Assembly: GCF_001310225.1 (NCBI RefSeq)
Contig: NZ_CP012898.1
Coordinates: 2,232,001-2,296,000 of the forward strand
From: Pseudalgibacter alginicilyticus
GTDB lineage: Bacteria > Bacteroidota > Bacteroidia > Flavobacteriales > Flavobacteriaceae
Reading direction: 5' to 3'
DNA: 64,000 nucleotides
Made by a program: the position numbers and the translations under genes. The notes beneath the pieces are model-generated. The model worked only from the letters and a program-made list of their open reading frames with translations, was not told the origin of the DNA and did no database searches. The first letter of the stretch is position 1. The number at the start of each line of letters is the position of its first letter. Shown here one piece after another: positions 1-64,000 of the stretch.

Positions 1-1650
1 AGGGCCTTCTTCTTTGGCCACTTCCATACTTGCTGTTACTGCAGCAAAATAAAGTGTTTCAAAAATATCTTGATTTAATTGTTTAGCCTCATCACTTGTG
101 AAAGGTAAACGCAATTGAATAAAGGTATCAGCTAACCCCTGAACTCCAAGTCCAATAGGACGGTGACGCATATTAGAATTTTTAGCTTCTGGTACTGGAT
201 AGTAATTTCTATCTATTACTTTATTTAAGTTTTTAGTAACACGTTTAGTAATACGGAACAATTCTTTATGATCAAACTCACCATTTTTAACAAACATTGG
301 TAATGCTATGGATGCTAAATTACATACAGCAACTTCATCGGGCGATGTATATTCCATAATTTCAGTACATAAATTTGAAGAACGGATGGTTCCTAAATTC
401 TGTTGGTTTGATTTACGGTTTGCAGAATCTTTATATAACATGTATGGGGTACCTGTTTCAATTTGCGATTCCAATATCTTTTCCCAAAGTTCCCGTGCTT
501 TTATAGTTTTTCTTCCTTTACCTTCTGCTTCGTATTTTAAATATAAAGACTCAAATGCTTCGCTATGCACTTCGTCCATACCAGGACATTCATTAGGACA
601 CATTAATGTCCATGGACCATTTTCCTCAACACGTTTCATAAATAAATCTGAAATCCACATTGCATAAAATAAATCGCGTGCACGCATTTCTTCTTTTCCG
701 TGATTTTTCTTTAAATCAAGGAAATCCATAATATCAGCATGCCAAGTTTCAATATACATGGCAAAACTTCCTTTTCGTTTTCCGCCTCCTTGGTCAACAT
801 AACGTGCTGTATCATTAAAAACTTTTAACATGGGCACAATACCATTACTGGTTCCATTTGTACCTGCAATGTAACTACCTGTAGCACGGATATTGTGTAT
901 AGCCAAGCCAATACCTCCTGCAGATTGTGATATTTTAGCGGTTTGCTTTAATGTATCATAAATACCATCAATACTATCGTCTTTCATAGTCAATAAAAAA
1001 CAAGACGACATTTGAGGTTTTGGAGTCCCTGAATTAAATAAAGTTGGTGTAGCGTGTGTAAAATATTTTTTAGACATCAATTCGTAGGTCTCAATAACAG
1101 ATTCCAAATCATCTAAATGAATCCCTACTGCAACACGCATTAACATATGTTGTGGACGTTCAGCAATAGCGCCATTTAATTTTAAAAGATACGAACGTTC
1201 TAAAGTTTTAAATCCAAAATAATCATACCCAAAATCGCGGTTATAAATAATTGTAGAATCTAAGGTGTCTTTATTATCTTGAATAACTTTATAAACTTCC
1301 TCTGATAAAAGCGGTGCTTTTTTACCGGTTCTTGGGTTTATATAGGTATATAGGTCATGCATAACTTCACTAAAAGTTTTTTTAGTGTTTTTGTGCAAGT
1401 TTGAAACTGAAATTCTAGCAGCTAATCGTGCGTAATCAGGATGTGCAGTAGTCATAGTTGCGGCAATTTCTGCGGCAAGATTATCAAGTTCACTGGTAGT
1501 TACACCATCATATAAACCTTCAATAACTCGCATAGTTACTTTTAATGGATCTACGAGTTTATTTAATCCATAACACAGTTTACGTACTCTAGCTGTGATT
1601 TTATCGAACATGATTTGTTCTTTTCTGCCGTCTCTTTTTACTACATACAT
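1..1650 (-). CDS. nrdA: ribonucleoside-diphosphate reductase, alpha subunit (class Ia R1), 3' end outside window
   Basis: Catalytic subunit that reduces ribonucleoside diphosphates to deoxyribonucleotides in the cytoplasm. I chose the ATG at 1650 because the protein then starts [12 protein letters not shown], a typical ATP-cone N-terminus for allosteric control. The 550 residues visible contain SSCFLL, with one of the redox-active cysteines, and the active-site signature NLCTE (Asn-x-Cys-x-Glu). About 200-250 C-terminal residues, including the C-terminal cysteine pair, lie beyond the left edge. It lies 234 bp downstream of nrdB on the same strand, so co-transcription is likely. A hairpin in its leader (1670-1694) may modulate expression. 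Identification is secure. Confidence 0.95.
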
Positions 1651-1669
1651 TATTTTACAGGGTTTTAAT

Positions 1670-1694
1670 TTTTTCTGACACACCTTCAGAAAAA
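1670..1694 (-). promoter_or_regulatory. hairpin in the nrdA leader
   Basis: A perfect 9-bp inverted repeat with a 7-nt loop (arms 1670-1678 and 1686-1694) lies 20-45 bp upstream of the nrdA ATG. It is read TTTTTCTGA, loop, TCAGAAAAA on the minus strand. No U-run follows it, so it is not an ordinary terminator. It could be a processing or translation-control element between nrdB and nrdA. Function is inferred only. Confidence 0.35.
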
Positions 1695-1884
1695 GGATTA
1701 GTTAATTATTCCAAACATCAATTATAATGGTTAGTTATCTGATATTCAGTTAGTTTAGCTGATTTTTTATTTATAAATAATGGTATTGCTTTTCTCATTT
1801 CGTAATGAAGGTTAATTCAAGACAGATGCATGAGAACACACTTTAGTTTCTTCAAAAATTACCTTTTAATAGTTTCAAAACCAA

Positions 1885-2865
1885 TTAAAAATCGGCATCA
1901 AAACTAAATTTATCTTTTTCTTCTTCTTTATTAAGAACTCCTGCTTTTTGATATTCAGACACCCGTTTTTCAAAGAAATTTGTTTTCCCTTGTAATGAAA
2001 TCATATCCATAAAATCAAACGGATTAGCAGTATTATACTCTTTTTCACAGTTCAACTCAGTTAATAGTCTATCTGTAACAAACTCTAAATACTGCGCCAT
2101 TAATTTTGCATTCATCCCTATTAAACTAGCAGGTAAAGACTCCGTAATAAACTCACGTTCAATATTGAGCGCATCAATTAAAATCTCTCTGATGCGATCT
2201 TTTGGCACTTTATTAATTAAATGCTGATTGTGTAAATGCACTGCAAAATCTGCATGTACTCCCTCATCACGGGAAATCAGTTCATTTGAAAATGTTAAAC
2301 CAGGCATTAAACCACGCTTTTTTAACCAGAAAATGGAACAAAATGCCCCTGAGAAGAAAATTCCCTCAACTGCTGCAAAAGCAATCAATCGTTCAGCAAA
2401 ACTTGGAGACTCAATCCATTTTAGTGCCCAATCAGCTTTCTTTTTAATGGCCGGAAAGTTTTCAATAGCATTAAATAACAAGTCTTTTTCCTTTTCGTCT
2501 TTTACATAAGTATCTATTAAAAGCGAATAGGTTTCACTATGAATATTTTCCATCATGATTTGAAATCCATAGAAAAATTTCGCTTCACTATACTGTACTT
2601 CATTCACAAAATTTTCAGCTAAATTTTCATTTACGATACCATCACTTGCTGCAAAAAATGCTAAAATATGCTTTATAAAATAGCGTTCATCGTCATTTAA
2701 TTTATTTTTCCAGTCTGTAAGATCTTGATGTAAATCAATTTCTTCCGCCGTCCAGAAACTAGCCTCAGATTTTTTATACCATTCCCAAATATCATGATGT
2801 TGAATAGGAAAAATGACAAAACGATCTTTATTTTCTTGTAAAATGGGCTCAATAGTCTCTGACAT
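1885..2865 (-). CDS. nrdB: ribonucleoside-diphosphate reductase, beta subunit (class I R2)
   Basis: R2 subunit that generates the radical used by NrdA. Residues fit the diiron/tyrosyl-radical site of the eukaryote-like R2 branch: Asp75 in [10 protein letters not shown], Glu106 and His109 in ENIHSETYS, candidate radical Tyr113, and a second Glu and His in [11 protein letters not shown]. The spacings Asp-Glu 31, Glu-His 3 and His-Tyr 4 match mouse R2 (139, 170, 173, 177). The C-terminus ends FSFDADF, close to the mouse R1-docking tail FTLDADF. Length 326 residues is normal. It is followed by nrdA on the same strand. Confidence 0.95.
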
Positions 2866-3022
2866 GTTAAATTTGGTTTTTTTAGAATTTGACGATTATT
2901 TTATTCGTTCTAAGAGCTACAAAGATTGGAAAATGTAGCCATAAAAGAAAGTCATAGTTATAAACATTGTTCAAAAGTTTTTAACAATTTCAAAAACTAC
3001 TTAGAATGAGAAGTTTACAAAT

Positions 3023-3065
3023 AAAAAACACTAAACAATTGATAATAAATAATTTAGTGTTTTTT
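3023..3065 (-). terminator. hairpin terminator after the DUF3109 gene
   Basis: A perfect 13-bp inverted repeat (3023-3035 and 3053-3065) whose arms are A-rich and T-rich, so it ends in a T-run on either strand. It lies just after the stop of the minus-strand DUF3109 gene and before the nrdB promoter region. Confidence 0.7.
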
Positions 3066-3139
3066 AAAAATTAAAAAGTTTACAGAAAAAAAATAGATTT
3101 TCACTTTCAAACAGCTTGTTTTAAAGGTGTTTTAAGAGC

Positions 3140-3715
3140 TTATTTTGAGTTATTGAAGTTCTCTGCTACTTTTTCTAACTCCATGTACCAGTCTTCTCCA
3201 AATTTTCTAATCAGTGCTTCTTTTACAAATTTATAGATAGGAATTTGAAGCTCTTTACCAAGCGAACAAGCGTCATCACAAATTTCCCATTTATCATAAT
3301 TAACACCAGAAAATTCTGTGTAATCTCTAATTCTAATAGGGTATAAATGACAGGACACAGGTTTCTTCCATGAAATCGCTCCTTGATTATATGCTTCTTC
3401 AATACCACAAAGCGCTGTCTTTTTATCATCAAAAATAACAAAAGCACAATCAGCACCATTTATTAAAGGTGTTTCCATATCACCAAATTCATTGGTTGTA
3501 TATATCCCTTGTGCTTCTATTGCCTGAATACCTTCTTTTCTTAAAAACGGCTTTACTTTTGGATAAATTGTTTTTAAAATATCAAGTTCTTCTTTATCGA
3601 GTGGTGCTCCTGCGTCACCATCCACACAACAAGCTCCTTTGCAAGCAGACAAGTTGCACAAAAAATCTTTTTCAATAATATCTTCAGAAACAATGGTTTT
3701 ACCTATTTGAAACAT
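3140..3715 (-). CDS. DUF3109 family cysteine-cluster protein
   Basis: A 191-residue soluble protein with an N-terminal cysteine cluster, CNLSACKGACC (about residues 21-31), and further cysteines at CAFV, ALCGIEEA, VSCHLYPIR and EICDDACSLG. This pattern matches the DUF3109 family, related to YkgJ-like proteins thought to bind Zn or an Fe-S centre. No signal peptide is visible. Its substrate and partner are unknown. It stands as a single gene with its own terminator downstream. Family assignment is firm, function is not. Confidence 0.8.
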   Translation of the reverse strand: MFQIGKTIVSEDIIEKDFLCNLSACKGACCVDGDAGAPLDKEELDILKTIYPKVKPFLRKEGIQAIEAQGIYTTNEFGDMETPLINGADCAFVIFDDKKTALCGIEEAYNQGAISWKKPVSCHLYPIRIRDYTEFSGVNYDKWEICDDACSLGKELQIPIYKFVKEALIRKFGEDWYMELEKVAENFNNSK

Positions 3716-3864
3716 ATAATACTTGTAAATTACAGACTGCTAAAATAACTAAACTTTATATTTAATAGTCCATATCCATACAGAAAACAAAAACTCAACC
3801 GCTTAGGTTATTATATATAAATTTTAATACCGAACTTTGCATAAACATTTTAAAGAGCCTAAAC

Positions 3865-4446
3865 ATGCAATTTAATTTTAAAGAAATATTCACCGTTTTT
3901 ATGGTCTTATTTGCTGTAATTGATATTATTGGAAACATTCCTATTATTATAGACTTACGCAAGAAAGTTGGACATATACACAGCGAAAAAGCCTCTATAA
4001 TTTCCGGAGTAATTTTAATTCTATTTCTATTTTTAGGAAAAAGTATTTTAAACCTAATCGGTATTGATGTAAATTCATTTGCCGTAGCAGGTGCTTTTAT
4101 TTTATTTTTTATTGCTTTAGAAATGATTTTAGGTATTACACTTTACAAACAAGAAGAGCATACAGCAGATACAGCTTCTATTTTTCCTTTAGCATTCCCC
4201 CTAATTGCTGGGCCCGGTAGCTTAACAACCTTATTAGCCTTGCGAGCAGAATATCGGGTTGAAAATATTATTGTAGCTATTATTTTAAACGTAACTCTTA
4301 TTTTTATAGTACTAAAAACCTCCTCAAGAATAGAGCGCTTCTTAGGTCAAAATGGCATTAGTATCATTAGGAAAGTATTTGGTGTCGTTTTATTGGCTAT
4401 TGCTGTTAAGTTATTTACACACAATATTAAAGATTTATTTTTATAA
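3865..4446 (+). CDS. MarC family integral membrane protein
   Basis: A 193-residue inner-membrane protein with about six hydrophobic segments, beginning FKEIFTVFMVLFAVIDIIGN and containing the conserved FPLAFPLIAGPGSLTTLL segment of the MarC family. Family members were named from the E. coli marC gene, but a role in antibiotic resistance has not been upheld and transport function is unknown. Two small genes follow at 19 bp and then with overlapping stop and start, suggesting one transcript of three genes. Confidence 0.88.
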   Translation: MQFNFKEIFTVFMVLFAVIDIIGNIPIIIDLRKKVGHIHSEKASIISGVILILFLFLGKSILNLIGIDVNSFAVAGAFILFFIALEMILGITLYKQEEHTADTASIFPLAFPLIAGPGSLTTLLALRAEYRVENIIVAIILNVTLIFIVLKTSSRIERFLGQNGISIIRKVFGVVLLAIAVKLFTHNIKDLFL

Positions 4447-4465
4447 CTATTTTTAAGGAAAACAT

Positions 4466-4669
4466 ATGAAAATTACCTCCATAACACTTATTGTTATTGC
4501 CATTATATTTATTGGAATCAACGCCACCGAAATAAATTTTGACACCCCTTTTAAAGGTGACAGTATGATTGCCATAATTACTATTGTTGCATCACTTTGC
4601 GTTATTTTAATGATGCTGATTTTAAGAACTTCGAAGCGTATTGAACAAAAATTCAAAAACAAAAACTAA
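4466..4669 (+). CDS. small two-helix membrane protein, unknown
   Basis: A 67-residue protein with two strongly hydrophobic segments (about residues 3-20 and 34-53) and a basic C-terminal tail rich in Lys and Arg. A plausible ribosome-binding AAGGAAAA precedes the ATG. The stop codon overlaps the start of the next gene (TAATG), which supports translation and operon membership between marC and the FAD protein. I do not recognise a family. A role with its neighbours cannot be stated. Confidence 0.65.
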   Translation: MKITSITLIVIAIIFIGINATEINFDTPFKGDSMIAIITIVASLCVILMMLILRTSKRIEQKFKNKN

Positions 4670-5274
4670 TGTTTGATACTTTAATTATTGGCGGAGGTGC
4701 TGCAGGTTTGTCTTGCGCCTTGATTTTAGGCTCTGCAAAAAACAAACCCTTTGCCATACATAAACGGATTGGCATTATTACTCATCAAAAAACATCACAT
4801 TTACAAACAGCATTATTCAACAATGTACTTGGACTTACACCAGGTACCACAGGTGCATCTATTCTTGAAAATGGCAAAATACAATTAGCTAATTTATACC
4901 CACATATAGAGCAAATAGATAACGAAAAAGTTTTAGAACTAATAGAGTCAAAAAATGGATTTGTTGTTAAAACAAACAAAAGCACATACACCTCCAAAAT
5001 AGCAGTTATAGCTATTGGTTATACAAATTTAATGACGATTGTTGGTTTAGAAAACTATGTAGAACCACATCCAAAATCTCCCATAGAAAAAGATCGTATT
5101 TGGCTTAAAAACACCAACCACTTAATTAAAGAAAACCTATATGTTGCTGGAACATTAGCTGGTTGGCGGAGTCAATTTGCCATGGCTTCTGGAAGTGGTG
5201 CACACGTAGCAACCGATATTTTAACACTTTGGAATAACGGTAAAGATGTTAAAGTGCATGATAAGATTGGTTAA
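4669..5274 (+). CDS. minimal FAD-binding oxidoreductase, thioredoxin-reductase-like
   Basis: The N-terminus carries the dinucleotide-binding signature IIGGGAAGLSCALILG and the C-terminus a second FAD contact typical of thioredoxin reductases (YVAGTLAGW, then ASGSGAHVATDIL). At 201 residues it is about 100 shorter than thioredoxin reductase. The inserted NADPH domain and the redox CxxC are both absent, so it cannot act as a normal thioredoxin reductase. The reading frame is intact, so this looks like a compact family rather than a broken gene. The partner and electron donor are unknown. It overlaps the preceding small gene by one base. Confidence 0.75.
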   Translation: MFDTLIIGGGAAGLSCALILGSAKNKPFAIHKRIGIITHQKTSHLQTALFNNVLGLTPGTTGASILENGKIQLANLYPHIEQIDNEKVLELIESKNGFVVKTNKSTYTSKIAVIAIGYTNLMTIVGLENYVEPHPKSPIEKDRIWLKNTNHLIKENLYVAGTLAGWRSQFAMASGSGAHVATDILTLWNNGKDVKVHDKIG

Positions 5275-5325
5275 TCAGATAAAAAATTCTGTTATTAATA
5301 ATTTAAAAACAAGAATCATCTGCTT

Positions 5326-5559
5326 TTAATTCTGCTTAGTTTCTATAGTCGGTAATAACAATTCTCTATTCCAGCTTTTTAAGCTATTATTTTCAAATTT
5401 AAAAAGATAAAATTCATCAGAATTTCTATATGATAATATTTTAATCTCTTTTTTATCTTCAATCTTATTTTGAGAAATTGTATATGAATTTCCTAGAATT
5501 TCTGTAACCTGCTCGGTTGTCATGCCCAATTTTAACTGATTCATCAATGTACTATTCAT
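5326..5559 (-). CDS. BamE/SmpA-like small protein, possibly a frameshifted lipoprotein
   Basis: A 77-residue ORF with the segment LKLGMTTEQVTEILGNSYT, typical of the BamE/SmpA (OmlA-like) fold. Such proteins normally have a lipoprotein signal, which is absent here. A separate ATG at 5609 in another frame encodes MKKILTAVLWC and stops at 5553, just inside this ORF. The gene may therefore be split by a frameshift, or it may start at 5559 as a cytoplasmic protein. There is no obvious partner. Confidence is moderate that the ORF is coding and low for its role. Confidence 0.5.
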   Translation of the reverse strand: MNSTLMNQLKLGMTTEQVTEILGNSYTISQNKIEDKKEIKILSYRNSDEFYLFKFENNSLKSWNRELLLPTIETKQN

Positions 5560-5744
5560 ATATCCATGGTATTTTACACCACAAAAACAGCTGTTAAAAT
5601 TTTTTTCATATTTAAGTTTAATTTAATTTTTATCAATGACATCTATAAGCTTATGTAAAGCATTAGGGTTCTCTTACAAACTTACTTTTATTTTTAACAC
5701 CAGCTAAATTAAATTTTACTAAGCAACTGAAAATGAGACTAAAA

Positions 5745-7334
5745 CTAATCACCTTTACTCAACTCAATAACCTCATCAATCATAATATCGCGTTGGTTTA
5801 GAATTTCTTCAAAAGAACCATTACCAAAAAGCTGGTCTGCTAGTGTAGCTTTAATGTATTGTTTTACTTCATCATGATAAGCAACAAACGTAACATTGGA
5901 ATCAGCTCTAATATTTAAAAAATCTTGAAAATCAATAACTAAATCATCACTTACCTTAAAATTATCAATAAAATCTTGTTTTAAAAAACCTTCATAAGCC
6001 GTTCTATCTCTTTCCAAAATTTGAAATACAAAATTTCCAATAAAACCTCGTCTTTGTAAATACGTTAACGTTTCGTTTTGCATACTACTATCAATTGGCA
6101 CAAAAACATCTGGAATAATACCTCCTCCACCAAAAACTACCTTTCCTTTAGGTGTGATAAATTTTAATGAATCTGCTACTTCAATTTTTTCTGGATCTAT
6201 AAGTTCCCCACTTTCTAATCTGTGATAATAATCATCATAATAATCTTTATTACCATGGTCATAAGGCCGTTGAATGGAACGTCCCGTAGGAGTATAATAA
6301 CGAGACACCGTTAACCGTACCGCACTACCATCACCTAATTCCATTTCACGTTGCACAAGCCCTTTCCCATAAGATCTTCTTCCAATAATAGTACCTTTAT
6401 CATTATCCTGAAGTGCTCCTGCTACAATCTCACTTGCAGATGCTGAATTCTCATTAATCAACACAAATACTTTTCCTTCTTCAAAATCCCCTGAATTGGT
6501 AGCAAAACTTTTTTCAATACTTCCTCTTTTGTTTTTTGTGAATAGAATAAGCGTGTCGTCTTCTAAAAATTCATCCACAATTTGCTCTGCTATGGAAAGA
6601 AAACCACCTGGGTTATCCCGCAAATCCAAAGCAATTTCAGTCGCTCCTAAATCAATCAATTGATCCAATCCTTTTTTAAACTCTTTGTATGTAGTTTCAG
6701 CAAAACGATTAATCTTTATATATCCCAATTTTTCAGTAAGCATATACACAGCATCTACACTTGTAATGGGAATATGAGCACGCTCTACAGTAAAATCTAA
6801 AAGTTCTGGCTCTCCTTTTCTATAGACTTTAAGATCAACTTTAGTATTAATTGGCCCTTTTAACTTATCAATAATCTGTTCATCTTCTATATTTTTACCA
6901 AAAAGCGAATCGCCATTAGCCATAAGAATACGGTCACCACCTTTTATACCTGCTTTTTGACTAGGACCATTTTCAATGGCCCTAATAACAGCAATGGTAT
7001 CTTTATAGGTATAAAAACTGATACCAATACCCACAAAATCACCTTTCATATTTTCAGCAACTCGAGCCATATCCTTTTGTGGAATATATACCGAATGCGG
7101 ATCTAAATTATCCAGAATACCATTTACAGTTACATCCACAATGCTATCCGTATTCACATCATCAACGTACTCATAATCTATATAATCAATAAGTTTATTA
7201 AGCTTATCCTTATTACTGTTTTTAGAAAATAATTTATCTGAGGAATCTGCAAAATTCAATTTACCACCAATAAAAATACCAATAGCAACAGCAATACCTA
7301 AAATAAGAGGCAAATATTTTTTTTGATTTTGCAT
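5745..7334 (-). CDS. C-terminal processing (S41) peptidase, CtpA type
   Basis: A periplasmic serine protease of 529 residues with a single N-terminal membrane anchor (about 7-27), a PDZ domain (about 90-175) and an S41 catalytic core. The Ser-Lys dyad is visible. Ser299 in SASASE and Lys324 in SYGKGLVQ are 25 residues apart, as in E. coli Tsp (430 and 455). Substrates are probably C-terminal tails of envelope proteins. Its ATG overlaps the stop of the dCMP deaminase gene (TAATG), so the two are translationally coupled. Confidence 0.92.
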   Translation of the reverse strand: MQNQKKYLPLILGIAVAIGIFIGGKLNFADSSDKLFSKNSNKDKLNKLIDYIDYEYVDDVNTDSIVDVTVNGILDNLDPHSVYIPQKDMARVAENMKGDFVGIGISFYTYKDTIAVIRAIENGPSQKAGIKGGDRILMANGDSLFGKNIEDEQIIDKLKGPINTKVDLKVYRKGEPELLDFTVERAHIPITSVDAVYMLTEKLGYIKINRFAETTYKEFKKGLDQLIDLGATEIALDLRDNPGGFLSIAEQIVDEFLEDDTLILFTKNKRGSIEKSFATNSGDFEEGKVFVLINENSASASEIVAGALQDNDKGTIIGRRSYGKGLVQREMELGDGSAVRLTVSRYYTPTGRSIQRPYDHGNKDYYDDYYHRLESGELIDPEKIEVADSLKFITPKGKVVFGGGGIIPDVFVPIDSSMQNETLTYLQRRGFIGNFVFQILERDRTAYEGFLKQDFIDNFKVSDDLVIDFQDFLNIRADSNVTFVAYHDEVKQYIKATLADQLFGNGSFEEILNQRDIMIDEVIELSKGD

Positions 7335-7765
7335 TAGGGTTTTAAATCTTCTATTAATTTTAATTCAATACCAGCTTTTTCTAAAAATTTTAGTCCAGAA
7401 TCATCTTTGTAAGCTTTGTGATACACCACTTTTACAATGCCAGCTTGATGTATCAACTTACTACATTCTTTACAAGGAGACAACGTAATATATAATGTTG
7501 CCCCTTTACAAGATTGTGTAGAAGCGGCCACTTTCAAAATAGCATTGGCTTCAGCATGTAAAACATACCATTTTGTATACCCCTCTTCATCTTCACAAAA
7601 ATTTTCAAATCCTGTAGGCGTCCCGTTATAGCCATCTGAAATAATCATTCTGTCTTTTACAATTAATGCTCCTACTTGTTTACGCTTACAAAAAGAAAGT
7701 TTCCCCCATTCTTCGGCAATTCTTAAGTAGGCCTTATCATATTTTAATTGTTTTTTATCTGACAT
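7334..7765 (-). CDS. dCMP deaminase family protein
   Basis: Zinc-dependent cytidine/deoxycytidylate deaminase, 143 residues. It carries the HAE motif (His70, Glu72) and the PCKEC motif (Cys98, Cys101) that bind zinc and activate water. The likely reaction is dCMP to dUMP for thymidylate synthesis. ComEB-like proteins share the fold, so substrate specificity is inferred. It is co-transcribed with, and overlaps by one base, the downstream S41 peptidase gene. Confidence 0.9.
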   Translation of the reverse strand: MSDKKQLKYDKAYLRIAEEWGKLSFCKRKQVGALIVKDRMIISDGYNGTPTGFENFCEDEEGYTKWYVLHAEANAILKVAASTQSCKGATLYITLSPCKECSKLIHQAGIVKVVYHKAYKDDSGLKFLEKAGIELKLIEDLKP

Positions 7766-7886
7766 AAATATTGTTTTGTATTGTTGATTGAAAAATTATC
7801 ACTACAATCACTGAAAACATATAGCTAAACTATTTGATTGGTATTTCAAATACAATCTAAAAAATTCACTTGATTCATTTGATATT

Positions 7887-8477
7887 TTAAGATAAGAAAT
7901 CACTTTCTATAATCATAGGAATTACCAGCCCAACCACTACAGATGATATAACCATAATCCAATCACGCTTAGAAAATCTAAAAATTGTCTGTACAATATA
8001 GGCTAAAAATAATACCATAAATACAATGATAATTTGAGCTAATTCTATGCCTAAAGCAAACTCTAACAATACTAACAATTTATTATCTGATTTCCCAACT
8101 AACATTTGAAATTCACGAGCAAAGCCTAAGCCGTGAATCAATCCAAAAAAAAGTGTTGAAAAAAACAAGACACCAACACGCTCTTTTTGAGCCCCTTTAC
8201 CTGATGTAAACACATTAAATAGTGCTACAATCATAATGGTTACAGGAATTAAAAACTCAACTAAACTCCCATCAACATTTACTACTCCATAGGCAGCTAA
8301 AACTAAAGATAGTGTATGACCAAAAGTAAACATTGTTACTAATAATAGAACACGTTTCCAATCCTTAAACATATACGGAATGGTAAGAACTATTAAAAAA
8401 AGCACATGATCATAAGCATTGATATCAAGCACATGATTGACACCATATTCTACGTTAAACCAAAAATTTTCAAGCAT
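7887..8477 (-). CDS. HupE/UreJ family membrane protein
   Basis: A 196-residue inner-membrane protein with about five to six hydrophobic segments. The family His residues are in the first segment (GVNHVLDINAYDHVLF), in TFGHTLSL and in GLIHGLGFA. HupE/UreJ proteins are linked to nickel or other metal uptake, but no hydrogenase or urease gene is present here, so the substrate is uncertain. It is divergent from the lipoprotein gene that follows. Confidence 0.85.
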   Translation of the reverse strand: MLENFWFNVEYGVNHVLDINAYDHVLFLIVLTIPYMFKDWKRVLLLVTMFTFGHTLSLVLAAYGVVNVDGSLVEFLIPVTIMIVALFNVFTSGKGAQKERVGVLFFSTLFFGLIHGLGFAREFQMLVGKSDNKLLVLLEFALGIELAQIIIVFMVLFLAYIVQTIFRFSKRDWIMVISSVVVGLVIPMIIESDFLS

Positions 8478-8624
8478 AATTAATGGGGGTTTTGGACTTG
8501 GTTCAAATATACAATTTATCAGATTCTTTTAACGGTGTACTTTGTAATTTATTCTACTATGAAAACAAAAACAAATAAGCTATTAGCATATATTTGCATA
8601 TCTAAATATAAAATCAACTATAAA

Positions 8625-9149
8625 ATGACAATACGATTTTTAAGCATTTTAGGATTAGGTCTATTATTATTTTCTTGCAAGGAAACATCAGAAACCAATG
8701 CAGCAGAAACTCCAGAAGAACCTATTTCTCAAAAAATTTCTGAAAACGATATTTCCAAAATTAATTATACCGATTACGTATTAGATTCCAAAACAGAAAT
8801 TGCTATTGAAGATTGGGTAAAATACCAAGAAATTGATGCTGTTGTTAAAAATGTTAAGCAAGGTGATTTATCTTATTTTCATGACAACGACAGAGCAAAT
8901 ATCATTAGAAACTTTTTTATAGCCTTAAAAAAGGCTATTCCGGATACAATAAACACTCCTGCTATTTCTTCAAGGATTTTAGTATTAGAAACCAAGACAT
9001 GGAAATTAGAAAGCTTTGCTAATTTATCAACTACAACTGAAGAAGAATTAAATCAAACCATCAAAGAATTTTTGGTATCCTTTTCTAATCTAAATCTTCA
9101 AATGAATAAAAAATTAGAAAAAGATTCTCAACAGATTGATAAACCATAA
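8625..9149 (+). CDS. lipoprotein of unknown function
   Basis: I place the start at the ATG at 8625 rather than the first possible start at 8535. The protein then begins MTIRFLSILGLGLLLFSCKE, a clear lipoprotein signal with the acylated Cys at the end of LLFSC. The 174-residue product continues with an acidic linker and a mostly helical, charged domain. No known family is recognised. It is convergent with gltD and shares a bidirectional terminator with it. Confidence 0.7.
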   Translation: MTIRFLSILGLGLLLFSCKETSETNAAETPEEPISQKISENDISKINYTDYVLDSKTEIAIEDWVKYQEIDAVVKNVKQGDLSYFHDNDRANIIRNFFIALKKAIPDTINTPAISSRILVLETKTWKLESFANLSTTTEEELNQTIKEFLVSFSNLNLQMNKKLEKDSQQIDKP

Positions 9150-9162
9150 AATATAATATTAT

Positions 9163-9202
9163 AAAAAAACAGCTGTAAAAGAGATTTACAGCTGTTTTTT
9201 TT
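9163..9202. terminator. bidirectional terminator between the lipoprotein gene and gltD
   Basis: A long perfect stem built on ACAGCTGTAAA (9169-9179) and its complement (9185-9195), flanked by an A-run and a T-run. It is therefore functional in both directions between convergent genes. Confidence 0.85.
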
Positions 9203-9222
9203 ATAACTTCTTGATTCCTTAC

Positions 9223-10686
9223 TTACAAAGCAACCAAATCACCTGCTTCATCTTTAGTAGGTAAATCTGATTTACCCATCAAATAAATATCTACTTGGCG
9301 CGCAGCCTCTCTACCTTCAGAAATAGCCCAAACAATTAAGGACTGTCCACGACGCATATCACCAGCAGTAAAAATATTTGGCACATTGGTTTGATATTTA
9401 CCGTATTCAGCTTTATAGTTTGAACGGGCATCTTTTTCTAAGCCTAATTGGTCTGCAATGGTGCTTTCAGGCCCCGTAAAGCCTAATGCCAGCAATGCTA
9501 AATCACAAGGCCATGTTTTTTCTGTACCTTCAATTTCAATTAATTGCGGACGTTCACCTGGAACCATTTTCCATTCTACATTAACGGTTTTCAATGCTGT
9601 TAGCTTTCCATTTTCATCCGTTATAAATTCTTTGGTATTGATTAACCAATTTCTTTCAACGCCTTCTTCATGTGAAGAAGATGTTTTCAACTGTAATGGC
9701 CAAAAAGGCCATGGTGTTGTGGGAGAACGGTGTCCTGGAGGTTTGGGCATAATTTCAAAATTTACCACAGATTTAGCCCCTTGACGATTGGAAGTTCCAA
9801 CACAATCTGAACCAGTATCCCCACCTCCAATAACTATAACATGTTTATCTGTAGCTAAAACTTGGTTTTCTATAGTTTCTCCAAATACAACTTTGGTCTG
9901 TTGTGTTAAAAAATCCATAGCTTGAACCACACCATCTGCATCTATCCCAGGTGTTGGCAAACTTCTTCTTACCGTAGCTCCACCACATAGAACAACAGCA
10001 TCAAAATCTTTTAATTTTTCTACAGGATAATTTTCACCAACATTTACATTTACTTTAAAAGTAATCCCTTCAGCTTCTAAAATAGCTATACGACGGTCAA
10101 TCACGCCTTTTTCCATTTTGAAATTAGGAATCCCGTAACGCAATAGTCCACCAATAGCGTTGTCCCTTTCAAAAACTGTAACAGTATGTCCTGCTCTATT
10201 CAATTGTTGAGCAGCAGCCAAGCCAGCAGGTCCAGAACCTACAATAGCAATCGTTTTTCCTGTTCTAACCTTTGGCGGCTGAGGTTTAATCCAGCCTTCT
10301 TTAAAAGCCCGTTCTACAATCATCTTTTCTATGTTTTCAATAGAAACAGGATCCTCAATAATACCTAAAACACATGATTTTTCGCATGGCGCTGGACACA
10401 ATCTCCCAGTAAATTCAGGAAAATTATTCGTTGAATGTAGTAACCAAGAAGCTTTTTGCCATTCACCTTGATGTACCATGTGATTAAAATCTGGAATTAA
10501 ATTTCCAAGAGGACATCCACTATGACAAAAAGGAATACCACAATCCATACAACGAGACCCTTGCTTTGTAATTTCCTCCTCTTTTAAAGGTACTGTAAAT
10601 TCATTATAATGTTTTACACGGTCTACTACAGGCGTGTAACTTTCATCTTGTCTTTCAAATTCTTTAAATCCTGTTATTTTTCCCAT
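9223..10686 (-). CDS. gltD: glutamate synthase (NADPH), small subunit
   Basis: A 487-residue flavoprotein that passes electrons from NAD(P)H to the large subunit for glutamate formation from glutamine and 2-oxoglutarate. The N-terminal [4Fe-4S] cysteine groups are visible (CMDCGIPFCHSGCPLGN and CPAPCEKSC). They are followed by the FAD-binding IVGSGPAGLAAAQQL and the NADPH-binding VIGGGDTGSDCVG. The C-terminus has the FAD-contacting FTAGDMRRGQSLIVWAI. It lies 4 bp downstream of gltB, so the two subunits are co-expressed. Confidence 0.96.
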   Translation of the reverse strand: MGKITGFKEFERQDESYTPVVDRVKHYNEFTVPLKEEEITKQGSRCMDCGIPFCHSGCPLGNLIPDFNHMVHQGEWQKASWLLHSTNNFPEFTGRLCPAPCEKSCVLGIIEDPVSIENIEKMIVERAFKEGWIKPQPPKVRTGKTIAIVGSGPAGLAAAQQLNRAGHTVTVFERDNAIGGLLRYGIPNFKMEKGVIDRRIAILEAEGITFKVNVNVGENYPVEKLKDFDAVVLCGGATVRRSLPTPGIDADGVVQAMDFLTQQTKVVFGETIENQVLATDKHVIVIGGGDTGSDCVGTSNRQGAKSVVNFEIMPKPPGHRSPTTPWPFWPLQLKTSSSHEEGVERNWLINTKEFITDENGKLTALKTVNVEWKMVPGERPQLIEIEGTEKTWPCDLALLALGFTGPESTIADQLGLEKDARSNYKAEYGKYQTNVPNIFTAGDMRRGQSLIVWAISEGREAARQVDIYLMGKSDLPTKDEAGDLVAL

Positions 10687-10690
10687 GAAA

Positions 10691-13600
10691 CTATGCTATT
10701 GTTAATTCTTCTACCATTTGTTCTTCGGTTTCTAATCGCTTTAATGCTTTTTTGTATTCAATAGGCATTACTTTTACAAAATGACTTAAGCTATTATCCC
10801 AATCTTTAATAATTTCTTTTCCTCTATTACTATTTGTGTATAATACATGTTTTTGAATATACTTTTTCAAATCAGCAATATCCACGTCAGTCATATCCTC
10901 AAACTCAATGGTTTCTGTATTACACAGTCCATTTGTAAATTTGTTTTCTGGATCATAAACATAGGCAATACCACCACTCATTCCTGCAGCAAAATTTCTT
11001 CCTGTATTTCCTAACACGATTACTTTTCCTCCTGTCATATATTCACAACAATGATCTCCAACACCTTCTACAACAGTAATAGCACCAGAGTTACGCACTG
11101 CAAAACGCTCTCCAGCAATACCATTAAAATAGGCCTCACCTTGAACAGCACCAAATAAACATACATTTCCAACAATTATGTTATTTTCTGCTAAGAAATC
11201 TGCATCCGCAGGTTTTTTAACAATTAATTTAGCTCCAGACAATCCTTTACCAACATAATCATTGGTATTCCCTTCTACTGTAAAAGTTAAACCATGCGCT
11301 CCAAAAGCTCCAAAAGTTTGCCCTGCTGATCCCGTGAATTTAATATTCAAAGTGTCTTCTGGAAGTCCTAAATAACCATAAATTTTAGAAATTTCGTTAC
11401 TTACTATTGCACCAACAGAACGGTTGGTATTATTAATAGGGTATTCTAAATTAGTTTGTTCTTTTCTATATAAAGCTCTATGCGAATCTTTTAAAATTTC
11501 AAAATCCAATACATTTTCTAAATTATGATCTTGGTTTTCTGTATTCTTTTTAATTAACGTATCGTAAGCTGCTGGTCTATACAAAATGGATGACAAATCC
11601 AAACCTTTAGCTTTATAATGCTTTATGGCTTGATTGGCATTTATTTTGTGTGTTTGACCAATCATTTCATCCATAGTTCTAAATCCTAATTGTGCCATAA
11701 TACCTCTTAACTCTTCAGCTATATAATAGAAAAAGTTAATAACGTGCTCTGGCGTACCTTTAAAGTTTTTACGCAATTCTTTATCTTGAGTAGCTATACC
11801 AACAGGACAAGTATTCAAGTGACATTTACGCATCATAATACAACCTGAAGCTACTAAAGGCGCGGTTGCAAAACCAAATTCTTCAGCACCTAATAAACAA
11901 GCTATAGCAACATCACGACCTGTTTTTAACTGACCATCACATTCAACAACAATTCTACTTCTTAAATTATTTAACACCAACGTTTGTTGCGCTTCAGATA
12001 AACCAAGTTCCCATGGTAACCCCGCGTGTTTTAAAGACGTTAAAGGCGAAGCTCCTGTTCCTCCATCATAACCCGCTATCAATACCACATCAGCTTTTGC
12101 TTTAGCAACACCAGCAGCAATAGTTCCAACTCCTACTTCAGATACTAATTTAACATTGATTCTTGCATCGCGATTGGCATTTTTTAAATCAAAAATTAAT
12201 TGTGCTAAATCTTCAATTGAATAAATATCATGATGAGGTGGTGGTGAAATTAATCCTACAAAAGGTGTTGAGTTTCTGGCAGCCGCAATCCATGGCAATA
12301 CTTTTTCACCAGGCAATTGACCCCCTTCCCCAGGTTTTGCACCTTGAGCCATTTTTATTTGAATCTCTCGTGCGTTTGTTAAATAGTGTGATGTAACACC
12401 AAAACGCCCTGATGCAACTTGCTTAATTGCAGAGTTCCTACTATCTCCATTAATATCTGGCTGAAAACGTTTCCTATCTTCTCCTCCTTCACCGGAATTA
12501 GATTTACCGCCAATACGGTTCATAGCAATGGCTAAATTTTCATGTGCCTCTCTAGATATAGAGCCGTAAGACATCGCCCCTGTTTTAAAGCGCTTTACAA
12601 TTTCTGTCCATGGCTCTACATCTTCTAAAGGTATAGGATCCAAATTATCAAACTCAAATAAACCACGAATGGTCATTAAATTTTTAGATTGTTCATTAAT
12701 AGCTTTAGCATAAACATCATAACTTGCTTGGTCACTTAATCGAACTGCTTGTTGTAATTTTGCAACCGTAGTTGGATTAAACATGTGTCGCTCTCCATTA
12801 CGTCGCCATCTGTAATCACCACCAATATTTAAACCTAAACGTTTATCTATATATTTATCAGGATACGCGTATTTATAGCGCTCATTGATTTCTTTTTCTA
12901 TTTCATACAAACCAATACCTTCTATTCTTGAAGCTGTATAAGGGAAATATTTTTCAACAAATTGAGAATTAAAACCAACAATTTCAAAAATCTGAGACCC
13001 TCTATAAGAATGCAATGTAGAAATTCCAATTTTATTCATCACTTTTAAAATTCCTTTTCCTATAGCCTTATTGAAATTATCAACCGCTTTTTGCTCATCC
13101 ATTCCTGTTATGAACCCTTCTTTAACCTGCATTCTGATAATTTCGTTTACCATATATGGATTAATTGCACTAGCACCATAACCAAATAAAGTAGCAAAAT
13201 GATGTGGTTCGCGAGGTTCAGCAGATTCAATAATGATATCAAAATAAGAACGTTTGCGTAAACGATTTAGTTGATGATTTACATAAGAACAAGCTAACAA
13301 ACATGGAATAGGAGCAAACTCCTTATTAACACCCCTATCAGAAAGAATGATAATATTTGTTTTTCTATCTAAAGCTTTTTCTATTTGTTTGATGATATCT
13401 TCTAAAGCATCTTCTAAGCCATTAAGACCTTGTGATTTAGGATAAAGAATTTCAACAGTCTCTGCTTTAAACCCTTCAACACTAATACTTCTTACTTTTT
13501 CTAAATCCGCATTAGAAATCACAGGATTTTGAATGCGAAGCTTTCTACACTGTCTTTCTGAAATGCTAAAAATATTACGATCTTTTCCAAGATTCAAACT

Positions 13601-15202
13601 AATATCTGTAACAATTTCTTCACGAATACCATCTAAAGGCGGATTAGTTACTTGAGCAAACAATTGCTTGAAGTAGTTTGAAATAAGTTGTGGTCTATCA
13701 GACAAAACAGCTAACGGCGTATCTATTCCCATGGAGCCTAAAGCTTCCTTAGCAGTCTGTGCCATTGGTGTAATAACTTCCTGAATATCTTCAAAAGTAT
13801 AATTAAATAAACGCTGTCTTGTTTTAATATCTATCGTTTCAATAGGACAAGTTTCATTATTATAAGGAATATCTCTTAAGTGCAATCTGGTTTTATCCAA
13901 CCACTCTTTGTAAGGTCTTTCAGAAACAATTTTATTTTTAATCTCTTCGTCATTAATGATACGACCTTCATTCATATCTACTAAGAACATTTTTCCTGGC
14001 TCTAACCTACCATGACTCTTTACATCTTCTGAAGGAATATCTACAACTCCAATTTCAGAAGCCATAATAAGTTTGCCACTTTTAGTTACAGTATATCTTG
14101 AAGGTCTAAGTCCATTTCTGTCTAATAAAGCTCCAATATAATCTCCGTCAGTAAAAGGCACAGAAGCTGGACCATCCCATGGTTCCATGATACAAGCATT
14201 GTATTCATAAAATGCTTTGCGTTCTTCAGACATGGTTTTGTGTTTTTCCCATGCTTCAGGAATCATCATCATCATAATTTCAGGTAATGAACGTCCTGTA
14301 TGTGTTAATAATTCAACAACCATATCCATGGAAGCAGAATCTGATTTTCCAGGTAATATAATTGGGAATAATTTTTCAATTTGTGGACCAAAAACATCAC
14401 TTTTCATGATTTCTTCACGAACACGCATTCTACTTACATTACCACGTAAGGTGTTAATTTCACCATTTTGACACATATACCTAAATGGCTGTGCTAACTC
14501 CCACGTAGGCATAGTATTGGTAGAAAAACGTTGATGTACTAATGCTAAACGTGTAACCAAATCTGTTTGCTGCAAATCTGTATAATAGGGTCCAATGTCT
14601 TCCGGCATGATAATCCCTTTATATATGATAGTAGTATTTGATAAACTTGGTAGGTAAAAATAAGAACTTTCATGCATTTTTGAATTAGCAATGGTATGTT
14701 CAGTAATTTTACGAGCTGCATATAATTTAGCTTTAAATGTCTCTTCAGACATATCGTTAATTTTACCAATAAAAATTTGCTCAATATTAGGCTCTGAAGC
14801 TAATGCAATAGGTCCTAATTGTGAAGAATCAACAGGCACATTTCTCCATCCTAAAATATCAAGTCCCTGCACTTTAATTTCTTTTTCAAAAACCTCTTTA
14901 CAGAATTTATATTGATTTCTGTTTTTAGGCAAAAAAACCATACCTACAGCATACTCTCTTTGTGCAGGTATATCGAAATTACAAACTCTTTTAAAATAAT
15001 CGTGAGGGATGTCAATTAATAATCCAGCACCATCCCCTGTTTTTCCATCAGCACTTACACCTCCTCGGTGCTCCAACTTTACCAGAATTTCTAATGCATC
15101 GTGAATGATTTGATTGGTTTTTTCTCCTTTTAAATTACAGATAAAACCAGCACCACAATTTTCATGTTCAAATTCAGGTAAATACAATCCTTGTTTCTTC
15201 AT
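10691..15202 (-). CDS. gltB: glutamate synthase, large subunit
   Basis: The ATG at 15202 gives [20 protein letters not shown], with the N-terminal glutaminase nucleophile at Cys16 after a short propeptide. The ORF is open to 15274, but that extension is not family-like. The order is class II glutaminase domain, central domain, FMN/synthase domain with [11 protein letters not shown] and [11 protein letters not shown], the [3Fe-4S] cysteines in [12 protein letters not shown], and a C-terminal glycine-rich beta-helix ([20 protein letters not shown]). The product is 1503 residues, a normal length. It heads gltB-gltD and faces away from the porin/Amt genes, consistent with a nitrogen-assimilation block. 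Confidence 0.96.
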
Positions 15203-15518
15203 CTTAATCAACAAATTTTGGTTTAAAAATAGCGTCGAAAAACAAAGATATGGATTGATTTTAAAATTAAACAATGCTTAAAACATTATTTTGTTATTAA
15301 GCGAATTAATAGGACAAAACTGTATATATAATAATAATAGGAGCAATTATTAATAAATACTCAATACAAGAATCAACAACATTAAATAAATATATACTAA
15401 TTAATACTAATGAATACTTGTTTTTGCAGAAATAATAGCATAAAAATTACTTAAAAACTGACAATAATTCAAAAGCATTGATTGTTGATAAATCAAAAAA
15501 ACAAATATTTTACAACAT

Positions 15519-15537
15519 ACCCTTAAAAAAATAGGGT
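15519..15537. promoter_or_regulatory. putative operator 1 (ACCC-N11-GGGT) upstream of the porin gene
   Basis: Palindromic half-sites ACCC (15519-15522) and GGGT (15534-15537) separated by 11 A-rich bases. The same geometry recurs 53 bp downstream. This is probably a binding site for a dimeric regulator, and the regulator is unknown. Confidence 0.4.
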
Positions 15538-15571
15538 TAAAAAATAAAATATCAATAAAAATTATAAAGAT

Positions 15572-15590
15572 ACCCCTCTTTTTTAAGGGT
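15572..15590. promoter_or_regulatory. putative operator 2 (ACCC-N11-GGGT) upstream of the porin gene
   Basis: Half-sites ACCC (15572-15575) and GGGT (15587-15590) with an 11-base spacer, identical in geometry to the upstream copy and about five helical turns from it. It ends 79 bp before the porin ATG. Confidence 0.4.
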
Positions 15591-15669
15591 GTTAATTCTT
15601 TTTGATATAGTTTTACGTTGTCTTAAGGAAATTAATAATTTAAAAACAAGAACTTAAAAACAATCAATT

Positions 15670-16671
15670 ATGAAAAAACTAATTACACTTTCAATGCTTT
15701 TTGCAGCAACAGCAATATTTGCTCAGGAAGAAACATCAAAACTATCAATTAGCGGTAGCGTAGACGCTTACTACCAAACATATTTAACAGCTCCAGATGA
15801 TGCTGGTACAGCTTTTGGAACTGCATTTGCTGGACAAACTGGATTTGCTACTGGTATGGGCAATGTAATTATTAGTTATGAAGGAGCAAAAACAGGAGTA
15901 GTACTTGATTTAGTAACAGGCGCAAGAGGAGCTAGTGCCACTTTTAGTTCTGATATTCAAGATGGTATTTTAAATCAAGCATATGTTTACTGGAATGTAT
16001 CTGAAAGTACAACACTAACAATGGGTAGATTTAATACTTTTTTAGGATATGAAGTTATAGCTCCAGCAGCAAATTTTAACTATAGCACATCTTATTTGTT
16101 TTCTAGCGGACCTTTCTCTCATGTTGGATTAAAAGCAGATTTTGCTTTATCTGATGATTTTAGCTTAATGTTAGCTATTATGAATCCTTGGGATACTAAT
16201 GATATTTCTACAACTGGCGAATATTCACTTGGCGCACAATTAGGTTACTCAGGTCAATTTCTTAACTTCTACTACGATAGCGGAAACAATGGCGGTTTAG
16301 GTTTTGAAGTAGATTATACAGGTGGTTTTGACCTTTCAGATAGCTTCTTTATGGGAATTAATGCAGCATATAATGATAATGATGGTTCTGGTTTCTACGG
16401 TGCAGCGTTATATCCACAATATGCCACTTCTGATGCATTCTCTTTAGGTTTAAGAGGGGAATTTTACGGTCTTCACGGTGATGCTAATCCAGCAGAAGAA
16501 AGTGTTTTAGCACTTACTTTAACAGGAAGTTTAGTTGTAGATAACAATTTAATCATTAAGCCAGAGATTAGATTAGACTCTTGGAGTGATAACATGCCAT
16601 ACGTTGATAGCGACGGTGCAGCATCTGACAATCTTGCAGCATTTACTTTAGCAGCTATTTACTCATTCTAA
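15670..16671 (+). CDS. outer-membrane beta-barrel porin associated with ammonium transport
   Basis: A 333-residue protein with a cleavable signal (MKKLITLSMLFAATAIFAQ). It has many alternating Gly/aromatic beta-strands and a C-terminal strand AAFTLAAIYSF ending in Phe, as outer-membrane barrels do. It resembles the OmpL-like beta-barrel porin-2 group. It sits 101 bp upstream of an ammonium transporter gene, so a role in letting small nitrogen compounds cross the outer membrane is inferred. A hairpin lies in the gap before amt. Confidence 0.75.
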   Translation: MKKLITLSMLFAATAIFAQEETSKLSISGSVDAYYQTYLTAPDDAGTAFGTAFAGQTGFATGMGNVIISYEGAKTGVVLDLVTGARGASATFSSDIQDGILNQAYVYWNVSESTTLTMGRFNTFLGYEVIAPAANFNYSTSYLFSSGPFSHVGLKADFALSDDFSLMLAIMNPWDTNDISTTGEYSLGAQLGYSGQFLNFYYDSGNNGGLGFEVDYTGGFDLSDSFFMGINAAYNDNDGSGFYGAALYPQYATSDAFSLGLRGEFYGLHGDANPAEESVLALTLTGSLVVDNNLIIKPEIRLDSWSDNMPYVDSDGAASDNLAAFTLAAIYSF

Positions 16672-16703
16672 TTTTAGAATGTACAATTAAAAATCAGAGA
16701 ATG

Positions 16704-16733
16704 AAGCAAGTTCTCTAACTATGAAACTTGCTT
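16704..16733 (+). terminator. intercistronic hairpin between the porin and amt genes
   Basis: Stem AAGCAAGTT (16704-16712) pairs with AACTTGCTT (16725-16733) across a 12-nt loop. The T-tail is short, so it may be a leaky terminator or an mRNA-stability element giving more porin than transporter. Confidence 0.45.
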
Positions 16734-16772
16734 TATTCTATCTAATATTAACTAACCCTTAAATTTATAAAT

Positions 16773-18059
16773 ATGTCTATATTAAATATGCCCCTTATTA
16801 TTCAAGACACCGCCGCAATAGAAGGCGACATGGGAATGCTGTGGATGCTTATCTCTGGTATCTTAGTATTCTTCATGCAAGCAGGATTTTTCTTAGTAGA
16901 GTCTGGAATGACAGATTCGAAAAATGCTGTAAACATAGCAATGAAAAATTTCTTGGACATAGCAGTTGGCTCTTTGGCTTTCTGGTTCGTGGGATATTCT
17001 TTAATGTATGGCGCTGATGCCTCTGGAGGTGGTTTCTTCCACTGGGGTGGGTTTATATTTTCTCAAGGTGCTGCCGATTTATTCTTTCAAACAGTATTTG
17101 CCGCTACTGCTGCAACCATTGTATCGGGAGCTATTGCAGGAAGAACCAAATACACAACCTATGCCATTTTTAGCATTGTATTAACTGCTTTTATATATCC
17201 TATCTCTGGTGGATGGGAATGGAATGGCGGTTGGTTAAATGCTGAATGGATGCCTGCTGAGTTTATCGATTTTGCTGGATCATCCATTGTTCACTCTGTA
17301 GGTGGATGGGCTGCACTTGTTGCTGCATGGATGGTAGGTCCTAGAATTGGAAAATTCTTAAATGGAAAACCAGTTGAAATGCATGGTCATAACCAAATGT
17401 ATGCTACTTTAGGTGTTTTCATCTTATGGTTAGGATGGTTTGGTTTTAACGGTGGTTCTCAATTAGCTTGGGGTGGTGATGATGCCACTGCGGCTTCACA
17501 AGTCGTTTTAGTTACTAACTTAGCTGCTGCCGCAGGTACTTTAAGTGCTTTATTATTCACTTGGTTTAAAAATGGAAAACCTAATTTAGCAATGACTTTA
17601 AATGGAGCTCTTGCTGGTCTTGTTAGTATTACTGCTGGATGTGGTAATATGAGCGAAGGCGGTGCAGTATTAGCTGGTTTAATTGGTGGTATTTTAGTGG
17701 TTTTATCAATTGGGTTTATAGAAAAAACTTTAAAAATTGATGATGCAGTTGGTGCTATTTCCGTACACGGAGTTGCTGGTGTATGGGGAACTTTAGTTAT
17801 CGGACTTTGGGGTATTGATGGTGATGCAGGAATTGGTATCTTTAACGGTGGTGGAGCTGCACAATTAGGAGCTCAAGCCATTGGAGTTATAGCTTATGCT
17901 GTATGGGCACTTGTTATGTCTTTTATATTCTTATTTATTATCAAGAAATCTTGTGGTGGTTTAAGAGTTACTGAAGCAGAAGAAATAGCAGGTCTTGATA
18001 TCTCTGAACATGGCAGTTTAGCTTACCCTGGTAAAAGACAAAGAGAAATTGAAGATTAA
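16773..18059 (+). CDS. amtB: ammonium transporter (first copy)
   Basis: A 428-residue Amt/Rh family channel of the inner membrane with about eleven hydrophobic segments. The pore twin-histidine signature is present: His174 in SSIVHSVGGWAA and the second His in GAISVHGVAGVWG. The cytoplasmic C-terminal tail (ITEAEEIAGLD-like region, then ISEHGSLAYPG) is the part that P-II proteins and Amt gating use. It is followed by a terminator and then by a P-II gene, the usual partner. Confidence 0.95.
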   Translation: MSILNMPLIIQDTAAIEGDMGMLWMLISGILVFFMQAGFFLVESGMTDSKNAVNIAMKNFLDIAVGSLAFWFVGYSLMYGADASGGGFFHWGGFIFSQGAADLFFQTVFAATAATIVSGAIAGRTKYTTYAIFSIVLTAFIYPISGGWEWNGGWLNAEWMPAEFIDFAGSSIVHSVGGWAALVAAWMVGPRIGKFLNGKPVEMHGHNQMYATLGVFILWLGWFGFNGGSQLAWGGDDATAASQVVLVTNLAAAAGTLSALLFTWFKNGKPNLAMTLNGALAGLVSITAGCGNMSEGGAVLAGLIGGILVVLSIGFIEKTLKIDDAVGAISVHGVAGVWGTLVIGLWGIDGDAGIGIFNGGGAAQLGAQAIGVIAYAVWALVMSFIFLFIIKKSCGGLRVTEAEEIAGLDISEHGSLAYPGKRQREIED

Positions 18060-18150
18060 TTAATTTTTCTAACAAGAAAAATTAATTATAAAGTATTCAG
18101 ATTTTAGAATTAAAAACATTGAAATATTTAGTTTATTAAAGTGTTAACAT

Positions 18151-18186
18151 AAAAAAGGATGCCTTATTAGTAGGGCGTCCTTTTTT
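18151..18186 (+). terminator. terminator after the first amt gene
   Basis: Stem AAAAAAGGATGCC (18151-18163) pairs with GGCGTCCTTTTTT (18174-18186), with one G-U pair, and ends in a six-T run. It separates amtB from the P-II gene, which therefore has its own promoter. Confidence 0.85.
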
Positions 18187-18210
18187 ATTATTATTTTTAA
18201 ACAAACAGAA

Positions 18211-18260
18211 ACCCCAATAAAACCCCAATAAAACCCTAAATATTACCCTAAATATTACCC
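18211..18260 (+). repeat. tandem ACCC repeat array upstream of the first P-II gene
   Basis: Five direct copies of ACCC start at 18211, 18222, 18233, 18245 and 18257, at spacings of 11, 11, 12 and 12 bp. The first two units read ACCCCAATAAA and the last two ACCCTAAATATT. The copies would lie on one face of the DNA helix. The array lies between the amtB terminator and the P-II start, so it is a candidate regulator-binding array. Confidence 0.55.
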
Positions 18261-18300
18261 TAAATATTTTAAAATCTAACTATTAAAATTAAATAACATT

Positions 18301-18642
18301 ATGAAAAAAATTGAAGCAATTATTAGAAAATCCAAGTATCGTGTGGTAAAAGAAGCCTTACATGAAGTTGGGGTAAACTTTTTCTCTTATTGGGATGTAA
18401 CAGGAATTGGAAATGAAAAAGAAGGCCATGTATATAGAGGTGTTTCTTATAGTACCAGTGATATTCAAAGACGATACCTTTCAATAGTAGTGAACGATAG
18501 TTTTGCAGAAGCTACTATACAAGCAATAATTAGCTCTGCAGGAACTGGAGAAGTTGGAGATGGTAAAGTATTTGTATCAGATGTCATAGATGCTTACAGA
18601 ATACGAACAGGAAATAATGGTGGGGACACGCTAAACAAATAA
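18301..18642 (+). CDS. P-II family nitrogen regulator (first copy)
   Basis: A 113-residue trimeric signal protein that senses ATP/ADP and 2-oxoglutarate and gates Amt. The start MKKIEAIIRKSKY is typical. The T-loop keeps YRGVSY, aligned with the uridylylated YRGAEY of E. coli GlnB. The rest of the loop (STSDIQRRYLSIVV) differs strongly from the enterobacterial one but has the same length. The B-loop reads GTGEVGDGKVFV. It lies 23 bp upstream of the second amt gene, so the two are co-transcribed. Confidence 0.93.
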   Translation: MKKIEAIIRKSKYRVVKEALHEVGVNFFSYWDVTGIGNEKEGHVYRGVSYSTSDIQRRYLSIVVNDSFAEATIQAIISSAGTGEVGDGKVFVSDVIDAYRIRTGNNGGDTLNK

Positions 18643-18665
18643 ATTAAAAAACAAACAAAAAAATT

Positions 18666-19895
18666 ATGGAATTATTAACAATAAATAATGTATGGATGAT
18701 GATCTGTACAGCATTGGTTTTCTTCATGCACTTAGGCTTTGCTTTTTTAGAAATAGGCTTAACAAGACAAAAGAATACTTTAAACATTCTTTTTAAGAAC
18801 ATTTTTATTATTACTGTAGGATTACTACTATACTGCCTTGTAGGCTTTAATTTAATGTACCCTGGTTTTGAAGAAGGTTCAGCTGGAATATTTGGATTTG
18901 CAGGATTTGGTCTTGACGCAGTAGCGGCAACCGATTTAACTTATAGCGAAGGTTATACTTACTGGACAGATTTCTTATTTCAAGGTATGTTTGCTGCCAC
19001 TGCCGCAACAATTGTTTCTGGAGCAGTTGCTGAACGTATCAAAATTGGACCTTTTATGATTTTTACCGTACTATACGTAGGGATTATCTATCCACTTGCA
19101 GGTTCATGGAAGTGGGGAGGCGGTTTTTTAGACATGAGAGAAACTCCTTTTTATGACTTTGCTGGATCAACATTAGTACACTCTGTTGGAGGTTGGGCTG
19201 CCTTAGTTGCTGTTTGGCTGTTAGGGTCACGTATTGGTAAATTCAAAGACGGGAAACCTCAAGCTATTCCTGGTCACAACATACCATTAGCTACAGCTGG
19301 TGTAATAATCCTTTGGTTAGGATGGTTTGGTTTCAACGGTGGCTCTGTACTATCTGCTGACCCTGCATTAACGTCATTAACATTAGTAACTACTTGCTTA
19401 GCAGCAGCAGCTGGTGGCGTAGTAGCAGCAATTACCTCTACAATTATGTACAAAAATCTTGATTTAACCATGTTTTTAAATGGTATTTTAGGTGGTTTAG
19501 TAGGAATTACCGCAGGTGCAGACTTAATGGGACCAACAGATGCTATTTTAATAGGAGCTATTGCTGGTATAATTATTGTGTTTGCTGTTGCATTTATTGA
19601 TAAATTAAAATTAGACGATCCTGTTGGAGCTATTGCGGTACATTTAGCTTGCGGTATGTGGGGAACTTTAGCCGTTGGAATATTTGGTTCTTTGGCTGGA
19701 GGAGACCAATTAGTAAGTCAATTAGTTGGTATTGTTTCCTATGCAGCTATCTGCATAGTTTCATCTTTCTTGATTTTATTTGTATTGAAGAAAACTGTTG
19801 GAATCAGAGTTTCTGAAAAAGAAGAAATAGAAGGTTTAGATGCTCATGAACATGGAATGGATGCATATCCTGATTTCAGATTAAATGAACATTAA
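18666..19895 (+). CDS. ammonium transporter (second copy)
   Basis: A 409-residue Amt/Rh family channel with about eleven membrane segments. Twin histidines are in STLVHSVGGWAA and GAIAVHLACGMWG, and the tail EEIEGLDAHEHGMDAYP resembles that of the first copy. The two Amt proteins are clearly diverged from each other while their P-II partners are nearly alike, so the pair probably arose by an old tandem duplication. It lies 23 bp after the first P-II gene and ends at a strong terminator. Confidence 0.94.
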   Translation: MELLTINNVWMMICTALVFFMHLGFAFLEIGLTRQKNTLNILFKNIFIITVGLLLYCLVGFNLMYPGFEEGSAGIFGFAGFGLDAVAATDLTYSEGYTYWTDFLFQGMFAATAATIVSGAVAERIKIGPFMIFTVLYVGIIYPLAGSWKWGGGFLDMRETPFYDFAGSTLVHSVGGWAALVAVWLLGSRIGKFKDGKPQAIPGHNIPLATAGVIILWLGWFGFNGGSVLSADPALTSLTLVTTCLAAAAGGVVAAITSTIMYKNLDLTMFLNGILGGLVGITAGADLMGPTDAILIGAIAGIIIVFAVAFIDKLKLDDPVGAIAVHLACGMWGTLAVGIFGSLAGGDQLVSQLVGIVSYAAICIVSSFLILFVLKKTVGIRVSEKEEIEGLDAHEHGMDAYPDFRLNEH

Positions 19896-19911
19896 GATAT
19901 ATAATTAGATT

Positions 19912-19948
19912 AAAAAAAAGGAAGTCTACAATAGACTTCCTTTTTTTT
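19912..19948 (+). terminator. terminator after the second amt gene
   Basis: A perfect 17-bp stem (19912-19928 with 19932-19948) with a CAA loop and an eight-T run. Confidence 0.9.
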
Positions 19949-19974
19949 AGTATTAAAGTGAAGCTATTATTTTA

Positions 19975-19982
19975 TATTTTTG
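19975..19982 (+). promoter_or_regulatory. -7 element of the second P-II gene
   Basis: TATTTTTG fits the Bacteroidota -7 consensus TAnnTTTG and lies between the amt terminator and the P-II ATG at 20009. It predicts an independent, short-leader transcript. No clear -33 TTTG is seen. Confidence 0.45.
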
Positions 19983-20008
19983 ATATAAACGAACATATAA
20001 AAAATATC

Positions 20009-20347
20009 ATGAAGAAAATAGAAGCTATTATTAGAAAATCTAAATACAATGTAGTGAAAGACGCCTTGCATGACGTAGGTGTAAACTTTTTTTCCTATTG
20101 GGATGTTACTGGATTAGGAAATGAAAAAGAAGGCCATGTGTATCGTGGCGTGTCATACAGCACTAGTGATATTCAACGTAGATACCTTTCCATTGTTGTT
20201 AATGATGATTTTTTAGATACTACCCTTAATGCCATTATCAATGCTGCAGGAACAGGTAAAGTAGGCGATGGTAAAATTTTTGTTTCAAATATAGAAGAAG
20301 CTTATAGAATCAGAACAGGAGAAAAAGGCAGTAGCACCTTAAATTAA
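20009..20347 (+). CDS. P-II family nitrogen regulator (second copy)
   Basis: A 112-residue P-II protein very similar to the copy at 18301. It has the same MKKIEAIIRKSKY start, the same YRGVSYSTSDIQRRYLSIVV T-loop and the B-loop GTGKVGDGKIFV. I use the ATG at 20009. The reading frame extends back to 19958, but that extension overlaps the likely promoter and is not family-like. It stands as its own transcription unit with a terminator at each side. Confidence 0.92.
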   Translation: MKKIEAIIRKSKYNVVKDALHDVGVNFFSYWDVTGLGNEKEGHVYRGVSYSTSDIQRRYLSIVVNDDFLDTTLNAIINAAGTGKVGDGKIFVSNIEEAYRIRTGEKGSSTLN

Positions 20348-20379
20348 ATTATTTTAGAAGCAACACTCTAAATAAATGA

Positions 20380-20414
20380 AAACGCCTAATCTTAAAATTT
20401 GAGATTAGGCGTTT
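20380..20414. terminator. bidirectional terminator between the second P-II gene and ppc
   Basis: A perfect 13-bp stem, AAACGCCTAATCT (20380-20392) with AGATTAGGCGTTT (20402-20414), lies between convergent genes. Confidence 0.8.
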
Positions 20415-20441
20415 ATTTATACTTAAAACTTAACTTTTATT

Positions 20442-23027
20442 TTAAGCAGAATTTCTACTCGCATTAATATTTCCAAATAAAGAACGTGTGACTATTTTTT
20501 CATAAATTTTAATTTGTTCTTCATCTCTTACATCTGCTTTTTCTAACTCTTGAATCTTTTTAAGCGCATATTGCTGTATGGTCAATAATGGCAAAACAAT
20601 AGATTCTCTAACTTCAATAGAAGCCTTACCGGATGGCTCATTTTCCATAAGCTCTTTATATCCGGTTAGTTTTAAAAGTAATGTTTTGGTTGTAATGTAT
20701 TCATTGTAAATAATATTCCAAAACTCCCCAAACTCTTTATCTTTGGACATGTATTTTGTTAAATCAAAAAACGATTTTGTTAATGACATCATACTATTCT
20801 CTAACAATGTTTTAAAAAATTTAGAGTTGTTATAGAGTTGTTCTACTTTGTCAAATTCACCGTTATCCTCATATTTTTTCAAAGCCGTACCAACCCCGAA
20901 AAAACCAGGAACATTTTGTTTTAATTGACTCCAAGAACCCACAAAAGGAATGGCTCTTAAATCTGAAAATATAAGTTTATCAGAAGTTCCTCTTTTTGAT
21001 GGTCGGCTTCCAATATTTGTTTTTGCATAATATTTTAATGTACTCATGCGTTCCAAATACGGAATAAACATGGCATGACTTTTAAAATCTTTATAAGCCT
21101 GATAACTTGTTTCTGCCAAATCATTCATAACCGCTCTATCAGACTCAGACATTTGATTTTTTTCTTTAGCAATTCTATTAGAAATACCAGAACTTATCAA
21201 TTGCTCTAAATTATATTGAGACGAATCTAAAGTTCCAAAATTAGAGCTAATCGTTTGTCCTTGAATGGTAAGTTGAACCTCCTTATCCTCTATTTTAGGG
21301 CCTAAAGATGAGTAAAATTGATGTGTTTTTCCACCACCTCTTGCTGGAGGTCCTCCACGTCCATCAAAGAATATAGCGGTAATACCATATTTTCTTGACA
21401 TTTCAGTTAACAATTCTTTTGCTTTATATATTCCCCAGTTTGCCATTAAATAACCACCATCTTTTGTACCATCAGAAAATCCTAACATAATGGTTTGCCT
21501 ATTTCCTCTTTTTTCCAAATGTGCTCTATAAGCAGGGTTTGTATAGAGTTGCTCCATAACATCTGGAGCATTTTCTAAATCAGTAATAGTTTCAAAAAGC
21601 GGCCCTATATCAACAGTTAATTCGTCTTTAAATGCCACCATTTTTAGCATAGCAAATAATTGCATAACATTTAATGCCGTTTGGTTATTACTAATTATGT
21701 AACGATTGGCCCCTAACTCCCCATTACTTTTTTGAATCTCTTTAATGGCTTGAATGGTTTTTAAGGTATTGAAAACCATTTCATCTTCAAAGCTATTAAT
21801 ATCAACATAATCAGTAGCTTTAGAGAGAATTTTTATTTGCTCATCCTCTGAAAGCTCATGATAATTATTTGGAAATGATGAATTGCCTTGTTTTATTAAA
21901 GCATCAATTACTGTAGTAAATACACCGTGATGAATTCTACTATCCTGTCTAATATCTAATGAAGCGAAATTAAACTTAAATAAATGAATTTTATTTAATA
22001 GCGTTCTTATTTCTGGCATGTATAATGACTGATGCTCATTAATTACAATGTTTTTAATATCAGTCAGTTCATTAATTAATTCATCCAATTCTATAATCCC
22101 TTCAGTATTTCCTGTTATACTACACTCATATAACTTGGACTCTAAAGCTATAACCCTATGTTCAACCCCTCTAAAGGTAAGTCTTCTTCTAAGGCTTTTT
22201 ACATCCTTATAATATTTACCTAAAATGGTTTGTTTTAATTTTTTGGCAACTTTTAAAGTTGTATCTGGTTTTACAAATGGATTCCCATCACGATCACCTC
22301 CTGGCCAAAAACCAATATTAATAATTTCATTATGGTTTTGGTTATCATCATATATATTTTGCTGAATATAATCGTAAATCTCACCAAATGACTCATAAAA
22401 TACATTTTCTAAATACCAAACCAAACTTACAGCCTCATCATAAGGCGTTGGTTTTTCATGTTTGAAAAATGGTGTTTTTCCAAGCTGACCTAACAGATTA
22501 TTTATTTCATCTAAGTTTGTATCTTTAATAGCCTTAGTTAAATCTGTAATAATACCTAAAACTGAACCAGGGTAAAACTGAGTTGGGTGAGCCGTTAGCA
22601 CGATTCGCACTTTAAACTCCTCCAAATAATTTCTTAATTCTTCTAATCTATTCTCAGAAACAGCAGATTCTTTTAAATTTCTAATGGAACCAATGCCTTC
22701 CATATTATTTACAATAGGAAAAGCAGCATCTTCAGCAGCATCAAACAACACTACCTGCCGTTCTATATATTGAATAAACTTAAACAGTAAATTAATCTGA
22801 CTGCTTTTAGAACGTCTCCCTTGATATTTTTTAAAAAAAGTATCCACAATAGTAGTGGGATCATCTCCATTTGCAAAACCCTTTTTACAAGTTTCATGAA
22901 ATAAAGGAAGTAATACTCCTGTTTTTGTTATAGCATCAAAAGGCAAAGTCATAAATATACTATTGTATATATTGTATTTAGACAGTACATTTTGTTTAAA
23001 TCTGGTAATTTTTGGTCCTACTGACAT
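20442..23027 (-). CDS. ppc: phosphoenolpyruvate carboxylase
   Basis: Anaplerotic enzyme making oxaloacetate from PEP and bicarbonate. At 861 residues it is close to the usual 880-900. Active-site landmarks are His147 in VLTAHPTQ, GRGGPPARGGG (a divergent version of the enterobacterial HGRGGTVGRGGG), GFSDGTKDGGYLMANW, and SQLKQNVPGFFGVG near the C-terminus. It is a monocistronic gene next to nitrogen assimilation, which needs oxaloacetate-derived carbon skeletons. No regulatory site is obvious. Confidence 0.94.
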   Translation of the reverse strand: MSVGPKITRFKQNVLSKYNIYNSIFMTLPFDAITKTGVLLPLFHETCKKGFANGDDPTTIVDTFFKKYQGRRSKSSQINLLFKFIQYIERQVVLFDAAEDAAFPIVNNMEGIGSIRNLKESAVSENRLEELRNYLEEFKVRIVLTAHPTQFYPGSVLGIITDLTKAIKDTNLDEINNLLGQLGKTPFFKHEKPTPYDEAVSLVWYLENVFYESFGEIYDYIQQNIYDDNQNHNEIINIGFWPGGDRDGNPFVKPDTTLKVAKKLKQTILGKYYKDVKSLRRRLTFRGVEHRVIALESKLYECSITGNTEGIIELDELINELTDIKNIVINEHQSLYMPEIRTLLNKIHLFKFNFASLDIRQDSRIHHGVFTTVIDALIKQGNSSFPNNYHELSEDEQIKILSKATDYVDINSFEDEMVFNTLKTIQAIKEIQKSNGELGANRYIISNNQTALNVMQLFAMLKMVAFKDELTVDIGPLFETITDLENAPDVMEQLYTNPAYRAHLEKRGNRQTIMLGFSDGTKDGGYLMANWGIYKAKELLTEMSRKYGITAIFFDGRGGPPARGGGKTHQFYSSLGPKIEDKEVQLTIQGQTISSNFGTLDSSQYNLEQLISSGISNRIAKEKNQMSESDRAVMNDLAETSYQAYKDFKSHAMFIPYLERMSTLKYYAKTNIGSRPSKRGTSDKLIFSDLRAIPFVGSWSQLKQNVPGFFGVGTALKKYEDNGEFDKVEQLYNNSKFFKTLLENSMMSLTKSFFDLTKYMSKDKEFGEFWNIIYNEYITTKTLLLKLTGYKELMENEPSGKASIEVRESIVLPLLTIQQYALKKIQELEKADVRDEEQIKIYEKIVTRSLFGNINASRNSA

Positions 23028-23238
23028 AGTAATATGAAGTGAAATTAGACGTAAAAATAGTAAAGCATACGCTAAGAATAGAGAGTTTCTTAATTTTTTT
23101 AAATTTTTTTTGTTTTTACTAATTCTAATTGTGAATAATTAAAAAAACAGCACCTATTCCTATCTTTTCTTTTACCAATACAATAATGGACAACTACAAA
23201 CCATGATATATGTCATATTTTGTATTTCTAACCAATTG

Positions 23239-23246
23239 TACCTTTG
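23239..23246 (+). promoter_or_regulatory. -7 element of the 607-residue protein gene
   Basis: TACCTTTG matches TAnnTTTG, with TTTG at 23219-23222 upstream (spacer 16, a little short). It ends 18 bp before the ATG at 23265, so the apparent upstream TTG start at 23244 lies inside the promoter and cannot be used from this transcript. Confidence 0.5.
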
Positions 23247-23264
23247 CTGATTAAATTTACAAGT

Positions 23265-25088
23265 ATGAAAAAAATACATTCGTTTCACATTCCAGTAATG
23301 GGGATAGGTTTTACAATCGATACACCTTTAAAAGTAGCTCAATACGGTATGGATTCTGTTATTTCTTTGGTTGATGATATTTTGATTGAGAAGTTAAGAA
23401 AGATGTACAGTGAAAAGTTCGAAAAACCTTATACTGAAATTACTGACAAAATAGATGATTTTAGAGCAAAAAGAATCACATCTTATTTGAATTTAGTAAG
23501 CGATATTGCACATGAAAAATTCGAATTGTTAAAAAACATCACCATAGAAAAAAGTGATGAACTTTTAGCTTACATCCAAATGCTCCCTAATAATTCTGCA
23601 TTAAAAGCCGACTTTTTTAAATTAACAGAAAAGGGATTTAATGCATCTGAAATTAAAAAATGGGCCAACAACAATTTAAAAATGGGTAATATTGACGTTA
23701 ATATTATGACCAAAGTTGATAAGGACAATTATATAAAAAACAAAAAATTAGCTAACGAATATAATGATGCCCATGCAGCACTTAGAGGCTTTGCAAATAG
23801 TAAACTAAACTCTTCAGTCGTGCTTTCTGCTGGAATGAATCCAAGATTGTATGCTTATATGTCGCAGTTTGATGATTTTTATCCAGATGAAAATGGTGTT
23901 TTTAAGAAAAAAATTATTTTAAAAGTTAGTGATTATAGATCCGCATTAATTCAAGGAAAATTTTTAGCTAAAAAAGGATTATGGGTTTCAGAATACAGAA
24001 TTGAATCTGGTCTTAACTGCGGTGGTCATGCCTTTGCTACAGACGGCTATCTTCTAGGCCCTGTATTGGCAGAATTTAAGGAGAACAAAGAAGAATTACG
24101 AACTTCTATTCAAAAGTTAATACATCAAGAGTTAACAAATCAAAAACGTATACTTCCTAAAGCGCAACTAAACATAGATATAACTGCTCAAGGTGGTGTT
24201 GGCACTGCTGAAGAACATGATTTTTTAATCGATGAGTATAATTTGGACTCTGTAGGCTGGGGATCACCATTTTTATTAGTTCCTGAAGCAACAACAGTGG
24301 ATGACGCTACGCTTCAAAAATTAAGCAAAGCAACCGAGAAAGATTTGTATTTAAGCGATATTTCTCCTTTAGGGGTACCCTTTAATAATCTAAAAAATAA
24401 CACAAAAGATATTGAAAAAGAAGTATTAATCAATAAAGGTAGACCAGGCAGTTCATGTCCTAAAAAGTTTGTATCCTTAAACAAGGAGTTTAAGGAAAAA
24501 GGTCTCTGTACAGCATCTAGAGAATATCAACATCTAAAAATAAAAGAATTAGACAACCTAAAATTACCATTAGACGAGTATAATATTAAGCTTAATAAAA
24601 TTACTGAAAAGTCATGTACTTGTGTTGGCTTAGGAACTTCGGCTCTATTGGCCTATGGTTTGGGAACAAAAAAAGAAGGCCCTGGCGTATCTATATGTCC
24701 AGGACCAAATATGGCATATTACTCTAAAGTAATGAGTTTAGAGAATCTGGTAGATCATATTTATAATCGAGATAATGTTATTGCACGAACAGACCGTCCT
24801 AATTTATTTATCAAGGAGTTATTTATTTATATTGATTATTTAAAAAATAAACTTGAAGAATCAAAAGCTAATTTCAACAAAAAAGAAGAAAAATATTTAA
24901 CTAATTTTACTAACAATATGAAAGCAGGTGTTGCTTATTATCAACATTTATTTTACAATGCTAAAAATGCTTTTAATGAAGTAAAACAAGTTATTTTAAA
25001 CGAATTAGAATCTGGTGAAACAATATTAAAACAGATAAGTTTTGAAATTGAAAAGTTATCAAAAGAAAGAGCCACTGTTTTAATTTAA
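23265..25088 (+). CDS. conserved cysteine-rich protein of unknown function
   Basis: A 607-residue soluble protein starting MKKIHSFHIPVMGIGFTIDT. I chose the ATG at 23265 because the earlier TTG lies within the -7 promoter element. No signal peptide or membrane helix is seen. Glycine/cysteine motifs are concentrated in the second half: SGLNCGGHAFATDG, RPGSSCPKKF, EKGLCTASREYQ, KSCTCVGLGTSALLAYG and VSICPGPNMAYYS. Together they look like a metal, Fe-S or flavin site. The opening region and GQGGVGTAEEHDFL recall TIM-barrel FMN enzymes, but I cannot assign a family. It is a single gene with its own promoter and terminator. Confidence 0.75.
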   Translation: MKKIHSFHIPVMGIGFTIDTPLKVAQYGMDSVISLVDDILIEKLRKMYSEKFEKPYTEITDKIDDFRAKRITSYLNLVSDIAHEKFELLKNITIEKSDELLAYIQMLPNNSALKADFFKLTEKGFNASEIKKWANNNLKMGNIDVNIMTKVDKDNYIKNKKLANEYNDAHAALRGFANSKLNSSVVLSAGMNPRLYAYMSQFDDFYPDENGVFKKKIILKVSDYRSALIQGKFLAKKGLWVSEYRIESGLNCGGHAFATDGYLLGPVLAEFKENKEELRTSIQKLIHQELTNQKRILPKAQLNIDITAQGGVGTAEEHDFLIDEYNLDSVGWGSPFLLVPEATTVDDATLQKLSKATEKDLYLSDISPLGVPFNNLKNNTKDIEKEVLINKGRPGSSCPKKFVSLNKEFKEKGLCTASREYQHLKIKELDNLKLPLDEYNIKLNKITEKSCTCVGLGTSALLAYGLGTKKEGPGVSICPGPNMAYYSKVMSLENLVDHIYNRDNVIARTDRPNLFIKELFIYIDYLKNKLEESKANFNKKEEKYLTNFTNNMKAGVAYYQHLFYNAKNAFNEVKQVILNELESGETILKQISFEIEKLSKERATVLI

Positions 25089-25134
25089 AAAAGTGTATCG
25101 CTTTACATTAAACAAAACACATCTTTAATAAACA

Positions 25135-25177
25135 TATAACAAAACTTATTGTATAAATAGCAACAAGTTTTGTTATA
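25135..25177 (+). terminator. terminator after the cysteine-rich protein gene
   Basis: A long stem (25135-25151 with 25161-25177) containing ATAACAAAACTT and its complement, with one G-U pair. The T-tail is modest. Confidence 0.6.
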
Positions 25178-25310
25178 TCATTATGGCTGTAAATATTCCT
25201 TTGTCTTCAAAAAAAATTCATCAGAAATAATTATTTGTGATTTTTGCACGATATTTGCACCATAAAAATGTGTCATTCTGATTTTATAGAATGCGCTAAT
25301 TTTGATTATA

Positions 25311-26237
25311 ATGGATTTAGTAAAAGAAATAAATCGGCTTAAGAAGGAGAAAAATGCAGTTATTTTAGCGCATTATTACCAAGTTGCAGAAATACAAGAC
25401 ATTGCAGATTATGTTGGAGATAGTTTACAATTATCACAACAAGCTGCAGAAACAGATGCAGACATGATTGTGTTTGCAGGCGTTCATTTTATGGCAGAAA
25501 CTGCTAAAATTTTGAGTCCAGATAAAACGGTTGTGTTACCTGAATTAAAAGCGGGTTGCTCTTTGGCAGATTCTTGTCCGCCTGAAGCATTTGAAAAATT
25601 TACGAAAGCTCACCCAGACCATGTAGTTATTACTTATGTTAACTGTTCTGCCGAAATTAAAGCATTAAGTGATATTGTTTGCACTTCTTCCAATGCACTA
25701 AAAATTGTAAATTCCGTACCAAAGGAAACACCAATTATATTTGCACCTGACAAAAATTTAGGTAAATATATTATCAGTCAAACAGGTAGAGATATGTTGC
25801 TTTGGGATGGTAGCTGCATTGTTCATGAAGCATTTTCAATTGACAAACTAATTGCTTTACATAAAAAATATCCAGACTATAAAATTATTGCGCATCCTGA
25901 ATCTGAAACTCATATTTTAGATACAGCCGCTTATATTGGTTCTACCTCTGGAATGATAAACTTTGTAAAAGCGCATCCTAAAGAAAAGTTTATTGTAGCT
26001 ACCGAAGCTGGAATTCTGCATAAAATGCAACAAGAGGTACCTAATACAGAAATGATACCTGCACCAGCTAAAGAAGACAATACTTGTGCTTGTAGTGAAT
26101 GCCATTTTATGAAAATGAACACGCTTCAAAAATTATACGATTGCATGTTAAATGAATCACCGCAAATCGATGTTCCAGAAAAAATAAGAAAAAGAGCATT
26201 GTTACCCATTGAACGCATGTTAGAATTATCCAAATAA
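25311..26237 (+). CDS. nadA: quinolinate synthase
   Basis: [4Fe-4S] enzyme condensing iminoaspartate with dihydroxyacetone phosphate to quinolinate for NAD synthesis. The ATG at 25311 gives 308 residues ([24 protein letters not shown]), the usual length. An in-frame TTG three codons earlier is less likely. Cluster ligands are Cys83 (AGCSLAD), Cys169 ([10 protein letters not shown]) and one of the cysteines in CACSECHFM (259-264). nadB starts 2 bp after the stop, so the two steps of quinolinate synthesis are made together. Confidence 0.95.
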
Positions 26238-26239
26238 TT

Positions 26240-27799
26240 ATGATTACTGCAAATTATTTAGTGATTGGTTCAGGAATTGCAGGTTTAACCTTTTCGGTGA
26301 AAATTGCAGAACAATTCCCTGACCGAAACGTTGTTATTATTACCAAATCGAATGAAGAAGAATCTAACACCAAATATGCCCAAGGTGGCGTAGCTGTGGT
26401 TTTAGATGATGAAAAAGATTCTTTTAAAAAACACATTAAAGACACCTTAGTTGCTGGTGATGGATTATGTAACGAAGAGGTTGTTAAAATGGTAATTAAA
26501 GAAGGCCCCAAGCGCCTTGAAGAACTTATGGCTTGGGGAGCTAATTTTGATTTAGATAAAAGTGGCAATTTAGATTTAGGAAAAGAAGGTGGACATTCAG
26601 AATACAGAGTTGTGCATCATAAAGACATTACGGGCTATGAAATTGAACGTGCTTTATTAAAAAGAGTACACCAGTTGCCTAACATCTCTATTTTACCTCA
26701 TCATTTTGCTATTGATTTAGTAACCAACCATCATATAAAAAATTCAAACCAAGATGAATTAGTATGCTATGGTGCATATGTTTTTAATCAAAAATCTGGT
26801 GAAATTTTTACAGTAAAAGCAAATAGTACTTTATTAGCCTCTGGTGGCATTGGCTGCGTTTATGGGCATACAACAAATCCTATCATAGCAACAGGGGATG
26901 GTATTGCAATGGCATACAGAGCTAAAGCTCGCATAAAAGACATGGAGTTTGTACAGTTTCATCCTACCGCTTTATATGAGGTAGAAGGCGAATCGTCATT
27001 TTTAATTTCTGAAGCTGTTAGGGGTTTTGGCGCTTATCTTCGTAACAAAAAAGGCTATAGATTTATGCCAGATTATGATAAACGCGCAGAATTAGCATCA
27101 CGTGATATTGTTTCTCAAAGTATTGACAGTGAATTGAAAAAATCTGGTGATGCTCATGTTTATTTAGATTGTACGCATTTAGACATGAATGCTTTTAAAA
27201 ACCATTTTCCTAATATTTATAATAAATGTTTACAGCATCATATTGATATAAAAACTGACTGGATTCCTGTGATTCCAGCATCACATTATTTATGCGGAGG
27301 AATAAAAGTAAACAAAAAAGGAAAAACCACTATTGATAATTTATTTGCCTGTGGAGAGTGCACTAGAACAGGTTTACACGGAGCAAACAGATTAGCTTCT
27401 AATTCTTTGTTGGAAGCTTTGGTTTATGCTCATAATATTTTTAAATATCATACTAAATACGAATATAAATATTTAGAAGTAGACATACCTGAATGGAATG
27501 ATGAAGGTACTGTTATTGCTAAAGAGCATATTTTAATCCAGCACAACCTAAAACGCCTACAAGCTTTAATGCGAGATTATGTAGGTATTGTAAGAAGTAA
27601 CAAACGATTAAAAAGAGCCATAAAACATTTAGATTTAATTCACGACGAGGTTGAAGAATTATACAAAGAATCTAAAATAACAACATCGCTTTGTGAATTA
27701 AGAAACATGGTTAACATTGCTCATTTAATTGTACGGCAATCTTTAGATAGAACCGAAAACAAAGGTGGGTATTATAATGTTGATAATGTTAAAAAATAA
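26240..27799 (+). CDS. nadB: L-aspartate oxidase
   Basis: FAD enzyme oxidising aspartate to iminoaspartate, the first step of de novo NAD synthesis. The 519-residue protein shows the FAD signature VIGSGIAGLTFSV at the N-terminus, the HxxxTGxE-like segment HHKDITGYEIERAL, EFVQFHPTAL, and the fumarate-reductase-type FAD contact GGIKVNKKGKTTIDNLFACGE. It immediately follows nadA. A terminator hairpin lies just after the stop. Confidence 0.95.
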   Translation: MITANYLVIGSGIAGLTFSVKIAEQFPDRNVVIITKSNEEESNTKYAQGGVAVVLDDEKDSFKKHIKDTLVAGDGLCNEEVVKMVIKEGPKRLEELMAWGANFDLDKSGNLDLGKEGGHSEYRVVHHKDITGYEIERALLKRVHQLPNISILPHHFAIDLVTNHHIKNSNQDELVCYGAYVFNQKSGEIFTVKANSTLLASGGIGCVYGHTTNPIIATGDGIAMAYRAKARIKDMEFVQFHPTALYEVEGESSFLISEAVRGFGAYLRNKKGYRFMPDYDKRAELASRDIVSQSIDSELKKSGDAHVYLDCTHLDMNAFKNHFPNIYNKCLQHHIDIKTDWIPVIPASHYLCGGIKVNKKGKTTIDNLFACGECTRTGLHGANRLASNSLLEALVYAHNIFKYHTKYEYKYLEVDIPEWNDEGTVIAKEHILIQHNLKRLQALMRDYVGIVRSNKRLKRAIKHLDLIHDEVEELYKESKITTSLCELRNMVNIAHLIVRQSLDRTENKGGYYNVDNVKK

Positions 27800-27806
27800 A
27801 ACAAAA

Positions 27807-27835
27807 AAGACTGCCATCTTAAAGATGACAGTCTT
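27807..27835 (+). terminator. terminator after nadB
   Basis: An inverted repeat AAGACTGCCATCTT / AAGATGACAGTCTT (27807-27820, 27822-27835) with one mismatch. It lies 8 bp after the stop and could also serve the convergent MORN gene. Confidence 0.65.
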
Positions 27836-27868
27836 AAATTTTAAGTATTTTCAAGTAGTATTTAGTAA

Positions 27869-28225
27869 TTAAATATCATCATTCCCTTTAACAGGAGACT
27901 CTTTTAAACCAGCAATTACATTTGAGCTGTAATCTACTTCTTTAACAGTTCCATTTGTCCAATAGAACCACTTGCCGACTTTTTTACCATTATCATAATT
28001 TGCAGAAACAGTTTTTTTACCTTCTGTGTTAAAGCTTAACCACTCTCCTTGTAATTTACCATCTGCTGTGTAAGACCCAGTTTGACTTACAGCACCATTG
28101 TCATGATAATAAACAACATCAATTAAATTGGTTTCTTTGTTAAGTTTTAATTCTCTCTTTTGATCTTGACCAAAAGATACCACAGTAATTAAAAAGGTAA
28201 AAGTTAATAAAATTAATTTCTTCAT
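27869..28225 (-). CDS. secreted MORN-repeat (YwqK-like) protein
   Basis: The ATG at 28225 gives a clear signal peptide (MKKLILLTFTFLITVVSFGQ), unlike the longer frame opening at 28297. The 118-residue product then has repeats of the MORN-variant type: YYHDNGAVSQTGSYTADGKL, GEWLSFNTEGKK and GKWFYWTNGTVKEVDYS. These are seen in exported Bacteroidota proteins of unknown role. It is a single gene, convergent with nadB. The family pattern is clear, the function is unknown. Confidence 0.75.
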   Translation of the reverse strand: MKKLILLTFTFLITVVSFGQDQKRELKLNKETNLIDVVYYHDNGAVSQTGSYTADGKLQGEWLSFNTEGKKTVSANYDNGKKVGKWFYWTNGTVKEVDYSSNVIAGLKESPVKGNDDI

Positions 28226-28870
28226 AATTATGGGGGTTTTAACATTATATATCAAATATACACAAAAGATAACATTTAAGCAACTATTACGTAACATTAA
28301 ATTAACATTAAAACAATAACAATATGATTATCAACTAAATACAATAAAAGATTTAACATTAAAATATTAATAATTAATTAATATAGGGATTACATTAAAA
28401 TTACCTAAACACATGACATTTGCATTGTCTTAAGACAAATCAATTAGTATTTCATATAATCTATTAGTTTTTGTCGACTACATTATCATGATTTCTAATA
28501 AGACTGCCTTAGGCCAAGGCAGTCTTTATTACACTAAAAATCAATCACTTGAACAACATCAAAGACATCCACTAAGGAAATAGCGAAACAATTTTCAAGT
28601 ATAACATGATGTGTATAAACTCAAAAAAACAGCTTTAATTTAATATCGTAAAATAAGGTTAAAAAATTGATAAAATAATACACACTAATACAATCTTTTA
28701 CAAGTAAATTCTTCAATGTTAAATAGAAAATTTACTTTTATCGTGATTTTTAATTTCAACTTAAAATCATTTTAATTTTACAAATCAAATTGTAGTAAAA
28801 AAACATAACAATTACGTAACTTAGAATACTAAGTTAACAAAGATATTTGCAAATTATTTTAAAATAAATT
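28226..28870. other. 645-bp intergenic region with an orphan terminator and operator-like palindrome
   Basis: No convincing ORF. The region holds the palindrome TTGTCTTAAGACAA (28425-28438), a strong terminator-like hairpin at 28500-28526 with no gene before it, a weaker 9-bp stem at 28702-28737, and the palindrome AACTTAG-aata-CTAAGTT (28818-28835) just before the likely promoter of the phosphate transporter gene. A short untranslated RNA of about 100 nt is possible. Confidence 0.5.
28500..28530 (+). terminator. orphan terminator hairpin
   Basis: A perfect 11-bp stem AAGACTGCCTT (28500-28510) / AAGGCAGTCTT (28516-28526) with an AGGCC loop and a short T-run. There is no coding gene on the plus strand between nadB and this point. 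Confidence 0.6.
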
Positions 28871-31177
28871 ATGGATAATATTTACTTATTAATGATTGTT
28901 GCCCTTGCCGTGTTAGCTATAGCCGATTTGGTAATTGGTGTTAGTAACGATGCAGTAAATTTTTTAAACTCAGCTATTGGATCTAAGGTTATTTCTTTTA
29001 GAACCATAATGATTGTAGCTGGATTAGGTGTGGCAATTGGAGCTGTATTTTCTAGCGGAATGATGGAAGTTGCAAGAAAAGGTATTTTTAATCCTCATGA
29101 ATTCATGTTCAATGAAATTATGATTGTATTTATGGCAGTTATGTTAACTGATATCTTGTTATTAGATTTTTTTAATACCATAGGCATGCCTACATCAACA
29201 ACAGTTTCTATAGTATTTGAATTATTAGGTGCTTCAGTAGCTATGGCTCTTATTAAAATTGGTCATGACGGAGGTTCATTTGTTGATTTGGTTAACTATA
29301 TAAATACAAGTCAGGCTGGACAAATTATTTTTGGAATTCTCCTCTCAGTTGTCGTAGCATTTTCCATTGGAGCTTTAGTACAATGGGTAGCAAGACTTCT
29401 ATTATCCTATGATTTTGAAAAGAAAGCAAATTGGGTAGGTGCTTTGTTTGGTGGTTTTGCTATTACCTCTATTACTTATTTTATTTTCATGAAAGGTATT
29501 GGGGGAACTAATTTTGCTAAACAAAGTTATGAATTTACTAAAGGATTAACTATTAAAGAGTTTTTAGAAACTCAAGTACTTTTAATTTTAGTCATAAACT
29601 TGGTGTTTTGGTCTTTGTTATCTTATATATTAATTGCAGTAGCGAAATTAAACATCTATAGATTAATTATTATAGCGGGTACCTTTGCTTTGGCGTTAGC
29701 TTTTGCTGGAAATGATTTAGTTAACTTTATTGGAGTTCCAATAGCTGGTTGGCAATCATACGAAGCTTGGTTAGCATCTGGTGTTTCGCCTGAAGCCTTC
29801 AGTATGGAATTTCTTGCGGATAAGGTCCCTACTCCTACGCTTTTATTGGTTTTAGCAGGTATCATAATGGTAGTTACCTTATGGTTTTCAAGTAAGGCTC
29901 AAACAGTTGTAAAAACCTCGTTAGATCTATCAAGCCAAGAAGCAACCAAAGAGCGTTTTCAACCTAACTTTTTATCTCGTGGATTTGTTAGAATAGCAGT
30001 AGGGGCTTCAGAAATGACCTCTTACATCCTACCTAAATCTTGGCAGGACAAAATTGAAGAACAGTTTGAAAAACCTGTTATAAATATATCTAAGTCCAAA
30101 ACACATGAACTTCCTGCGTTTGATATGGTAAGAGCAGCAGTAAACCTTATGGTTGCAGCTATACTTATATCAATAGCAACATCTATGAAACTACCATTAT
30201 CAACAACATACGTAACATTTATGGTTGCCATGGGTACTTCTTTAGCAGATAGAGCTTGGGGAGCTGAAAGTGCTGTATATAGAGTTGCAGGAGTTTTAAA
30301 TGTTATTGGTGGTTGGTTTTTTACTGCTATCATAGCTTTTGTAGCTGCTGCTATTATTGCGTACTTATTAAATTGGAACGTCCATGTTATGGTGCCAGTT
30401 TTATTGTTATTAGCAACCTTACTTTTGGTTAGAAATTTCATTTCTCATAGAAAAAAAACAAAAGAAGTACGAGCTGAAGACTCCTTAAACAAAGCAGAGA
30501 GTAGTTCTGTGCAGGGAGTTATTCAAGAAAGTGCTGGCAATATTGCTAATGTTGTTAAACGTGGTAATAAAATTTACACCAATGCTATTAACGGACTTGC
30601 TAAACAAGATTTAGCATCCCTTAAAAAGAACAAAAAACAAATTATAAAATTGTCTGATGAAGTTGAAGATTTAAGAGACAATATATTCTACTTCATTAAA
30701 AATTTAGATGAATCAAGTGTTGGTGCCAGTAATTTTTACATTAACATATTAGGCTATTTACAAGACATCGTACAATCTTTAGAGTACATAACTAAGGTGA
30801 GTCATAAACACGTAAATAACAACCATAAAAAATTAAAATTCAGTCAAATTAAAGAATTAAAAGAAGTTGATGAACGCTTTGAAATATTGTTTAATAATAC
30901 CAAAAATGCGTTTGAATCTAGATCTTTTGAAGAAATTGGAGTAATATTAGGAAGAAAGCAAGAAATAGTAGCCATGGTTAGTGATAAAATTCAAAAACAA
31001 GTGGAGCGTACTAGAAATGAAGAATCAAGTCCTAAGAATACAACACTATATTTTGGAATTTTATTAGAAACTAAAGATTTATTAATGGCTGTAATGAATC
31101 TTTTAGAAGAATACCATAATGCACATGATAGCTCGGTAAAACCAGCAACCGTTCAAGGTATTTCTGAAGAAGAATAA
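28871..31177 (+). CDS. inorganic phosphate transporter (Pit family) with C-terminal PhoU-like domain
   Basis: A 768-residue inner-membrane transporter. The N- and C-terminal halves of the membrane part carry the Pit repeat signatures, GVSNDAVNFLNSAIGSKV and GNDLVNFIGVP, each followed by TSTTVS- or LSTTYVTF-like segments. After the last membrane helix (about residue 530) comes a soluble, charged helical region of about 230 residues. It resembles the PhoU/DUF47 regulators that are separate proteins in other bacteria. The fusion is typical of Bacteroidota. It is a single gene with a strong terminator. Confidence 0.9.
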   Translation: MDNIYLLMIVALAVLAIADLVIGVSNDAVNFLNSAIGSKVISFRTIMIVAGLGVAIGAVFSSGMMEVARKGIFNPHEFMFNEIMIVFMAVMLTDILLLDFFNTIGMPTSTTVSIVFELLGASVAMALIKIGHDGGSFVDLVNYINTSQAGQIIFGILLSVVVAFSIGALVQWVARLLLSYDFEKKANWVGALFGGFAITSITYFIFMKGIGGTNFAKQSYEFTKGLTIKEFLETQVLLILVINLVFWSLLSYILIAVAKLNIYRLIIIAGTFALALAFAGNDLVNFIGVPIAGWQSYEAWLASGVSPEAFSMEFLADKVPTPTLLLVLAGIIMVVTLWFSSKAQTVVKTSLDLSSQEATKERFQPNFLSRGFVRIAVGASEMTSYILPKSWQDKIEEQFEKPVINISKSKTHELPAFDMVRAAVNLMVAAILISIATSMKLPLSTTYVTFMVAMGTSLADRAWGAESAVYRVAGVLNVIGGWFFTAIIAFVAAAIIAYLLNWNVHVMVPVLLLLATLLLVRNFISHRKKTKEVRAEDSLNKAESSSVQGVIQESAGNIANVVKRGNKIYTNAINGLAKQDLASLKKNKKQIIKLSDEVEDLRDNIFYFIKNLDESSVGASNFYINILGYLQDIVQSLEYITKVSHKHVNNNHKKLKFSQIKELKEVDERFEILFNNTKNAFESRSFEEIGVILGRKQEIVAMVSDKIQKQVERTRNEESSPKNTTLYFGILLETKDLLMAVMNLLEEYHNAHDSSVKPATVQGISEEE

Positions 31178-31195
31178 TTGGGATATTATTAAAAT

Positions 31196-31235
31196 AATAA
31201 AGCCGCTTTTATAAATTTAGAAAAGCGGCTTTATT
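31196..31235. terminator. bidirectional terminator between pit and fbp
   Basis: A perfect 15-bp stem, AATAAAGCCGCTTTT (31196-31210) and complement (31221-31235), lies between convergent genes. Confidence 0.85.
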
Positions 31236-31289
31236 TTATTTATAGTACTATTTAAAGGATTAACACTATACTGAACACCTATTCTAATT

Positions 31290-32297
31290 TTATTGTGCGT
31301 CACGCATAAACTCCTCTGCCTTTTCAACCATTAACCTACTACCACAAATAAAAGGCACACGTTCATGCAATTCTGTAGGTTGGATATCCATAATTCTGGT
31401 AAATCCATCACTAGCAAGACCATTAGCTTGTTCTGCTAAAAATGCAATAGGATTACATTCATATAACAGACGTAATTTTCCATTAGGGTTTTTAGAGCTC
31501 TGCGGATATAAATAAATTCCTCCTTTAATCATGTTTCTGTGAAAATCGGATACCAAAGAACCAATATATCTACTTGTATACGGTCTATCATCTTCTTCCT
31601 GTTGGCAATACTTAATATAATTTTTTATACCCTGTGGAAAATGAATATAATTACCTTCATTAACAGAATATATAGTACCACTTTCTGGAAATTCCATATT
31701 AGGGTGTGATAAGTAAAAGGACCCAATTGCTGGATTTAAAGTAAATCCATTAACACCATCGCCTGTGGTATAAACCAACATGGTGGACGTTCCATAAACT
31801 ATGTATCCAGCCGCTACTTGAGCGCTTCCTTTTTGCATAAAATCTTCTAACATTACTGGAGTGCCGACTGGAGTTACACGTCTATAAATTGAAAAAATAG
31901 TGCCTACAGACACATTTACATCTATGTTTGATGAACCATCTAACGGGTCAATTAAAACTACATACTTATTTTGATGATTTTCATCTTGACTATTAATAGT
32001 AATAAAATCATCCTCTTCTTCACTAGCAATTCCGCAAACTATATTTCGTTTGGTAAGTGTTTGAATAAACTTATCATTAGCATATACATCCAATTTCTGC
32101 TGGTCTTCACCTTGGATATTAGTATCGCCAGCGGCACCTATTATATCCACTAATCCAGCTTTATTTACTTCATGATTTACTATTTTTGCTGCTAAACGAA
32201 GAGAGTTTAAAAGACTTGATAATTCACCTGAAGAATATTGAAACGACGATTGATTTTCTATAATAAACTCGCCTAAAGTTTGTTTTTTATGAGCCAT
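31290..32297 (-). CDS. fbp: fructose-1,6-bisphosphatase, class 1
   Basis: Gluconeogenic phosphatase, 335 residues. Metal and substrate sites are visible: [17 protein letters not shown], the second-metal IASEEED, and the family signature [20 protein letters not shown]. The C-terminal region includes [19 protein letters not shown], a conserved catalytic-metal segment. It is divergent from the GNAT-lysC pair across a 123-bp promoter region. Confidence 0.94.
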
Positions 32298-32393
32298 AAG
32301 TTGGTTTGTTTTAGTTTATACAAATATCAATAAATTTTAAGAAACTACAACGTTTTCGTAGAAGTTAAGTCTTATACATAACAAAGTTTAAAC

Positions 32394-32401
32394 TATATTT
32401 G
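32394..32401 (+). promoter_or_regulatory. -7 element of the GNAT-lysC operon
   Basis: TATATTTG matches TAnnTTTG and lies 19 bp before the GNAT ATG at 32421. No clear -33 TTTG is seen. Confidence 0.5.
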
Positions 32402-32420
32402 AAATTATTTGTTTTTAAAT

Positions 32421-32915
32421 ATGAAATTCATAATTAGAAAAGCTAAAATTGAGGATATGGAAGAAGTCTTCAAACTAATTAAACAGTTGGCAGACTTTGA
32501 AAATGAACCAAATGCAGTAATTATTTCTGTTGAAGACTTAAAAAAAGATGGCTTTGGAAAACATCCAGCTTTTTTTTGTTTTGTGGCCGAAGTAAACACA
32601 AAAGTGGAAGGTATAGCCTTAGGATTTAACCGATATTCTACATGGAAAGGAAAGATCTTGCATTTAGAAGATTTAATTGTTAATCAATCTATGAGGGGAT
32701 TAGGCATAGGTACTGCCCTTCTTGATGAAGTTATAAAATATGGACATGAATTAGGTGTAAAACGCATTAATTGGGAAGTACTTGAATGGAACAAACCTGC
32801 TATCAATTTATATAAACAAAAGGGAGCCAATATTATGGAAGATTGGCGCGTTGTTCATCTAACGAATCAGGGTATAAAAGATTATATTTCAAAATTATTA
32901 GATGAAAATATTTAA
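32421..32915 (+). CDS. GNAT family N-acetyltransferase
   Basis: The ATG at 32421 gives 164 residues. A TTG start at 32409 is possible but lies only 8 bp after the -7 element. The acetyl-CoA-binding signature of motif A is visible in LEDLIVNQSMRGLGIGTALL (R/Q-x-x-G-x-G/A). NWEVLEWNKPAINLYKQKGA is the following conserved strand-helix, as in diamine/spermidine-type GNATs. The substrate is unknown. The stop lies 14 bp inside lysC, indicating translational coupling. Confidence 0.85.
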   Translation: MKFIIRKAKIEDMEEVFKLIKQLADFENEPNAVIISVEDLKKDGFGKHPAFFCFVAEVNTKVEGIALGFNRYSTWKGKILHLEDLIVNQSMRGLGIGTALLDEVIKYGHELGVKRINWEVLEWNKPAINLYKQKGANIMEDWRVVHLTNQGIKDYISKLLDENI

Positions 32916-34161
32916 ATTTGGAGGTGCTTCAATAAAAGATGCCACAGGCATAAAAAATGTGGCTACTGTGCTACAAAAAGTTGGATATAAAAACACGTTA
33001 GTTGTAGTATCTGCCATGGGTAAAACAACAAATGCATTAGAAATTGTAATTAAGAATTATTTTGAAAATAAACCGCAATTACAAAGTGCCATCCAAAAAG
33101 TTAAAAACTACCATAATGACATATTATGGGATTTATTCAGTGATGAAAGTCATGAAGCCTTTAAAAAAACAAATTTTTTTTTCAATGAATTGGATGTGTT
33201 TTTCAAAAGGAATAAATCACCAGATTACAACTTTGTTTATGATCAAGTAATTGGTTATGGTGAATTAATTTCTACAACAATTATAAGTGAATATCTAAAT
33301 TATATTGGAATAAAAAACATTTGGATGGATGTGCGCGAACAAATAAAAACAGACCCTTATTACAGAAAAGCTAATGTGGATTGGGACGCTACACAATCAT
33401 TAATTACATCAAAAATAAATAGAACTAACTTAAACATTACTCAAGGCTTTTTAGGCAGCGATTCTAATAATTTTACAACCACACTTGGAAGAGAAGGTAG
33501 CGACTATACAGCCGCCATTTATGGGTATTGTTTAAATGCACAAAGTGTAACCATTTGGAAAGATGTTCCTGGAGTTTTAAACGCAGATCCACGTTATTTT
33601 GAAAATGCTCAATTACTCAATAAAATATCATATCGTGAAGCTATAGAATTAGCTTTTTACGGAGCCTCAGTCATTCACCCTAATACCCTACAACCTTTAC
33701 AAGGTAAAGAAATACCTCTTTATGTAAAATCATTTTTACATCCTGAATGTGCTGGCACAAAAATTAGCAAAAACATTGCCTTGGAACCTCTTATTCCGTG
33801 CTTTATTGTAAAAAAAGATCAGGTATTAATTTCTTTATCTTCATTAGATTTTTCATACATAGTGGAAGAAAACATTAGTACCATTTTTAATTTACTCCAT
33901 ATTTATAAAATGAAAGTAAATGTTATTCAAAACTCTGCGATAAGCTTTTCAGTGTGTGTGGACAATATTTACAATAATGTTGAAAAATTACTCCATCACT
34001 TAAAAGCAAAATTTAAGGTAAATTGTCAAGAAAATGTTTCACTTTATACGATTAGACACTACAATCAAAATGTCATAGATCAAATAGAAATAGGTAAAAC
34101 CGTGTTATTAAAACAATTAACTAAAGAAACCGTTCAGTTAGTAACTGCACCAATTAAATAA
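32902..34161 (+). CDS. lysC: aspartate kinase
   Basis: First enzyme of the lysine/threonine/methionine pathway. It starts MKIFKFGGASIKDATG, the family N-terminal signature, followed by LVVVSAMGKTTNAL and the catalytic-domain segment TLGREGSDYTAAIYG. GVLNADPRYFENAQLL and GASVIHPNTLQPL are typical of the C-terminal half of the kinase domain. After that the regulatory part (about 130 residues) is divergent. The length of 419 residues is slightly short of the 449 of E. coli LysC. It starts inside the GNAT gene. Confidence 0.92.
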   Translation: MKIFKFGGASIKDATGIKNVATVLQKVGYKNTLVVVSAMGKTTNALEIVIKNYFENKPQLQSAIQKVKNYHNDILWDLFSDESHEAFKKTNFFFNELDVFFKRNKSPDYNFVYDQVIGYGELISTTIISEYLNYIGIKNIWMDVREQIKTDPYYRKANVDWDATQSLITSKINRTNLNITQGFLGSDSNNFTTTLGREGSDYTAAIYGYCLNAQSVTIWKDVPGVLNADPRYFENAQLLNKISYREAIELAFYGASVIHPNTLQPLQGKEIPLYVKSFLHPECAGTKISKNIALEPLIPCFIVKKDQVLISLSSLDFSYIVEENISTIFNLLHIYKMKVNVIQNSAISFSVCVDNIYNNVEKLLHHLKAKFKVNCQENVSLYTIRHYNQNVIDQIEIGKTVLLKQLTKETVQLVTAPIK

Positions 34162-34183
34162 ACTATTTACTACCTTTACCACC

Positions 34184-36013
34184 ATGAGCAAGCATAAAAA
34201 TACTGGACTGGTAACAGCCAAAGAAGTAGCTAAAGCTATACAGCTTGCAAAATATGGCTTTGTAGGCACTTTTGTAGGCTGGATTTTAATGAAAGTTCTC
34301 AAAATATCTACCCTTAACAAAGTATATAACCGCAATAAACACCTTTCCGATTTATCTTTTTTAAACAGTCTTTTAGACGATTTTCAAATCAAATTTGAAA
34401 TTCCGGAAGAAGACTTAAAACGTTTACCAAAAGATGGTGCGTATATAACTATTTCCAATCATCCACTTGGCGGGATTGACGGTATTTTACTTTTAAAATT
34501 AATGCTAGAACAGCGCAAAGATTTTAAAATTATAGCTAACTTTTTATTACATAGAATTGCTCCTTTAAAGCCATACATCATGCCGGTTAATCCTTTTGAA
34601 AACAGAAAAGATGTAAAGTCCAGCTTAACTGGTTTTAAAAATTCCATTCTGCATTTAAGAAAAGGACACCCATTAGGTATATTTCCTGCGGGTGAAGTAT
34701 CAACCTATCGTGATGGTAAATTGGTAGTAGACAGGCCATGGGAATTGGCCGCAATGAAATTAGTAAAAAAGGCTGAAGTGCCTGTAGTTCCTATTTATTT
34801 TCATGCTAAAAACAGTCAGTTATTTTACAAGCTCTCAAAAATAAGTGACACATTTAGAACAGCTAAACTTCCATCAGAAGTACTTACGCAAAAGCGACGT
34901 ACTATAAAAGTTAGAATTGGCAGACCTATATCTGTAGCCGATCAAAAAGAACATGGTAGCATTGAAGAGTTTTCAGAATTTTTAAGAAGAAAAACCTATA
35001 TGCTTTCCAATGCTTTTGAAGACAAATCAAAAATATTAAATAATATATCATCTTCTTTAAAAACTCCTAAAAACCCTAAACGAATTGTTACACCTGTAAG
35101 TCCAGAATTAATGGCCAAAGAGGTTGAAGCACTTAGAAAGGAAAATGCCAGACTTTTGGAAAGTAAAAATTACGAAGTATTTTTAGCGCAAGCCGAGAAA
35201 ATACCCAACATACTTCGTGAAATTGGTCGTTTGCGTGAAATTACATTTAGGGAAGTTGGTGAAGGCACCAATGAATCCATTGACTTAGATACTTTTGATC
35301 AATATTATCATCATATGTTTTTATGGGATAATGAAAAGAAGCTGCTTGCAGGCGCTTATAGAATGGGGTTAGGCTCCCAAATATTTAAACGCTTTGGTAT
35401 CAATGGATTTTATTTACAAGACTTATTTAGATTTGAACCAGAGCTTCATAAAATGATGAGCGAATCTATTGAAATGGGGCGTGCTTTTATCATTAAAGAA
35501 TACCAACAAAAACCCATGCCTCTATTTTTGCTTTGGAAAGGTATTGTACATATAACACTTCGCTATCCTGAGCACAATTATTTGATTGGTGGTGTAAGTA
35601 TTAGTAATCAATTTTCAAATTTCTCAAAATCATTGATGATTGAATTTATGAAGTCTCACTACTACGACCCCTATATTGCTCAATATGTGCACCCTAAAAA
35701 AGAATTTAAAGTAAAATTAAAAGACGCCGATAAAGATTTTGTTTTTGACGAGACAGAAGCCGATTTAAACAAATTCGATAAAATTATTGATGAAGTAGAA
35801 CCCGGCGCATTGCGTCTCCCTGTACTTCTAAAAAAGTATATCAAACAAAATGCCCGCTTAGTAGCATTTAATGTAGATCCATTATTCAACAACTCTGTGG
35901 ATGGCCTAATGTATATTAAAATTGCTGACCTACCGGAAAGTACCGTGCGCCCCGTTATGGAAGAATTTCAAGCAGAATTAGAGCGTAAATTTTTAGAGAA
36001 TAATGAAGGATAA
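34184..36013 (+). CDS. bifunctional acyltransferase, OlsF-type (aminolipid synthase)
   Basis: A 609-residue fusion. Residues about 70-290 are a PlsC-like glycerophosphate/lyso-lipid acyltransferase domain with SNHPLGGIDG and the GIFPAGEVST block. Residues about 330-590 form a GNAT-like N-acyltransferase domain (LREITFREVGEGT, FRFEPELHKMMSESIEMGRAF). This order matches OlsF, which makes ornithine lipids in some Bacteroidota and Serratia. The related products here could instead be glycine or serine-glycine lipids. The catalytic motif is His93-x5-Asp99 rather than the classical His-x4-Asp. It lies 22 bp after lysC. Confidence 0.82.
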   Translation: MSKHKNTGLVTAKEVAKAIQLAKYGFVGTFVGWILMKVLKISTLNKVYNRNKHLSDLSFLNSLLDDFQIKFEIPEEDLKRLPKDGAYITISNHPLGGIDGILLLKLMLEQRKDFKIIANFLLHRIAPLKPYIMPVNPFENRKDVKSSLTGFKNSILHLRKGHPLGIFPAGEVSTYRDGKLVVDRPWELAAMKLVKKAEVPVVPIYFHAKNSQLFYKLSKISDTFRTAKLPSEVLTQKRRTIKVRIGRPISVADQKEHGSIEEFSEFLRRKTYMLSNAFEDKSKILNNISSSLKTPKNPKRIVTPVSPELMAKEVEALRKENARLLESKNYEVFLAQAEKIPNILREIGRLREITFREVGEGTNESIDLDTFDQYYHHMFLWDNEKKLLAGAYRMGLGSQIFKRFGINGFYLQDLFRFEPELHKMMSESIEMGRAFIIKEYQQKPMPLFLLWKGIVHITLRYPEHNYLIGGVSISNQFSNFSKSLMIEFMKSHYYDPYIAQYVHPKKEFKVKLKDADKDFVFDETEADLNKFDKIIDEVEPGALRLPVLLKKYIKQNARLVAFNVDPLFNNSVDGLMYIKIADLPESTVRPVMEEFQAELERKFLENNEG

Positions 36014-36143
36014 CATCCTTTTTTTTAACAATATTTTTATAAGCTATTAATAGGAATATAATCAGGTTATTTTTTTCACCTCTATACCTATTGATAGAAT
36101 TAAAAGTTATATTTGAATATATTAACCCAAAATTTAACTTATT

Positions 36144-36506
36144 ATGAATTGGTATTTAAAAGTATTAAAACAATACGCAGATTTTAAAGGAAGAGCTAGA
36201 CGTAAAGAGTATTGGATGTTTTTCCTATTTAACATTATTATTTCTTATGGTATTATATTTTTGTCCATAGGGATAGATATACCTTCTTTGTCTATATTAA
36301 GTTCTATTTATTCTTTAGTAGTTTTAATTCCAGGACTTGCTGTTGGTGTTAGAAGAATGCATGATGTTGGTAAAAGCGGGTGGTTTTTATTAATTCCAAT
36401 TTACAACTTAATATTAGCATGTACAGATAGCGAAGCAGGCACCAACAAATGGGGCCCAAACCCCAAAACAGCTACTGAAGAAATAGACCAAATAGGTTTA
36501 GAATAA
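36144..36506 (+). CDS. DUF805 family membrane protein
   Basis: A 120-residue inner-membrane protein with a short amphipathic N-terminus (NWYLKVLKQYADFKGRARRKEYW), a signature of DUF805. Three to four hydrophobic segments and the conserved VGVRRMHDVGKSGWFLLIP loop follow. A tail of low complexity, GTNKWGPNPK, ends the protein. Function is unknown. It is a single gene ending at a strong terminator. Confidence 0.85.
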   Translation: MNWYLKVLKQYADFKGRARRKEYWMFFLFNIIISYGIIFLSIGIDIPSLSILSSIYSLVVLIPGLAVGVRRMHDVGKSGWFLLIPIYNLILACTDSEAGTNKWGPNPKTATEEIDQIGLE

Positions 36507-36528
36507 ACTTTTACAACAATACTCAAAC

Positions 36529-36566
36529 AAAAAAAGGTAATCATTTAAAAATGATTACCTTTTTTT
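36529..36566. terminator. bidirectional terminator between DUF805 and TM2 genes
   Basis: A perfect stem around GGTAATCATTT (36536-36546) and AAATGATTACC (36549-36559), flanked by A7 and T7 runs. Confidence 0.88.
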
Positions 36567-36587
36567 GTTTACAAATTTATATATGTT

Positions 36588-36929
36588 TTAAAACCAAGGT
36601 TTTTTACCAACTTGATACGTAGCATAAAACTCAGCATCCGATTTAGTTAAATATATAATCCCTTCTATTAAGCCAATAATACTCGCAAAACCACAAGTTA
36701 CTATCGTTGCAATTAATTGAATAATCCCTTCTTTAGTGTATCCTAAAACAAATTTGTGAACACCAAAACCTCCAAAAAGGATTCCTAAAACTCCAGCTAA
36801 TATTTTTTTGTTTTCCCCGGAAACACTGTCAAATGTTTCTTTAGCACTATTAGCAAATTCATTAGCAGATTCTTTAGCTCCTTTTGCAGCAGCATCTAGC
36901 TTCTCATTTAAATTTTTATCGTCAGACAT
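36588..36929 (-). CDS. TM2 domain protein
   Basis: A 113-residue protein. The first 40 residues are a charged Ala-rich helix (KLDAAAKGAKESANEFANSA). The rest is a TM2 domain with two helices and the conserved GVLGILFGGFGVHKFVLGYT and GLIEGIIYL segments. Such proteins are widespread small membrane proteins of unknown function. It lies alone, convergent with DUF805. Confidence 0.85.
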   Translation of the reverse strand: MSDDKNLNEKLDAAAKGAKESANEFANSAKETFDSVSGENKKILAGVLGILFGGFGVHKFVLGYTKEGIIQLIATIVTCGFASIIGLIEGIIYLTKSDAEFYATYQVGKKPWF

Positions 36930-37036
36930 TTTTATTATTTATTGGTTAGATAATCAAAGTTACTAAAAAATTGATTTCATTTCTGATTATACTTATTAAT
37001 TTATAATAAATCACATGTATATTTCAAGAAACAAAA

Positions 37037-37801
37037 CTATCTAAACAACATAATAGCACCTCCTAAAGCGGTAACAATCAAAATAAAACGCCTATAATTC
37101 ACATTAGAAATTATCTTTACAATTGCAACTCCTATACAGAAACCAACAATAACGATTGGTAACATTACGGAATTTAAAATAAGGGTTTCTTTAGAAACCG
37201 TTTTCCATACAAAAATATGAAAGGGTAATTTGAAAAGATTGATAATAAAAAATAACCAAGCAGCGGTGCCTATAAATTCATTTTTTGGAAGCCGTATTGC
37301 TAAAAAATAAATATTAGAAATGGGCCCTGCTAAATTACCTACCATACTTGTAAAGCCAGATAAGAACCCCATAGTACCCGAAAATAAACGACTATTGGGT
37401 ATTGTATCCGTTTTTCTGTTTTCATTATAAATCATGAGTACAACAGACACAATAATAATGACAGCCATAAGACGTTTAAAAACAATTTCAGAGATGCTAT
37501 TTCCAAGCCAAGCACCAACTACCACACCAACAACCATTAACGGCAAGAGCTTAAAAACATATTTCCACTGTGTATGCCTATTATAATAAACAACCGCTAA
37601 AATATCTGCAGCAATAAGTAAGGGTAACAAAAAACCTGTAGATGCTTTTTCTCCAAAAACAAAAGCTAAAATAACAACAATAATAATCCCAATTCCTTTA
37701 ATTCCAGATTTGGAAAATCCGAGTAAAAAAACAGCTAAACCAATAGCTATCCATTGTAATATTGATAAATTATAAGATTGGAGTATTTCGAAATAAGACA
37801 A
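37037..37801 (-). CDS. sulfite exporter TauE/SafE family protein
   Basis: A 254-residue inner-membrane protein with about eight hydrophobic segments in two repeated halves. Family motifs are GFSKSGIKGIGI in the first half and GFTSMVGNLAGPISNIY in the second. TauE/SafE proteins move organosulfur compounds or sulfite, but the substrate here is not indicated by neighbours. It lies downstream of the hydroxyacid dehydrogenase gene on the same strand, with a hairpin in the 93-bp gap. Confidence 0.87.
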   Translation of the reverse strand: MSYFEILQSYNLSILQWIAIGLAVFLLGFSKSGIKGIGIIIVVILAFVFGEKASTGFLLPLLIAADILAVVYYNRHTQWKYVFKLLPLMVVGVVVGAWLGNSISEIVFKRLMAVIIIVSVVLMIYNENRKTDTIPNSRLFSGTMGFLSGFTSMVGNLAGPISNIYFLAIRLPKNEFIGTAAWLFFIINLFKLPFHIFVWKTVSKETLILNSVMLPIVIVGFCIGVAIVKIISNVNYRRFILIVTALGGAIMLFR

Positions 37802-37894
37802 TAGTTTATATTTAAAAGTTATTTTTAATTGAACAAAGTTTCTCTGTTCAATCTTACTTGAAGGCTCAAAAACGGTTTCAATTCCTTAATTAAA

Positions 37895-38830
37895 TTAACA
37901 AAATTTAGATTTTATTTTGTCAACAATGGTTTGTGCTAATTTCTCTTTACTCTCCACTGTCCAACCAGCTACATGAGGGGATAATAAGACATTTTGAGAT
38001 TGGATCAAATACTGAAAAGCTTCGGGCATTTCTGAAGAAAATAAATTTTCAAACGAGGTCTTTTCATATTCTAAAACATCAATTCCTGCACCTAACACTT
38101 TTCCAGATTTTAAAGCTGAAACTAAATCGGTTGTTACTACACTTTTACCACGAGCCGTATTAATAAACCAAAATGACTTTTTAAAAGCCTTAATAAATTC
38201 AGAATTTATCATATTTAAAGTTTGTGGAGTTTGTGGAGTGTGTAAGCTAACTACATCTACTTCTTGTTGAAATTCCTGAAGTGATACTTGTTTAGCATTT
38301 TCATTGCCTACACCTGCTTTAATGTCATAACACAAAACATTCACATCAAAACCTCGTAACTTTTTTGCAAATGCTTTTCCCATATTACCATAACCAATAA
38401 GACCTACAGTCCTTCCGTCTAATTCAATACCTCGGTTATCTTCTCGCAACCATTTACCTGCCCGTACCTCAGCATCTGCTTTATTAAGTTTATTGAATAA
38501 AGACAAAAGCATACCTAAGGCGTGCTCACCAACGGCATTACGATTACCTTCAGGAGCAGCTATAAGCATAATACCTTTTGCTTGGGCATACTCACAATCA
38601 ATATTTTCCAAACCCGCTCCTACTCTACCTATAAACTTTAGTTTTTTGGCAGCATCTAAAAATTGTTTGTCGATAGAAAAACGACTTCTTAATACAATTC
38701 CATCATAATTTTGGATTTTAGATTCGATTTTTTCTTTTGAAGATGTGTAATCTTCGTGATTCGTAAACCCTAATTCTGTTAATTGCTTTATTAAAAGTTC
38801 GTGGTTAGTGTCTAAATGGAGGATTTTCAT
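37895..38830 (-). CDS. D-isomer-specific 2-hydroxyacid dehydrogenase, SerA-like
   Basis: A 311-residue NAD-dependent dehydrogenase. The N-terminal substrate domain contains VLRSRFSIDKQFLDAAKKL and VGAGLENIDCEYAQAKGI. The NAD-binding part has GLIGYGNMGKAFAKKLRGF, the catalytic Arg in NTARGKSV, and the catalytic His in SPHVAGWT. It resembles phosphoglycerate dehydrogenase without the ACT domain. Substrate identity cannot be told from sequence alone. No serine-pathway partner is adjacent. Confidence 0.87.
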   Translation of the reverse strand: MKILHLDTNHELLIKQLTELGFTNHEDYTSSKEKIESKIQNYDGIVLRSRFSIDKQFLDAAKKLKFIGRVGAGLENIDCEYAQAKGIMLIAAPEGNRNAVGEHALGMLLSLFNKLNKADAEVRAGKWLREDNRGIELDGRTVGLIGYGNMGKAFAKKLRGFDVNVLCYDIKAGVGNENAKQVSLQEFQQEVDVVSLHTPQTPQTLNMINSEFIKAFKKSFWFINTARGKSVVTTDLVSALKSGKVLGAGIDVLEYEKTSFENLFSSEMPEAFQYLIQSQNVLLSPHVAGWTVESKEKLAQTIVDKIKSKFC

Positions 38831-39203
38831 AATAATTTCCTGCGAATGGAGGAATATTTTCTAATTGAATTAGTAATAGCTATAAATTTAAAAAACCTTT
38901 TTTTAATACGGCTCCTTTTTAATTTAATTGTTTTAAAACTCTAACAATTGACATTTGTTTTTTTATCACTCCTACTTAGACAAGCCATATTTCTTACTGT
39001 TTTTTTTAAAACAATTGATTGTGTTTATTGGTGATTTATAAAATCATCGTAAACTTAGAATTAAAATTGTTATGAACCCTATTTTCAATTTTAAAATTGA
39101 CACTATAGTGTTTTGTCTGTGATTTAGTCTAACATTTAAATCAAAATGCATAACGGCTATAAATATACTTATCTAATTTTAACCTTATAACAGTCTTGTT
39201 AAT
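38831..39203. other. intergenic region with two adjacent palindromes
   Basis: No ORF. Two perfect palindromes abut: CAATTTTAAAATTG (39086-39099) and ACACTATAGTGT (39100-39111). They lie about 100 bp after the stop of the PAS-AraC gene and about 260 bp upstream of the hydroxyacid dehydrogenase. They could be operators. The rest is AT-rich with nothing recognisable. Confidence 0.4.
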
Positions 39204-39935
39204 TTATTTTCCAAAACTTAATTTATATTTTTTGGGTGTTATATCTAACATTGATTTAAAATCTTTGTTAAAATGACTCTGATCATAATAACCACAAGCA
39301 CAAGCGATGGATAGTAAATCTTTATCAGAATTTAGCAACATTTTACAAGCTAAATGTAAACGTACTTTTTTTAAATATGCCATAGGTGATATATGGAAAT
39401 CTTCTTTGAAATTTCTCAATAAAGACGTTTTCGACATAGATGTGATCTCGCATAATTCATCTAATGATATTTTTTTATCAATATTTTCTTCCATATAATT
39501 TAAAACACGCACTAATTTTTTATTTTTAAAAGCATACATCCCTGACTCTTTTAATTTTGATGTAATGCCTATTAAACCAATAACTTTCTGAGCATCGTTT
39601 AAAATTGGATACTTTGACGTTTTCAACCAATACGTTTTAAAATCTATAAAAGGAACCATCTCAACTTTATCCAATATTGTTTTTCCTTCATTCAACACTA
39701 AAATATCATCATTTATTATAGACTTAGTAATATGAGAAGGAAAAAAATCCGCATCGGTTTTTCCTAAAACTTTCAATTTATTATCAACACCATATATTGA
39801 TAACATAAAAGTGTTTAAACTTATGATTTTCCCGTCTATATCCTTTGCAAAAAAACCATTATTGGTTGATTCAAAAAATTCTTGAAGAGATTGAACCGAA
39901 CAAATAGGTGTATTTAATAAATTTACAGATTTCAT
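39204..39935 (-). CDS. PAS-domain AraC-family transcriptional regulator
   Basis: I use the ATG at 39935 (MKSVNLLNTPICSVQSL), giving 243 residues. A TTG nine codons earlier is possible. Residues about 20-120 form a PAS sensor domain (FFAKDIDGKIISLNTFML, GKTDADFFP). The C-terminal 100 residues are an AraC-type double helix-turn-helix (SLDELCEITSMSKTSLLRNF and LSIACACGYYDQSHFNKDFK). It is transcribed away from the ApbE-type gene, so it is the likely regulator of that operon. The signal bound by PAS is unknown. Confidence 0.88.
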   Translation of the reverse strand: MKSVNLLNTPICSVQSLQEFFESTNNGFFAKDIDGKIISLNTFMLSIYGVDNKLKVLGKTDADFFPSHITKSIINDDILVLNEGKTILDKVEMVPFIDFKTYWLKTSKYPILNDAQKVIGLIGITSKLKESGMYAFKNKKLVRVLNYMEENIDKKISLDELCEITSMSKTSLLRNFKEDFHISPMAYLKKVRLHLACKMLLNSDKDLLSIACACGYYDQSHFNKDFKSMLDITPKKYKLSFGK

Positions 39936-40028
39936 AAATGGATATATTATTCTTTTTAACAACAGTTAACTAATTAATATGTTGGTGCTTTATTTTGATA
40001 TTGGTTATATTTTACAAAAAAAAGATAA

Positions 40029-40057
40029 TTAATTAATATAAAAAATGTATTAATTAA
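40029..40057. promoter_or_regulatory. palindromic operator candidate between the AraC regulator and the ApbE operon
   Basis: A perfect 10-bp inverted repeat, TTAATTAATA (40029-40038) and TATTAATTAA (40048-40057), with a 9-bp spacer. It lies 2 bp before the -7 element of the operon. A similar TAATTAATAT occurs at 39971-39980. AT-rich sequence makes this only suggestive. Confidence 0.35.
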
Positions 40058-40059
40058 AA

Positions 40060-40067
40060 TATCTTTG
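40060..40067 (+). promoter_or_regulatory. -7 element of the ApbE operon
   Basis: TATCTTTG matches TAnnTTTG and is 26 bp before the ApbE ATG. No -33 TTTG is seen at the normal distance, which fits an activator-dependent promoter. Confidence 0.45.
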
Positions 40068-40093
40068 AAAGACTTAAAAAAGAAGCCCATCAA

Positions 40094-41098
40094 ATGTGTT
40101 TTTTTAATAGAAAATATCAAGTTGTTTTGTTACTTTTAATGTTAATTGTAAGTTACTCAGTTGATGCTAAATGTTACGTTTTTGACAAAAATAAGTTGGG
40201 TGGAAACTTTCAAATTATAGTATATTCAAGTTTAAGTGAAGATCGGGTAAACCAAGTGGTCAATAATGCTTATGTTTTGGTAGATTCATTAAATATTATT
40301 TTAAGTAATTACGATTCGTTTAGTGAAATTTCATTATTAAATTCGACTAAGAAATCAAAAGCACCTTCACATCATTTATTAAATGTTTTAAAAGCCTCAC
40401 AAGATGCTTATAAGTTAACTAATGGGTATTTTGATATTTCAATCCAACCATTAATGTTACTTTGGAGTGCTTCTGCTTCAAATGGAACAGTACCAAGTCA
40501 AAAAGAATTGGATAAGTTAAGTAAAAAAATAGGCTTATCGAAAGTATTAAAAATCAGAAATAATAATACAATTATTTTAAAACGAAAAGGTTCTTTGGAG
40601 TTGGGAGGTATCGCAAAAGGATATATTATTGATCAGGTGTATGCTTATTTAAAACAACATCAACTCACATCATTTTTAATAGAGGCAGCTGGAGATATTC
40701 GGGTTTATGGCAAACCAGAATATAAAGATAATTGGGTCGTTGGCCTTTCGTCCACAAATAAAACGCAGGAAATCGTTCAATTAAAATCTGGTGAGGCTAT
40801 TGCAACTTCAGGAAAAACTTATCGATTTTACACAATTGAAGGCATCAACTATTCACATATTCTTAATCCTAAAAGTTTAGGCCCAATTACGCATTCCAAT
40901 ACGACTTCGGTAATTTCAAATAATGCCACTACGGCAGATTATTTGGCATCCGCATTTAATATAATTACTAACAAACATGAAGTTAACGAAGTTTTAGAAA
41001 ATTACCCATTTACAGCGTTAATTCTGTTTAATGAAAAAGAAATAGTTTTTGCTTCCGAATTATTTTTAAACCAACAAAATATAAACAATGAAAAATAA
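40094..41098 (+). CDS. FAD:protein FMN transferase, ApbE type
   Basis: A 334-residue exported protein with an N-terminal hydrophobic signal (residues about 8-25). ApbE-family motifs are SNYDSFSEISLLN, TNGYFDISIQPL, GGIAKGYIIDQ and EAAGDIRVYGK. The C-terminal part has ATSGKTYRFY and HILNPKSLGP. Such enzymes attach FMN to a Thr/Ser of a target protein by a phosphoester bond, outside the cytoplasm. No protein in the operon shows a clear target motif (Ser/Thr-Gly-Ala-Thr/Ser). The next gene starts inside this one. Confidence 0.9.
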   Translation: MCFFNRKYQVVLLLLMLIVSYSVDAKCYVFDKNKLGGNFQIIVYSSLSEDRVNQVVNNAYVLVDSLNIILSNYDSFSEISLLNSTKKSKAPSHHLLNVLKASQDAYKLTNGYFDISIQPLMLLWSASASNGTVPSQKELDKLSKKIGLSKVLKIRNNNTIILKRKGSLELGGIAKGYIIDQVYAYLKQHQLTSFLIEAAGDIRVYGKPEYKDNWVVGLSSTNKTQEIVQLKSGEAIATSGKTYRFYTIEGINYSHILNPKSLGPITHSNTTSVISNNATTADYLASAFNIITNKHEVNEVLENYPFTALILFNEKEIVFASELFLNQQNINNEK

Positions 41099-41681
41099 AC
41101 TATTAATAGCATTAGTTTTCTTAATGGTAATTACTACCATGACACAAGCGCAACACAAATTAATTTTCCAAACAACATCCGAACTGAAAATAGACGGCAC
41201 ATCTACTGTAAGCGATTGGACCGTAAATGCTTCCGATATAAAAGGAGATTTAGTTTTACTAAAAGGTTTTAAGCCCAAAGAAGCTGGAAGTTTATATGCA
41301 ACATTAACATTAAGCTTTCCTGTTGAAAAAATGGAAAGTGGTCGTGGCCCAATTATGAATAATAAAATTAAATCCGCATTAAAAAGCGATGAACACCCAA
41401 ATGTGATTTATAATTCTTCTGAAAATAAAATAATTGCTATCAATGATTCATCTTTTATTCTAACATCCATAGGAATAGTTGAAGTTGCAGGTGTCAAAAA
41501 ACCTATGGAGGTAAATCTAAATTGTACTTACGATAAAAAACGGCAAACACTAGTTATGGAAGGGGAGCAAAACTTAACAATGTCTATGTTCCAAATTGAA
41601 AAACCAACGGCATTTTTTGGAAAATTACAAACTATGGACGCGCTAAAAGTGTCCTTTAAAATACATGCTAATAAAAAATAA
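41088..41681 (+). CDS. YceI family protein
   Basis: A 197-residue exported protein with signal MKNKLLIALVFLMVITTMTQA. The body has the YceI/lipocalin-like beta-barrel fold, marked by the N-terminal LKIDGTSTVSDWTVNASDIKG and a central KSALKSDEHPNVIYNS segment. YceI proteins bind isoprenoid or other amphiphilic molecules. The ligand here is unknown. It overlaps the ApbE gene by 11 bp and is followed by the FGE-like gene at 16 bp, so all are one operon. Confidence 0.88.
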   Translation: MKNKLLIALVFLMVITTMTQAQHKLIFQTTSELKIDGTSTVSDWTVNASDIKGDLVLLKGFKPKEAGSLYATLTLSFPVEKMESGRGPIMNNKIKSALKSDEHPNVIYNSSENKIIAINDSSFILTSIGIVEVAGVKKPMEVNLNCTYDKKRQTLVMEGEQNLTMSMFQIEKPTAFFGKLQTMDALKVSFKIHANKK

Positions 41682-41697
41682 AACATAAGCTTATCAT

Positions 41698-42657
41698 ATG
41701 AAATTACTAAACACAACTATTGTATTAGCTTGTCTTTTTTCTATAAAAGGGATGGCGCAAACTGAATTTAAACCCTATACACAAGCTATTGAAGGAACTG
41801 ATGTTACTTTCAGCATGGTACCTATTGAGGGAGGTACATATGTAGTTGGAGCTTCAGAAGGAGATATGAATAAAAACGACGATGAATTGCCAAATAAAAA
41901 GGTTGAAGTTTCTTCGTTTTGGATGGGAGCTTTTGAAGTTACACATAAAGAATTTTTATTATTTACCGATGCTACTCGAGATATTTTGGGAGATGGAAAC
42001 GTGAATCCAGAGGTTATTTCAAGGCCGTCAAGTCCATATGAAGATCCTTCAAAAGGCTTGGGAGGCGAAGATATGAAACCAACTGTTGGGTTGACTCAAT
42101 ATAGTGCGCTTTCGTATTGCAGATGGCTGTATAAAAGAACAGGAATTTTCTACCGAATTCCTACCGAATTAGAATGGGAATTTGCGGCAAGAGCAGGCAC
42201 AACTACACCTTATTTCTTTGGAAAAGATCCTGCTGAATTAGAAAAATATGCATGGTTTGATGCAAATGGTGAAGACCGTTTGCATGAAGTAGGTCAAAAA
42301 GAACCCAATCCAAATGGTTTATATGATATTTATGGAAATGTAGCTGAATGGTGTTTAGATCAGTATTATGCTGATTTTTATGCAACGTTAAAAGATGGCG
42401 AAAAAGATGCTTGGGGAATGCCAGACGCATTGAATCCTCGTTCTGTGCGCGGCGGGTCTTTTTTAGATGCCGCAAAAGATTGTAGAAGCTCAAGTAGAGT
42501 AACATCTACAGATGAATGGAAAGCAAGAGATCCGCAATTACCACAAAGCTTTTGGTGGAATACCGATTCGGAATTTGTTGGATTTCGATTAGTACGACCA
42601 CTCGTACAACCAAGTAAAGAAGAAATAGAATTATTCTTTTCTTCAATGTTAGAATAA
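41698..42657 (+). CDS. exported formylglycine-generating-enzyme-like protein lacking one catalytic cysteine
   Basis: A 319-residue protein with a signal peptide ending GMAQ and the FGE-sulfatase fold. Signatures are FWMGAFEVTHKEFLLF, YRIPTELEWEFAARAG and YGNVAEWCLDQYY. In true FGE the C-terminal segment is GGSYMCHRSYC, with two copper-binding cysteines. Here it reads GGSFLDAAKDC, so the first catalytic Cys is Asp and only the second remains. No sulfatase gene is nearby. It is probably not a formylglycine maker but a family member with another role. It lies 20 bp before the oxidoreductase gene. Confidence 0.85.
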   Translation: MKLLNTTIVLACLFSIKGMAQTEFKPYTQAIEGTDVTFSMVPIEGGTYVVGASEGDMNKNDDELPNKKVEVSSFWMGAFEVTHKEFLLFTDATRDILGDGNVNPEVISRPSSPYEDPSKGLGGEDMKPTVGLTQYSALSYCRWLYKRTGIFYRIPTELEWEFAARAGTTTPYFFGKDPAELEKYAWFDANGEDRLHEVGQKEPNPNGLYDIYGNVAEWCLDQYYADFYATLKDGEKDAWGMPDALNPRSVRGGSFLDAAKDCRSSSRVTSTDEWKARDPQLPQSFWWNTDSEFVGFRLVRPLVQPSKEEIELFFSSMLE

Positions 42658-42677
42658 ACAACATAAAATTAAATATA

Positions 42678-44012
42678 ATGGAAAGAAGAAATTTTATTAA
42701 AAATTCAGCGCTTGCTAGTGCTGGAATTTTGACTTCAACTGGAGCACTTGCAAGTAGTTTGGGGTTTAGTGGAAGTAAAGCAGGGAAATTAAAGTTAGCA
42801 CTAATTGGTTGTGGAGGAAGAGGTACTGGAGCAATAAATGCAGCGTTAAAAGGCCCTATTCCTTCAGAATTAGTGGCAATGGCAGATTTATTTAAAGATA
42901 AAATAGATTCGCAATTAAATGTACTTTTAAAAAATAATGGAGACAAAAAGAATATTAAAGTAACTGAAGAAACTAAATTTGTAGGCTTCCAAGGTTATAA
43001 AGAAGCAATTGCTTTAGCTGATGTTGTTTTTATTGGAACTCCTGCGGCATTTAAACCGGTTATTTTTGAAGAAGCTATTAGACAAGGAAAACACGTGTTT
43101 CTTGAAAAACCTGTGTGTGTTGACTCAATAGGGTTTCATAAAATACTAGAAGCTGCAGCTATTGCAAAACAAAAGAAACTATACGTTGCTGCTGGTTTAC
43201 AAAGAAGATATTCACCAGGATATCAAGCCATTATAAATGAAATCCATAGCGGTGCAATTGGAGATATTCACTCAGCAGAATGCTATTGGATGGGTGGCCC
43301 AATTGGAGATTTAACACGTCCTAGAAAAGAGAATTGGACAGAAATGGAATTTCAAAATAGACATTGGAGATCATTTGCTTGGGCAAGTGGTGGAAATATT
43401 ATTGAATTTCATATCCACAATTTAGATATTATAAATTGGGCACTAAATCAACAAAATCCAGTTTCTGTATTGTCAATGGGTGGAAAATCTCCAGACATGA
43501 ATTTTTCTGGTTCTTTAGGTGGATTTGATAGTATTGTTTCAAATTTTAAATATAAAAATGGCGTTTCAATGCATAGTTACAGTCGAAATATTCCTAATTG
43601 TAAAAATAAAAATGGAGAATATTTTTATGGAACTAAAGGAAAAGTTGTAATTGGTAGAGATGCAACTATTTATGATAATGATGGTAAAGAAATTTTTAAA
43701 GCAACTAGTAAAGATTATGGTAATTTCCACGGTATGTTTAATAAGGTTCAAGATCATTTAATGGATAGTATTTACAATAATAAAGAATATTTTAACGAAG
43801 CTGTATATGCTGCAGAAGCATCAATGACTGGCATTTTAGGAAGAATGTCTGCTTGGTCTGGAGATGAGTTAAGTTGGGAAGAAGGTACGCAATCGAAAGT
43901 TTCATTATTTGATTACACCAATGAAACAAGCTTAAATAGTGCCCCTCCAATTCTGATGGATCAATTTGGGAATTATCCAGTGCCAACACCAGGAAAAACA
44001 ATTGTAATGTAA
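42678..44012 (+). CDS. Tat-exported Gfo/Idh/MocA family oxidoreductase
   Basis: A 444-residue protein with a twin-arginine signal (ERRNFIKNSALASAGILTST). The NAD(P)-binding motif follows (LIGCGGRGTGAINAAL), then the EKP signature in FLEKPVCVDS. The second half is the beta-sheet substrate domain of Gfo/Idh/MocA enzymes (GGNIIEFHIHNLDIINWAL). The substrate is probably a sugar or inositol-like polyol. Tat export implies the cofactor is bound before export. It is the last gene of the four-gene operon and ends at a terminator. Confidence 0.9.
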   Translation: MERRNFIKNSALASAGILTSTGALASSLGFSGSKAGKLKLALIGCGGRGTGAINAALKGPIPSELVAMADLFKDKIDSQLNVLLKNNGDKKNIKVTEETKFVGFQGYKEAIALADVVFIGTPAAFKPVIFEEAIRQGKHVFLEKPVCVDSIGFHKILEAAAIAKQKKLYVAAGLQRRYSPGYQAIINEIHSGAIGDIHSAECYWMGGPIGDLTRPRKENWTEMEFQNRHWRSFAWASGGNIIEFHIHNLDIINWALNQQNPVSVLSMGGKSPDMNFSGSLGGFDSIVSNFKYKNGVSMHSYSRNIPNCKNKNGEYFYGTKGKVVIGRDATIYDNDGKEIFKATSKDYGNFHGMFNKVQDHLMDSIYNNKEYFNEAVYAAEASMTGILGRMSAWSGDELSWEEGTQSKVSLFDYTNETSLNSAPPILMDQFGNYPVPTPGKTIVM

Positions 44013-44355
44013 TTACACAATCAATTTAAATTTGTCTCGTATAAAAACCGATACAGATTATTTTAAGATATAAAATTGATAATTAAAGCTTAGTAATAAC
44101 GTCATTGCTAAGCTTTTTTTGATTTATAGGTTTCTATTTTATTTGTATGGGAATAAGATAAAAATTTGACAACTATGGGCTTTTGTTGCAAATTAATATT
44201 GCTTGTTTGATTAATTTTTACTTTCGCTTGTATTCAAATCGTGTTTTAATTAGTGCTACACAATAAAGGTTGTTTCTCCTCCCAACTTAAGTAATATCGT
44301 TTTTTAAAAAGATTGTAGTGTATAGCACGACCCTATTTCGAGTAACGTCCAAATT
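44013..44355. other. intergenic region after the ApbE operon with distant inverted repeat
   Basis: Besides the terminator at 44085-44118 I see an imperfect inverted repeat. GTGCTACACAAT (44253-44264) pairs with the complement of ATTGTAGTGTATAGCAC (44312-44328). There is no ORF and no transposase, so origin is open. Confidence 0.4.
44085..44118 (+). terminator. terminator of the ApbE-YceI-FGE-Gfo operon
   Basis: Stem AAAGCTTAGTAAT (44085-44097) pairs with ATTGCTAAGCTTT (44104-44116), with one G-U pair, followed by more T residues. Confidence 0.75.
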
Positions 44356-45729
44356 CTAAAATCCTAAAATAAGTTTAGCTATTAGAAAATAAATTAAAAT
44401 ACCAAACACATCATTACTAGTAGTAATAAAAGGGCCTGTAGCTACTGCAGGGTCTATTCCTCGTTTGTCTAAAAAAATAGGCACAAACGTTCCTATTAAA
44501 GCCGCCATAACAATAACTGCTATTAAGGCGATTCCTATAGTTATGGATACATTATAAGGAGTATCAAATAAAAAGTGACTAATAATTATAGCTATTATGG
44601 CAATAGCAAGACCATTGACCAAACCAAGTAAAAGTTCTTTAAACAACCGTTTTATGATACTTCCATCAATACTGTCATTGGCCAGGCCTTGTACCACAAT
44701 AGCAGAAGACTGTACACCAACATTACCTGCCGTAGCCTGAATTAATGGCACAAAACTTAAAAGCACAATAAAATCTCCCATTGATCCTGTAAATTTTTCA
44801 ATGATACTTGCGGCTCCAATACCTCCAAGCATACCAATTAATAGCCATGGCAAACGAGCTTTGGTATGCTCAAAAATACTATCATCAGCCTCTACATCAC
44901 TGGTAATACCTGCTGCTAATTGATAATCTTTTTCAGCTTCTTCTTTCATAACATCTACGATGTCATCTATAGTAATTCTTCCCAATAAAATTTGGTTATC
45001 GTCTACTACAGGAATAGCTTCTAAATCATATTTTGCCATAACTCTAGCAACGTCTTCTGCACCATCATGCACATTAACACTATCAACACTAGTAATATAT
45101 ATATCTGCAATTTTCTGTTCACTTTTTGCTACAATAAGGTCTTTTAAAGATAATCGCCCAATTAGCTTATTTTGTTTATTAACCACATAAATGGAGTGCA
45201 CACGAGTTACTTCTTTAGCCTGGGCTCTTATGCGTCGCAAGCATCCAGCAACGGTCCAGGTTTCATACACCTTTACTAATTCTTTTGCCATCAATCCACC
45301 AGCGGAATCTTCGTCATAGGCTAATAATTCCTTGATTTCTGCTTTGTGTTCTTCATCTTCAATATGAGAAATAACTTCTTGTTGACGTTCTTCAGAAAGT
45401 TCTGAAATAATATCAGCAGCATCATCGGTATCTAACTCTTCAATTTCTTCTGCTATTTCCTTTGAGGACAGATTTTTTAAAACCTTTTCTCGATTATCTT
45501 CATCGAGTTCCATTAAAATATCTGAAGTGGTTTCAGAATCTAAAAGTTTAATAACATACATAGCCTCTTCTAGATTTAATTCATCTAAAATTTCAGCTAT
45601 ATCTGCATAATGAAAATCTTTTAAAAGTTTTTGAAGCCCCTTATTATCATTAACTTCAATAAAATTTTCAACCTGCTTTATTAAATCATCGGTTAGCTCA
45701 AATTGTATATTTTCTGTTTCTTCAGCCAA
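44356..45729 (-). CDS. mgtE: magnesium transporter MgtE
   Basis: A 457-residue Mg2+ channel. The acidic cytoplasmic N-domain (about 1-130, with repeated ELDTDDAADI-type segments) is followed by two CBS domains (about 130-260) that sense Mg2+, and five C-terminal membrane helices. LSFVPLIQATAGNVGVQSSA matches the family pore region. It lies 11 bp downstream of rsmA and is co-transcribed with it. Assignment is firm. Confidence 0.93.
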   Translation of the reverse strand: MAEETENIQFELTDDLIKQVENFIEVNDNKGLQKLLKDFHYADIAEILDELNLEEAMYVIKLLDSETTSDILMELDEDNREKVLKNLSSKEIAEEIEELDTDDAADIISELSEERQQEVISHIEDEEHKAEIKELLAYDEDSAGGLMAKELVKVYETWTVAGCLRRIRAQAKEVTRVHSIYVVNKQNKLIGRLSLKDLIVAKSEQKIADIYITSVDSVNVHDGAEDVARVMAKYDLEAIPVVDDNQILLGRITIDDIVDVMKEEAEKDYQLAAGITSDVEADDSIFEHTKARLPWLLIGMLGGIGAASIIEKFTGSMGDFIVLLSFVPLIQATAGNVGVQSSAIVVQGLANDSIDGSIIKRLFKELLLGLVNGLAIAIIAIIISHFLFDTPYNVSITIGIALIAVIVMAALIGTFVPIFLDKRGIDPAVATGPFITTSNDVFGILIYFLIAKLILGF

Positions 45730-45740
45730 ATTTTCAATTT

Positions 45741-46514
45741 TTAAAGGTCGTTTTGAATTCGTATCGTTAGATCAATAAACTGTTGGACACTTAATTGCTC
45801 AGGACGCTTGCCAAAGATACTATCTTCTCTTAAAACATCACTTAAATGGAATGTTTTTAAACTGTTACGAAGTGTTTTCCGACGCTGTTGAAAAGCTGCT
45901 TTTACAACTTTAAAGAGCATTTTTTCATCACAAGGTAAACTGTAATCCTTTTTTCGAGTTAACCTTAAAACACCAGATTCTACTTTTGGTGGTGGATTAA
46001 AAACCGATGGCAACACTGTAAATAAATATTCAGCATCATAAAATGCTTGAGTTAAAACCGATAAAATACCATATACTTTACTACCTTCTTTGGAACATAT
46101 TCGTTCTGCCACTTCTTTTTGAAACATTCCCGAAAACTCTGGAATCTGATCGCGCATTTCTAAGGTTTTAAAAACTATTTGGGTTGAAATATTGTATGGA
46201 AAATTTCCTATAATCGCAAATTGCTGTCCTTTAAAAACCGTATTTAAATCAAATTGCAAAAAATCTTTTTCAATAATTCTCGACGCTAAATTCAAATAAT
46301 TAGCTTGTAAAAACTCCACCGATTCAGTATCTATTTCAATAACATAAGTAGTAATATCTTTTTCTAATAAATACTTGGTAAGTACCCCCATACCAGGCCC
46401 AATCTCCAAAACGTTTTTGTAGTTTTTTGAGATTAAGGTATCGGCTATTTTTTTAGCGACACTTTCATCTTTTAAAAAATGCTGACCTAAATGTTTTTTT
46501 GCTTTTACTGTCAT
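45741..46514 (-). CDS. rsmA: 16S rRNA dimethyladenosine transferase
   Basis: SAM-dependent enzyme that dimethylates two adjacent adenines near the 3' end of 16S rRNA. The ATG at 46514 gives [16 protein letters not shown], the family N-terminus, and 257 residues. The frame extends back to 46664, but that 50-residue extension is not family-like. SAM-binding [16 protein letters not shown] and catalytic NFPYNIS are visible. It leads the rsmA-mgtE operon. Confidence 0.94.
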
Positions 46515-46719
46515 TAAACGTAAGTATTTAATTGATAGAAATTTGAATTCCGTACTTATAAAGTAGAATACGAATTTGTTTTTAGATACATACGAAGATA
46601 TGAAACTAATTCTCGAAATATTGAAAGGTATAAAAATTATTTCCGAGCAATCACATAGCTTCATAATAAAGTAACCATTAAAACTTTATAGCTTTAAACC
46701 TTTATTTTGACTGCTTCTC

Positions 46720-47043
46720 TTAAGTAAAATTTACCGTACACTCATCAATAATTTGAAGTTCCGTTCTGAATGTCAGCATTTTATCAGCAAATTTTTTCAA
46801 TGCTTCGTCTCTAAACTTAGGTGCATCATCCCTGTAAAATATATCTAAAGCTTCACGTGAATACGAACGATATTGAATAGAGTATGTAATACCCCCCATA
46901 TCTTCTTCTACCAAAACTTTAGTGAAAGTTGCTTTTTCAAATTTCCCTGTTGCCAAAACGCGTGGGATGTGTTCTTTAATCCATGTTAGCCATTCTTGAT
47001 GAATGGACTCATCTATATTGACTGTTTCATTGTATATAATCAT
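46720..47043 (-). CDS. DUF4286 family protein
   Basis: The ATG at 47043 gives 107 residues (MIIYNETVNIDESIHQEWL), with no signal peptide or membrane helix. The segment GGITYSIQYRSYSREALDIF matches the DUF4286 family, found mainly in Bacteroidota and often next to rsmA. Function is unknown. It lies about 200 bp upstream of rsmA on the same strand. Confidence 0.82.
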   Translation of the reverse strand: MIIYNETVNIDESIHQEWLTWIKEHIPRVLATGKFEKATFTKVLVEEDMGGITYSIQYRSYSREALDIFYRDDAPKFRDEALKKFADKMLTFRTELQIIDECTVNFT

Positions 47044-47094
47044 AAACAATTTTTTTTGCAAATAACCGTATTGCTTTGCCAGCATCAAAAGGTT

Positions 47095-47685
47095 TTACCT
47101 TAAAATTCTTAAAGCAGGCATATATTTGAATGATTTTTTATGATAAACTCGTATCGTATTAATTATAGTTATAATAATATTATACCCATAAAGGATTATT
47201 ATTGGCCCAATAATTCCAAACAGACTTATACCGTTAGGAAGTATTCCTCTAAAAACACCTCCAAACATACGTGTAATCATGAAAATGTAATATAAAAAAA
47301 GTAAAAGTGTCCAAGTTATTTGAAAGTTTAATATTGCCTTACCCAAATCGTTTACGTTCATTATTTTATCCTTTTTAAATATCCACATCGTTAAAGGGAT
47401 GATGATACCAAGTAAAGGAAAAAACAAAAAACCAAGTGCCGACAAACTCATAACTGTCAGATAATTTTGATCCTCTTGCACTTTCCAATCTACAATATTG
47501 TCTGGCGAAGTATTTAAAGCAATAGCTAAGCGTTTGAGGGTATCTCCTCTTGGGACGGTTTCATTATTTTCAATTCGCTGAATAGTTCTTAAACTCAACC
47601 CAGACTCATCAGCCAATAACTCTTGTGATATTCCTTTTCTGCTTCTTAATTCTTTTATGCGCACAGATAAATTCAAATGGCTCAT
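47095..47685 (-). CDS. XRE-type regulator with C-terminal membrane domain
   Basis: A 196-residue protein. Residues 1-65 are a helix-turn-helix of the Cro/C1 type (IKELRSRKGISQELLADES, SLRTIQRIENNETVPRGDTL). Residues about 80-185 contain three to four membrane segments resembling the DUF4870 domain. The fusion would place a DNA-binding domain at the inner membrane, so it may sense a membrane signal. It lies upstream of DUF4286 and rsmA on the same strand, 51 bp before the DUF4286 ATG. Confidence 0.85.
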   Translation of the reverse strand: MSHLNLSVRIKELRSRKGISQELLADESGLSLRTIQRIENNETVPRGDTLKRLAIALNTSPDNIVDWKVQEDQNYLTVMSLSALGFLFFPLLGIIIPLTMWIFKKDKIMNVNDLGKAILNFQITWTLLLFLYYIFMITRMFGGVFRGILPNGISLFGIIGPIIILYGYNIIITIINTIRVYHKKSFKYMPALRILR

Positions 47686-47847
47686 TTTTTTATGATTTTT
47701 ATATGAAGCAAAAGTATTTTATAAGTCTGTTTTCGCTAACGTCTTTGGTATGTCATTTTTACGTCATTAGTGTCACGTTGTTATATTTAGCTTCTTTTTA
47801 CTGAGATAACTCTTAATTTGAACACAAAAGGCATGATTTTACAACAT

Positions 47848-49641
47848 CTATTCAATAGCGTCGCCGCGTAACGCTCGGAATTTTTTTCGAGCTTCCACGA
47901 AGTAAATACTATCAGCATACTCAAAAATAATTTGTTGGTAAAGTGATTTTGCCTTTTCGGGTTGTGCTAATTGGTTGGCATAAATTTCTGCCAAAGCATA
48001 GCAGGCATTATCAGCTAAAATACCATCTTTATAATTTAGTAAAATATTTTTATAATTCTGTTCCGCATTTTCAAATTGTTTTTTAGCTTCAAATAATTGT
48101 GCCTGTTTGAAAAGTGCTTGTGCAATAATAGGCTCTGTTTTATGTTCCTTTAGTATTTTACTTAAAAGTGAAATAGCCTCATCATTTCTATCTTGAAAAG
48201 CAAACAAATCGGCTTTTGAATATAATTTTAAAGCCGTTTGAAGAGAATCTTCATATTTATTATCAGATATCAATAATTTTAGTTCCAAAGCATCATTGGC
48301 AATTAGTTGCGAAGTAGAGGCTTTTAATATTTTAAGCTGCGATTCTGCCCATTTAAAATCACCTTTGTAATAACTGGCCTTTGCTACTCTAAAACGGGCT
48401 TCCTGCGAAACAGTACTATTTTTTAAATTACGTTGAATTTGAGTGTAATAAATTAGAGCATCATTAAACTTTTCTTGCAGCAATAAAATATCGCCTAACT
48501 CTAATTTTATTTGAGCTTTTTGTAATTCTGCTAATGGTAATTTTAAAGACTCTTCTAAAAATGAAATAGCTTTATGAGTATCATTCATTTTAAAAGCCAA
48601 AAAATGAGCATATCCAATTTGAACCTCTAAAGTTGATGAAAACATGCCAAACTCTTCAAAGAAAGCTTGATATTTTGAAAGGACAGTTTCATAGTTTTCT
48701 TTAGTACTTTCTTTTGATTCAATTTTAAGCAACTGATTATGTGCATCAATTTTTGTATCAATATCTTGAGCCGTTTCTATTAAAAACTCATAAATATCTT
48801 TAGCAACATCCAATTCATTTTCACTAACAGCAATACTTGCCAATTCTACAATACGATATAAACTTTCGGGCTGCCTATTGAATATGGCTTTTTCCTGAAT
48901 AAAGGATTTATTATACTCTTTCTGCTGAATAAACAACCAACTTAACAAACCATTCCATAAAACATTAGGCTCTTGCTGCATTTTTTTCAGCAAAATTTTT
49001 CGAAATAAAATATTGTTTTCTTGACTGCTATCTTCACTTATAAAATCACTAATGGTACGTTTAATAGTATTTAATGCTCCCGAATCGCTTCCTACAAATG
49101 GATTAGTATCAATAAAAGTAATGTAACTATTAAACATTTTTTCAATGTTACCTTGTTCGCCATAAATTTGTGCCAATTGCAAATTAAAATTGAGTTGTGG
49201 CTTTATAGCCATTGCTTTTTCATAAACAATAATTACTTTATCTAAAAGAGAATGGTTTTGAAAACTTCTTGCCACAGAAAAAACACTGTTCACATTATCA
49301 TCTACACTATTAATTGCCTTTTGGTAATAGCTATTAGCTTTATCCAAATCGTTTTTTAATTGATAATTATAACCCAATTCTACATAAAAATGAGGCAGTC
49401 TTATCCGTTCCATTAATTTTAATAAAAACGTTTCGGCTTCATCATACTGTTCTAGCTGTTGATAAGTAGCAAGTAATTGACTAATGTAATTGGGATTTGA
49501 TGCATTATTAGCGTAAAGTTTTTTGTACTCATGCAATGCTTTTTCAAATTCGCCATTTTTAAAATATTCTTGAGCCAGTATATCTTCTTGAGAAAATAAA
49601 CTTATTGAAAACAACAGAAATATAGCAATAAAAAATCTCAT
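47848..49641 (-). CDS. exported tetratricopeptide-repeat protein
   Basis: A 597-residue protein with a signal peptide (MRFFIAIFLLFSISLFSQ). Repeated helical pairs of the TPR type cover most of the length, for example YFKNGEFEKALHEYKKLYA, AQLFEAKKQFENAEQNYKNI and ALAEIYANQLAQPEKAKSLY near the C-terminus. It is probably a periplasmic scaffold or adaptor. The partner is unknown. It is a single gene. Confidence 0.88.
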   Translation of the reverse strand: MRFFIAIFLLFSISLFSQEDILAQEYFKNGEFEKALHEYKKLYANNASNPNYISQLLATYQQLEQYDEAETFLLKLMERIRLPHFYVELGYNYQLKNDLDKANSYYQKAINSVDDNVNSVFSVARSFQNHSLLDKVIIVYEKAMAIKPQLNFNLQLAQIYGEQGNIEKMFNSYITFIDTNPFVGSDSGALNTIKRTISDFISEDSSQENNILFRKILLKKMQQEPNVLWNGLLSWLFIQQKEYNKSFIQEKAIFNRQPESLYRIVELASIAVSENELDVAKDIYEFLIETAQDIDTKIDAHNQLLKIESKESTKENYETVLSKYQAFFEEFGMFSSTLEVQIGYAHFLAFKMNDTHKAISFLEESLKLPLAELQKAQIKLELGDILLLQEKFNDALIYYTQIQRNLKNSTVSQEARFRVAKASYYKGDFKWAESQLKILKASTSQLIANDALELKLLISDNKYEDSLQTALKLYSKADLFAFQDRNDEAISLLSKILKEHKTEPIIAQALFKQAQLFEAKKQFENAEQNYKNILLNYKDGILADNACYALAEIYANQLAQPEKAKSLYQQIIFEYADSIYFVEARKKFRALRGDAIE

Positions 49642-49800
49642 GGAGTAAATATAACAAATGCATCAAGCACTTAGTATAAATATTTTTATAAAAAATTGGA
49701 ATGCTGTTTTCTTTAAAAGGAGGGAAAATATCTTTTGAAAATAGTTAACTAAAATTTTAAACGCATTTTGTAAACTTTTTAAAAGATTATTTCACCAAAA

Positions 49801-49825
49801 AATGCCCGAATAAAATTCGGGCATT
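49801..49825 (-). terminator. terminator of the 40-residue peptide gene
   Basis: A perfect 11-bp stem AATGCCCGAAT (49801-49811) / ATTCGGGCATT (49815-49825) with an AAA loop. On the minus strand it is followed by a T-run, so it ends transcription of the small gene. Confidence 0.8.
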
Positions 49826-49916
49826 ACCAACCAAAAATAAATGTTCTATTAACTTGCGTTAAATTAAAAACAGTTTTTAATAAGATTGGGGACAATAACT
49901 TTAACGAAATAAATTG

Positions 49917-50039
49917 TTATTTATTTACAATTGCCGCGGTTTTATGTTCAGATTTTACAATTTCAAAGTCTGAAAATAAAACTTTACTAGCAACTACAAC
50001 TAATGCGATAAGCAGTACAATACGTTTAAAGTTTTTCAT
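49917..50039 (-). CDS. 40-residue single-helix membrane peptide
   Basis: The ATG at 50039 gives MKNFKRIVLLIALVVVASKV and 20 more residues, with one hydrophobic helix (about 7-22) and a basic N-terminus. A dedicated terminator lies 92 bp downstream of its stop. The frame is open to 50099, but that extension is not convincing. No family is recognised. It could be a real small membrane protein, or the leader of a small RNA. Confidence 0.5.
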   Translation of the reverse strand: MKNFKRIVLLIALVVVASKVLFSDFEIVKSEHKTAAIVNK

Positions 50040-50211
50040 AATAGGTAGGTTTTGATAGGTTTGGTATGCTAACATCATAAATATATTATTAAACACCAAG
50101 AAAAACCAGCCTTAATCGTTTAAAAACCTAATTTTTAAACACTTTATCGATAAAAAAACAATAAATCGTAAAATTTGTAAGATTTAACTTAAAAAATTAT
50201 TGTTTTATTTA

Positions 50212-51483
50212 CTAATCTATTAAACCAAAACCTGTATAAGATTGTAGCACTTCAGGAATTTCAATACCTTTTTCTGTTTGACAATTTTCTAAAATTCCAG
50301 CCAAAACTCTAGGTAAAGCCAAAGAGCTTCCGTTTAAAGTATGTGCTAATTCATTTTTTCCTTCACTATTCTTAAACCTTAACTTTAAGCGATTGGCCTG
50401 AAAAGTTTCAAAGTTAGATACTGACGAAATTTCCAACCACCTGTCCTGTGCAGTAGAAAACACTTCAAAATCATAGGTTAAAGCTGATGTAAATCCTAAA
50501 TCGCCACCGCAAAGTCTTAATATTCTATAGGGCAATTTAAGTTCTTGCAAAATACTTTTTACATGATTAACCATACTATCTAAAGCTTCGTAAGATTTAC
50601 TTGGATGCTCAACACGTAAAATTTCAACTTTATCAAATTGATGCAACCTATTTAAACCTCTTACATGAGCCCCATAACTTCCTGCTTCCCTACGAAAACA
50701 CGGTGTGTAACCTGTAATACCTATTGGTAATTCACTTTCATTCAAAACCACATCCCTAAATATATTTGTTCCTGGCACTTCTGCTGTTGGTATTAAATAC
50801 AAATTGTCTTCAGTAACATGATACATTTGTCCTTCTTTGTCTGGAAGCTGACCTGTTCCAAAACCTGAAGTTTCATTTACCAAATGTGGTAACTGATATT
50901 CGGTATAACCAGCAGCCGTATTTTTATCAAGAAAATAGGCAATTAATGCACGTTGTAACCTAGCTCCTTTACCTTTATAAACAGGAAATCCTGCTCCTGT
51001 TATTTTATTACCAAGTTCAAAATCTATAATATCATATTTTTTTGCTAATTCCCAGTGTGGTAACGCATTTTTATGTAATACAGGAATATTACCCTCTTTA
51101 AATATTTCTTCATTATCATCCTCAGAATTTCCAGATGGCACCGTACTATTTGGAACATTCGGAATTTTATATAACAACTCATTTAACTCAGCCGTTTTAT
51201 TATTAAGAGCCTCATTAAGTTCTTTTGAAACTTCTTTCAATTGACTGGTTCTTTCTTTTAAAAGATTGGCTTCTTGAGCCTTTCCAGATTTATACAAGTT
51301 TCCAATTTCTTTGGACAAAGTATTGGATTCAGCTAAAGTTTTATCCAACTCTGTTTGTATACGTTTTCTATCTTCATCAAAAGCAATAACGTGTTGAATC
51401 ATTTGCGTAGCATCAATATTTCTCTTTGCTAATCGCTCAATAACCAAATCTTTGTTTTCTCTAATAAAAGGAACTTGTAACAT
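50212..51483 (-). CDS. serS: serine--tRNA ligase
   Basis: A 423-residue class II aminoacyl-tRNA synthetase. The N-terminal 110 residues form the long coiled coil that contacts the tRNA-Ser arm. Class II motif 2 is FRREAGSYGAHVRGLNRLHQ and motif 3 is SLALPRVLAGILENCQ. The C-terminus reads IPEVLQSYTGFGLID. It shares its strand with the HTTM gene and ribF upstream. Assignment is firm. Confidence 0.96.
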   Translation of the reverse strand: MLQVPFIRENKDLVIERLAKRNIDATQMIQHVIAFDEDRKRIQTELDKTLAESNTLSKEIGNLYKSGKAQEANLLKERTSQLKEVSKELNEALNNKTAELNELLYKIPNVPNSTVPSGNSEDDNEEIFKEGNIPVLHKNALPHWELAKKYDIIDFELGNKITGAGFPVYKGKGARLQRALIAYFLDKNTAAGYTEYQLPHLVNETSGFGTGQLPDKEGQMYHVTEDNLYLIPTAEVPGTNIFRDVVLNESELPIGITGYTPCFRREAGSYGAHVRGLNRLHQFDKVEILRVEHPSKSYEALDSMVNHVKSILQELKLPYRILRLCGGDLGFTSALTYDFEVFSTAQDRWLEISSVSNFETFQANRLKLRFKNSEGKNELAHTLNGSSLALPRVLAGILENCQTEKGIEIPEVLQSYTGFGLID

Positions 51484-51528
51484 CTGTTTTAAAATTTAAG
51501 TGGCAAATTTAATGAATTACTGAGATAT

Positions 51529-52845
51529 TCAGTCTTGTTTTGAATCTAAAATCCATTCACTATGTTTAAAGGTTTGCCATGGCACATTTGCTATATCAAT
51601 GTCTGGATTAATAAAAGTTTTATATGGCTTTCCATTAACACTCAATTTACTGTTAATATAAACAGAAACATCTTGTCCTTGGTCTTTATAACGTTGTTTC
51701 AAATACTGTGAAAACTGCCACATAACATCTGGTTTACTAGTTGCATTGCGCTTTTGTTTTCGTGTTAAATAAAAATCTAAATTAATTTGCGTTTTTTTAT
51801 TGGTTGAATTATCAACTACCGTATAAGTGGTTATTCCACTCTTAGACCTAAGCATCATACGCCACGAAAGTCTGTGCCCTTCTTCTGTCCAAAGCACATC
51901 ATCTTTTATAAAATGATGGCGTAATGGTAAAACTACTTGTATTGCAAAATAAACCGAAAACAAAACAATAAATGGTTTTTTAAACTTTGGAATAATTACC
52001 TCATTCTGATTATAGAATCTTTTTTTCTTTAAAAACAATTTTTGAATGGTTTTAGGCTGAAAAAAGAACAAACTAAATGCTAAAGCCAAAAAAGGAAAAA
52101 TTCCCACTTGAAACACTATGGAATTAAACAAATGAAAGAAAATAGATACTATAAATGCAAATTTTCTTGTTGGTTTGTAAAGCAAAAGAGGGATGACTAA
52201 ACCATCAAATAAAATACCTCCATAGGCTAAACAATAATGTAACCATTTTTGTTGGAGCAAATCACCTATTAACAAATAATGACTTTTGCCTCTCATTAAT
52301 AATTCTATAACCGTAGTATCCAACCAATCAGGATATATTTTTGCAACTGAGGCATACGTATAAACTATTAAAAGTTGAAGAACAAACACCCATTTACACC
52401 ATTGAGGCATACTGTTTTGTGTTATTTTGGGATGATGCTTAGCATCCAAAGAAAAGTATGTGTTTGCTGGCTGAAACACCATGATACCACTTAACAACAT
52501 TAACAAATAATAATGATTGTTGTAAGATGCTTTTTGCATAAAGTAAGTAGCAGACCACATAAGTGTGAAAGTAATCATGCTAAACCGGTATTTATAACCA
52601 AGCATAACAAACAAACCAAAAATCCCCATAATGAGGTAATAAACATACATGCCATTTCCAGGTAACGGCTGTAACCATTCAAATCCTATAAATGAAAATG
52701 TAAATTGTGGATCTATTAAAGTTCGTTTTACCCAACCTGTAAAAATAGCACCAACAGATTCTAAAAAACAAAGCAACCCAAAAAAGATTCGAAAAACAAT
52801 TAAAGCAGAATTATCAATATGTTTAAAGACCCATTGATTACTCAT
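51529..52845 (-). CDS. HTTM (vitamin K gamma-carboxylase-like) membrane protein
   Basis: A 438-residue protein with about six to seven membrane segments in the first 280 residues, followed by a soluble domain. Hallmarks of the HTTM domain, related to the vitamin K-dependent gamma-carboxylase, are VFRIFFGLLCFLESVG at the start and ASYNNHYYLLMLLSGIMVF. Bacterial members have unknown substrates. It overlaps ribF by 8 bp, so the two are coupled, and serS follows 45 bp later. Confidence 0.85.
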   Translation of the reverse strand: MSNQWVFKHIDNSALIVFRIFFGLLCFLESVGAIFTGWVKRTLIDPQFTFSFIGFEWLQPLPGNGMYVYYLIMGIFGLFVMLGYKYRFSMITFTLMWSATYFMQKASYNNHYYLLMLLSGIMVFQPANTYFSLDAKHHPKITQNSMPQWCKWVFVLQLLIVYTYASVAKIYPDWLDTTVIELLMRGKSHYLLIGDLLQQKWLHYCLAYGGILFDGLVIPLLLYKPTRKFAFIVSIFFHLFNSIVFQVGIFPFLALAFSLFFFQPKTIQKLFLKKKRFYNQNEVIIPKFKKPFIVLFSVYFAIQVVLPLRHHFIKDDVLWTEEGHRLSWRMMLRSKSGITTYTVVDNSTNKKTQINLDFYLTRKQKRNATSKPDVMWQFSQYLKQRYKDQGQDVSVYINSKLSVNGKPYKTFINPDIDIANVPWQTFKHSEWILDSKQD

Positions 52846-53770
52846 TTTGTGACGTTATATATTGAAGAGATGCTGCTTCGTCTTTTGCTAATTGCAACTT
52901 TAAAGCTTCAACCGATTCAAATTTTTGTTCATCTCGGATACGATGCAATAGTCTAACTTGAATTTTTTGATGATATAAATTTTTATTTAAGTTAAAAAAA
53001 TGAACTTCAATGGTTTCCTTCTTACCATCAACAGTAGGATTTGTACCAATGTTCATCATGCCATACACGAGTTGATTTTCAATCACGGCACTTACCACAT
53101 AAGACCCTTGTTTAGGAATTAACTTATAATCTTCTTCAACAGTAATATTAGCCGTTGGAAAATCAATTTGCCTACCCAATTCTTTTCCTTTAACTACTGT
53201 TCCTGTAATCATAAAATTATAACCTAAATATTTGTTAGCTTTTTTAATATTACCATCCAACAGTGCACTTCTTATTTTTGTAGAACTAACTGATACATCA
53301 TCAACGTCTTCTGAAGATATTTCTTCTACTTTAAAATGAAGTTGTTTTCCAAAATTTCGTAAATCGTTAATATCGGCATTTCTATTTCTACCAAACCTAT
53401 GGTCATAACCAATAATAACTTTTTTAGCATGCAGTCTATCTATCAAAATCTGTTTTACAAAATCATGTGAAGACAATCTTGAAAACTCATGTGTAAATTC
53501 TTTAATATATAAACAATCTAACCCTAAAGCTTCTAAAATCTGGCTTCGCTCATCAATGGTATTTATTAATTTAATATTAGCATCTTTTTGTAAAACCATA
53601 CGCGGATGGGGAAAAAACGTAAGAATCACAGAGTTTAGTTGATTCTCTTTAGCTGTGTTAATTAAGCGTTTTATTATTTTTTGATGGCCAATATGAACGC
53701 CATCAAACGTACCAATAGTAACTACCGTATCTGTTTTAGAAAAGGAATCAAGGTCATTTAAAATTTTCAA
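52838..53770 (-). CDS. ribF: bifunctional riboflavin kinase/FAD synthetase
   Basis: Makes FMN and FAD from riboflavin. The N-terminal nucleotidyltransferase domain has TIGTFDGVHIGHQKII and the GYDHRFGRNRNADI substrate loop. The C-terminal kinase domain has GRQIDFPTANI and GMMNIGTNPTVDG. The length of 310 residues is normal. Its stop overlaps the HTTM start by 8 bp. FMN/FAD supply may serve the several flavoenzymes in the region, though no direct link is shown. Confidence 0.95.
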   Translation of the reverse strand: MKILNDLDSFSKTDTVVTIGTFDGVHIGHQKIIKRLINTAKENQLNSVILTFFPHPRMVLQKDANIKLINTIDERSQILEALGLDCLYIKEFTHEFSRLSSHDFVKQILIDRLHAKKVIIGYDHRFGRNRNADINDLRNFGKQLHFKVEEISSEDVDDVSVSSTKIRSALLDGNIKKANKYLGYNFMITGTVVKGKELGRQIDFPTANITVEEDYKLIPKQGSYVVSAVIENQLVYGMMNIGTNPTVDGKKETIEVHFFNLNKNLYHQKIQVRLLHRIRDEQKFESVEALKLQLAKDEAASLQYITSQNE

Positions 53771-53827
53771 TCTGCTTAGTTTTAATGCAAAATTAGGAAT
53801 TCTGAAACTATAAAAAGAAAGTATCTT

Positions 53828-54140
53828 TTATTTTAAAGAAAATATTTCTGAGAAAGAAGTTATAATCTGAGGCACTTCATCTATTTTAAAATTAAAACTT
53901 AGTTGACATGTATTTCCTTTTACATTTTTTATTGACAAATAACCATTACAAATTTGATAATACCATATCTATCCTCTACAAAAACTTGAGGCTTTTGTTA
54001 TGAAATGTTTCAAAATTACAATTACCACTTTCATGACAATTATTTGAAATATAAACAGGCTCGTTTTTAATCAAAATAGATTGTTTAAATTTGCTGAAAA
54101 GTGTTAAGATTAGGATTAAAATAGGCCATAAGTACTTCAT
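53828..54140 (-). pseudogene. frameshifted remnant of a small exported or membrane protein
   Basis: An ATG at 54140 opens MKYLWPILILILTLFSKFKQ and runs 54 codons to a stop. The other two frames continue with plausible coding pieces: VEDRYGIIKFVM, then CNGYLSIKNVKGNTC followed by QLSFNFKIDEVPQIITSFSE, ending at 53828. Two frameshifts, the first near a T5 run, would join them into about 104 residues. It could be an accidental arrangement, since no family is recognised. Confidence 0.35.
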
Positions 54141-54228
54141 GAATTAGGCGTCATATTTGAAATGATTAAAAAAATTTTGTTATTCATAAATTATCAAGGT
54201 ACATTTATTTTCCCAAATAGCTAATTGC

Positions 54229-56967
54229 ATGAAACAACTTGACTTTAAAATTATACTGCCATTATTAATAATTTCATTAGTTTCTTTGAATGGTTTTGCT
54301 CAAAATCAAGATCAATTATGGACTAAATCTACAAAAGAACACACCATAAAAAAACATCAAACTATAAGAAAAACACTTCCTAATAAAAGTATTTTCTATG
54401 AATTAGATGTGGATCAATTAAAATCCAAGCTACAAACAGCTTCAAAATCATCAACCAATTTAACAGCATCGGGCACTTTAGTTTCTTTTCCCAACCCTGA
54501 TGGCACATTAGAAACATATCGTGTTGAAGAATCTTCTATTTTAGAACCCAATTTTCAAGCAAAACATAATAATATTAGAACTTATATTGGACAAAGTATT
54601 GACAATCCAGAAACCACAATTTATTTTAGCATTACACCAAAAGGGCTACATACTATGACGCTTTCCGCTAAAAACGGAGCACAATTTATAGACCCTTACA
54701 CATCAGACTCTAAAACTTACATTGTTTATCACAAAAAAGATCTGCCCGAATTAAAAGATGCTTTGAATTGTTATACTCCTAATGACTATACAGAATTAGA
54801 AAACAAAACCAGTAATTCAAAATCATTGCTTAATGCCAATGATGGTAAATTACGAACCTATAGATTAGCCTTAGCCAGCACCGTTGAATATGCTACATTC
54901 CAAATAAATGCAGCGGGTGTTAGCGGTAGCACTGAGGAAGTGAAAAAAGATGCCGTATTAGCTGCTATGGTAATTACCATGAATCGTGTAAATGGTATTT
55001 TTAAAAGAGATTTATCAATACAAATGACCTTAGTAGACAATGATGCCATTATTTTCCTTGCAGAAAACGATGGTTTTACAAACCATAGTGCCAGCGCCTT
55101 AATAAACGAAAGCCAAACGATTATTAACGGGGCTATTGGCACATCAAATTATGATATTGGGCATACGTTTAGTACGGGTGCTGGAGGTATTGCAGAATTA
55201 GCTTCCGCATGTAATAATGGCTCTAAAGCTAGAGGTGTTACAGGTCAACCTTCCCCAGTTGGAGATGCTTATGATGTTGATTTTGTAGCACATGAAATGG
55301 GGCATCAATTTGGGGCACCACACACGTGGAATGGCAACACAGGAAACTGCGTAACAAACGATTGGACTTCAACAAATGCCTATGAACCTGGAAGTGGCAG
55401 TACCATAATGGCTTATGCTGGTATTTGCTCACCCCAAAATGTACAGGCTAAAGCCGATGCATATTTTCACCAAAAAAGCATACAAATGATTTGGGCTAAT
55501 ATCACAACAGGGAATAGCACATGTGGAACAGAAACTTTATCAGGAAATACGGCTCCAACCGCAGAAGCAGGTGCATCTTACACCATTCCTATTTCAACAC
55601 CCTACAAACTTACGGGCTCTTCAACAGATACAGAAACCACAGCATCGCATACCTTTACTTGGGAACAATATGACCTTGGAACTATGGAAACTAGAGGGCT
55701 TCCATTAGAAACAAATACTACAGGACCACTTGTACGCTCTTTTGAAGGCACAAATAATCCTACAAGATACATTCCTCAATTGACCGATTTACGATATACT
55801 TCTACTGGCTCTACACCTTGGGAAAAATTAGCGTCAGTCAGCAGACCAATTAATTTTCAATTAACGGTAAGAGATAATGACACCAGAGGAGGACAAACAG
55901 CTACTGATCATATGATTGTTACCACATATGCTGGTGCAGGACCATTTGTAGTAACCTCTCAAGATAGCTATGTTAGCTATCCTAGCAATAGTTCTCAAAC
56001 GATAACTTGGGATGTTGCTAACACCAATTTAAGTCCTATAAACACAAGTTTGGTAAACATCTATTTATCTACTGATGGTGGCCTAACCTACCCTACTCTG
56101 TTATTAGAAAATACGGCAAATGATGGTTCAGAGAATATAACCTTTCCTTCAGGGATTACAGCTCCGTATTGTAGAATTATGGTTGAGGCAGTTGACAATA
56201 TTTTTTTCGCTATAAACCCAGCTAGTTTTTCCATAGGCTATACTATTGCAACTACCTGTAATGAGCGTTTCAGCTCCAATACAAATTTAAATCTTAATCT
56301 TTTAGATTATCAAGAGGCATCAAGTATTATTAATGTTCCCACAAATAGCACAATTGAAAACCTAAAGGTAAATGTAGATGTTACACATGAATACATAAGT
56401 GATTTAACCATAACACTTACACATCCTAACAACAGCACTAATGTTATTATTTGGAATAAAAATTGCTTTGATAGGAATGGACATTCAAACTTTGACATCA
56501 CTTTTGAAGACAATTCCAACACCATTGTTTGTTCTAGTCCAACCACAGGTAATTACATCCCTGAAAATCCTTTAAATGTTTTTAATGGTTTAGAAACAGC
56601 TGGTGACTGGAAGCTTACATTGCTTGATACTGAAACTGGCGACCCAGGTATTCTTAACGATTGGTATATAGAATTTTGTACTGCAACTATAACTTTAAAC
56701 AATCCTGAATCTTTGGAATTTACCGATTTAAAAATATTTCCTAATCCAAATAAGGGAGAATTCACTGTATCTTTAAACAATACCATAAATACTAAAATTA
56801 GTATGGAACTTTTTGATATAAGTGGGCGGAATATCTTTAAAAAAGAATATAATAACACAGGAAACTTTAATGAAAAAGTAACCCTTAATCATGTACAATC
56901 TGGAATTTATATTCTAAACATTAGTGATGGCGAAAAAAAATCTACCCAAAAGATTATTGTAGAATAA
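54229..56967 (+). CDS. secreted metallopeptidase with P-domain and type IX secretion tail
   Basis: A 912-residue exported protein. The signal peptide is MKQLDFKIILPLLIISLVSL, ending near GFAQ. A propeptide follows, then a reprolysin-like domain with the zinc motif HEMGHQFGAPH (His355, Glu356, His359, His365) and the Met-turn STIMAYAGICSP. After that comes an Ig-like linker (about 440-670), a proprotein-convertase P-domain (about 700-820), and a C-terminal sorting domain beginning LKIFPNPNKGEFTV. The last 80 residues match the type IX secretion signal, so the protein is released or anchored outside the cell. Confidence 0.9.
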   Translation: MKQLDFKIILPLLIISLVSLNGFAQNQDQLWTKSTKEHTIKKHQTIRKTLPNKSIFYELDVDQLKSKLQTASKSSTNLTASGTLVSFPNPDGTLETYRVEESSILEPNFQAKHNNIRTYIGQSIDNPETTIYFSITPKGLHTMTLSAKNGAQFIDPYTSDSKTYIVYHKKDLPELKDALNCYTPNDYTELENKTSNSKSLLNANDGKLRTYRLALASTVEYATFQINAAGVSGSTEEVKKDAVLAAMVITMNRVNGIFKRDLSIQMTLVDNDAIIFLAENDGFTNHSASALINESQTIINGAIGTSNYDIGHTFSTGAGGIAELASACNNGSKARGVTGQPSPVGDAYDVDFVAHEMGHQFGAPHTWNGNTGNCVTNDWTSTNAYEPGSGSTIMAYAGICSPQNVQAKADAYFHQKSIQMIWANITTGNSTCGTETLSGNTAPTAEAGASYTIPISTPYKLTGSSTDTETTASHTFTWEQYDLGTMETRGLPLETNTTGPLVRSFEGTNNPTRYIPQLTDLRYTSTGSTPWEKLASVSRPINFQLTVRDNDTRGGQTATDHMIVTTYAGAGPFVVTSQDSYVSYPSNSSQTITWDVANTNLSPINTSLVNIYLSTDGGLTYPTLLLENTANDGSENITFPSGITAPYCRIMVEAVDNIFFAINPASFSIGYTIATTCNERFSSNTNLNLNLLDYQEASSIINVPTNSTIENLKVNVDVTHEYISDLTITLTHPNNSTNVIIWNKNCFDRNGHSNFDITFEDNSNTIVCSSPTTGNYIPENPLNVFNGLETAGDWKLTLLDTETGDPGILNDWYIEFCTATITLNNPESLEFTDLKIFPNPNKGEFTVSLNNTINTKISMELFDISGRNIFKKEYNNTGNFNEKVTLNHVQSGIYILNISDGEKKSTQKIIVE

Positions 56968-57077
56968 ATTTAAAAAAAAATAGCAATCAACGCTTATACG
57001 CAGTTTAAATATTTTTATAATCAATAGGTTTGAAGTACAGCTTAGCACTCTTACAAATCAAGATACTTAAGATGTTT

Positions 57078-57707
57078 TTATTTGCCGTTAAAACTATTCA
57101 TAGTTCTGTTCAACCCAGCCAAACCAAATGACTTTATTAGTTCAGTTGAAACTTTGTAGCGTTCTTTTAGTTGTTCCGATTCTTCATCGGTCCATTCTCC
57201 TAAAACATAATCTACTTGTCTACCTTTACTAAAAGCATCACTAATTCCGAACCTAAAACGGCAGTAAGCTGTGGTATTTAATTTATCCTGAATGTCTTTT
57301 AATCCGTTATGGCCCCCATCACTACCTTTTCCTTTTACTCGAATACTGCCAAATGGTAAGTTTAAATCATCCGTGATAACTAACAAGTTTTCCAAAGGAA
57401 TTTTTTCTTTTGTTAACCAATACTGTACAGATTTACCACTTAAGTTCATAAACGTACTAGGCTTTAATAATATAAATGTTCTACCTTTAAATTTATAAGT
57501 GGCAACATCTCCTAATTTTTGGGTTTCAAAAATTAGAGATTCTTGAGATGCTAAATAATCTAAAATTTTAAACCCAATGTTATGCCTAGTGTTCTCATAT
57601 TTTTCACCAATATTTCCTAAGCCTACTATTAAGTATTTTTTCATAACCACTACGTCTTCTATATAATTTTTCTTTTTAAATAATTTTAACAACCATGAAT
57701 GTATCAT
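57078..57707 (-). CDS. pth: peptidyl-tRNA hydrolase
   Basis: Releases peptides from stalled peptidyl-tRNAs. Family signatures are LIVGLGNIGEKYENTRHNIG with the catalytic His, KPSTFMNLSG, and GGHNGLKDIQ. The frame opens at 57707 and gives 209 residues. An internal ATG at 57644 would give 188 residues (MKKYLIVGLGNIG), closer to the E. coli length of 194, so the true start is uncertain. It lies 200 bp downstream of rplY on the same strand, past the rplY terminator. Confidence 0.93.
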   Translation of the reverse strand: MIHSWLLKLFKKKNYIEDVVVMKKYLIVGLGNIGEKYENTRHNIGFKILDYLASQESLIFETQKLGDVATYKFKGRTFILLKPSTFMNLSGKSVQYWLTKEKIPLENLLVITDDLNLPFGSIRVKGKGSDGGHNGLKDIQDKLNTTAYCRFRFGISDAFSKGRQVDYVLGEWTDEESEQLKERYKVSTELIKSFGLAGLNRTMNSFNGK

Positions 57708-57850
57708 AATGCTTGAAATTTACTTATTATGATTAATCGTTGCTTTAGGCTTGCAACGGCATTCTTTAGTTTTTTTAAACCAAAAATATACAGTGAAAAG
57801 TTGACCATCACTTATGCATAAGCAAACTCCATATAATATATGTAAAAATA

Positions 57851-57883
57851 AAAAAGCATCCTGAACTTTACAGAATGCTTTTA
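57851..57883 (-). terminator. terminator of rplY
   Basis: On the minus strand AAAAGCATTCTG pairs with CAGGATGCTTTT, with one G-U pair, and runs into a T-rich tail. It lies just after rplY and before pth. Confidence 0.7.
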
Positions 57884-57907
57884 ATATTTTATTTGTTAAG
57901 AATAGAT

Positions 57908-58525
57908 TTATTCTTGAGCTGCTGGTGCCTCTGCTCCTTCTGCTGCTACTTCTTCATCTTCATCATCAACGTCAATTGATGTTCTAGAACGTCTTACTAA
58001 ACATACCACGGTGTTATCTGGGTGCATAAATTTATATGCATCATTTTGCAAAGTAGTTATATAAAGTTTGCTACCAATTTTAAGAGGTGTTATATCTGCC
58101 TCTATAAAATCTGGTAAGTTAGCTGGTAACGCTTTTACTTTTAAGCTACGTCTGTTTTTACGTAAAACACCACCATTTTTAACACCACGAGAATTACCTA
58201 CAAATACTACAGGAATATCCATGGTTATTTCTTTATCTTCGAACAACTGATAAAAATCTACGTGTAAAATCCTGTCTGTTACAGGGTGAAATTGAATATC
58301 TTGTAAGATAGCATTAAATTTTTCACCACTTTTTAAAGCAATCACAACTGTATGCGCATTTGGTGTGTATACAAGTTTAGAGAATGCTAATTCTTCTGCT
58401 GTGAAATGAACTGGCTTATCTCCTCCGTATAATACGCAAGGAACCTGACCAGCATTACGTAAGGCTTTTGTTGCTTTTTTGCCCACGCTTTCTCTTTGAG
58501 ATCCGTTGATTGTAATTGATTTCAT
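57908..58525 (-). CDS. rplY: 50S ribosomal protein L25/general stress protein Ctc
   Basis: Binds 5S rRNA. The N-terminal L25 domain starts [20 protein letters not shown] and contains [16 protein letters not shown]-terminal TL5-type beta domain follows, giving 205 residues, longer than the 94-residue E. coli L25. An acidic tail ([17 protein letters not shown]) ends the protein. It lies between prs and pth on the same strand, as commonly found. Confidence 0.94.
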
Positions 58526-58627
58526 TTTTAAAATTTATAGTTATTTATTAATATTATTATTTATACAGTTACCAAAATGGCATAATCTTGGTAGTTAAAT
58601 CTTTCTTTCAGATTTGTTCAAGTTAAA

Positions 58628-59569
58628 CTACATTACAAATTTTGAACTAATAGATTTATTGTTGTGAACTTTTTCCATAACTTCAGCAAATAAATTGGCA
58701 CAACTCAAAACCTTTATTTTATTACTTAACGTTTTTACTGGTATAGAATCGGTTACAATAAGTTCTTCTAATTTAGAATTATTTAAATTATCATAAGCTT
58801 TTCCAGACAATACAGGATGTGTACAAATGGCTCTTACACTTAATGCACCACGTTCCATCATCAAGTCTGCTGCTTTTGTTAACGTTCCTGCCGTATCTAC
58901 CATATCATCTACCAAAACTACATTTTTACCAGTTACATCTCCAATAAGTTCCATATGAGAAATGATATTAGCTTTAGCGCGTTGTTTGTAACATATTACA
59001 ACATCAGACCCTAAAGCCTTTGAATAAGCGTAAGCTCTTTTAGACCCCCCCATATCAGGCGAAGCAATCGTTAAATTATCTAAATTTAAGCTTTGCAAAT
59101 AGGGTAGAAAAATTGTTGACGCAAATAAATGATCCACAGGTTTCTCAAAAAAACCTTGTATTTGGTCAGCGTGCAAATCCATAGTAATAATTCGAGTTGC
59201 TCCAGCAGCCTCCAACATTTTTGCAACTAATTTTGCTGCTATTGGCACACGAGGCTTATCCTTTCTATCTTGTCTTGCCCAGCCAAAATAAGGTAAAACA
59301 GCTGTTATATGTCTTGCTGAAGCACGTTTTGCAGCATCTATCATCAACAACATTTCCATTAAATTTTCTGGCCCTGGATTAGTAGAACCTATAATAAAAA
59401 TACGTGTACCCCTGATAGATTCTTCATATGACGGCTGAAATTCCCCATCACTATATGTGGAGGTTATAACATTACCTAATTCAACGCCGAATGACTTAGC
59501 TATTTTTTCGCCAAGCTCTTTACTTTGCGTACATGCAAAAATTTTGGCTTCGGTAATAACAATTGGCAT
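58628..59569 (-). CDS. prs: ribose-phosphate pyrophosphokinase
   Basis: Makes PRPP for nucleotide, histidine and NAD synthesis. The 313-residue sequence has the catalytic flexible loop RQDRKDKPRVPIAAKLV, the ribose-5-phosphate/Mg segment TMDLHADQIQGFF, and the PRPP-binding signature VVLVDDMVDTAGTL. It heads prs-rplY, 102 bp apart. Confidence 0.96.
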   Translation of the reverse strand: MPIVITEAKIFACTQSKELGEKIAKSFGVELGNVITSTYSDGEFQPSYEESIRGTRIFIIGSTNPGPENLMEMLLMIDAAKRASARHITAVLPYFGWARQDRKDKPRVPIAAKLVAKMLEAAGATRIITMDLHADQIQGFFEKPVDHLFASTIFLPYLQSLNLDNLTIASPDMGGSKRAYAYSKALGSDVVICYKQRAKANIISHMELIGDVTGKNVVLVDDMVDTAGTLTKAADLMMERGALSVRAICTHPVLSGKAYDNLNNSKLEELIVTDSIPVKTLSNKIKVLSCANLFAEVMEKVHNNKSISSKFVM

Positions 59570-59669
59570 AGTTAACTTGTTGTTTTAGAGCGCGCAAACA
59601 CTACGTGATTTTTAACGAGGTGCAAATTTATACATTTATTTGAACCTAAAAAGGATATTGCAGAGTATT

Positions 59670-59703
59670 TTTGTGTTTAATATCAAAAAAATATATATTT
59701 TTG
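59670..59703 (+). promoter_or_regulatory. promoter of the tRNA-Leu gene
   Basis: TTTG (59670-59673) and TATTTTTG (59696-59703) are separated by 22 bp, matching the Bacteroidota -33/-7 pattern. The -7 element ends 11 bp before the tRNA. Confidence 0.6.
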
Positions 59704-59714
59704 CATCTCCAAAA

Positions 59715-59795
59715 GCTCAAGTGGCGGAATTGGTAGACGCGCTGGATTCAAAATCCAGTTCCTTTGGAGTGTGGGTTCGATTCCCACCTTGAGTA
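59715..59795 (+). tRNA. tRNA-Leu (anticodon CAA)
   Basis: An 81-nt tRNA. The acceptor stem GCTCAAG pairs with CTTGAGT (G-U at the first pair), and discriminator A follows. The D arm is GTGGCGGAATTGGTAGACGC-like. The anticodon stem-loop CTGGATTCAAAATCCAG has CAA at 59749-59751 and reads UUG codons. The variable arm is TTCCTTTGGAGT and the T arm GTGGGTTCGATTCCCAC. CCA is not encoded. Confidence 0.95.
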
Positions 59796-59800
59796 CAGAT

Positions 59801-59833
59801 AAAATCCGTAACATAATTGTTTACGGATTTTTT
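59801..59833 (+). terminator. terminator of tRNA-Leu
   Basis: AAAATCCGTAA (59801-59811) pairs with TTACGGATTTT (59821-59831), then a T-run. It lies 6 bp after the tRNA, and the phosphoesterase gene is convergent. Confidence 0.85.
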
Positions 59834-59846
59834 ATTAAAATTTTAC

Positions 59847-60797
59847 TTATTTCTCATCTAGATTTAATTGACTTTCCCATTGGATATCTATGTATTTCCA
59901 AGTAATATCTTCATTTTTCACATCTATAACCATAAAGCCTTCTTCATCATAATGCACATCATCTCCTCTATCATCTTTCCTTCTCCAACTTGGCCTTCCT
60001 GCTGTTGATCCTCCCGTAATAAAACGCGTTTTATTTTGAACATTAATATCTTCAAGCCAATGCAAGTGCCCTTGCAGCACCAATTTAAGATTTAAATTAT
60101 TGAACATTTTTAATATTTCATCCCTATTATATATCCAAAGATTATTTGGCACCACTTTAATTTTTTCCTTTTTTGGATACCGTTGATTATATGCTGAAAT
60201 AAAAGGAATATGCGTAGTTATAACTATTGGGGTATTGGCATCTAATTGAGCTAAATCCTTTTTTAACCATTCTTTTTGTTCTTCATCAATTAATCCAATA
60301 TAGCGTTGATCTTTTTCTTCAATTGAGCATAATGAAATAAAATGCCACCCCTTATGGTCAAAAGAATAGTATCTTTTTCCAAAATAACGTTCGTACATAC
60401 CATATTTATAATCTGGATGGTTTTTATCAACATCACTTTCTTTATAGATTCCAAACAGCTCATGATTTCCTATGGTGTTATAAACGGGCACATTAATTTT
60501 TTTAATGCTATTACTATAATATTGAAATAATGAATCAGACCGATTAAAATTGCCTCTAAGCACATCATATACCAAATCTCCTCCAGTCACCACAAAATCA
60601 ACATTTAATTTATTTACAGAATCAATTACTTTTTGAAAAGCTTCTTGTGCACCGCGTTCTGGCTGAAGGTGGACATCTGTTATAAAAACAAAAGAAAAAT
60701 CCTGAGAAGTTATTTTACTTGAATTGGCTGATGCTTTATTTTGAGCACTGATATGCAGCGAAATAATAGTTAATGCAATTATCAATATTTTTTTCAT
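59847..60797 (-). CDS. exported calcineurin-like metallophosphoesterase
   Basis: A 316-residue protein with signal peptide MKKILIIALTIISLHISAQ. Dinuclear metal motifs are present: ITDVHLQP, TGGDLVYD, TIGNHELFG, ITTHIPF and LQGHLHWLED. It is a secreted phosphatase or phosphodiesterase. Its start overlaps the end of the preceding purple-acid-phosphatase-like gene by 4 bp, so the two are coupled and probably degrade the same phosphorylated substrate imported by SusC/SusD. Confidence 0.9.
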   Translation of the reverse strand: MKKILIIALTIISLHISAQNKASANSSKITSQDFSFVFITDVHLQPERGAQEAFQKVIDSVNKLNVDFVVTGGDLVYDVLRGNFNRSDSLFQYYSNSIKKINVPVYNTIGNHELFGIYKESDVDKNHPDYKYGMYERYFGKRYYSFDHKGWHFISLCSIEEKDQRYIGLIDEEQKEWLKKDLAQLDANTPIVITTHIPFISAYNQRYPKKEKIKVVPNNLWIYNRDEILKMFNNLNLKLVLQGHLHWLEDINVQNKTRFITGGSTAGRPSWRRKDDRGDDVHYDEEGFMVIDVKNEDITWKYIDIQWESQLNLDEK

Positions 60798-62158
60798 AGT
60801 TTATTTTTTATTCTTTTAAGGTATTTAGTCTTGTCAGCTTCATACGTTTCAACTTCTTCTTTATCATAGCGAGTTTCGAAGTCTTTGGTTGGGATAAGCG
60901 ATTCAACAGGAAGGTTTTCAGCTTCCATAAATTCCATCTTACCAATGTCATTTTTAGTAATTGTAAATGAATCATAAACATCTCCTAAAACTGTTTTTGA
61001 TACATATTTTAACTGACTTTGTGAGACATGTATTTCTTGATACAATTGTATTGAAGATCCTGCCCGCTCTATCCAATCGCTAAACTGGATGGCATTCTGA
61101 TAAGGCCCAGCAACAGACACCGCATAAACTGGGAAATCTGCCCCCATTCTTCCTCTAGCATATAAATGTTCATGACCAGTAAATACCAAAGGAACATTAT
61201 ATTTTTCCAACAGTGCTTTTATTTCTGGAAAGCGAATATTAGGTGGACGATTTCTTGCCAATCCAGCCATGGCATGATGGAACGTTACAAATACCCAATC
61301 CCCTTCAAATTCTTTTAATACTTTTTCTAGCCAAGCATAGGTTTCTTCGCGCTGTTCAGATGTTATTTTTGCAGAAGTATCTATGGAAATAACTCTAATA
61401 TTATTATAATCTACAAAATATGTTTGTCCCTCTTGTCCAATTGGTCCATTTTCTGGAAAAGAAAAATTAAGATGCCAAAGCGGCGCAATTTCCTTGGTTT
61501 CTTTAGCGACCCATTTATGTTCGTGGTTTCCTGGTGTGGCAATGGTGGGTATATTTTGAAAAGCCCATCCACCAGCAGGAAAAAATTCATTCCAATTTTC
61601 TTTATTCAATCCCCCTCTATGGATTAAATCTCCTGCAAACAACATAAACTTAGAGTCCGGATTGGCCAATACAGCCTGCCTTAAGGTTCTACTACCTAAA
61701 GAATGAATATAACGTTGAACATCTCCAAAATATAAAAACTTAAAAGGCTCATTTTGACCTGTAGCTGTTTTAAATTCAGACCATTCAGACCATAAATCCA
61801 TATTTCCTACCCTATAAGAATACATGGTATTAGGTTTTAAATTTTCTAGATTAATTGTATGATAATACCACAGTCCATCCTCAGAAGTTAATGAATCTGT
61901 TTTGGCTTTCATATTCTGAATACTTTTTTCAAAAAATGGTGACGCCGTAGCCTCAGTGAATTCAATATAACTTTCTGAAACATAACTCCTTGTCCTCCAA
62001 GAAATCGCCTGACTATTCTCTGGAGAAGTTTTCCATGTAAGTTTAATATGATGAGGGAATTGTTCCAAAAGACTGTTATTATAAACCTCCGTTTGCAGCT
62101 CTTTACAACTAAAAACGGTTGCTAGGAGAGAAATGAGTAAAAAGATACTTTTTTTCAT
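60794..62158 (-). CDS. purple-acid-phosphatase-like lipoprotein
   Basis: A 454-residue lipoprotein (MKKSIFLLISLLATVFSCKE) with an N-terminal Ig/fibronectin-like domain and a metallophosphoesterase core. The five PAP blocks are mostly kept: FGDVQ, AGDLIH, TPGNHEHKW, VTFHHAM and FTGHEHLY. Two positions are altered. The first block is Asp-x-Gln rather than Asp-x-Gly, and the Tyr of the second block (GDxxY) is His. That Tyr is a metal ligand in true purple acid phosphatases, so catalysis may differ. It follows SusD after a hairpin. Confidence 0.9.
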   Translation of the reverse strand: MKKSIFLLISLLATVFSCKELQTEVYNNSLLEQFPHHIKLTWKTSPENSQAISWRTRSYVSESYIEFTEATASPFFEKSIQNMKAKTDSLTSEDGLWYYHTINLENLKPNTMYSYRVGNMDLWSEWSEFKTATGQNEPFKFLYFGDVQRYIHSLGSRTLRQAVLANPDSKFMLFAGDLIHRGGLNKENWNEFFPAGGWAFQNIPTIATPGNHEHKWVAKETKEIAPLWHLNFSFPENGPIGQEGQTYFVDYNNIRVISIDTSAKITSEQREETYAWLEKVLKEFEGDWVFVTFHHAMAGLARNRPPNIRFPEIKALLEKYNVPLVFTGHEHLYARGRMGADFPVYAVSVAGPYQNAIQFSDWIERAGSSIQLYQEIHVSQSQLKYVSKTVLGDVYDSFTITKNDIGKMEFMEAENLPVESLIPTKDFETRYDKEEVETYEADKTKYLKRIKNKL

Positions 62159-62175
62159 TTTAATGTGATATTTAA

Positions 62176-62205
62176 AGCCCTTTTATATTTAACTATAAAA
62201 GGGCT
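62176..62205 (-). promoter_or_regulatory. intercistronic hairpin between susD and the phosphatase gene
   Basis: A perfect 12-bp stem AGCCCTTTTATA (62176-62187) and complement (62194-62205) with a 6-nt loop lies 8 bp after the SusD stop. The T-tail is weak, so it probably limits read-through or protects the susCD mRNA. Confidence 0.6.
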
Positions 62206-62212
62206 GTTAATT

Positions 62213-63883
62213 TTAGAATTTTGGGTTTTGTGGCATTTCCTTTTCTAAATTAGAATCAATAACTGATTGTGGAATAGGAAGTAGGATATCACGTTCTGGA
62301 TCTATAGTACTAGAACCACGATTGTTATATTTTATAGTGCGTTCAGCCCATTTTCCTGTTCGTAAAAGTGTATACCTTCTTGGCTCTTCAGCCATTAATT
62401 CCCTTGCTCTTTCATCTAATATAAAATCTATATTAATATCACTTGCCTCAACATCAAAAGCATGACTTCTTGCTCTAAGAATATTTATTGTATTGGCTGC
62501 CGCTTGTGGATTTCCTAACTTAAATTCAGCTTCTGCCTTTAAAAGGTAAGTATCTGCTGCCCTCAAATAAATTTGATCATAAAATGATTCTCTATTTCCT
62601 ATGGGGTCTACTGGATCTGCCCAATCATATTTTCTACTAAATGGCCATTCTTCTATACCATTATTGTCATCACTTATATCTTCGCTCCAGTCCAACAAAA
62701 TTACATCGCCATAATTTTTTCCTGGTGGTAGAATATCCGCTGGGTAAGGTGCATTTCCTGTTGCATCTCGATACGTAAAAGACTTTCTGATAGCGTATTC
62801 AGAACCTCTATCATCATTCGGGTCATCAAAATTATTCAATGCCCATTTTGTTAATGATGAACGTCCGTTTCCATAACCGCCTCTATCTGCAGTAACCTGT
62901 AAATCTAAATTCCCACTTCTATACCTGGAAGTATGGTGCATGGCCATAATTGGATATTCTCCACCTCCCAAAACATTTTTTTTAAATTGAAAAACCCATA
63001 ATGCTTCAGTGTTACCTTCGTCACGATTGGTGTTTCCAGCTTTAAACATATCCATAAAAGCAACACCATCTTGTTCTGCTTGTACCCCATAACGCTCGGT
63101 AATAAGTGCATAGGCAGAATTATTCACTACTTTATTAGCCCAATAAACGGTGCTATCTGGTTTATTCAAGGTTAAATACATTTCTGCCAAATAATGTTGT
63201 ACAGCTCCTTTGGTTATTCTACCAATTAATGACCCTTCTACTGGTATAATAGGTTCTGCAAAACGGAAGTCTTTAATAACTTGTTGCCTTACCTCGTTTA
63301 CTGGAGTTCGTTCCCAATCGGTTCTAATAATTCCGTTGCTTGATGGATTTAAATTTAAAGGCACATCTCCCCAAAGGTAAGTAAGGTGCCTATATGCAAA
63401 AGCACGGGCCACTTTTGCCTCAGCTAAAATTAAGTTTTTATTTTCTGCATCGCTCAATTCATTTCCACTCCAATCAATATCATCTCTCTCTTCAACGTTT
63501 TTAATAATCTCATTAGAAGAGTTTACAATCTCATAAAGCCAAAGAAAAACATCTTCATATACACTATAATCTGGTTTGTTTCTAGCGGTCCAATCAACTG
63601 AAACTCGAGATACACCATTACCGCTATGGTTTGCCGCAAACATATCGGTACCAGCCATAGTAACATCGGTTATTAAGGATGACCCTGAGTTTAATCCTTC
63701 CCGCTCGTAGCGAAGAAGGGAATAAAGTCCGTTTACTCCAGCCTCTAGCCCTGATAAATCTGCATATAATTTTTCTGCATAAATGGCGTTGGGTGGATTT
63801 TCGTTCAATAAATCATTACTACAACTGTTAATTAAAATAACAGTAATAAAAAGACTAAATATTATTTTTTTCATTGTATTCAT
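62213..63883 (-). CDS. SusD/RagB family surface lipoprotein
   Basis: Substrate-binding lid of a SusC/SusD outer-membrane uptake pair. The 556-residue protein has a lipoprotein signal with the acylated Cys in LINSCSN. The conserved N-terminal helices are typical (YADLSGLEAGVNGLYSLLR). The C-terminal RagB/SusD domain has YLRAADTYLLKAEAEFKLGN and LDERARELMAEEPRRYTLLR. It starts 3 bp after the SusC stop. Ligand is unknown. The phosphatase genes suggest a phosphorylated compound. Confidence 0.93.
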   Translation of the reverse strand: MNTMKKIIFSLFITVILINSCSNDLLNENPPNAIYAEKLYADLSGLEAGVNGLYSLLRYEREGLNSGSSLITDVTMAGTDMFAANHSGNGVSRVSVDWTARNKPDYSVYEDVFLWLYEIVNSSNEIIKNVEERDDIDWSGNELSDAENKNLILAEAKVARAFAYRHLTYLWGDVPLNLNPSSNGIIRTDWERTPVNEVRQQVIKDFRFAEPIIPVEGSLIGRITKGAVQHYLAEMYLTLNKPDSTVYWANKVVNNSAYALITERYGVQAEQDGVAFMDMFKAGNTNRDEGNTEALWVFQFKKNVLGGGEYPIMAMHHTSRYRSGNLDLQVTADRGGYGNGRSSLTKWALNNFDDPNDDRGSEYAIRKSFTYRDATGNAPYPADILPPGKNYGDVILLDWSEDISDDNNGIEEWPFSRKYDWADPVDPIGNRESFYDQIYLRAADTYLLKAEAEFKLGNPQAAANTINILRARSHAFDVEASDINIDFILDERARELMAEEPRRYTLLRTGKWAERTIKYNNRGSSTIDPERDILLPIPQSVIDSNLEKEMPQNPKF

Positions 63884-63886
63884 TTT

Positions 63887-64000
63887 TTAAAATCCGACTG
63901 TTAATCCTAGTGTAATTTCTCTTTGTAAGGGCAAAATCCCGGCTTGATCACTTGGGTTTAATAATTCAGGATCTCCAGCTGTCCAACCTGTTATGGTAAG
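63887..64000 (-). CDS. SusC/RagA family TonB-linked outer-membrane protein, C-terminal end only
   Basis: The last 37 residues of a protein whose main part lies beyond the right edge. They end in REITLGLTVGF, the typical last beta-strand of SusC-family TonB-dependent transporters. The stop TAA is at 63887-63889 and SusD starts 3 bp later. Partner identity is supported by that adjacency. Confidence 0.85.
   Translation of the reverse strand, partial: LTITGWTAGDPELLNPSDQAGILPLQREITLGLTVGF

Follow-up and report, generated by a model that had tools for sequence, protein, structure and literature searches.

A conserved operon of exported proteins in Pseudalgibacter alginicilyticus as a possible redox module with an FGE-like candidate for flavinylation

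Introduction

Which protein does an ApbE-type flavin transferase serve when its gene shares an operon with three other genes for exported proteins, none of which had been seen to carry a flavinylation motif? This question is raised by a locus within a 64,000-nucleotide stretch of the Pseudalgibacter alginicilyticus genome (the whole stretch is referred to here as the window), which encodes the ApbE-type protein, a YceI lipocalin-like protein, a protein resembling formylglycine-generating enzyme (FGE-like) and a Gfo/Idh/MocA oxidoreductase (Gfo). Orphan apbE genes have previously led to new substrates, DUF2271 and DUF3570, among ApbE-flavinylated extracytosolic redox clusters, according to the available portions of two reports (PMC8238504, PMC11334425). 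As far as those portions go, the present locus resembles such clusters in that apbE is linked to genes for exported redox proteins, but differs from them in its partners, namely the FGE-like protein and a Tat-type Gfo, joined by YceI in the form found in the window. No literature pairing ApbE with YceI, formylglycine-generating/SUMF1 or MocA proteins was found among the matches listed.

Results

A conserved four-gene unit

The ApbE and YceI open reading frames (ORFs) overlap by 11 bp, and gaps of 16 bp and 20 bp separate YceI from the FGE-like gene and the FGE-like gene from Gfo (Table 1), so that the layout given in a preliminary description of the locus, with overlaps or gaps of at most 20 bp, is borne out by the ORF coordinates. 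Its family labels also held, through Pfam matches for ApbE, FGE-like, Gfo and the PAS-AraC regulator and through alignment, profile and fold for YceI, as did its claim of export signals: read by eye, the N termini of ApbE, YceI and the FGE-like protein are Sec-like, and Gfo has a twin-arginine start, RRNFIK.

Table 1. Coordinates of the operon and its flanking regulator in the window.
Feature	Position	Strand	Remarks
Divergent PAS-AraC family regulator	39204..39962	-	TTG start as listed; PAS_4 2.2e-09, HTH_18 5.8e-22
Divergent intergenic region, 131 bp	39963..40093	.	Presumed operon promoter site, by position only
ApbE-type FAD:protein FMN transferase, predicted to be exported	40094..41098	+	334 aa; PF02424 2.4e-59
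YceI lipocalin-like protein	41088..41681	+	197 aa; alignment, profile and predicted fold
FGE-like (SUMF1-fold) protein, copper cysteine pair incomplete	41698..42657	+	319 aa; PF03781 (FGE-sulfatase) 5.2e-39
FGE-like loop EVISRPSSPY, residues 105-114	42010..42039	+	Ser111 at 42028-42030
Tat-type Gfo/Idh/MocA oxidoreductase	42678..44012	+	444 aa; GFO_IDH_MocA 5.6e-08

The preliminary description had called for a co-occurrence search, holding that the grouping would be incidental if the four genes were not co-conserved. We ran this search, and the order ApbE-YceI-FGE-Gfo was kept in all ten loci in genome contigs whose Gfo is 61–72% identical to that of the window (close-Gfo loci), with ApbE and YceI broken into several frames in one of them (L036). 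With this order kept in every one of the ten, the grouping is more than coincidence: these genes, all encoding exported proteins, make up a truly conserved unit. A chance grouping could appeal to the rarity of the four-gene form, as this genome is alone among 199 family genomes in having an FGE-like match that exceeds 49% identity to the window protein; however, it is refuted by the synteny and opposed by the phylum-wide ApbE-FGE linkage and the mostly FGE-linked ApbE clade described below, which leaves it hardly credible. The ApbE-FGE-Gfo grouping recurs across the phylum, with YceI joining in just part of it and not found in phylum loci L114–L150. An orthologue of the PAS-AraC regulator adjoins the operon in three Lutibacter loci and was not found in the other seven of the ten close-Gfo loci.

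An ApbE group mostly linked to FGE-like genes

The window ApbE scores 201.5 bits against PF02424 (curated cut-off 25.6) and 81.7 against the narrower equivalog NF007774, below the cut-off of 498. Its ATSG, YSHI and TAD stretches align with 6NXI (6NXJ differs at the His), and HIDP is replaced by HILNP. A Ser-His-Asp triad is named for Vibrio cholerae ApbE in the part of PMC12052999 that was available, and the three stretches should hold its equivalents, given our matching of letters to residue numbers.

In a quick tree computed without bootstrap, the window ApbE sits within a mostly FGE-linked group: one side of a branch with an SH-aLRT of 98 holds 31 rows, made up of 24 of the 27 FGE-linked sequences, three Gfo-adjacent sequences and four others. 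This tree omits L064 (contained in L153) and L070 (its ApbE entered as L001), drops pieces shorter than 250 aa (L036, L135) and has L137 trimmed to its ApbE part; L168 and L181 were counted as 'other' despite a Gfo gene adjoining those ApbE genes, as was L173 although L200 shows FGE-Gfo-ApbE. This genome's second ApbE, encoded about 10 kb from one FMN_bind gene, falls in a different part of the tree.

Outside the family, ApbE lies within 10 kb of an FGE-like gene in 17 of 35 sampled phylum genomes, a count taken from the Pfam search with the FGE-like match of G372 (L148) included; 0.38 were expected, and 200,000 simulation runs gave at most 5. The ApbE proteins near FGE-like genes belong mostly to one clade. 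Among 296 phylum genomes, and with kinship ignored, those lacking FMN_bind or DUF2271 encode ApbE in 22/22 cases when FGE-like is present versus 67/170 when it is absent, with 47 of those 67 coming from one family. Three genomes (G200, G314, G400) have a single ApbE each, encoded within 2 kb of an FGE-like gene in a cluster that also contains Gfo, and lack any match to FMN_bind, DUF2271 or NQR2, the three known target families covered by the genome-wide search. Three more (G318, G457, G474) encode an FGE-like protein and a sole ApbE with neither FGE nor Gfo nearby.

Gfo genes adjoin ApbE in 13 of 20 ApbE-centred loci, which were hand-picked and are no random sample, and 12 of these 13 have no FGE gene beside ApbE. 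The sole ApbE of G480, a genome with a partial 40-bit match to NQR2, adjoins a DUF1080 gene and a Tat-Gfo carrying DGVSGAT and NVQTGAT, and L193 shows Gfo-ApbE-Gfo beside a 4Fe-4S/CCG protein. DUF3570-type ApbE loci were seen in G437 (one locus, L187) and G294 (L201), and one ApbE of G361 (L189) adjoins PSCyt/DUF1501/cytochrome genes.

A candidate flavinylation loop in the FGE-like family

The FGE-like protein has a SUMF1 fold according to both Pfam and structure matching, PvdO being the best PDB match of its AlphaFold model (pLDDT 90.0). A copper-binding cysteine pair is a feature of formylglycine-generating enzyme. In the window protein (RGGSFLDAAKDC) the first copper cysteine is missing and the second is kept, and the first is absent throughout the aligned FGE-like rows, whereas the true FGE in L080, included as a control, keeps both. 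Lacking the complete pair, the protein is therefore no formylglycine enzyme, and it was ruled out as a sulfatase activator on the same ground. It shares its fold with formylglycine-generating enzyme and PvdO but differs from them in this incomplete pair and in a loop of the DxxSRPS/SGAT type.

The strict ApbE motif, Dxx[ST]GA[ST], occurs in 12 of 79 FGE-like proteins, every time at this one loop, and the FGE-like paralogue of this genome, which reads DGISGAT and is encoded at G000:C1:1812693-1813655, is among the carriers. Elsewhere it was matched 7 times, over 495,031 aa from other ORFs; three of those matches fall in the FMN_bind, NQR2/RnfD and DUF2271 proteins that had been fetched on purpose from this genome. 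The 79 rows include the true FGE (L080 6436) and a duplicate (L064), both dropped for the 77-row count, and the G372 (L148) match is in neither set. In the alignment, Ser111 of the window loop stands where relatives have the Thr of DxxSGAT; this column is Ser or Thr in 77/77 rows, and a Tyr stands three residues further on in 77/77. The region is predicted as coil, with a mean pLDDT of 81 for residues 101–110 and 64 for residues 111–120.

The window protein itself reads EVISRPS at this loop (E for D, RP for GA) and does not contain the strict motif, nor do the other three window proteins; the earlier statement that the operon holds no flavinylation motif is literally true for all four. Its companion suggestion, that the ApbE target may lie elsewhere, stands insofar as candidate target proteins exist elsewhere in the genome, but is not the best reading, because 12/79 members of the FGE-like family have DxxSGAT at one and the same loop. 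FGE-like proteins with A at the motif position (n = 19, including the 12 strict carriers) have no ApbE in the fetched stretch. With P at that position, 30 of 58 are likewise without ApbE, and 11 of the 28 with it are the window and the ten loci chosen by Gfo.

YceI, Gfo and neighbouring genes

The window YceI protein does not match PF04264 even at E 0.1, and a single-sequence PDB search returned no match. PF04264 is matched by 17 of the 21 members of its alignment (E up to 0.1), its profile matches solved YceI proteins at 1.3e-07, and its model (pLDDT 83.7) matches BcnA/YceI in Foldseek at 5e-09, indicating a lipocalin fold. In the available part of PMC9113575, ubiquinone-8 is found bound in YceI lipocalins and a quinone redox partner is proposed for YceI/BcnA with cytochrome b561; the window protein shares that fold, but no cytochrome b561 gene is among the window's four. 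A DGTST loop of YceI was set aside as a flavinylation site, since the subfamily carries DGTST whether or not an ApbE is linked to it; in three operon copies the final T is replaced by N.

Gfo matches PF01408, PF22725 and PF02894 above cut-off, covering both N- and C-terminal domains, and its EKP and IHxxD stretches align with inositol dehydrogenase 4n54. Against NF058561, the BT_2158 glycoside 3-dehydrogenase model, it reaches 55.3 bits, below the cut-off of 750. The looser motif [ST]G[AS][ST] is absent from both the window Gfo and the window YceI; among related proteins it appears in six of the Gfo cluster at scattered positions, two of them in the Rossmann glycine loop, and once in YceI.

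A DUF1080 (3-keto-glycoside hydrolase) gene, absent from the window operon, accompanies five of the ten close-Gfo loci, directly upstream in L034–L037 and near in L040 (assignment Pfam-checked in L034 and L040). In Lacinutrix and Winogradskyella (L034–L037) the operon lies among 5–7 sulfatase-cluster ORFs, one of them Pfam-checked, and no such ORF occurs within window positions 30001–54000. GMC and gluconate-dehydrogenase subunit 3 genes adjoin FGE-Gfo in L072, L076 and L077. A glycoside substrate is favoured because the neighbours in related loci are DUF1080, sulfatases and TIM-barrel isomerases; of the periplasmic oxidation of a polyol- or isoprenoid-linked molecule suggested earlier, we would keep the oxidation but not the substrate.

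Discussion

We tentatively propose, with a confidence somewhat short of even, that the four proteins make up a periplasmic redox module for carbohydrate oxidation, in which ApbE flavinylates the FGE-like partner and electrons pass to quinone. The operon probably serves sugar oxidation outside the cell membrane, possibly with a flavin-carrying partner protein of a kind not previously known to carry flavin. Gfo/Idh/MocA dehydrogenases hold NAD(P), and the Tat-exported Gfo would hold it tightly while oxidising a carbohydrate, which is most likely a glycoside handled by 3-keto-glycoside metabolism. ApbE would attach FMN to the FGE-like protein, most likely at Ser111 of the EVISRPS loop, which would let electrons leave the dehydrogenase, and YceI may bind an isoprenoid quinone, linking the module to the respiratory chain.

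The ApbE target is most likely the FGE-like protein, with Gfo or YceI less likely. That Gfo itself, or YceI, is flavinylated and the FGE-like protein is a mere scaffold seems unlikely: the G480 locus and the Gfo-ApbE adjacency of the hand-picked loci speak for Gfo, but [ST]G[AS][ST] is missing from both window proteins and the looser motif is scattered, while the strict motif recurs at one column in FGE-like proteins. Quite unlikely is an ApbE that serves targets encoded elsewhere and shares no more than its regulation with the other three genes; among the proteins of this genome there are two of FMN_bind type, one DUF2271 protein and two of the NQR2/RnfD type, yet its second ApbE lies near one FMN_bind gene, and linkage of ApbE to FGE-Gfo recurs in genomes without FMN_bind, DUF2271 or NQR2 matches.

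It is improbable that ApbE acts as an Ftp-like FAD pyrophosphatase, supplying free FMN as a dissociable cofactor of the module. According to the accessible text of PMC4767422, some Ftp/ApbE proteins hydrolyse FAD, although FMN transfer to protein is reported there for both Ftp classes as well; the window ApbE group varies at HIxP and LAS, but the Ser-His-Asp stretches are retained. We consider it very improbable that the FGE-like protein matures sulfatases of a sulfated-polysaccharide locus with ApbE incidental, as the sulfatase-rich setting of L034–L037 might suggest, given the missing copper cysteine and the window region free of sulfatase-cluster ORFs.

The Bacteroides periplasmic 3-keto-glycoside pathway, as described in the available parts of PMC9007349 and PMC11300592, uses the DUF1080 hydrolase BT2157 and the dehydrogenase BT2158; the present operon resembles it in a putative periplasmic Gfo-kind glycoside dehydrogenase and in DUF1080 near the operon in half of the close-Gfo loci, but the window Gfo falls far below the BT_2158 equivalog cut-off, and the window operon has no DUF1080 and adds ApbE, FGE-like and YceI. 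LacABC-type lactose 3-dehydrogenase pairs membrane-bound sugar 3-oxidation with DUF1080 hydrolases, in the same portion of PMC9007349. The GMC and gluconate-dehydrogenase subunit 3 genes beside FGE-Gfo in three loci resemble it. LacABC is a GMC flavoprotein system, whereas the window operon combines an NAD-type Gfo with ApbE.

More broadly, SUMF1-fold (FGE-like) proteins may be a new class of ApbE-flavinylated electron carriers that share the widened motif Dxx[ST](GA/RP/LP)[ST]xPY, have an ApbE subfamily dedicated to them and couple periplasmic NAD-type Gfo sugar dehydrogenases to the respiratory chain across Bacteroidota, a generalisation we regard as possible but doubtful. If true, such carriers would explain electron disposal in the periplasmic 3-keto-glycoside pathway. 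How exported Gfo/Idh/MocA enzymes are re-oxidised outside the cytosol would find a direct and testable explanation in a conserved ApbE partner, which also supplies a candidate for a flavinylated protein fold and lends some target-less apbE genes a plausible role in glycan use.

Layout and conservation of the operon

The four ORFs lie where the preliminary description placed them, the first two overlapping by 11 bp and the others following after gaps of 16 and 20 bp, and the divergent PAS-AraC gene upstream is likewise present. Pfam families in the operon are ApbE (PF02424), FGE-sulfatase (PF03781) and Gfo/Idh/MocA. The second protein itself has no Pfam match; of the 21 sequences aligned with it, 17 match YceI, its profile matched YceI proteins among solved structures (1.3e-07), and its AlphaFold model (pLDDT 83.7) has BcnA, YceI and TT1927b as structural matches.

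Scanning genome contigs with Gfo yielded 17 loci. All ten with a Gfo identity of 61–72% carry ApbE-YceI-FGE-Gfo in the same order; their hosts are Lutibacter (3), Lacinutrix (2), Winogradskyella (2), Flavobacteriaceae GF1, Croceivirga and Fulvivirga, the last classified outside Flavobacteriaceae. At the seven loci with 28–41% identity, ApbE, YceI and FGE were not found at E 1e-8. Among the ten close loci, the PAS-AraC gene adjoins the operon only in Lutibacter (3 loci); an 832–833 aa ORF takes its place in loci L040–L042. FGE-like matches at E up to 1e-40 occurred in 30 of 199 family genomes, and identity exceeded 49% in P. alginicilyticus only, so the close form of the operon is rare among these genomes.

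Coordinates of features in the window and in related loci (L-numbers)
Stretch	Position	Strand	Feature
Window	40094-41098	+	ApbE
Window	41088-41681	+	YceI
Window	41698-42657	+	FGE-like
Window	42678-44012	+	Gfo
Window	42203-42505	-	ORF inside FGE-like gene, regarded as spurious
Window	42506-42946	-	ORF spanning FGE/Gfo junction, regarded as spurious
L036, Winogradskyella psychrotolerans	5416-6987		ApbE and YceI spread over several frames; FGE and Gfo uninterrupted
L068 (G000:C1:1803500-1823000)	9194-10159		FGE-like paralogue
L185, genome G480	4701-5900	-	Tat-Gfo with DGVSGAT and NVQTGAT
L193	2860-8642		Gfo-ApbE-Gfo, then 675-aa protein with 4Fe-4S and CCG domains; YceI gene opposite
L193	9855-13076		~1070-aa protein with D[TA]VSGAT
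L195	7679-10900		~1070-aa protein with D[TA]VSGAT
L198	780-3992		~1070-aa protein with D[TA]VSGAT

In L034–L037 (Lacinutrix, Winogradskyella) the operons are surrounded by 5–7 sulfatase-cluster ORFs and directly preceded by a DUF1080-cluster gene (Pfam-confirmed in L034), which we take to encode a 3-keto-disaccharide hydrolase; L040 also has a DUF1080 gene near the operon. FGE-like relatives in the family are mainly of two types. In the first, FGE-YceI is clustered with genes for planctomycete-type cytochromes and DUF1501 proteins; two such clusters (L056, L064/L153) also include ApbE. The second consists of FGE-Gfo clusters, after many of which comes a TIM-barrel gene; those in L072, L076 and L077 adjoin genes for GMC, gluconate-dehydrogenase subunit 3 and DUF1080 proteins. 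The linkage of FGE-YceI to PSCyt1/DUF1549/DUF1553 cytochrome and DUF1501 clusters was seen in L051, L053, L056, L059, L063 and L069; in most of these there is a second gene for a cytochrome, and Pfam confirmed the copies in L056. P. alginicilyticus has a second FGE-Gfo-isomerase cluster, L068, with divergent DUF1080-cluster, isomerase, Gfo and MFS-like genes as neighbours; by eye, an 81-aa ORF just upstream resembles a DUF1080 remnant.

A candidate flavinylation loop in the FGE-like protein

In the window FGE-like protein the SUMF1 fold is preserved (pLDDT 90.0, best PDB match PvdO), but the first copper cysteine is absent. A coil loop, mostly Dxx[STA]x[PA][ST]xPY in 77 aligned proteins, has S/T at its key column and P or A just before it in all 77; it starts with D in 63 and E in 11, including the window copy, EVISRPS. 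PMC12052999 gives Dxx[ST]GA[ST] as the ApbE motif, found literally in 12 of 79 FGE-like proteins, among them the L068 paralogue (DGISGAT). Other ORFs, 495,031 aa in all, contain the strict motif seven times. Three of these occurrences are in P. alginicilyticus proteins that were deliberately included (FMN_bind, NQR2/RnfD and DUF2271), three are in one large protein family, and one is in the G480 Gfo, whose gene adjoins a DUF1080 gene and the sole ApbE of that genome.

In the neighbouring stretches examined, ApbE accompanied 28 of 58 proteins with P before the key residue and none of 19 with A, a contrast confounded by lineage and sampling because 18 of the 19 A-type proteins come from the Flavobacteriaceae sample and 11 of the 28 P-type cases are the window itself or loci selected through the window Gfo. 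On one reading, proteins with the canonical motif are served by a housekeeping ApbE and those with the variant by a dedicated one.

Linkage of ApbE and FGE-like genes in the phylum

Querying a sample of 296 genomes of the phylum (taken as Bacteroidota from named relatives) with the L068 paralogue gave FGE-like matches at E up to 1e-40 in 38. Outside Flavobacteriaceae, ApbE lay within 10 kb of FGE-like in 17 of the 35 genomes with such a match, with 0.38 expected from ApbE counts and genome sizes. Among genomes lacking FMN_bind and DUF2271, ApbE was present in 22/22 with FGE-like versus 67/170 without (Fisher 9e-9, kinship ignored), a comparison in which 47 of the 67 come from one family and DUF3570, present in one of the 22 (G437), was left out. 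Three genomes (G200, G314, G400) have a single ApbE each, sited in the FGE-like cluster, and gave no match to FMN_bind, DUF2271 or NQR2.

Gfo adjoins ApbE at 13 of 20 further ApbE-centred loci of our choosing (L185, L188, L190, L192–L200, L202), L200 alone also having FGE, and was not found next to it at seven (L183, L184, L186, L187, L189, L191, L201). Near Gfo-ApbE clusters, a ~1070-aa protein carries D[TA]VSGAT, either by chance or as a further ApbE target. A quick midpoint-rooted tree was built from 60 ApbE proteins. In it a branch with SH-aLRT 98 sets apart 31 rows: 24 of 27 FGE-linked, including the window ApbE, 3 Gfo-adjacent and 4 other; "clade" is provisional for this group because the root is a midpoint. 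FGE-linked or Gfo-adjacent rows also fell in two other lineages.

No paper pairing ApbE with YceI, formylglycine-generating/SUMF1 or MocA stood among the matches listed, from a search whose coverage took in little subscription literature; such clusters may already stand in supplementary tables of flavinylation surveys.

Proposed mechanism

The window Gfo retains an EKP lysine and an IHxxD stretch and, by eye, has a twin-arginine start. Its distant relative BT2158 is described in PMC11300592 as a periplasmic glycoside 3-dehydrogenase required for use of disaccharides, and DUF1080 proteins in PMC9007349 as known or proposed 3-keto-glycoside hydrolases. On this basis we propose that Gfo would oxidise a sugar, that ApbE would transfer flavin to the FGE-like protein or to Gfo, and that YceI would provide a link to quinone. 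Gfo enters as the alternative acceptor because of the G480 protein, possibly a flavinylated Gfo. YceI was not found in phylum loci L114–L150, which counts against an electron route to the membrane; but the 4Fe-4S/CCG protein of L193, with N-terminal hydrophobic segments by eye, and the YceI-labelled genes in L190, L193, L195, L196 and L198 are compatible with one.
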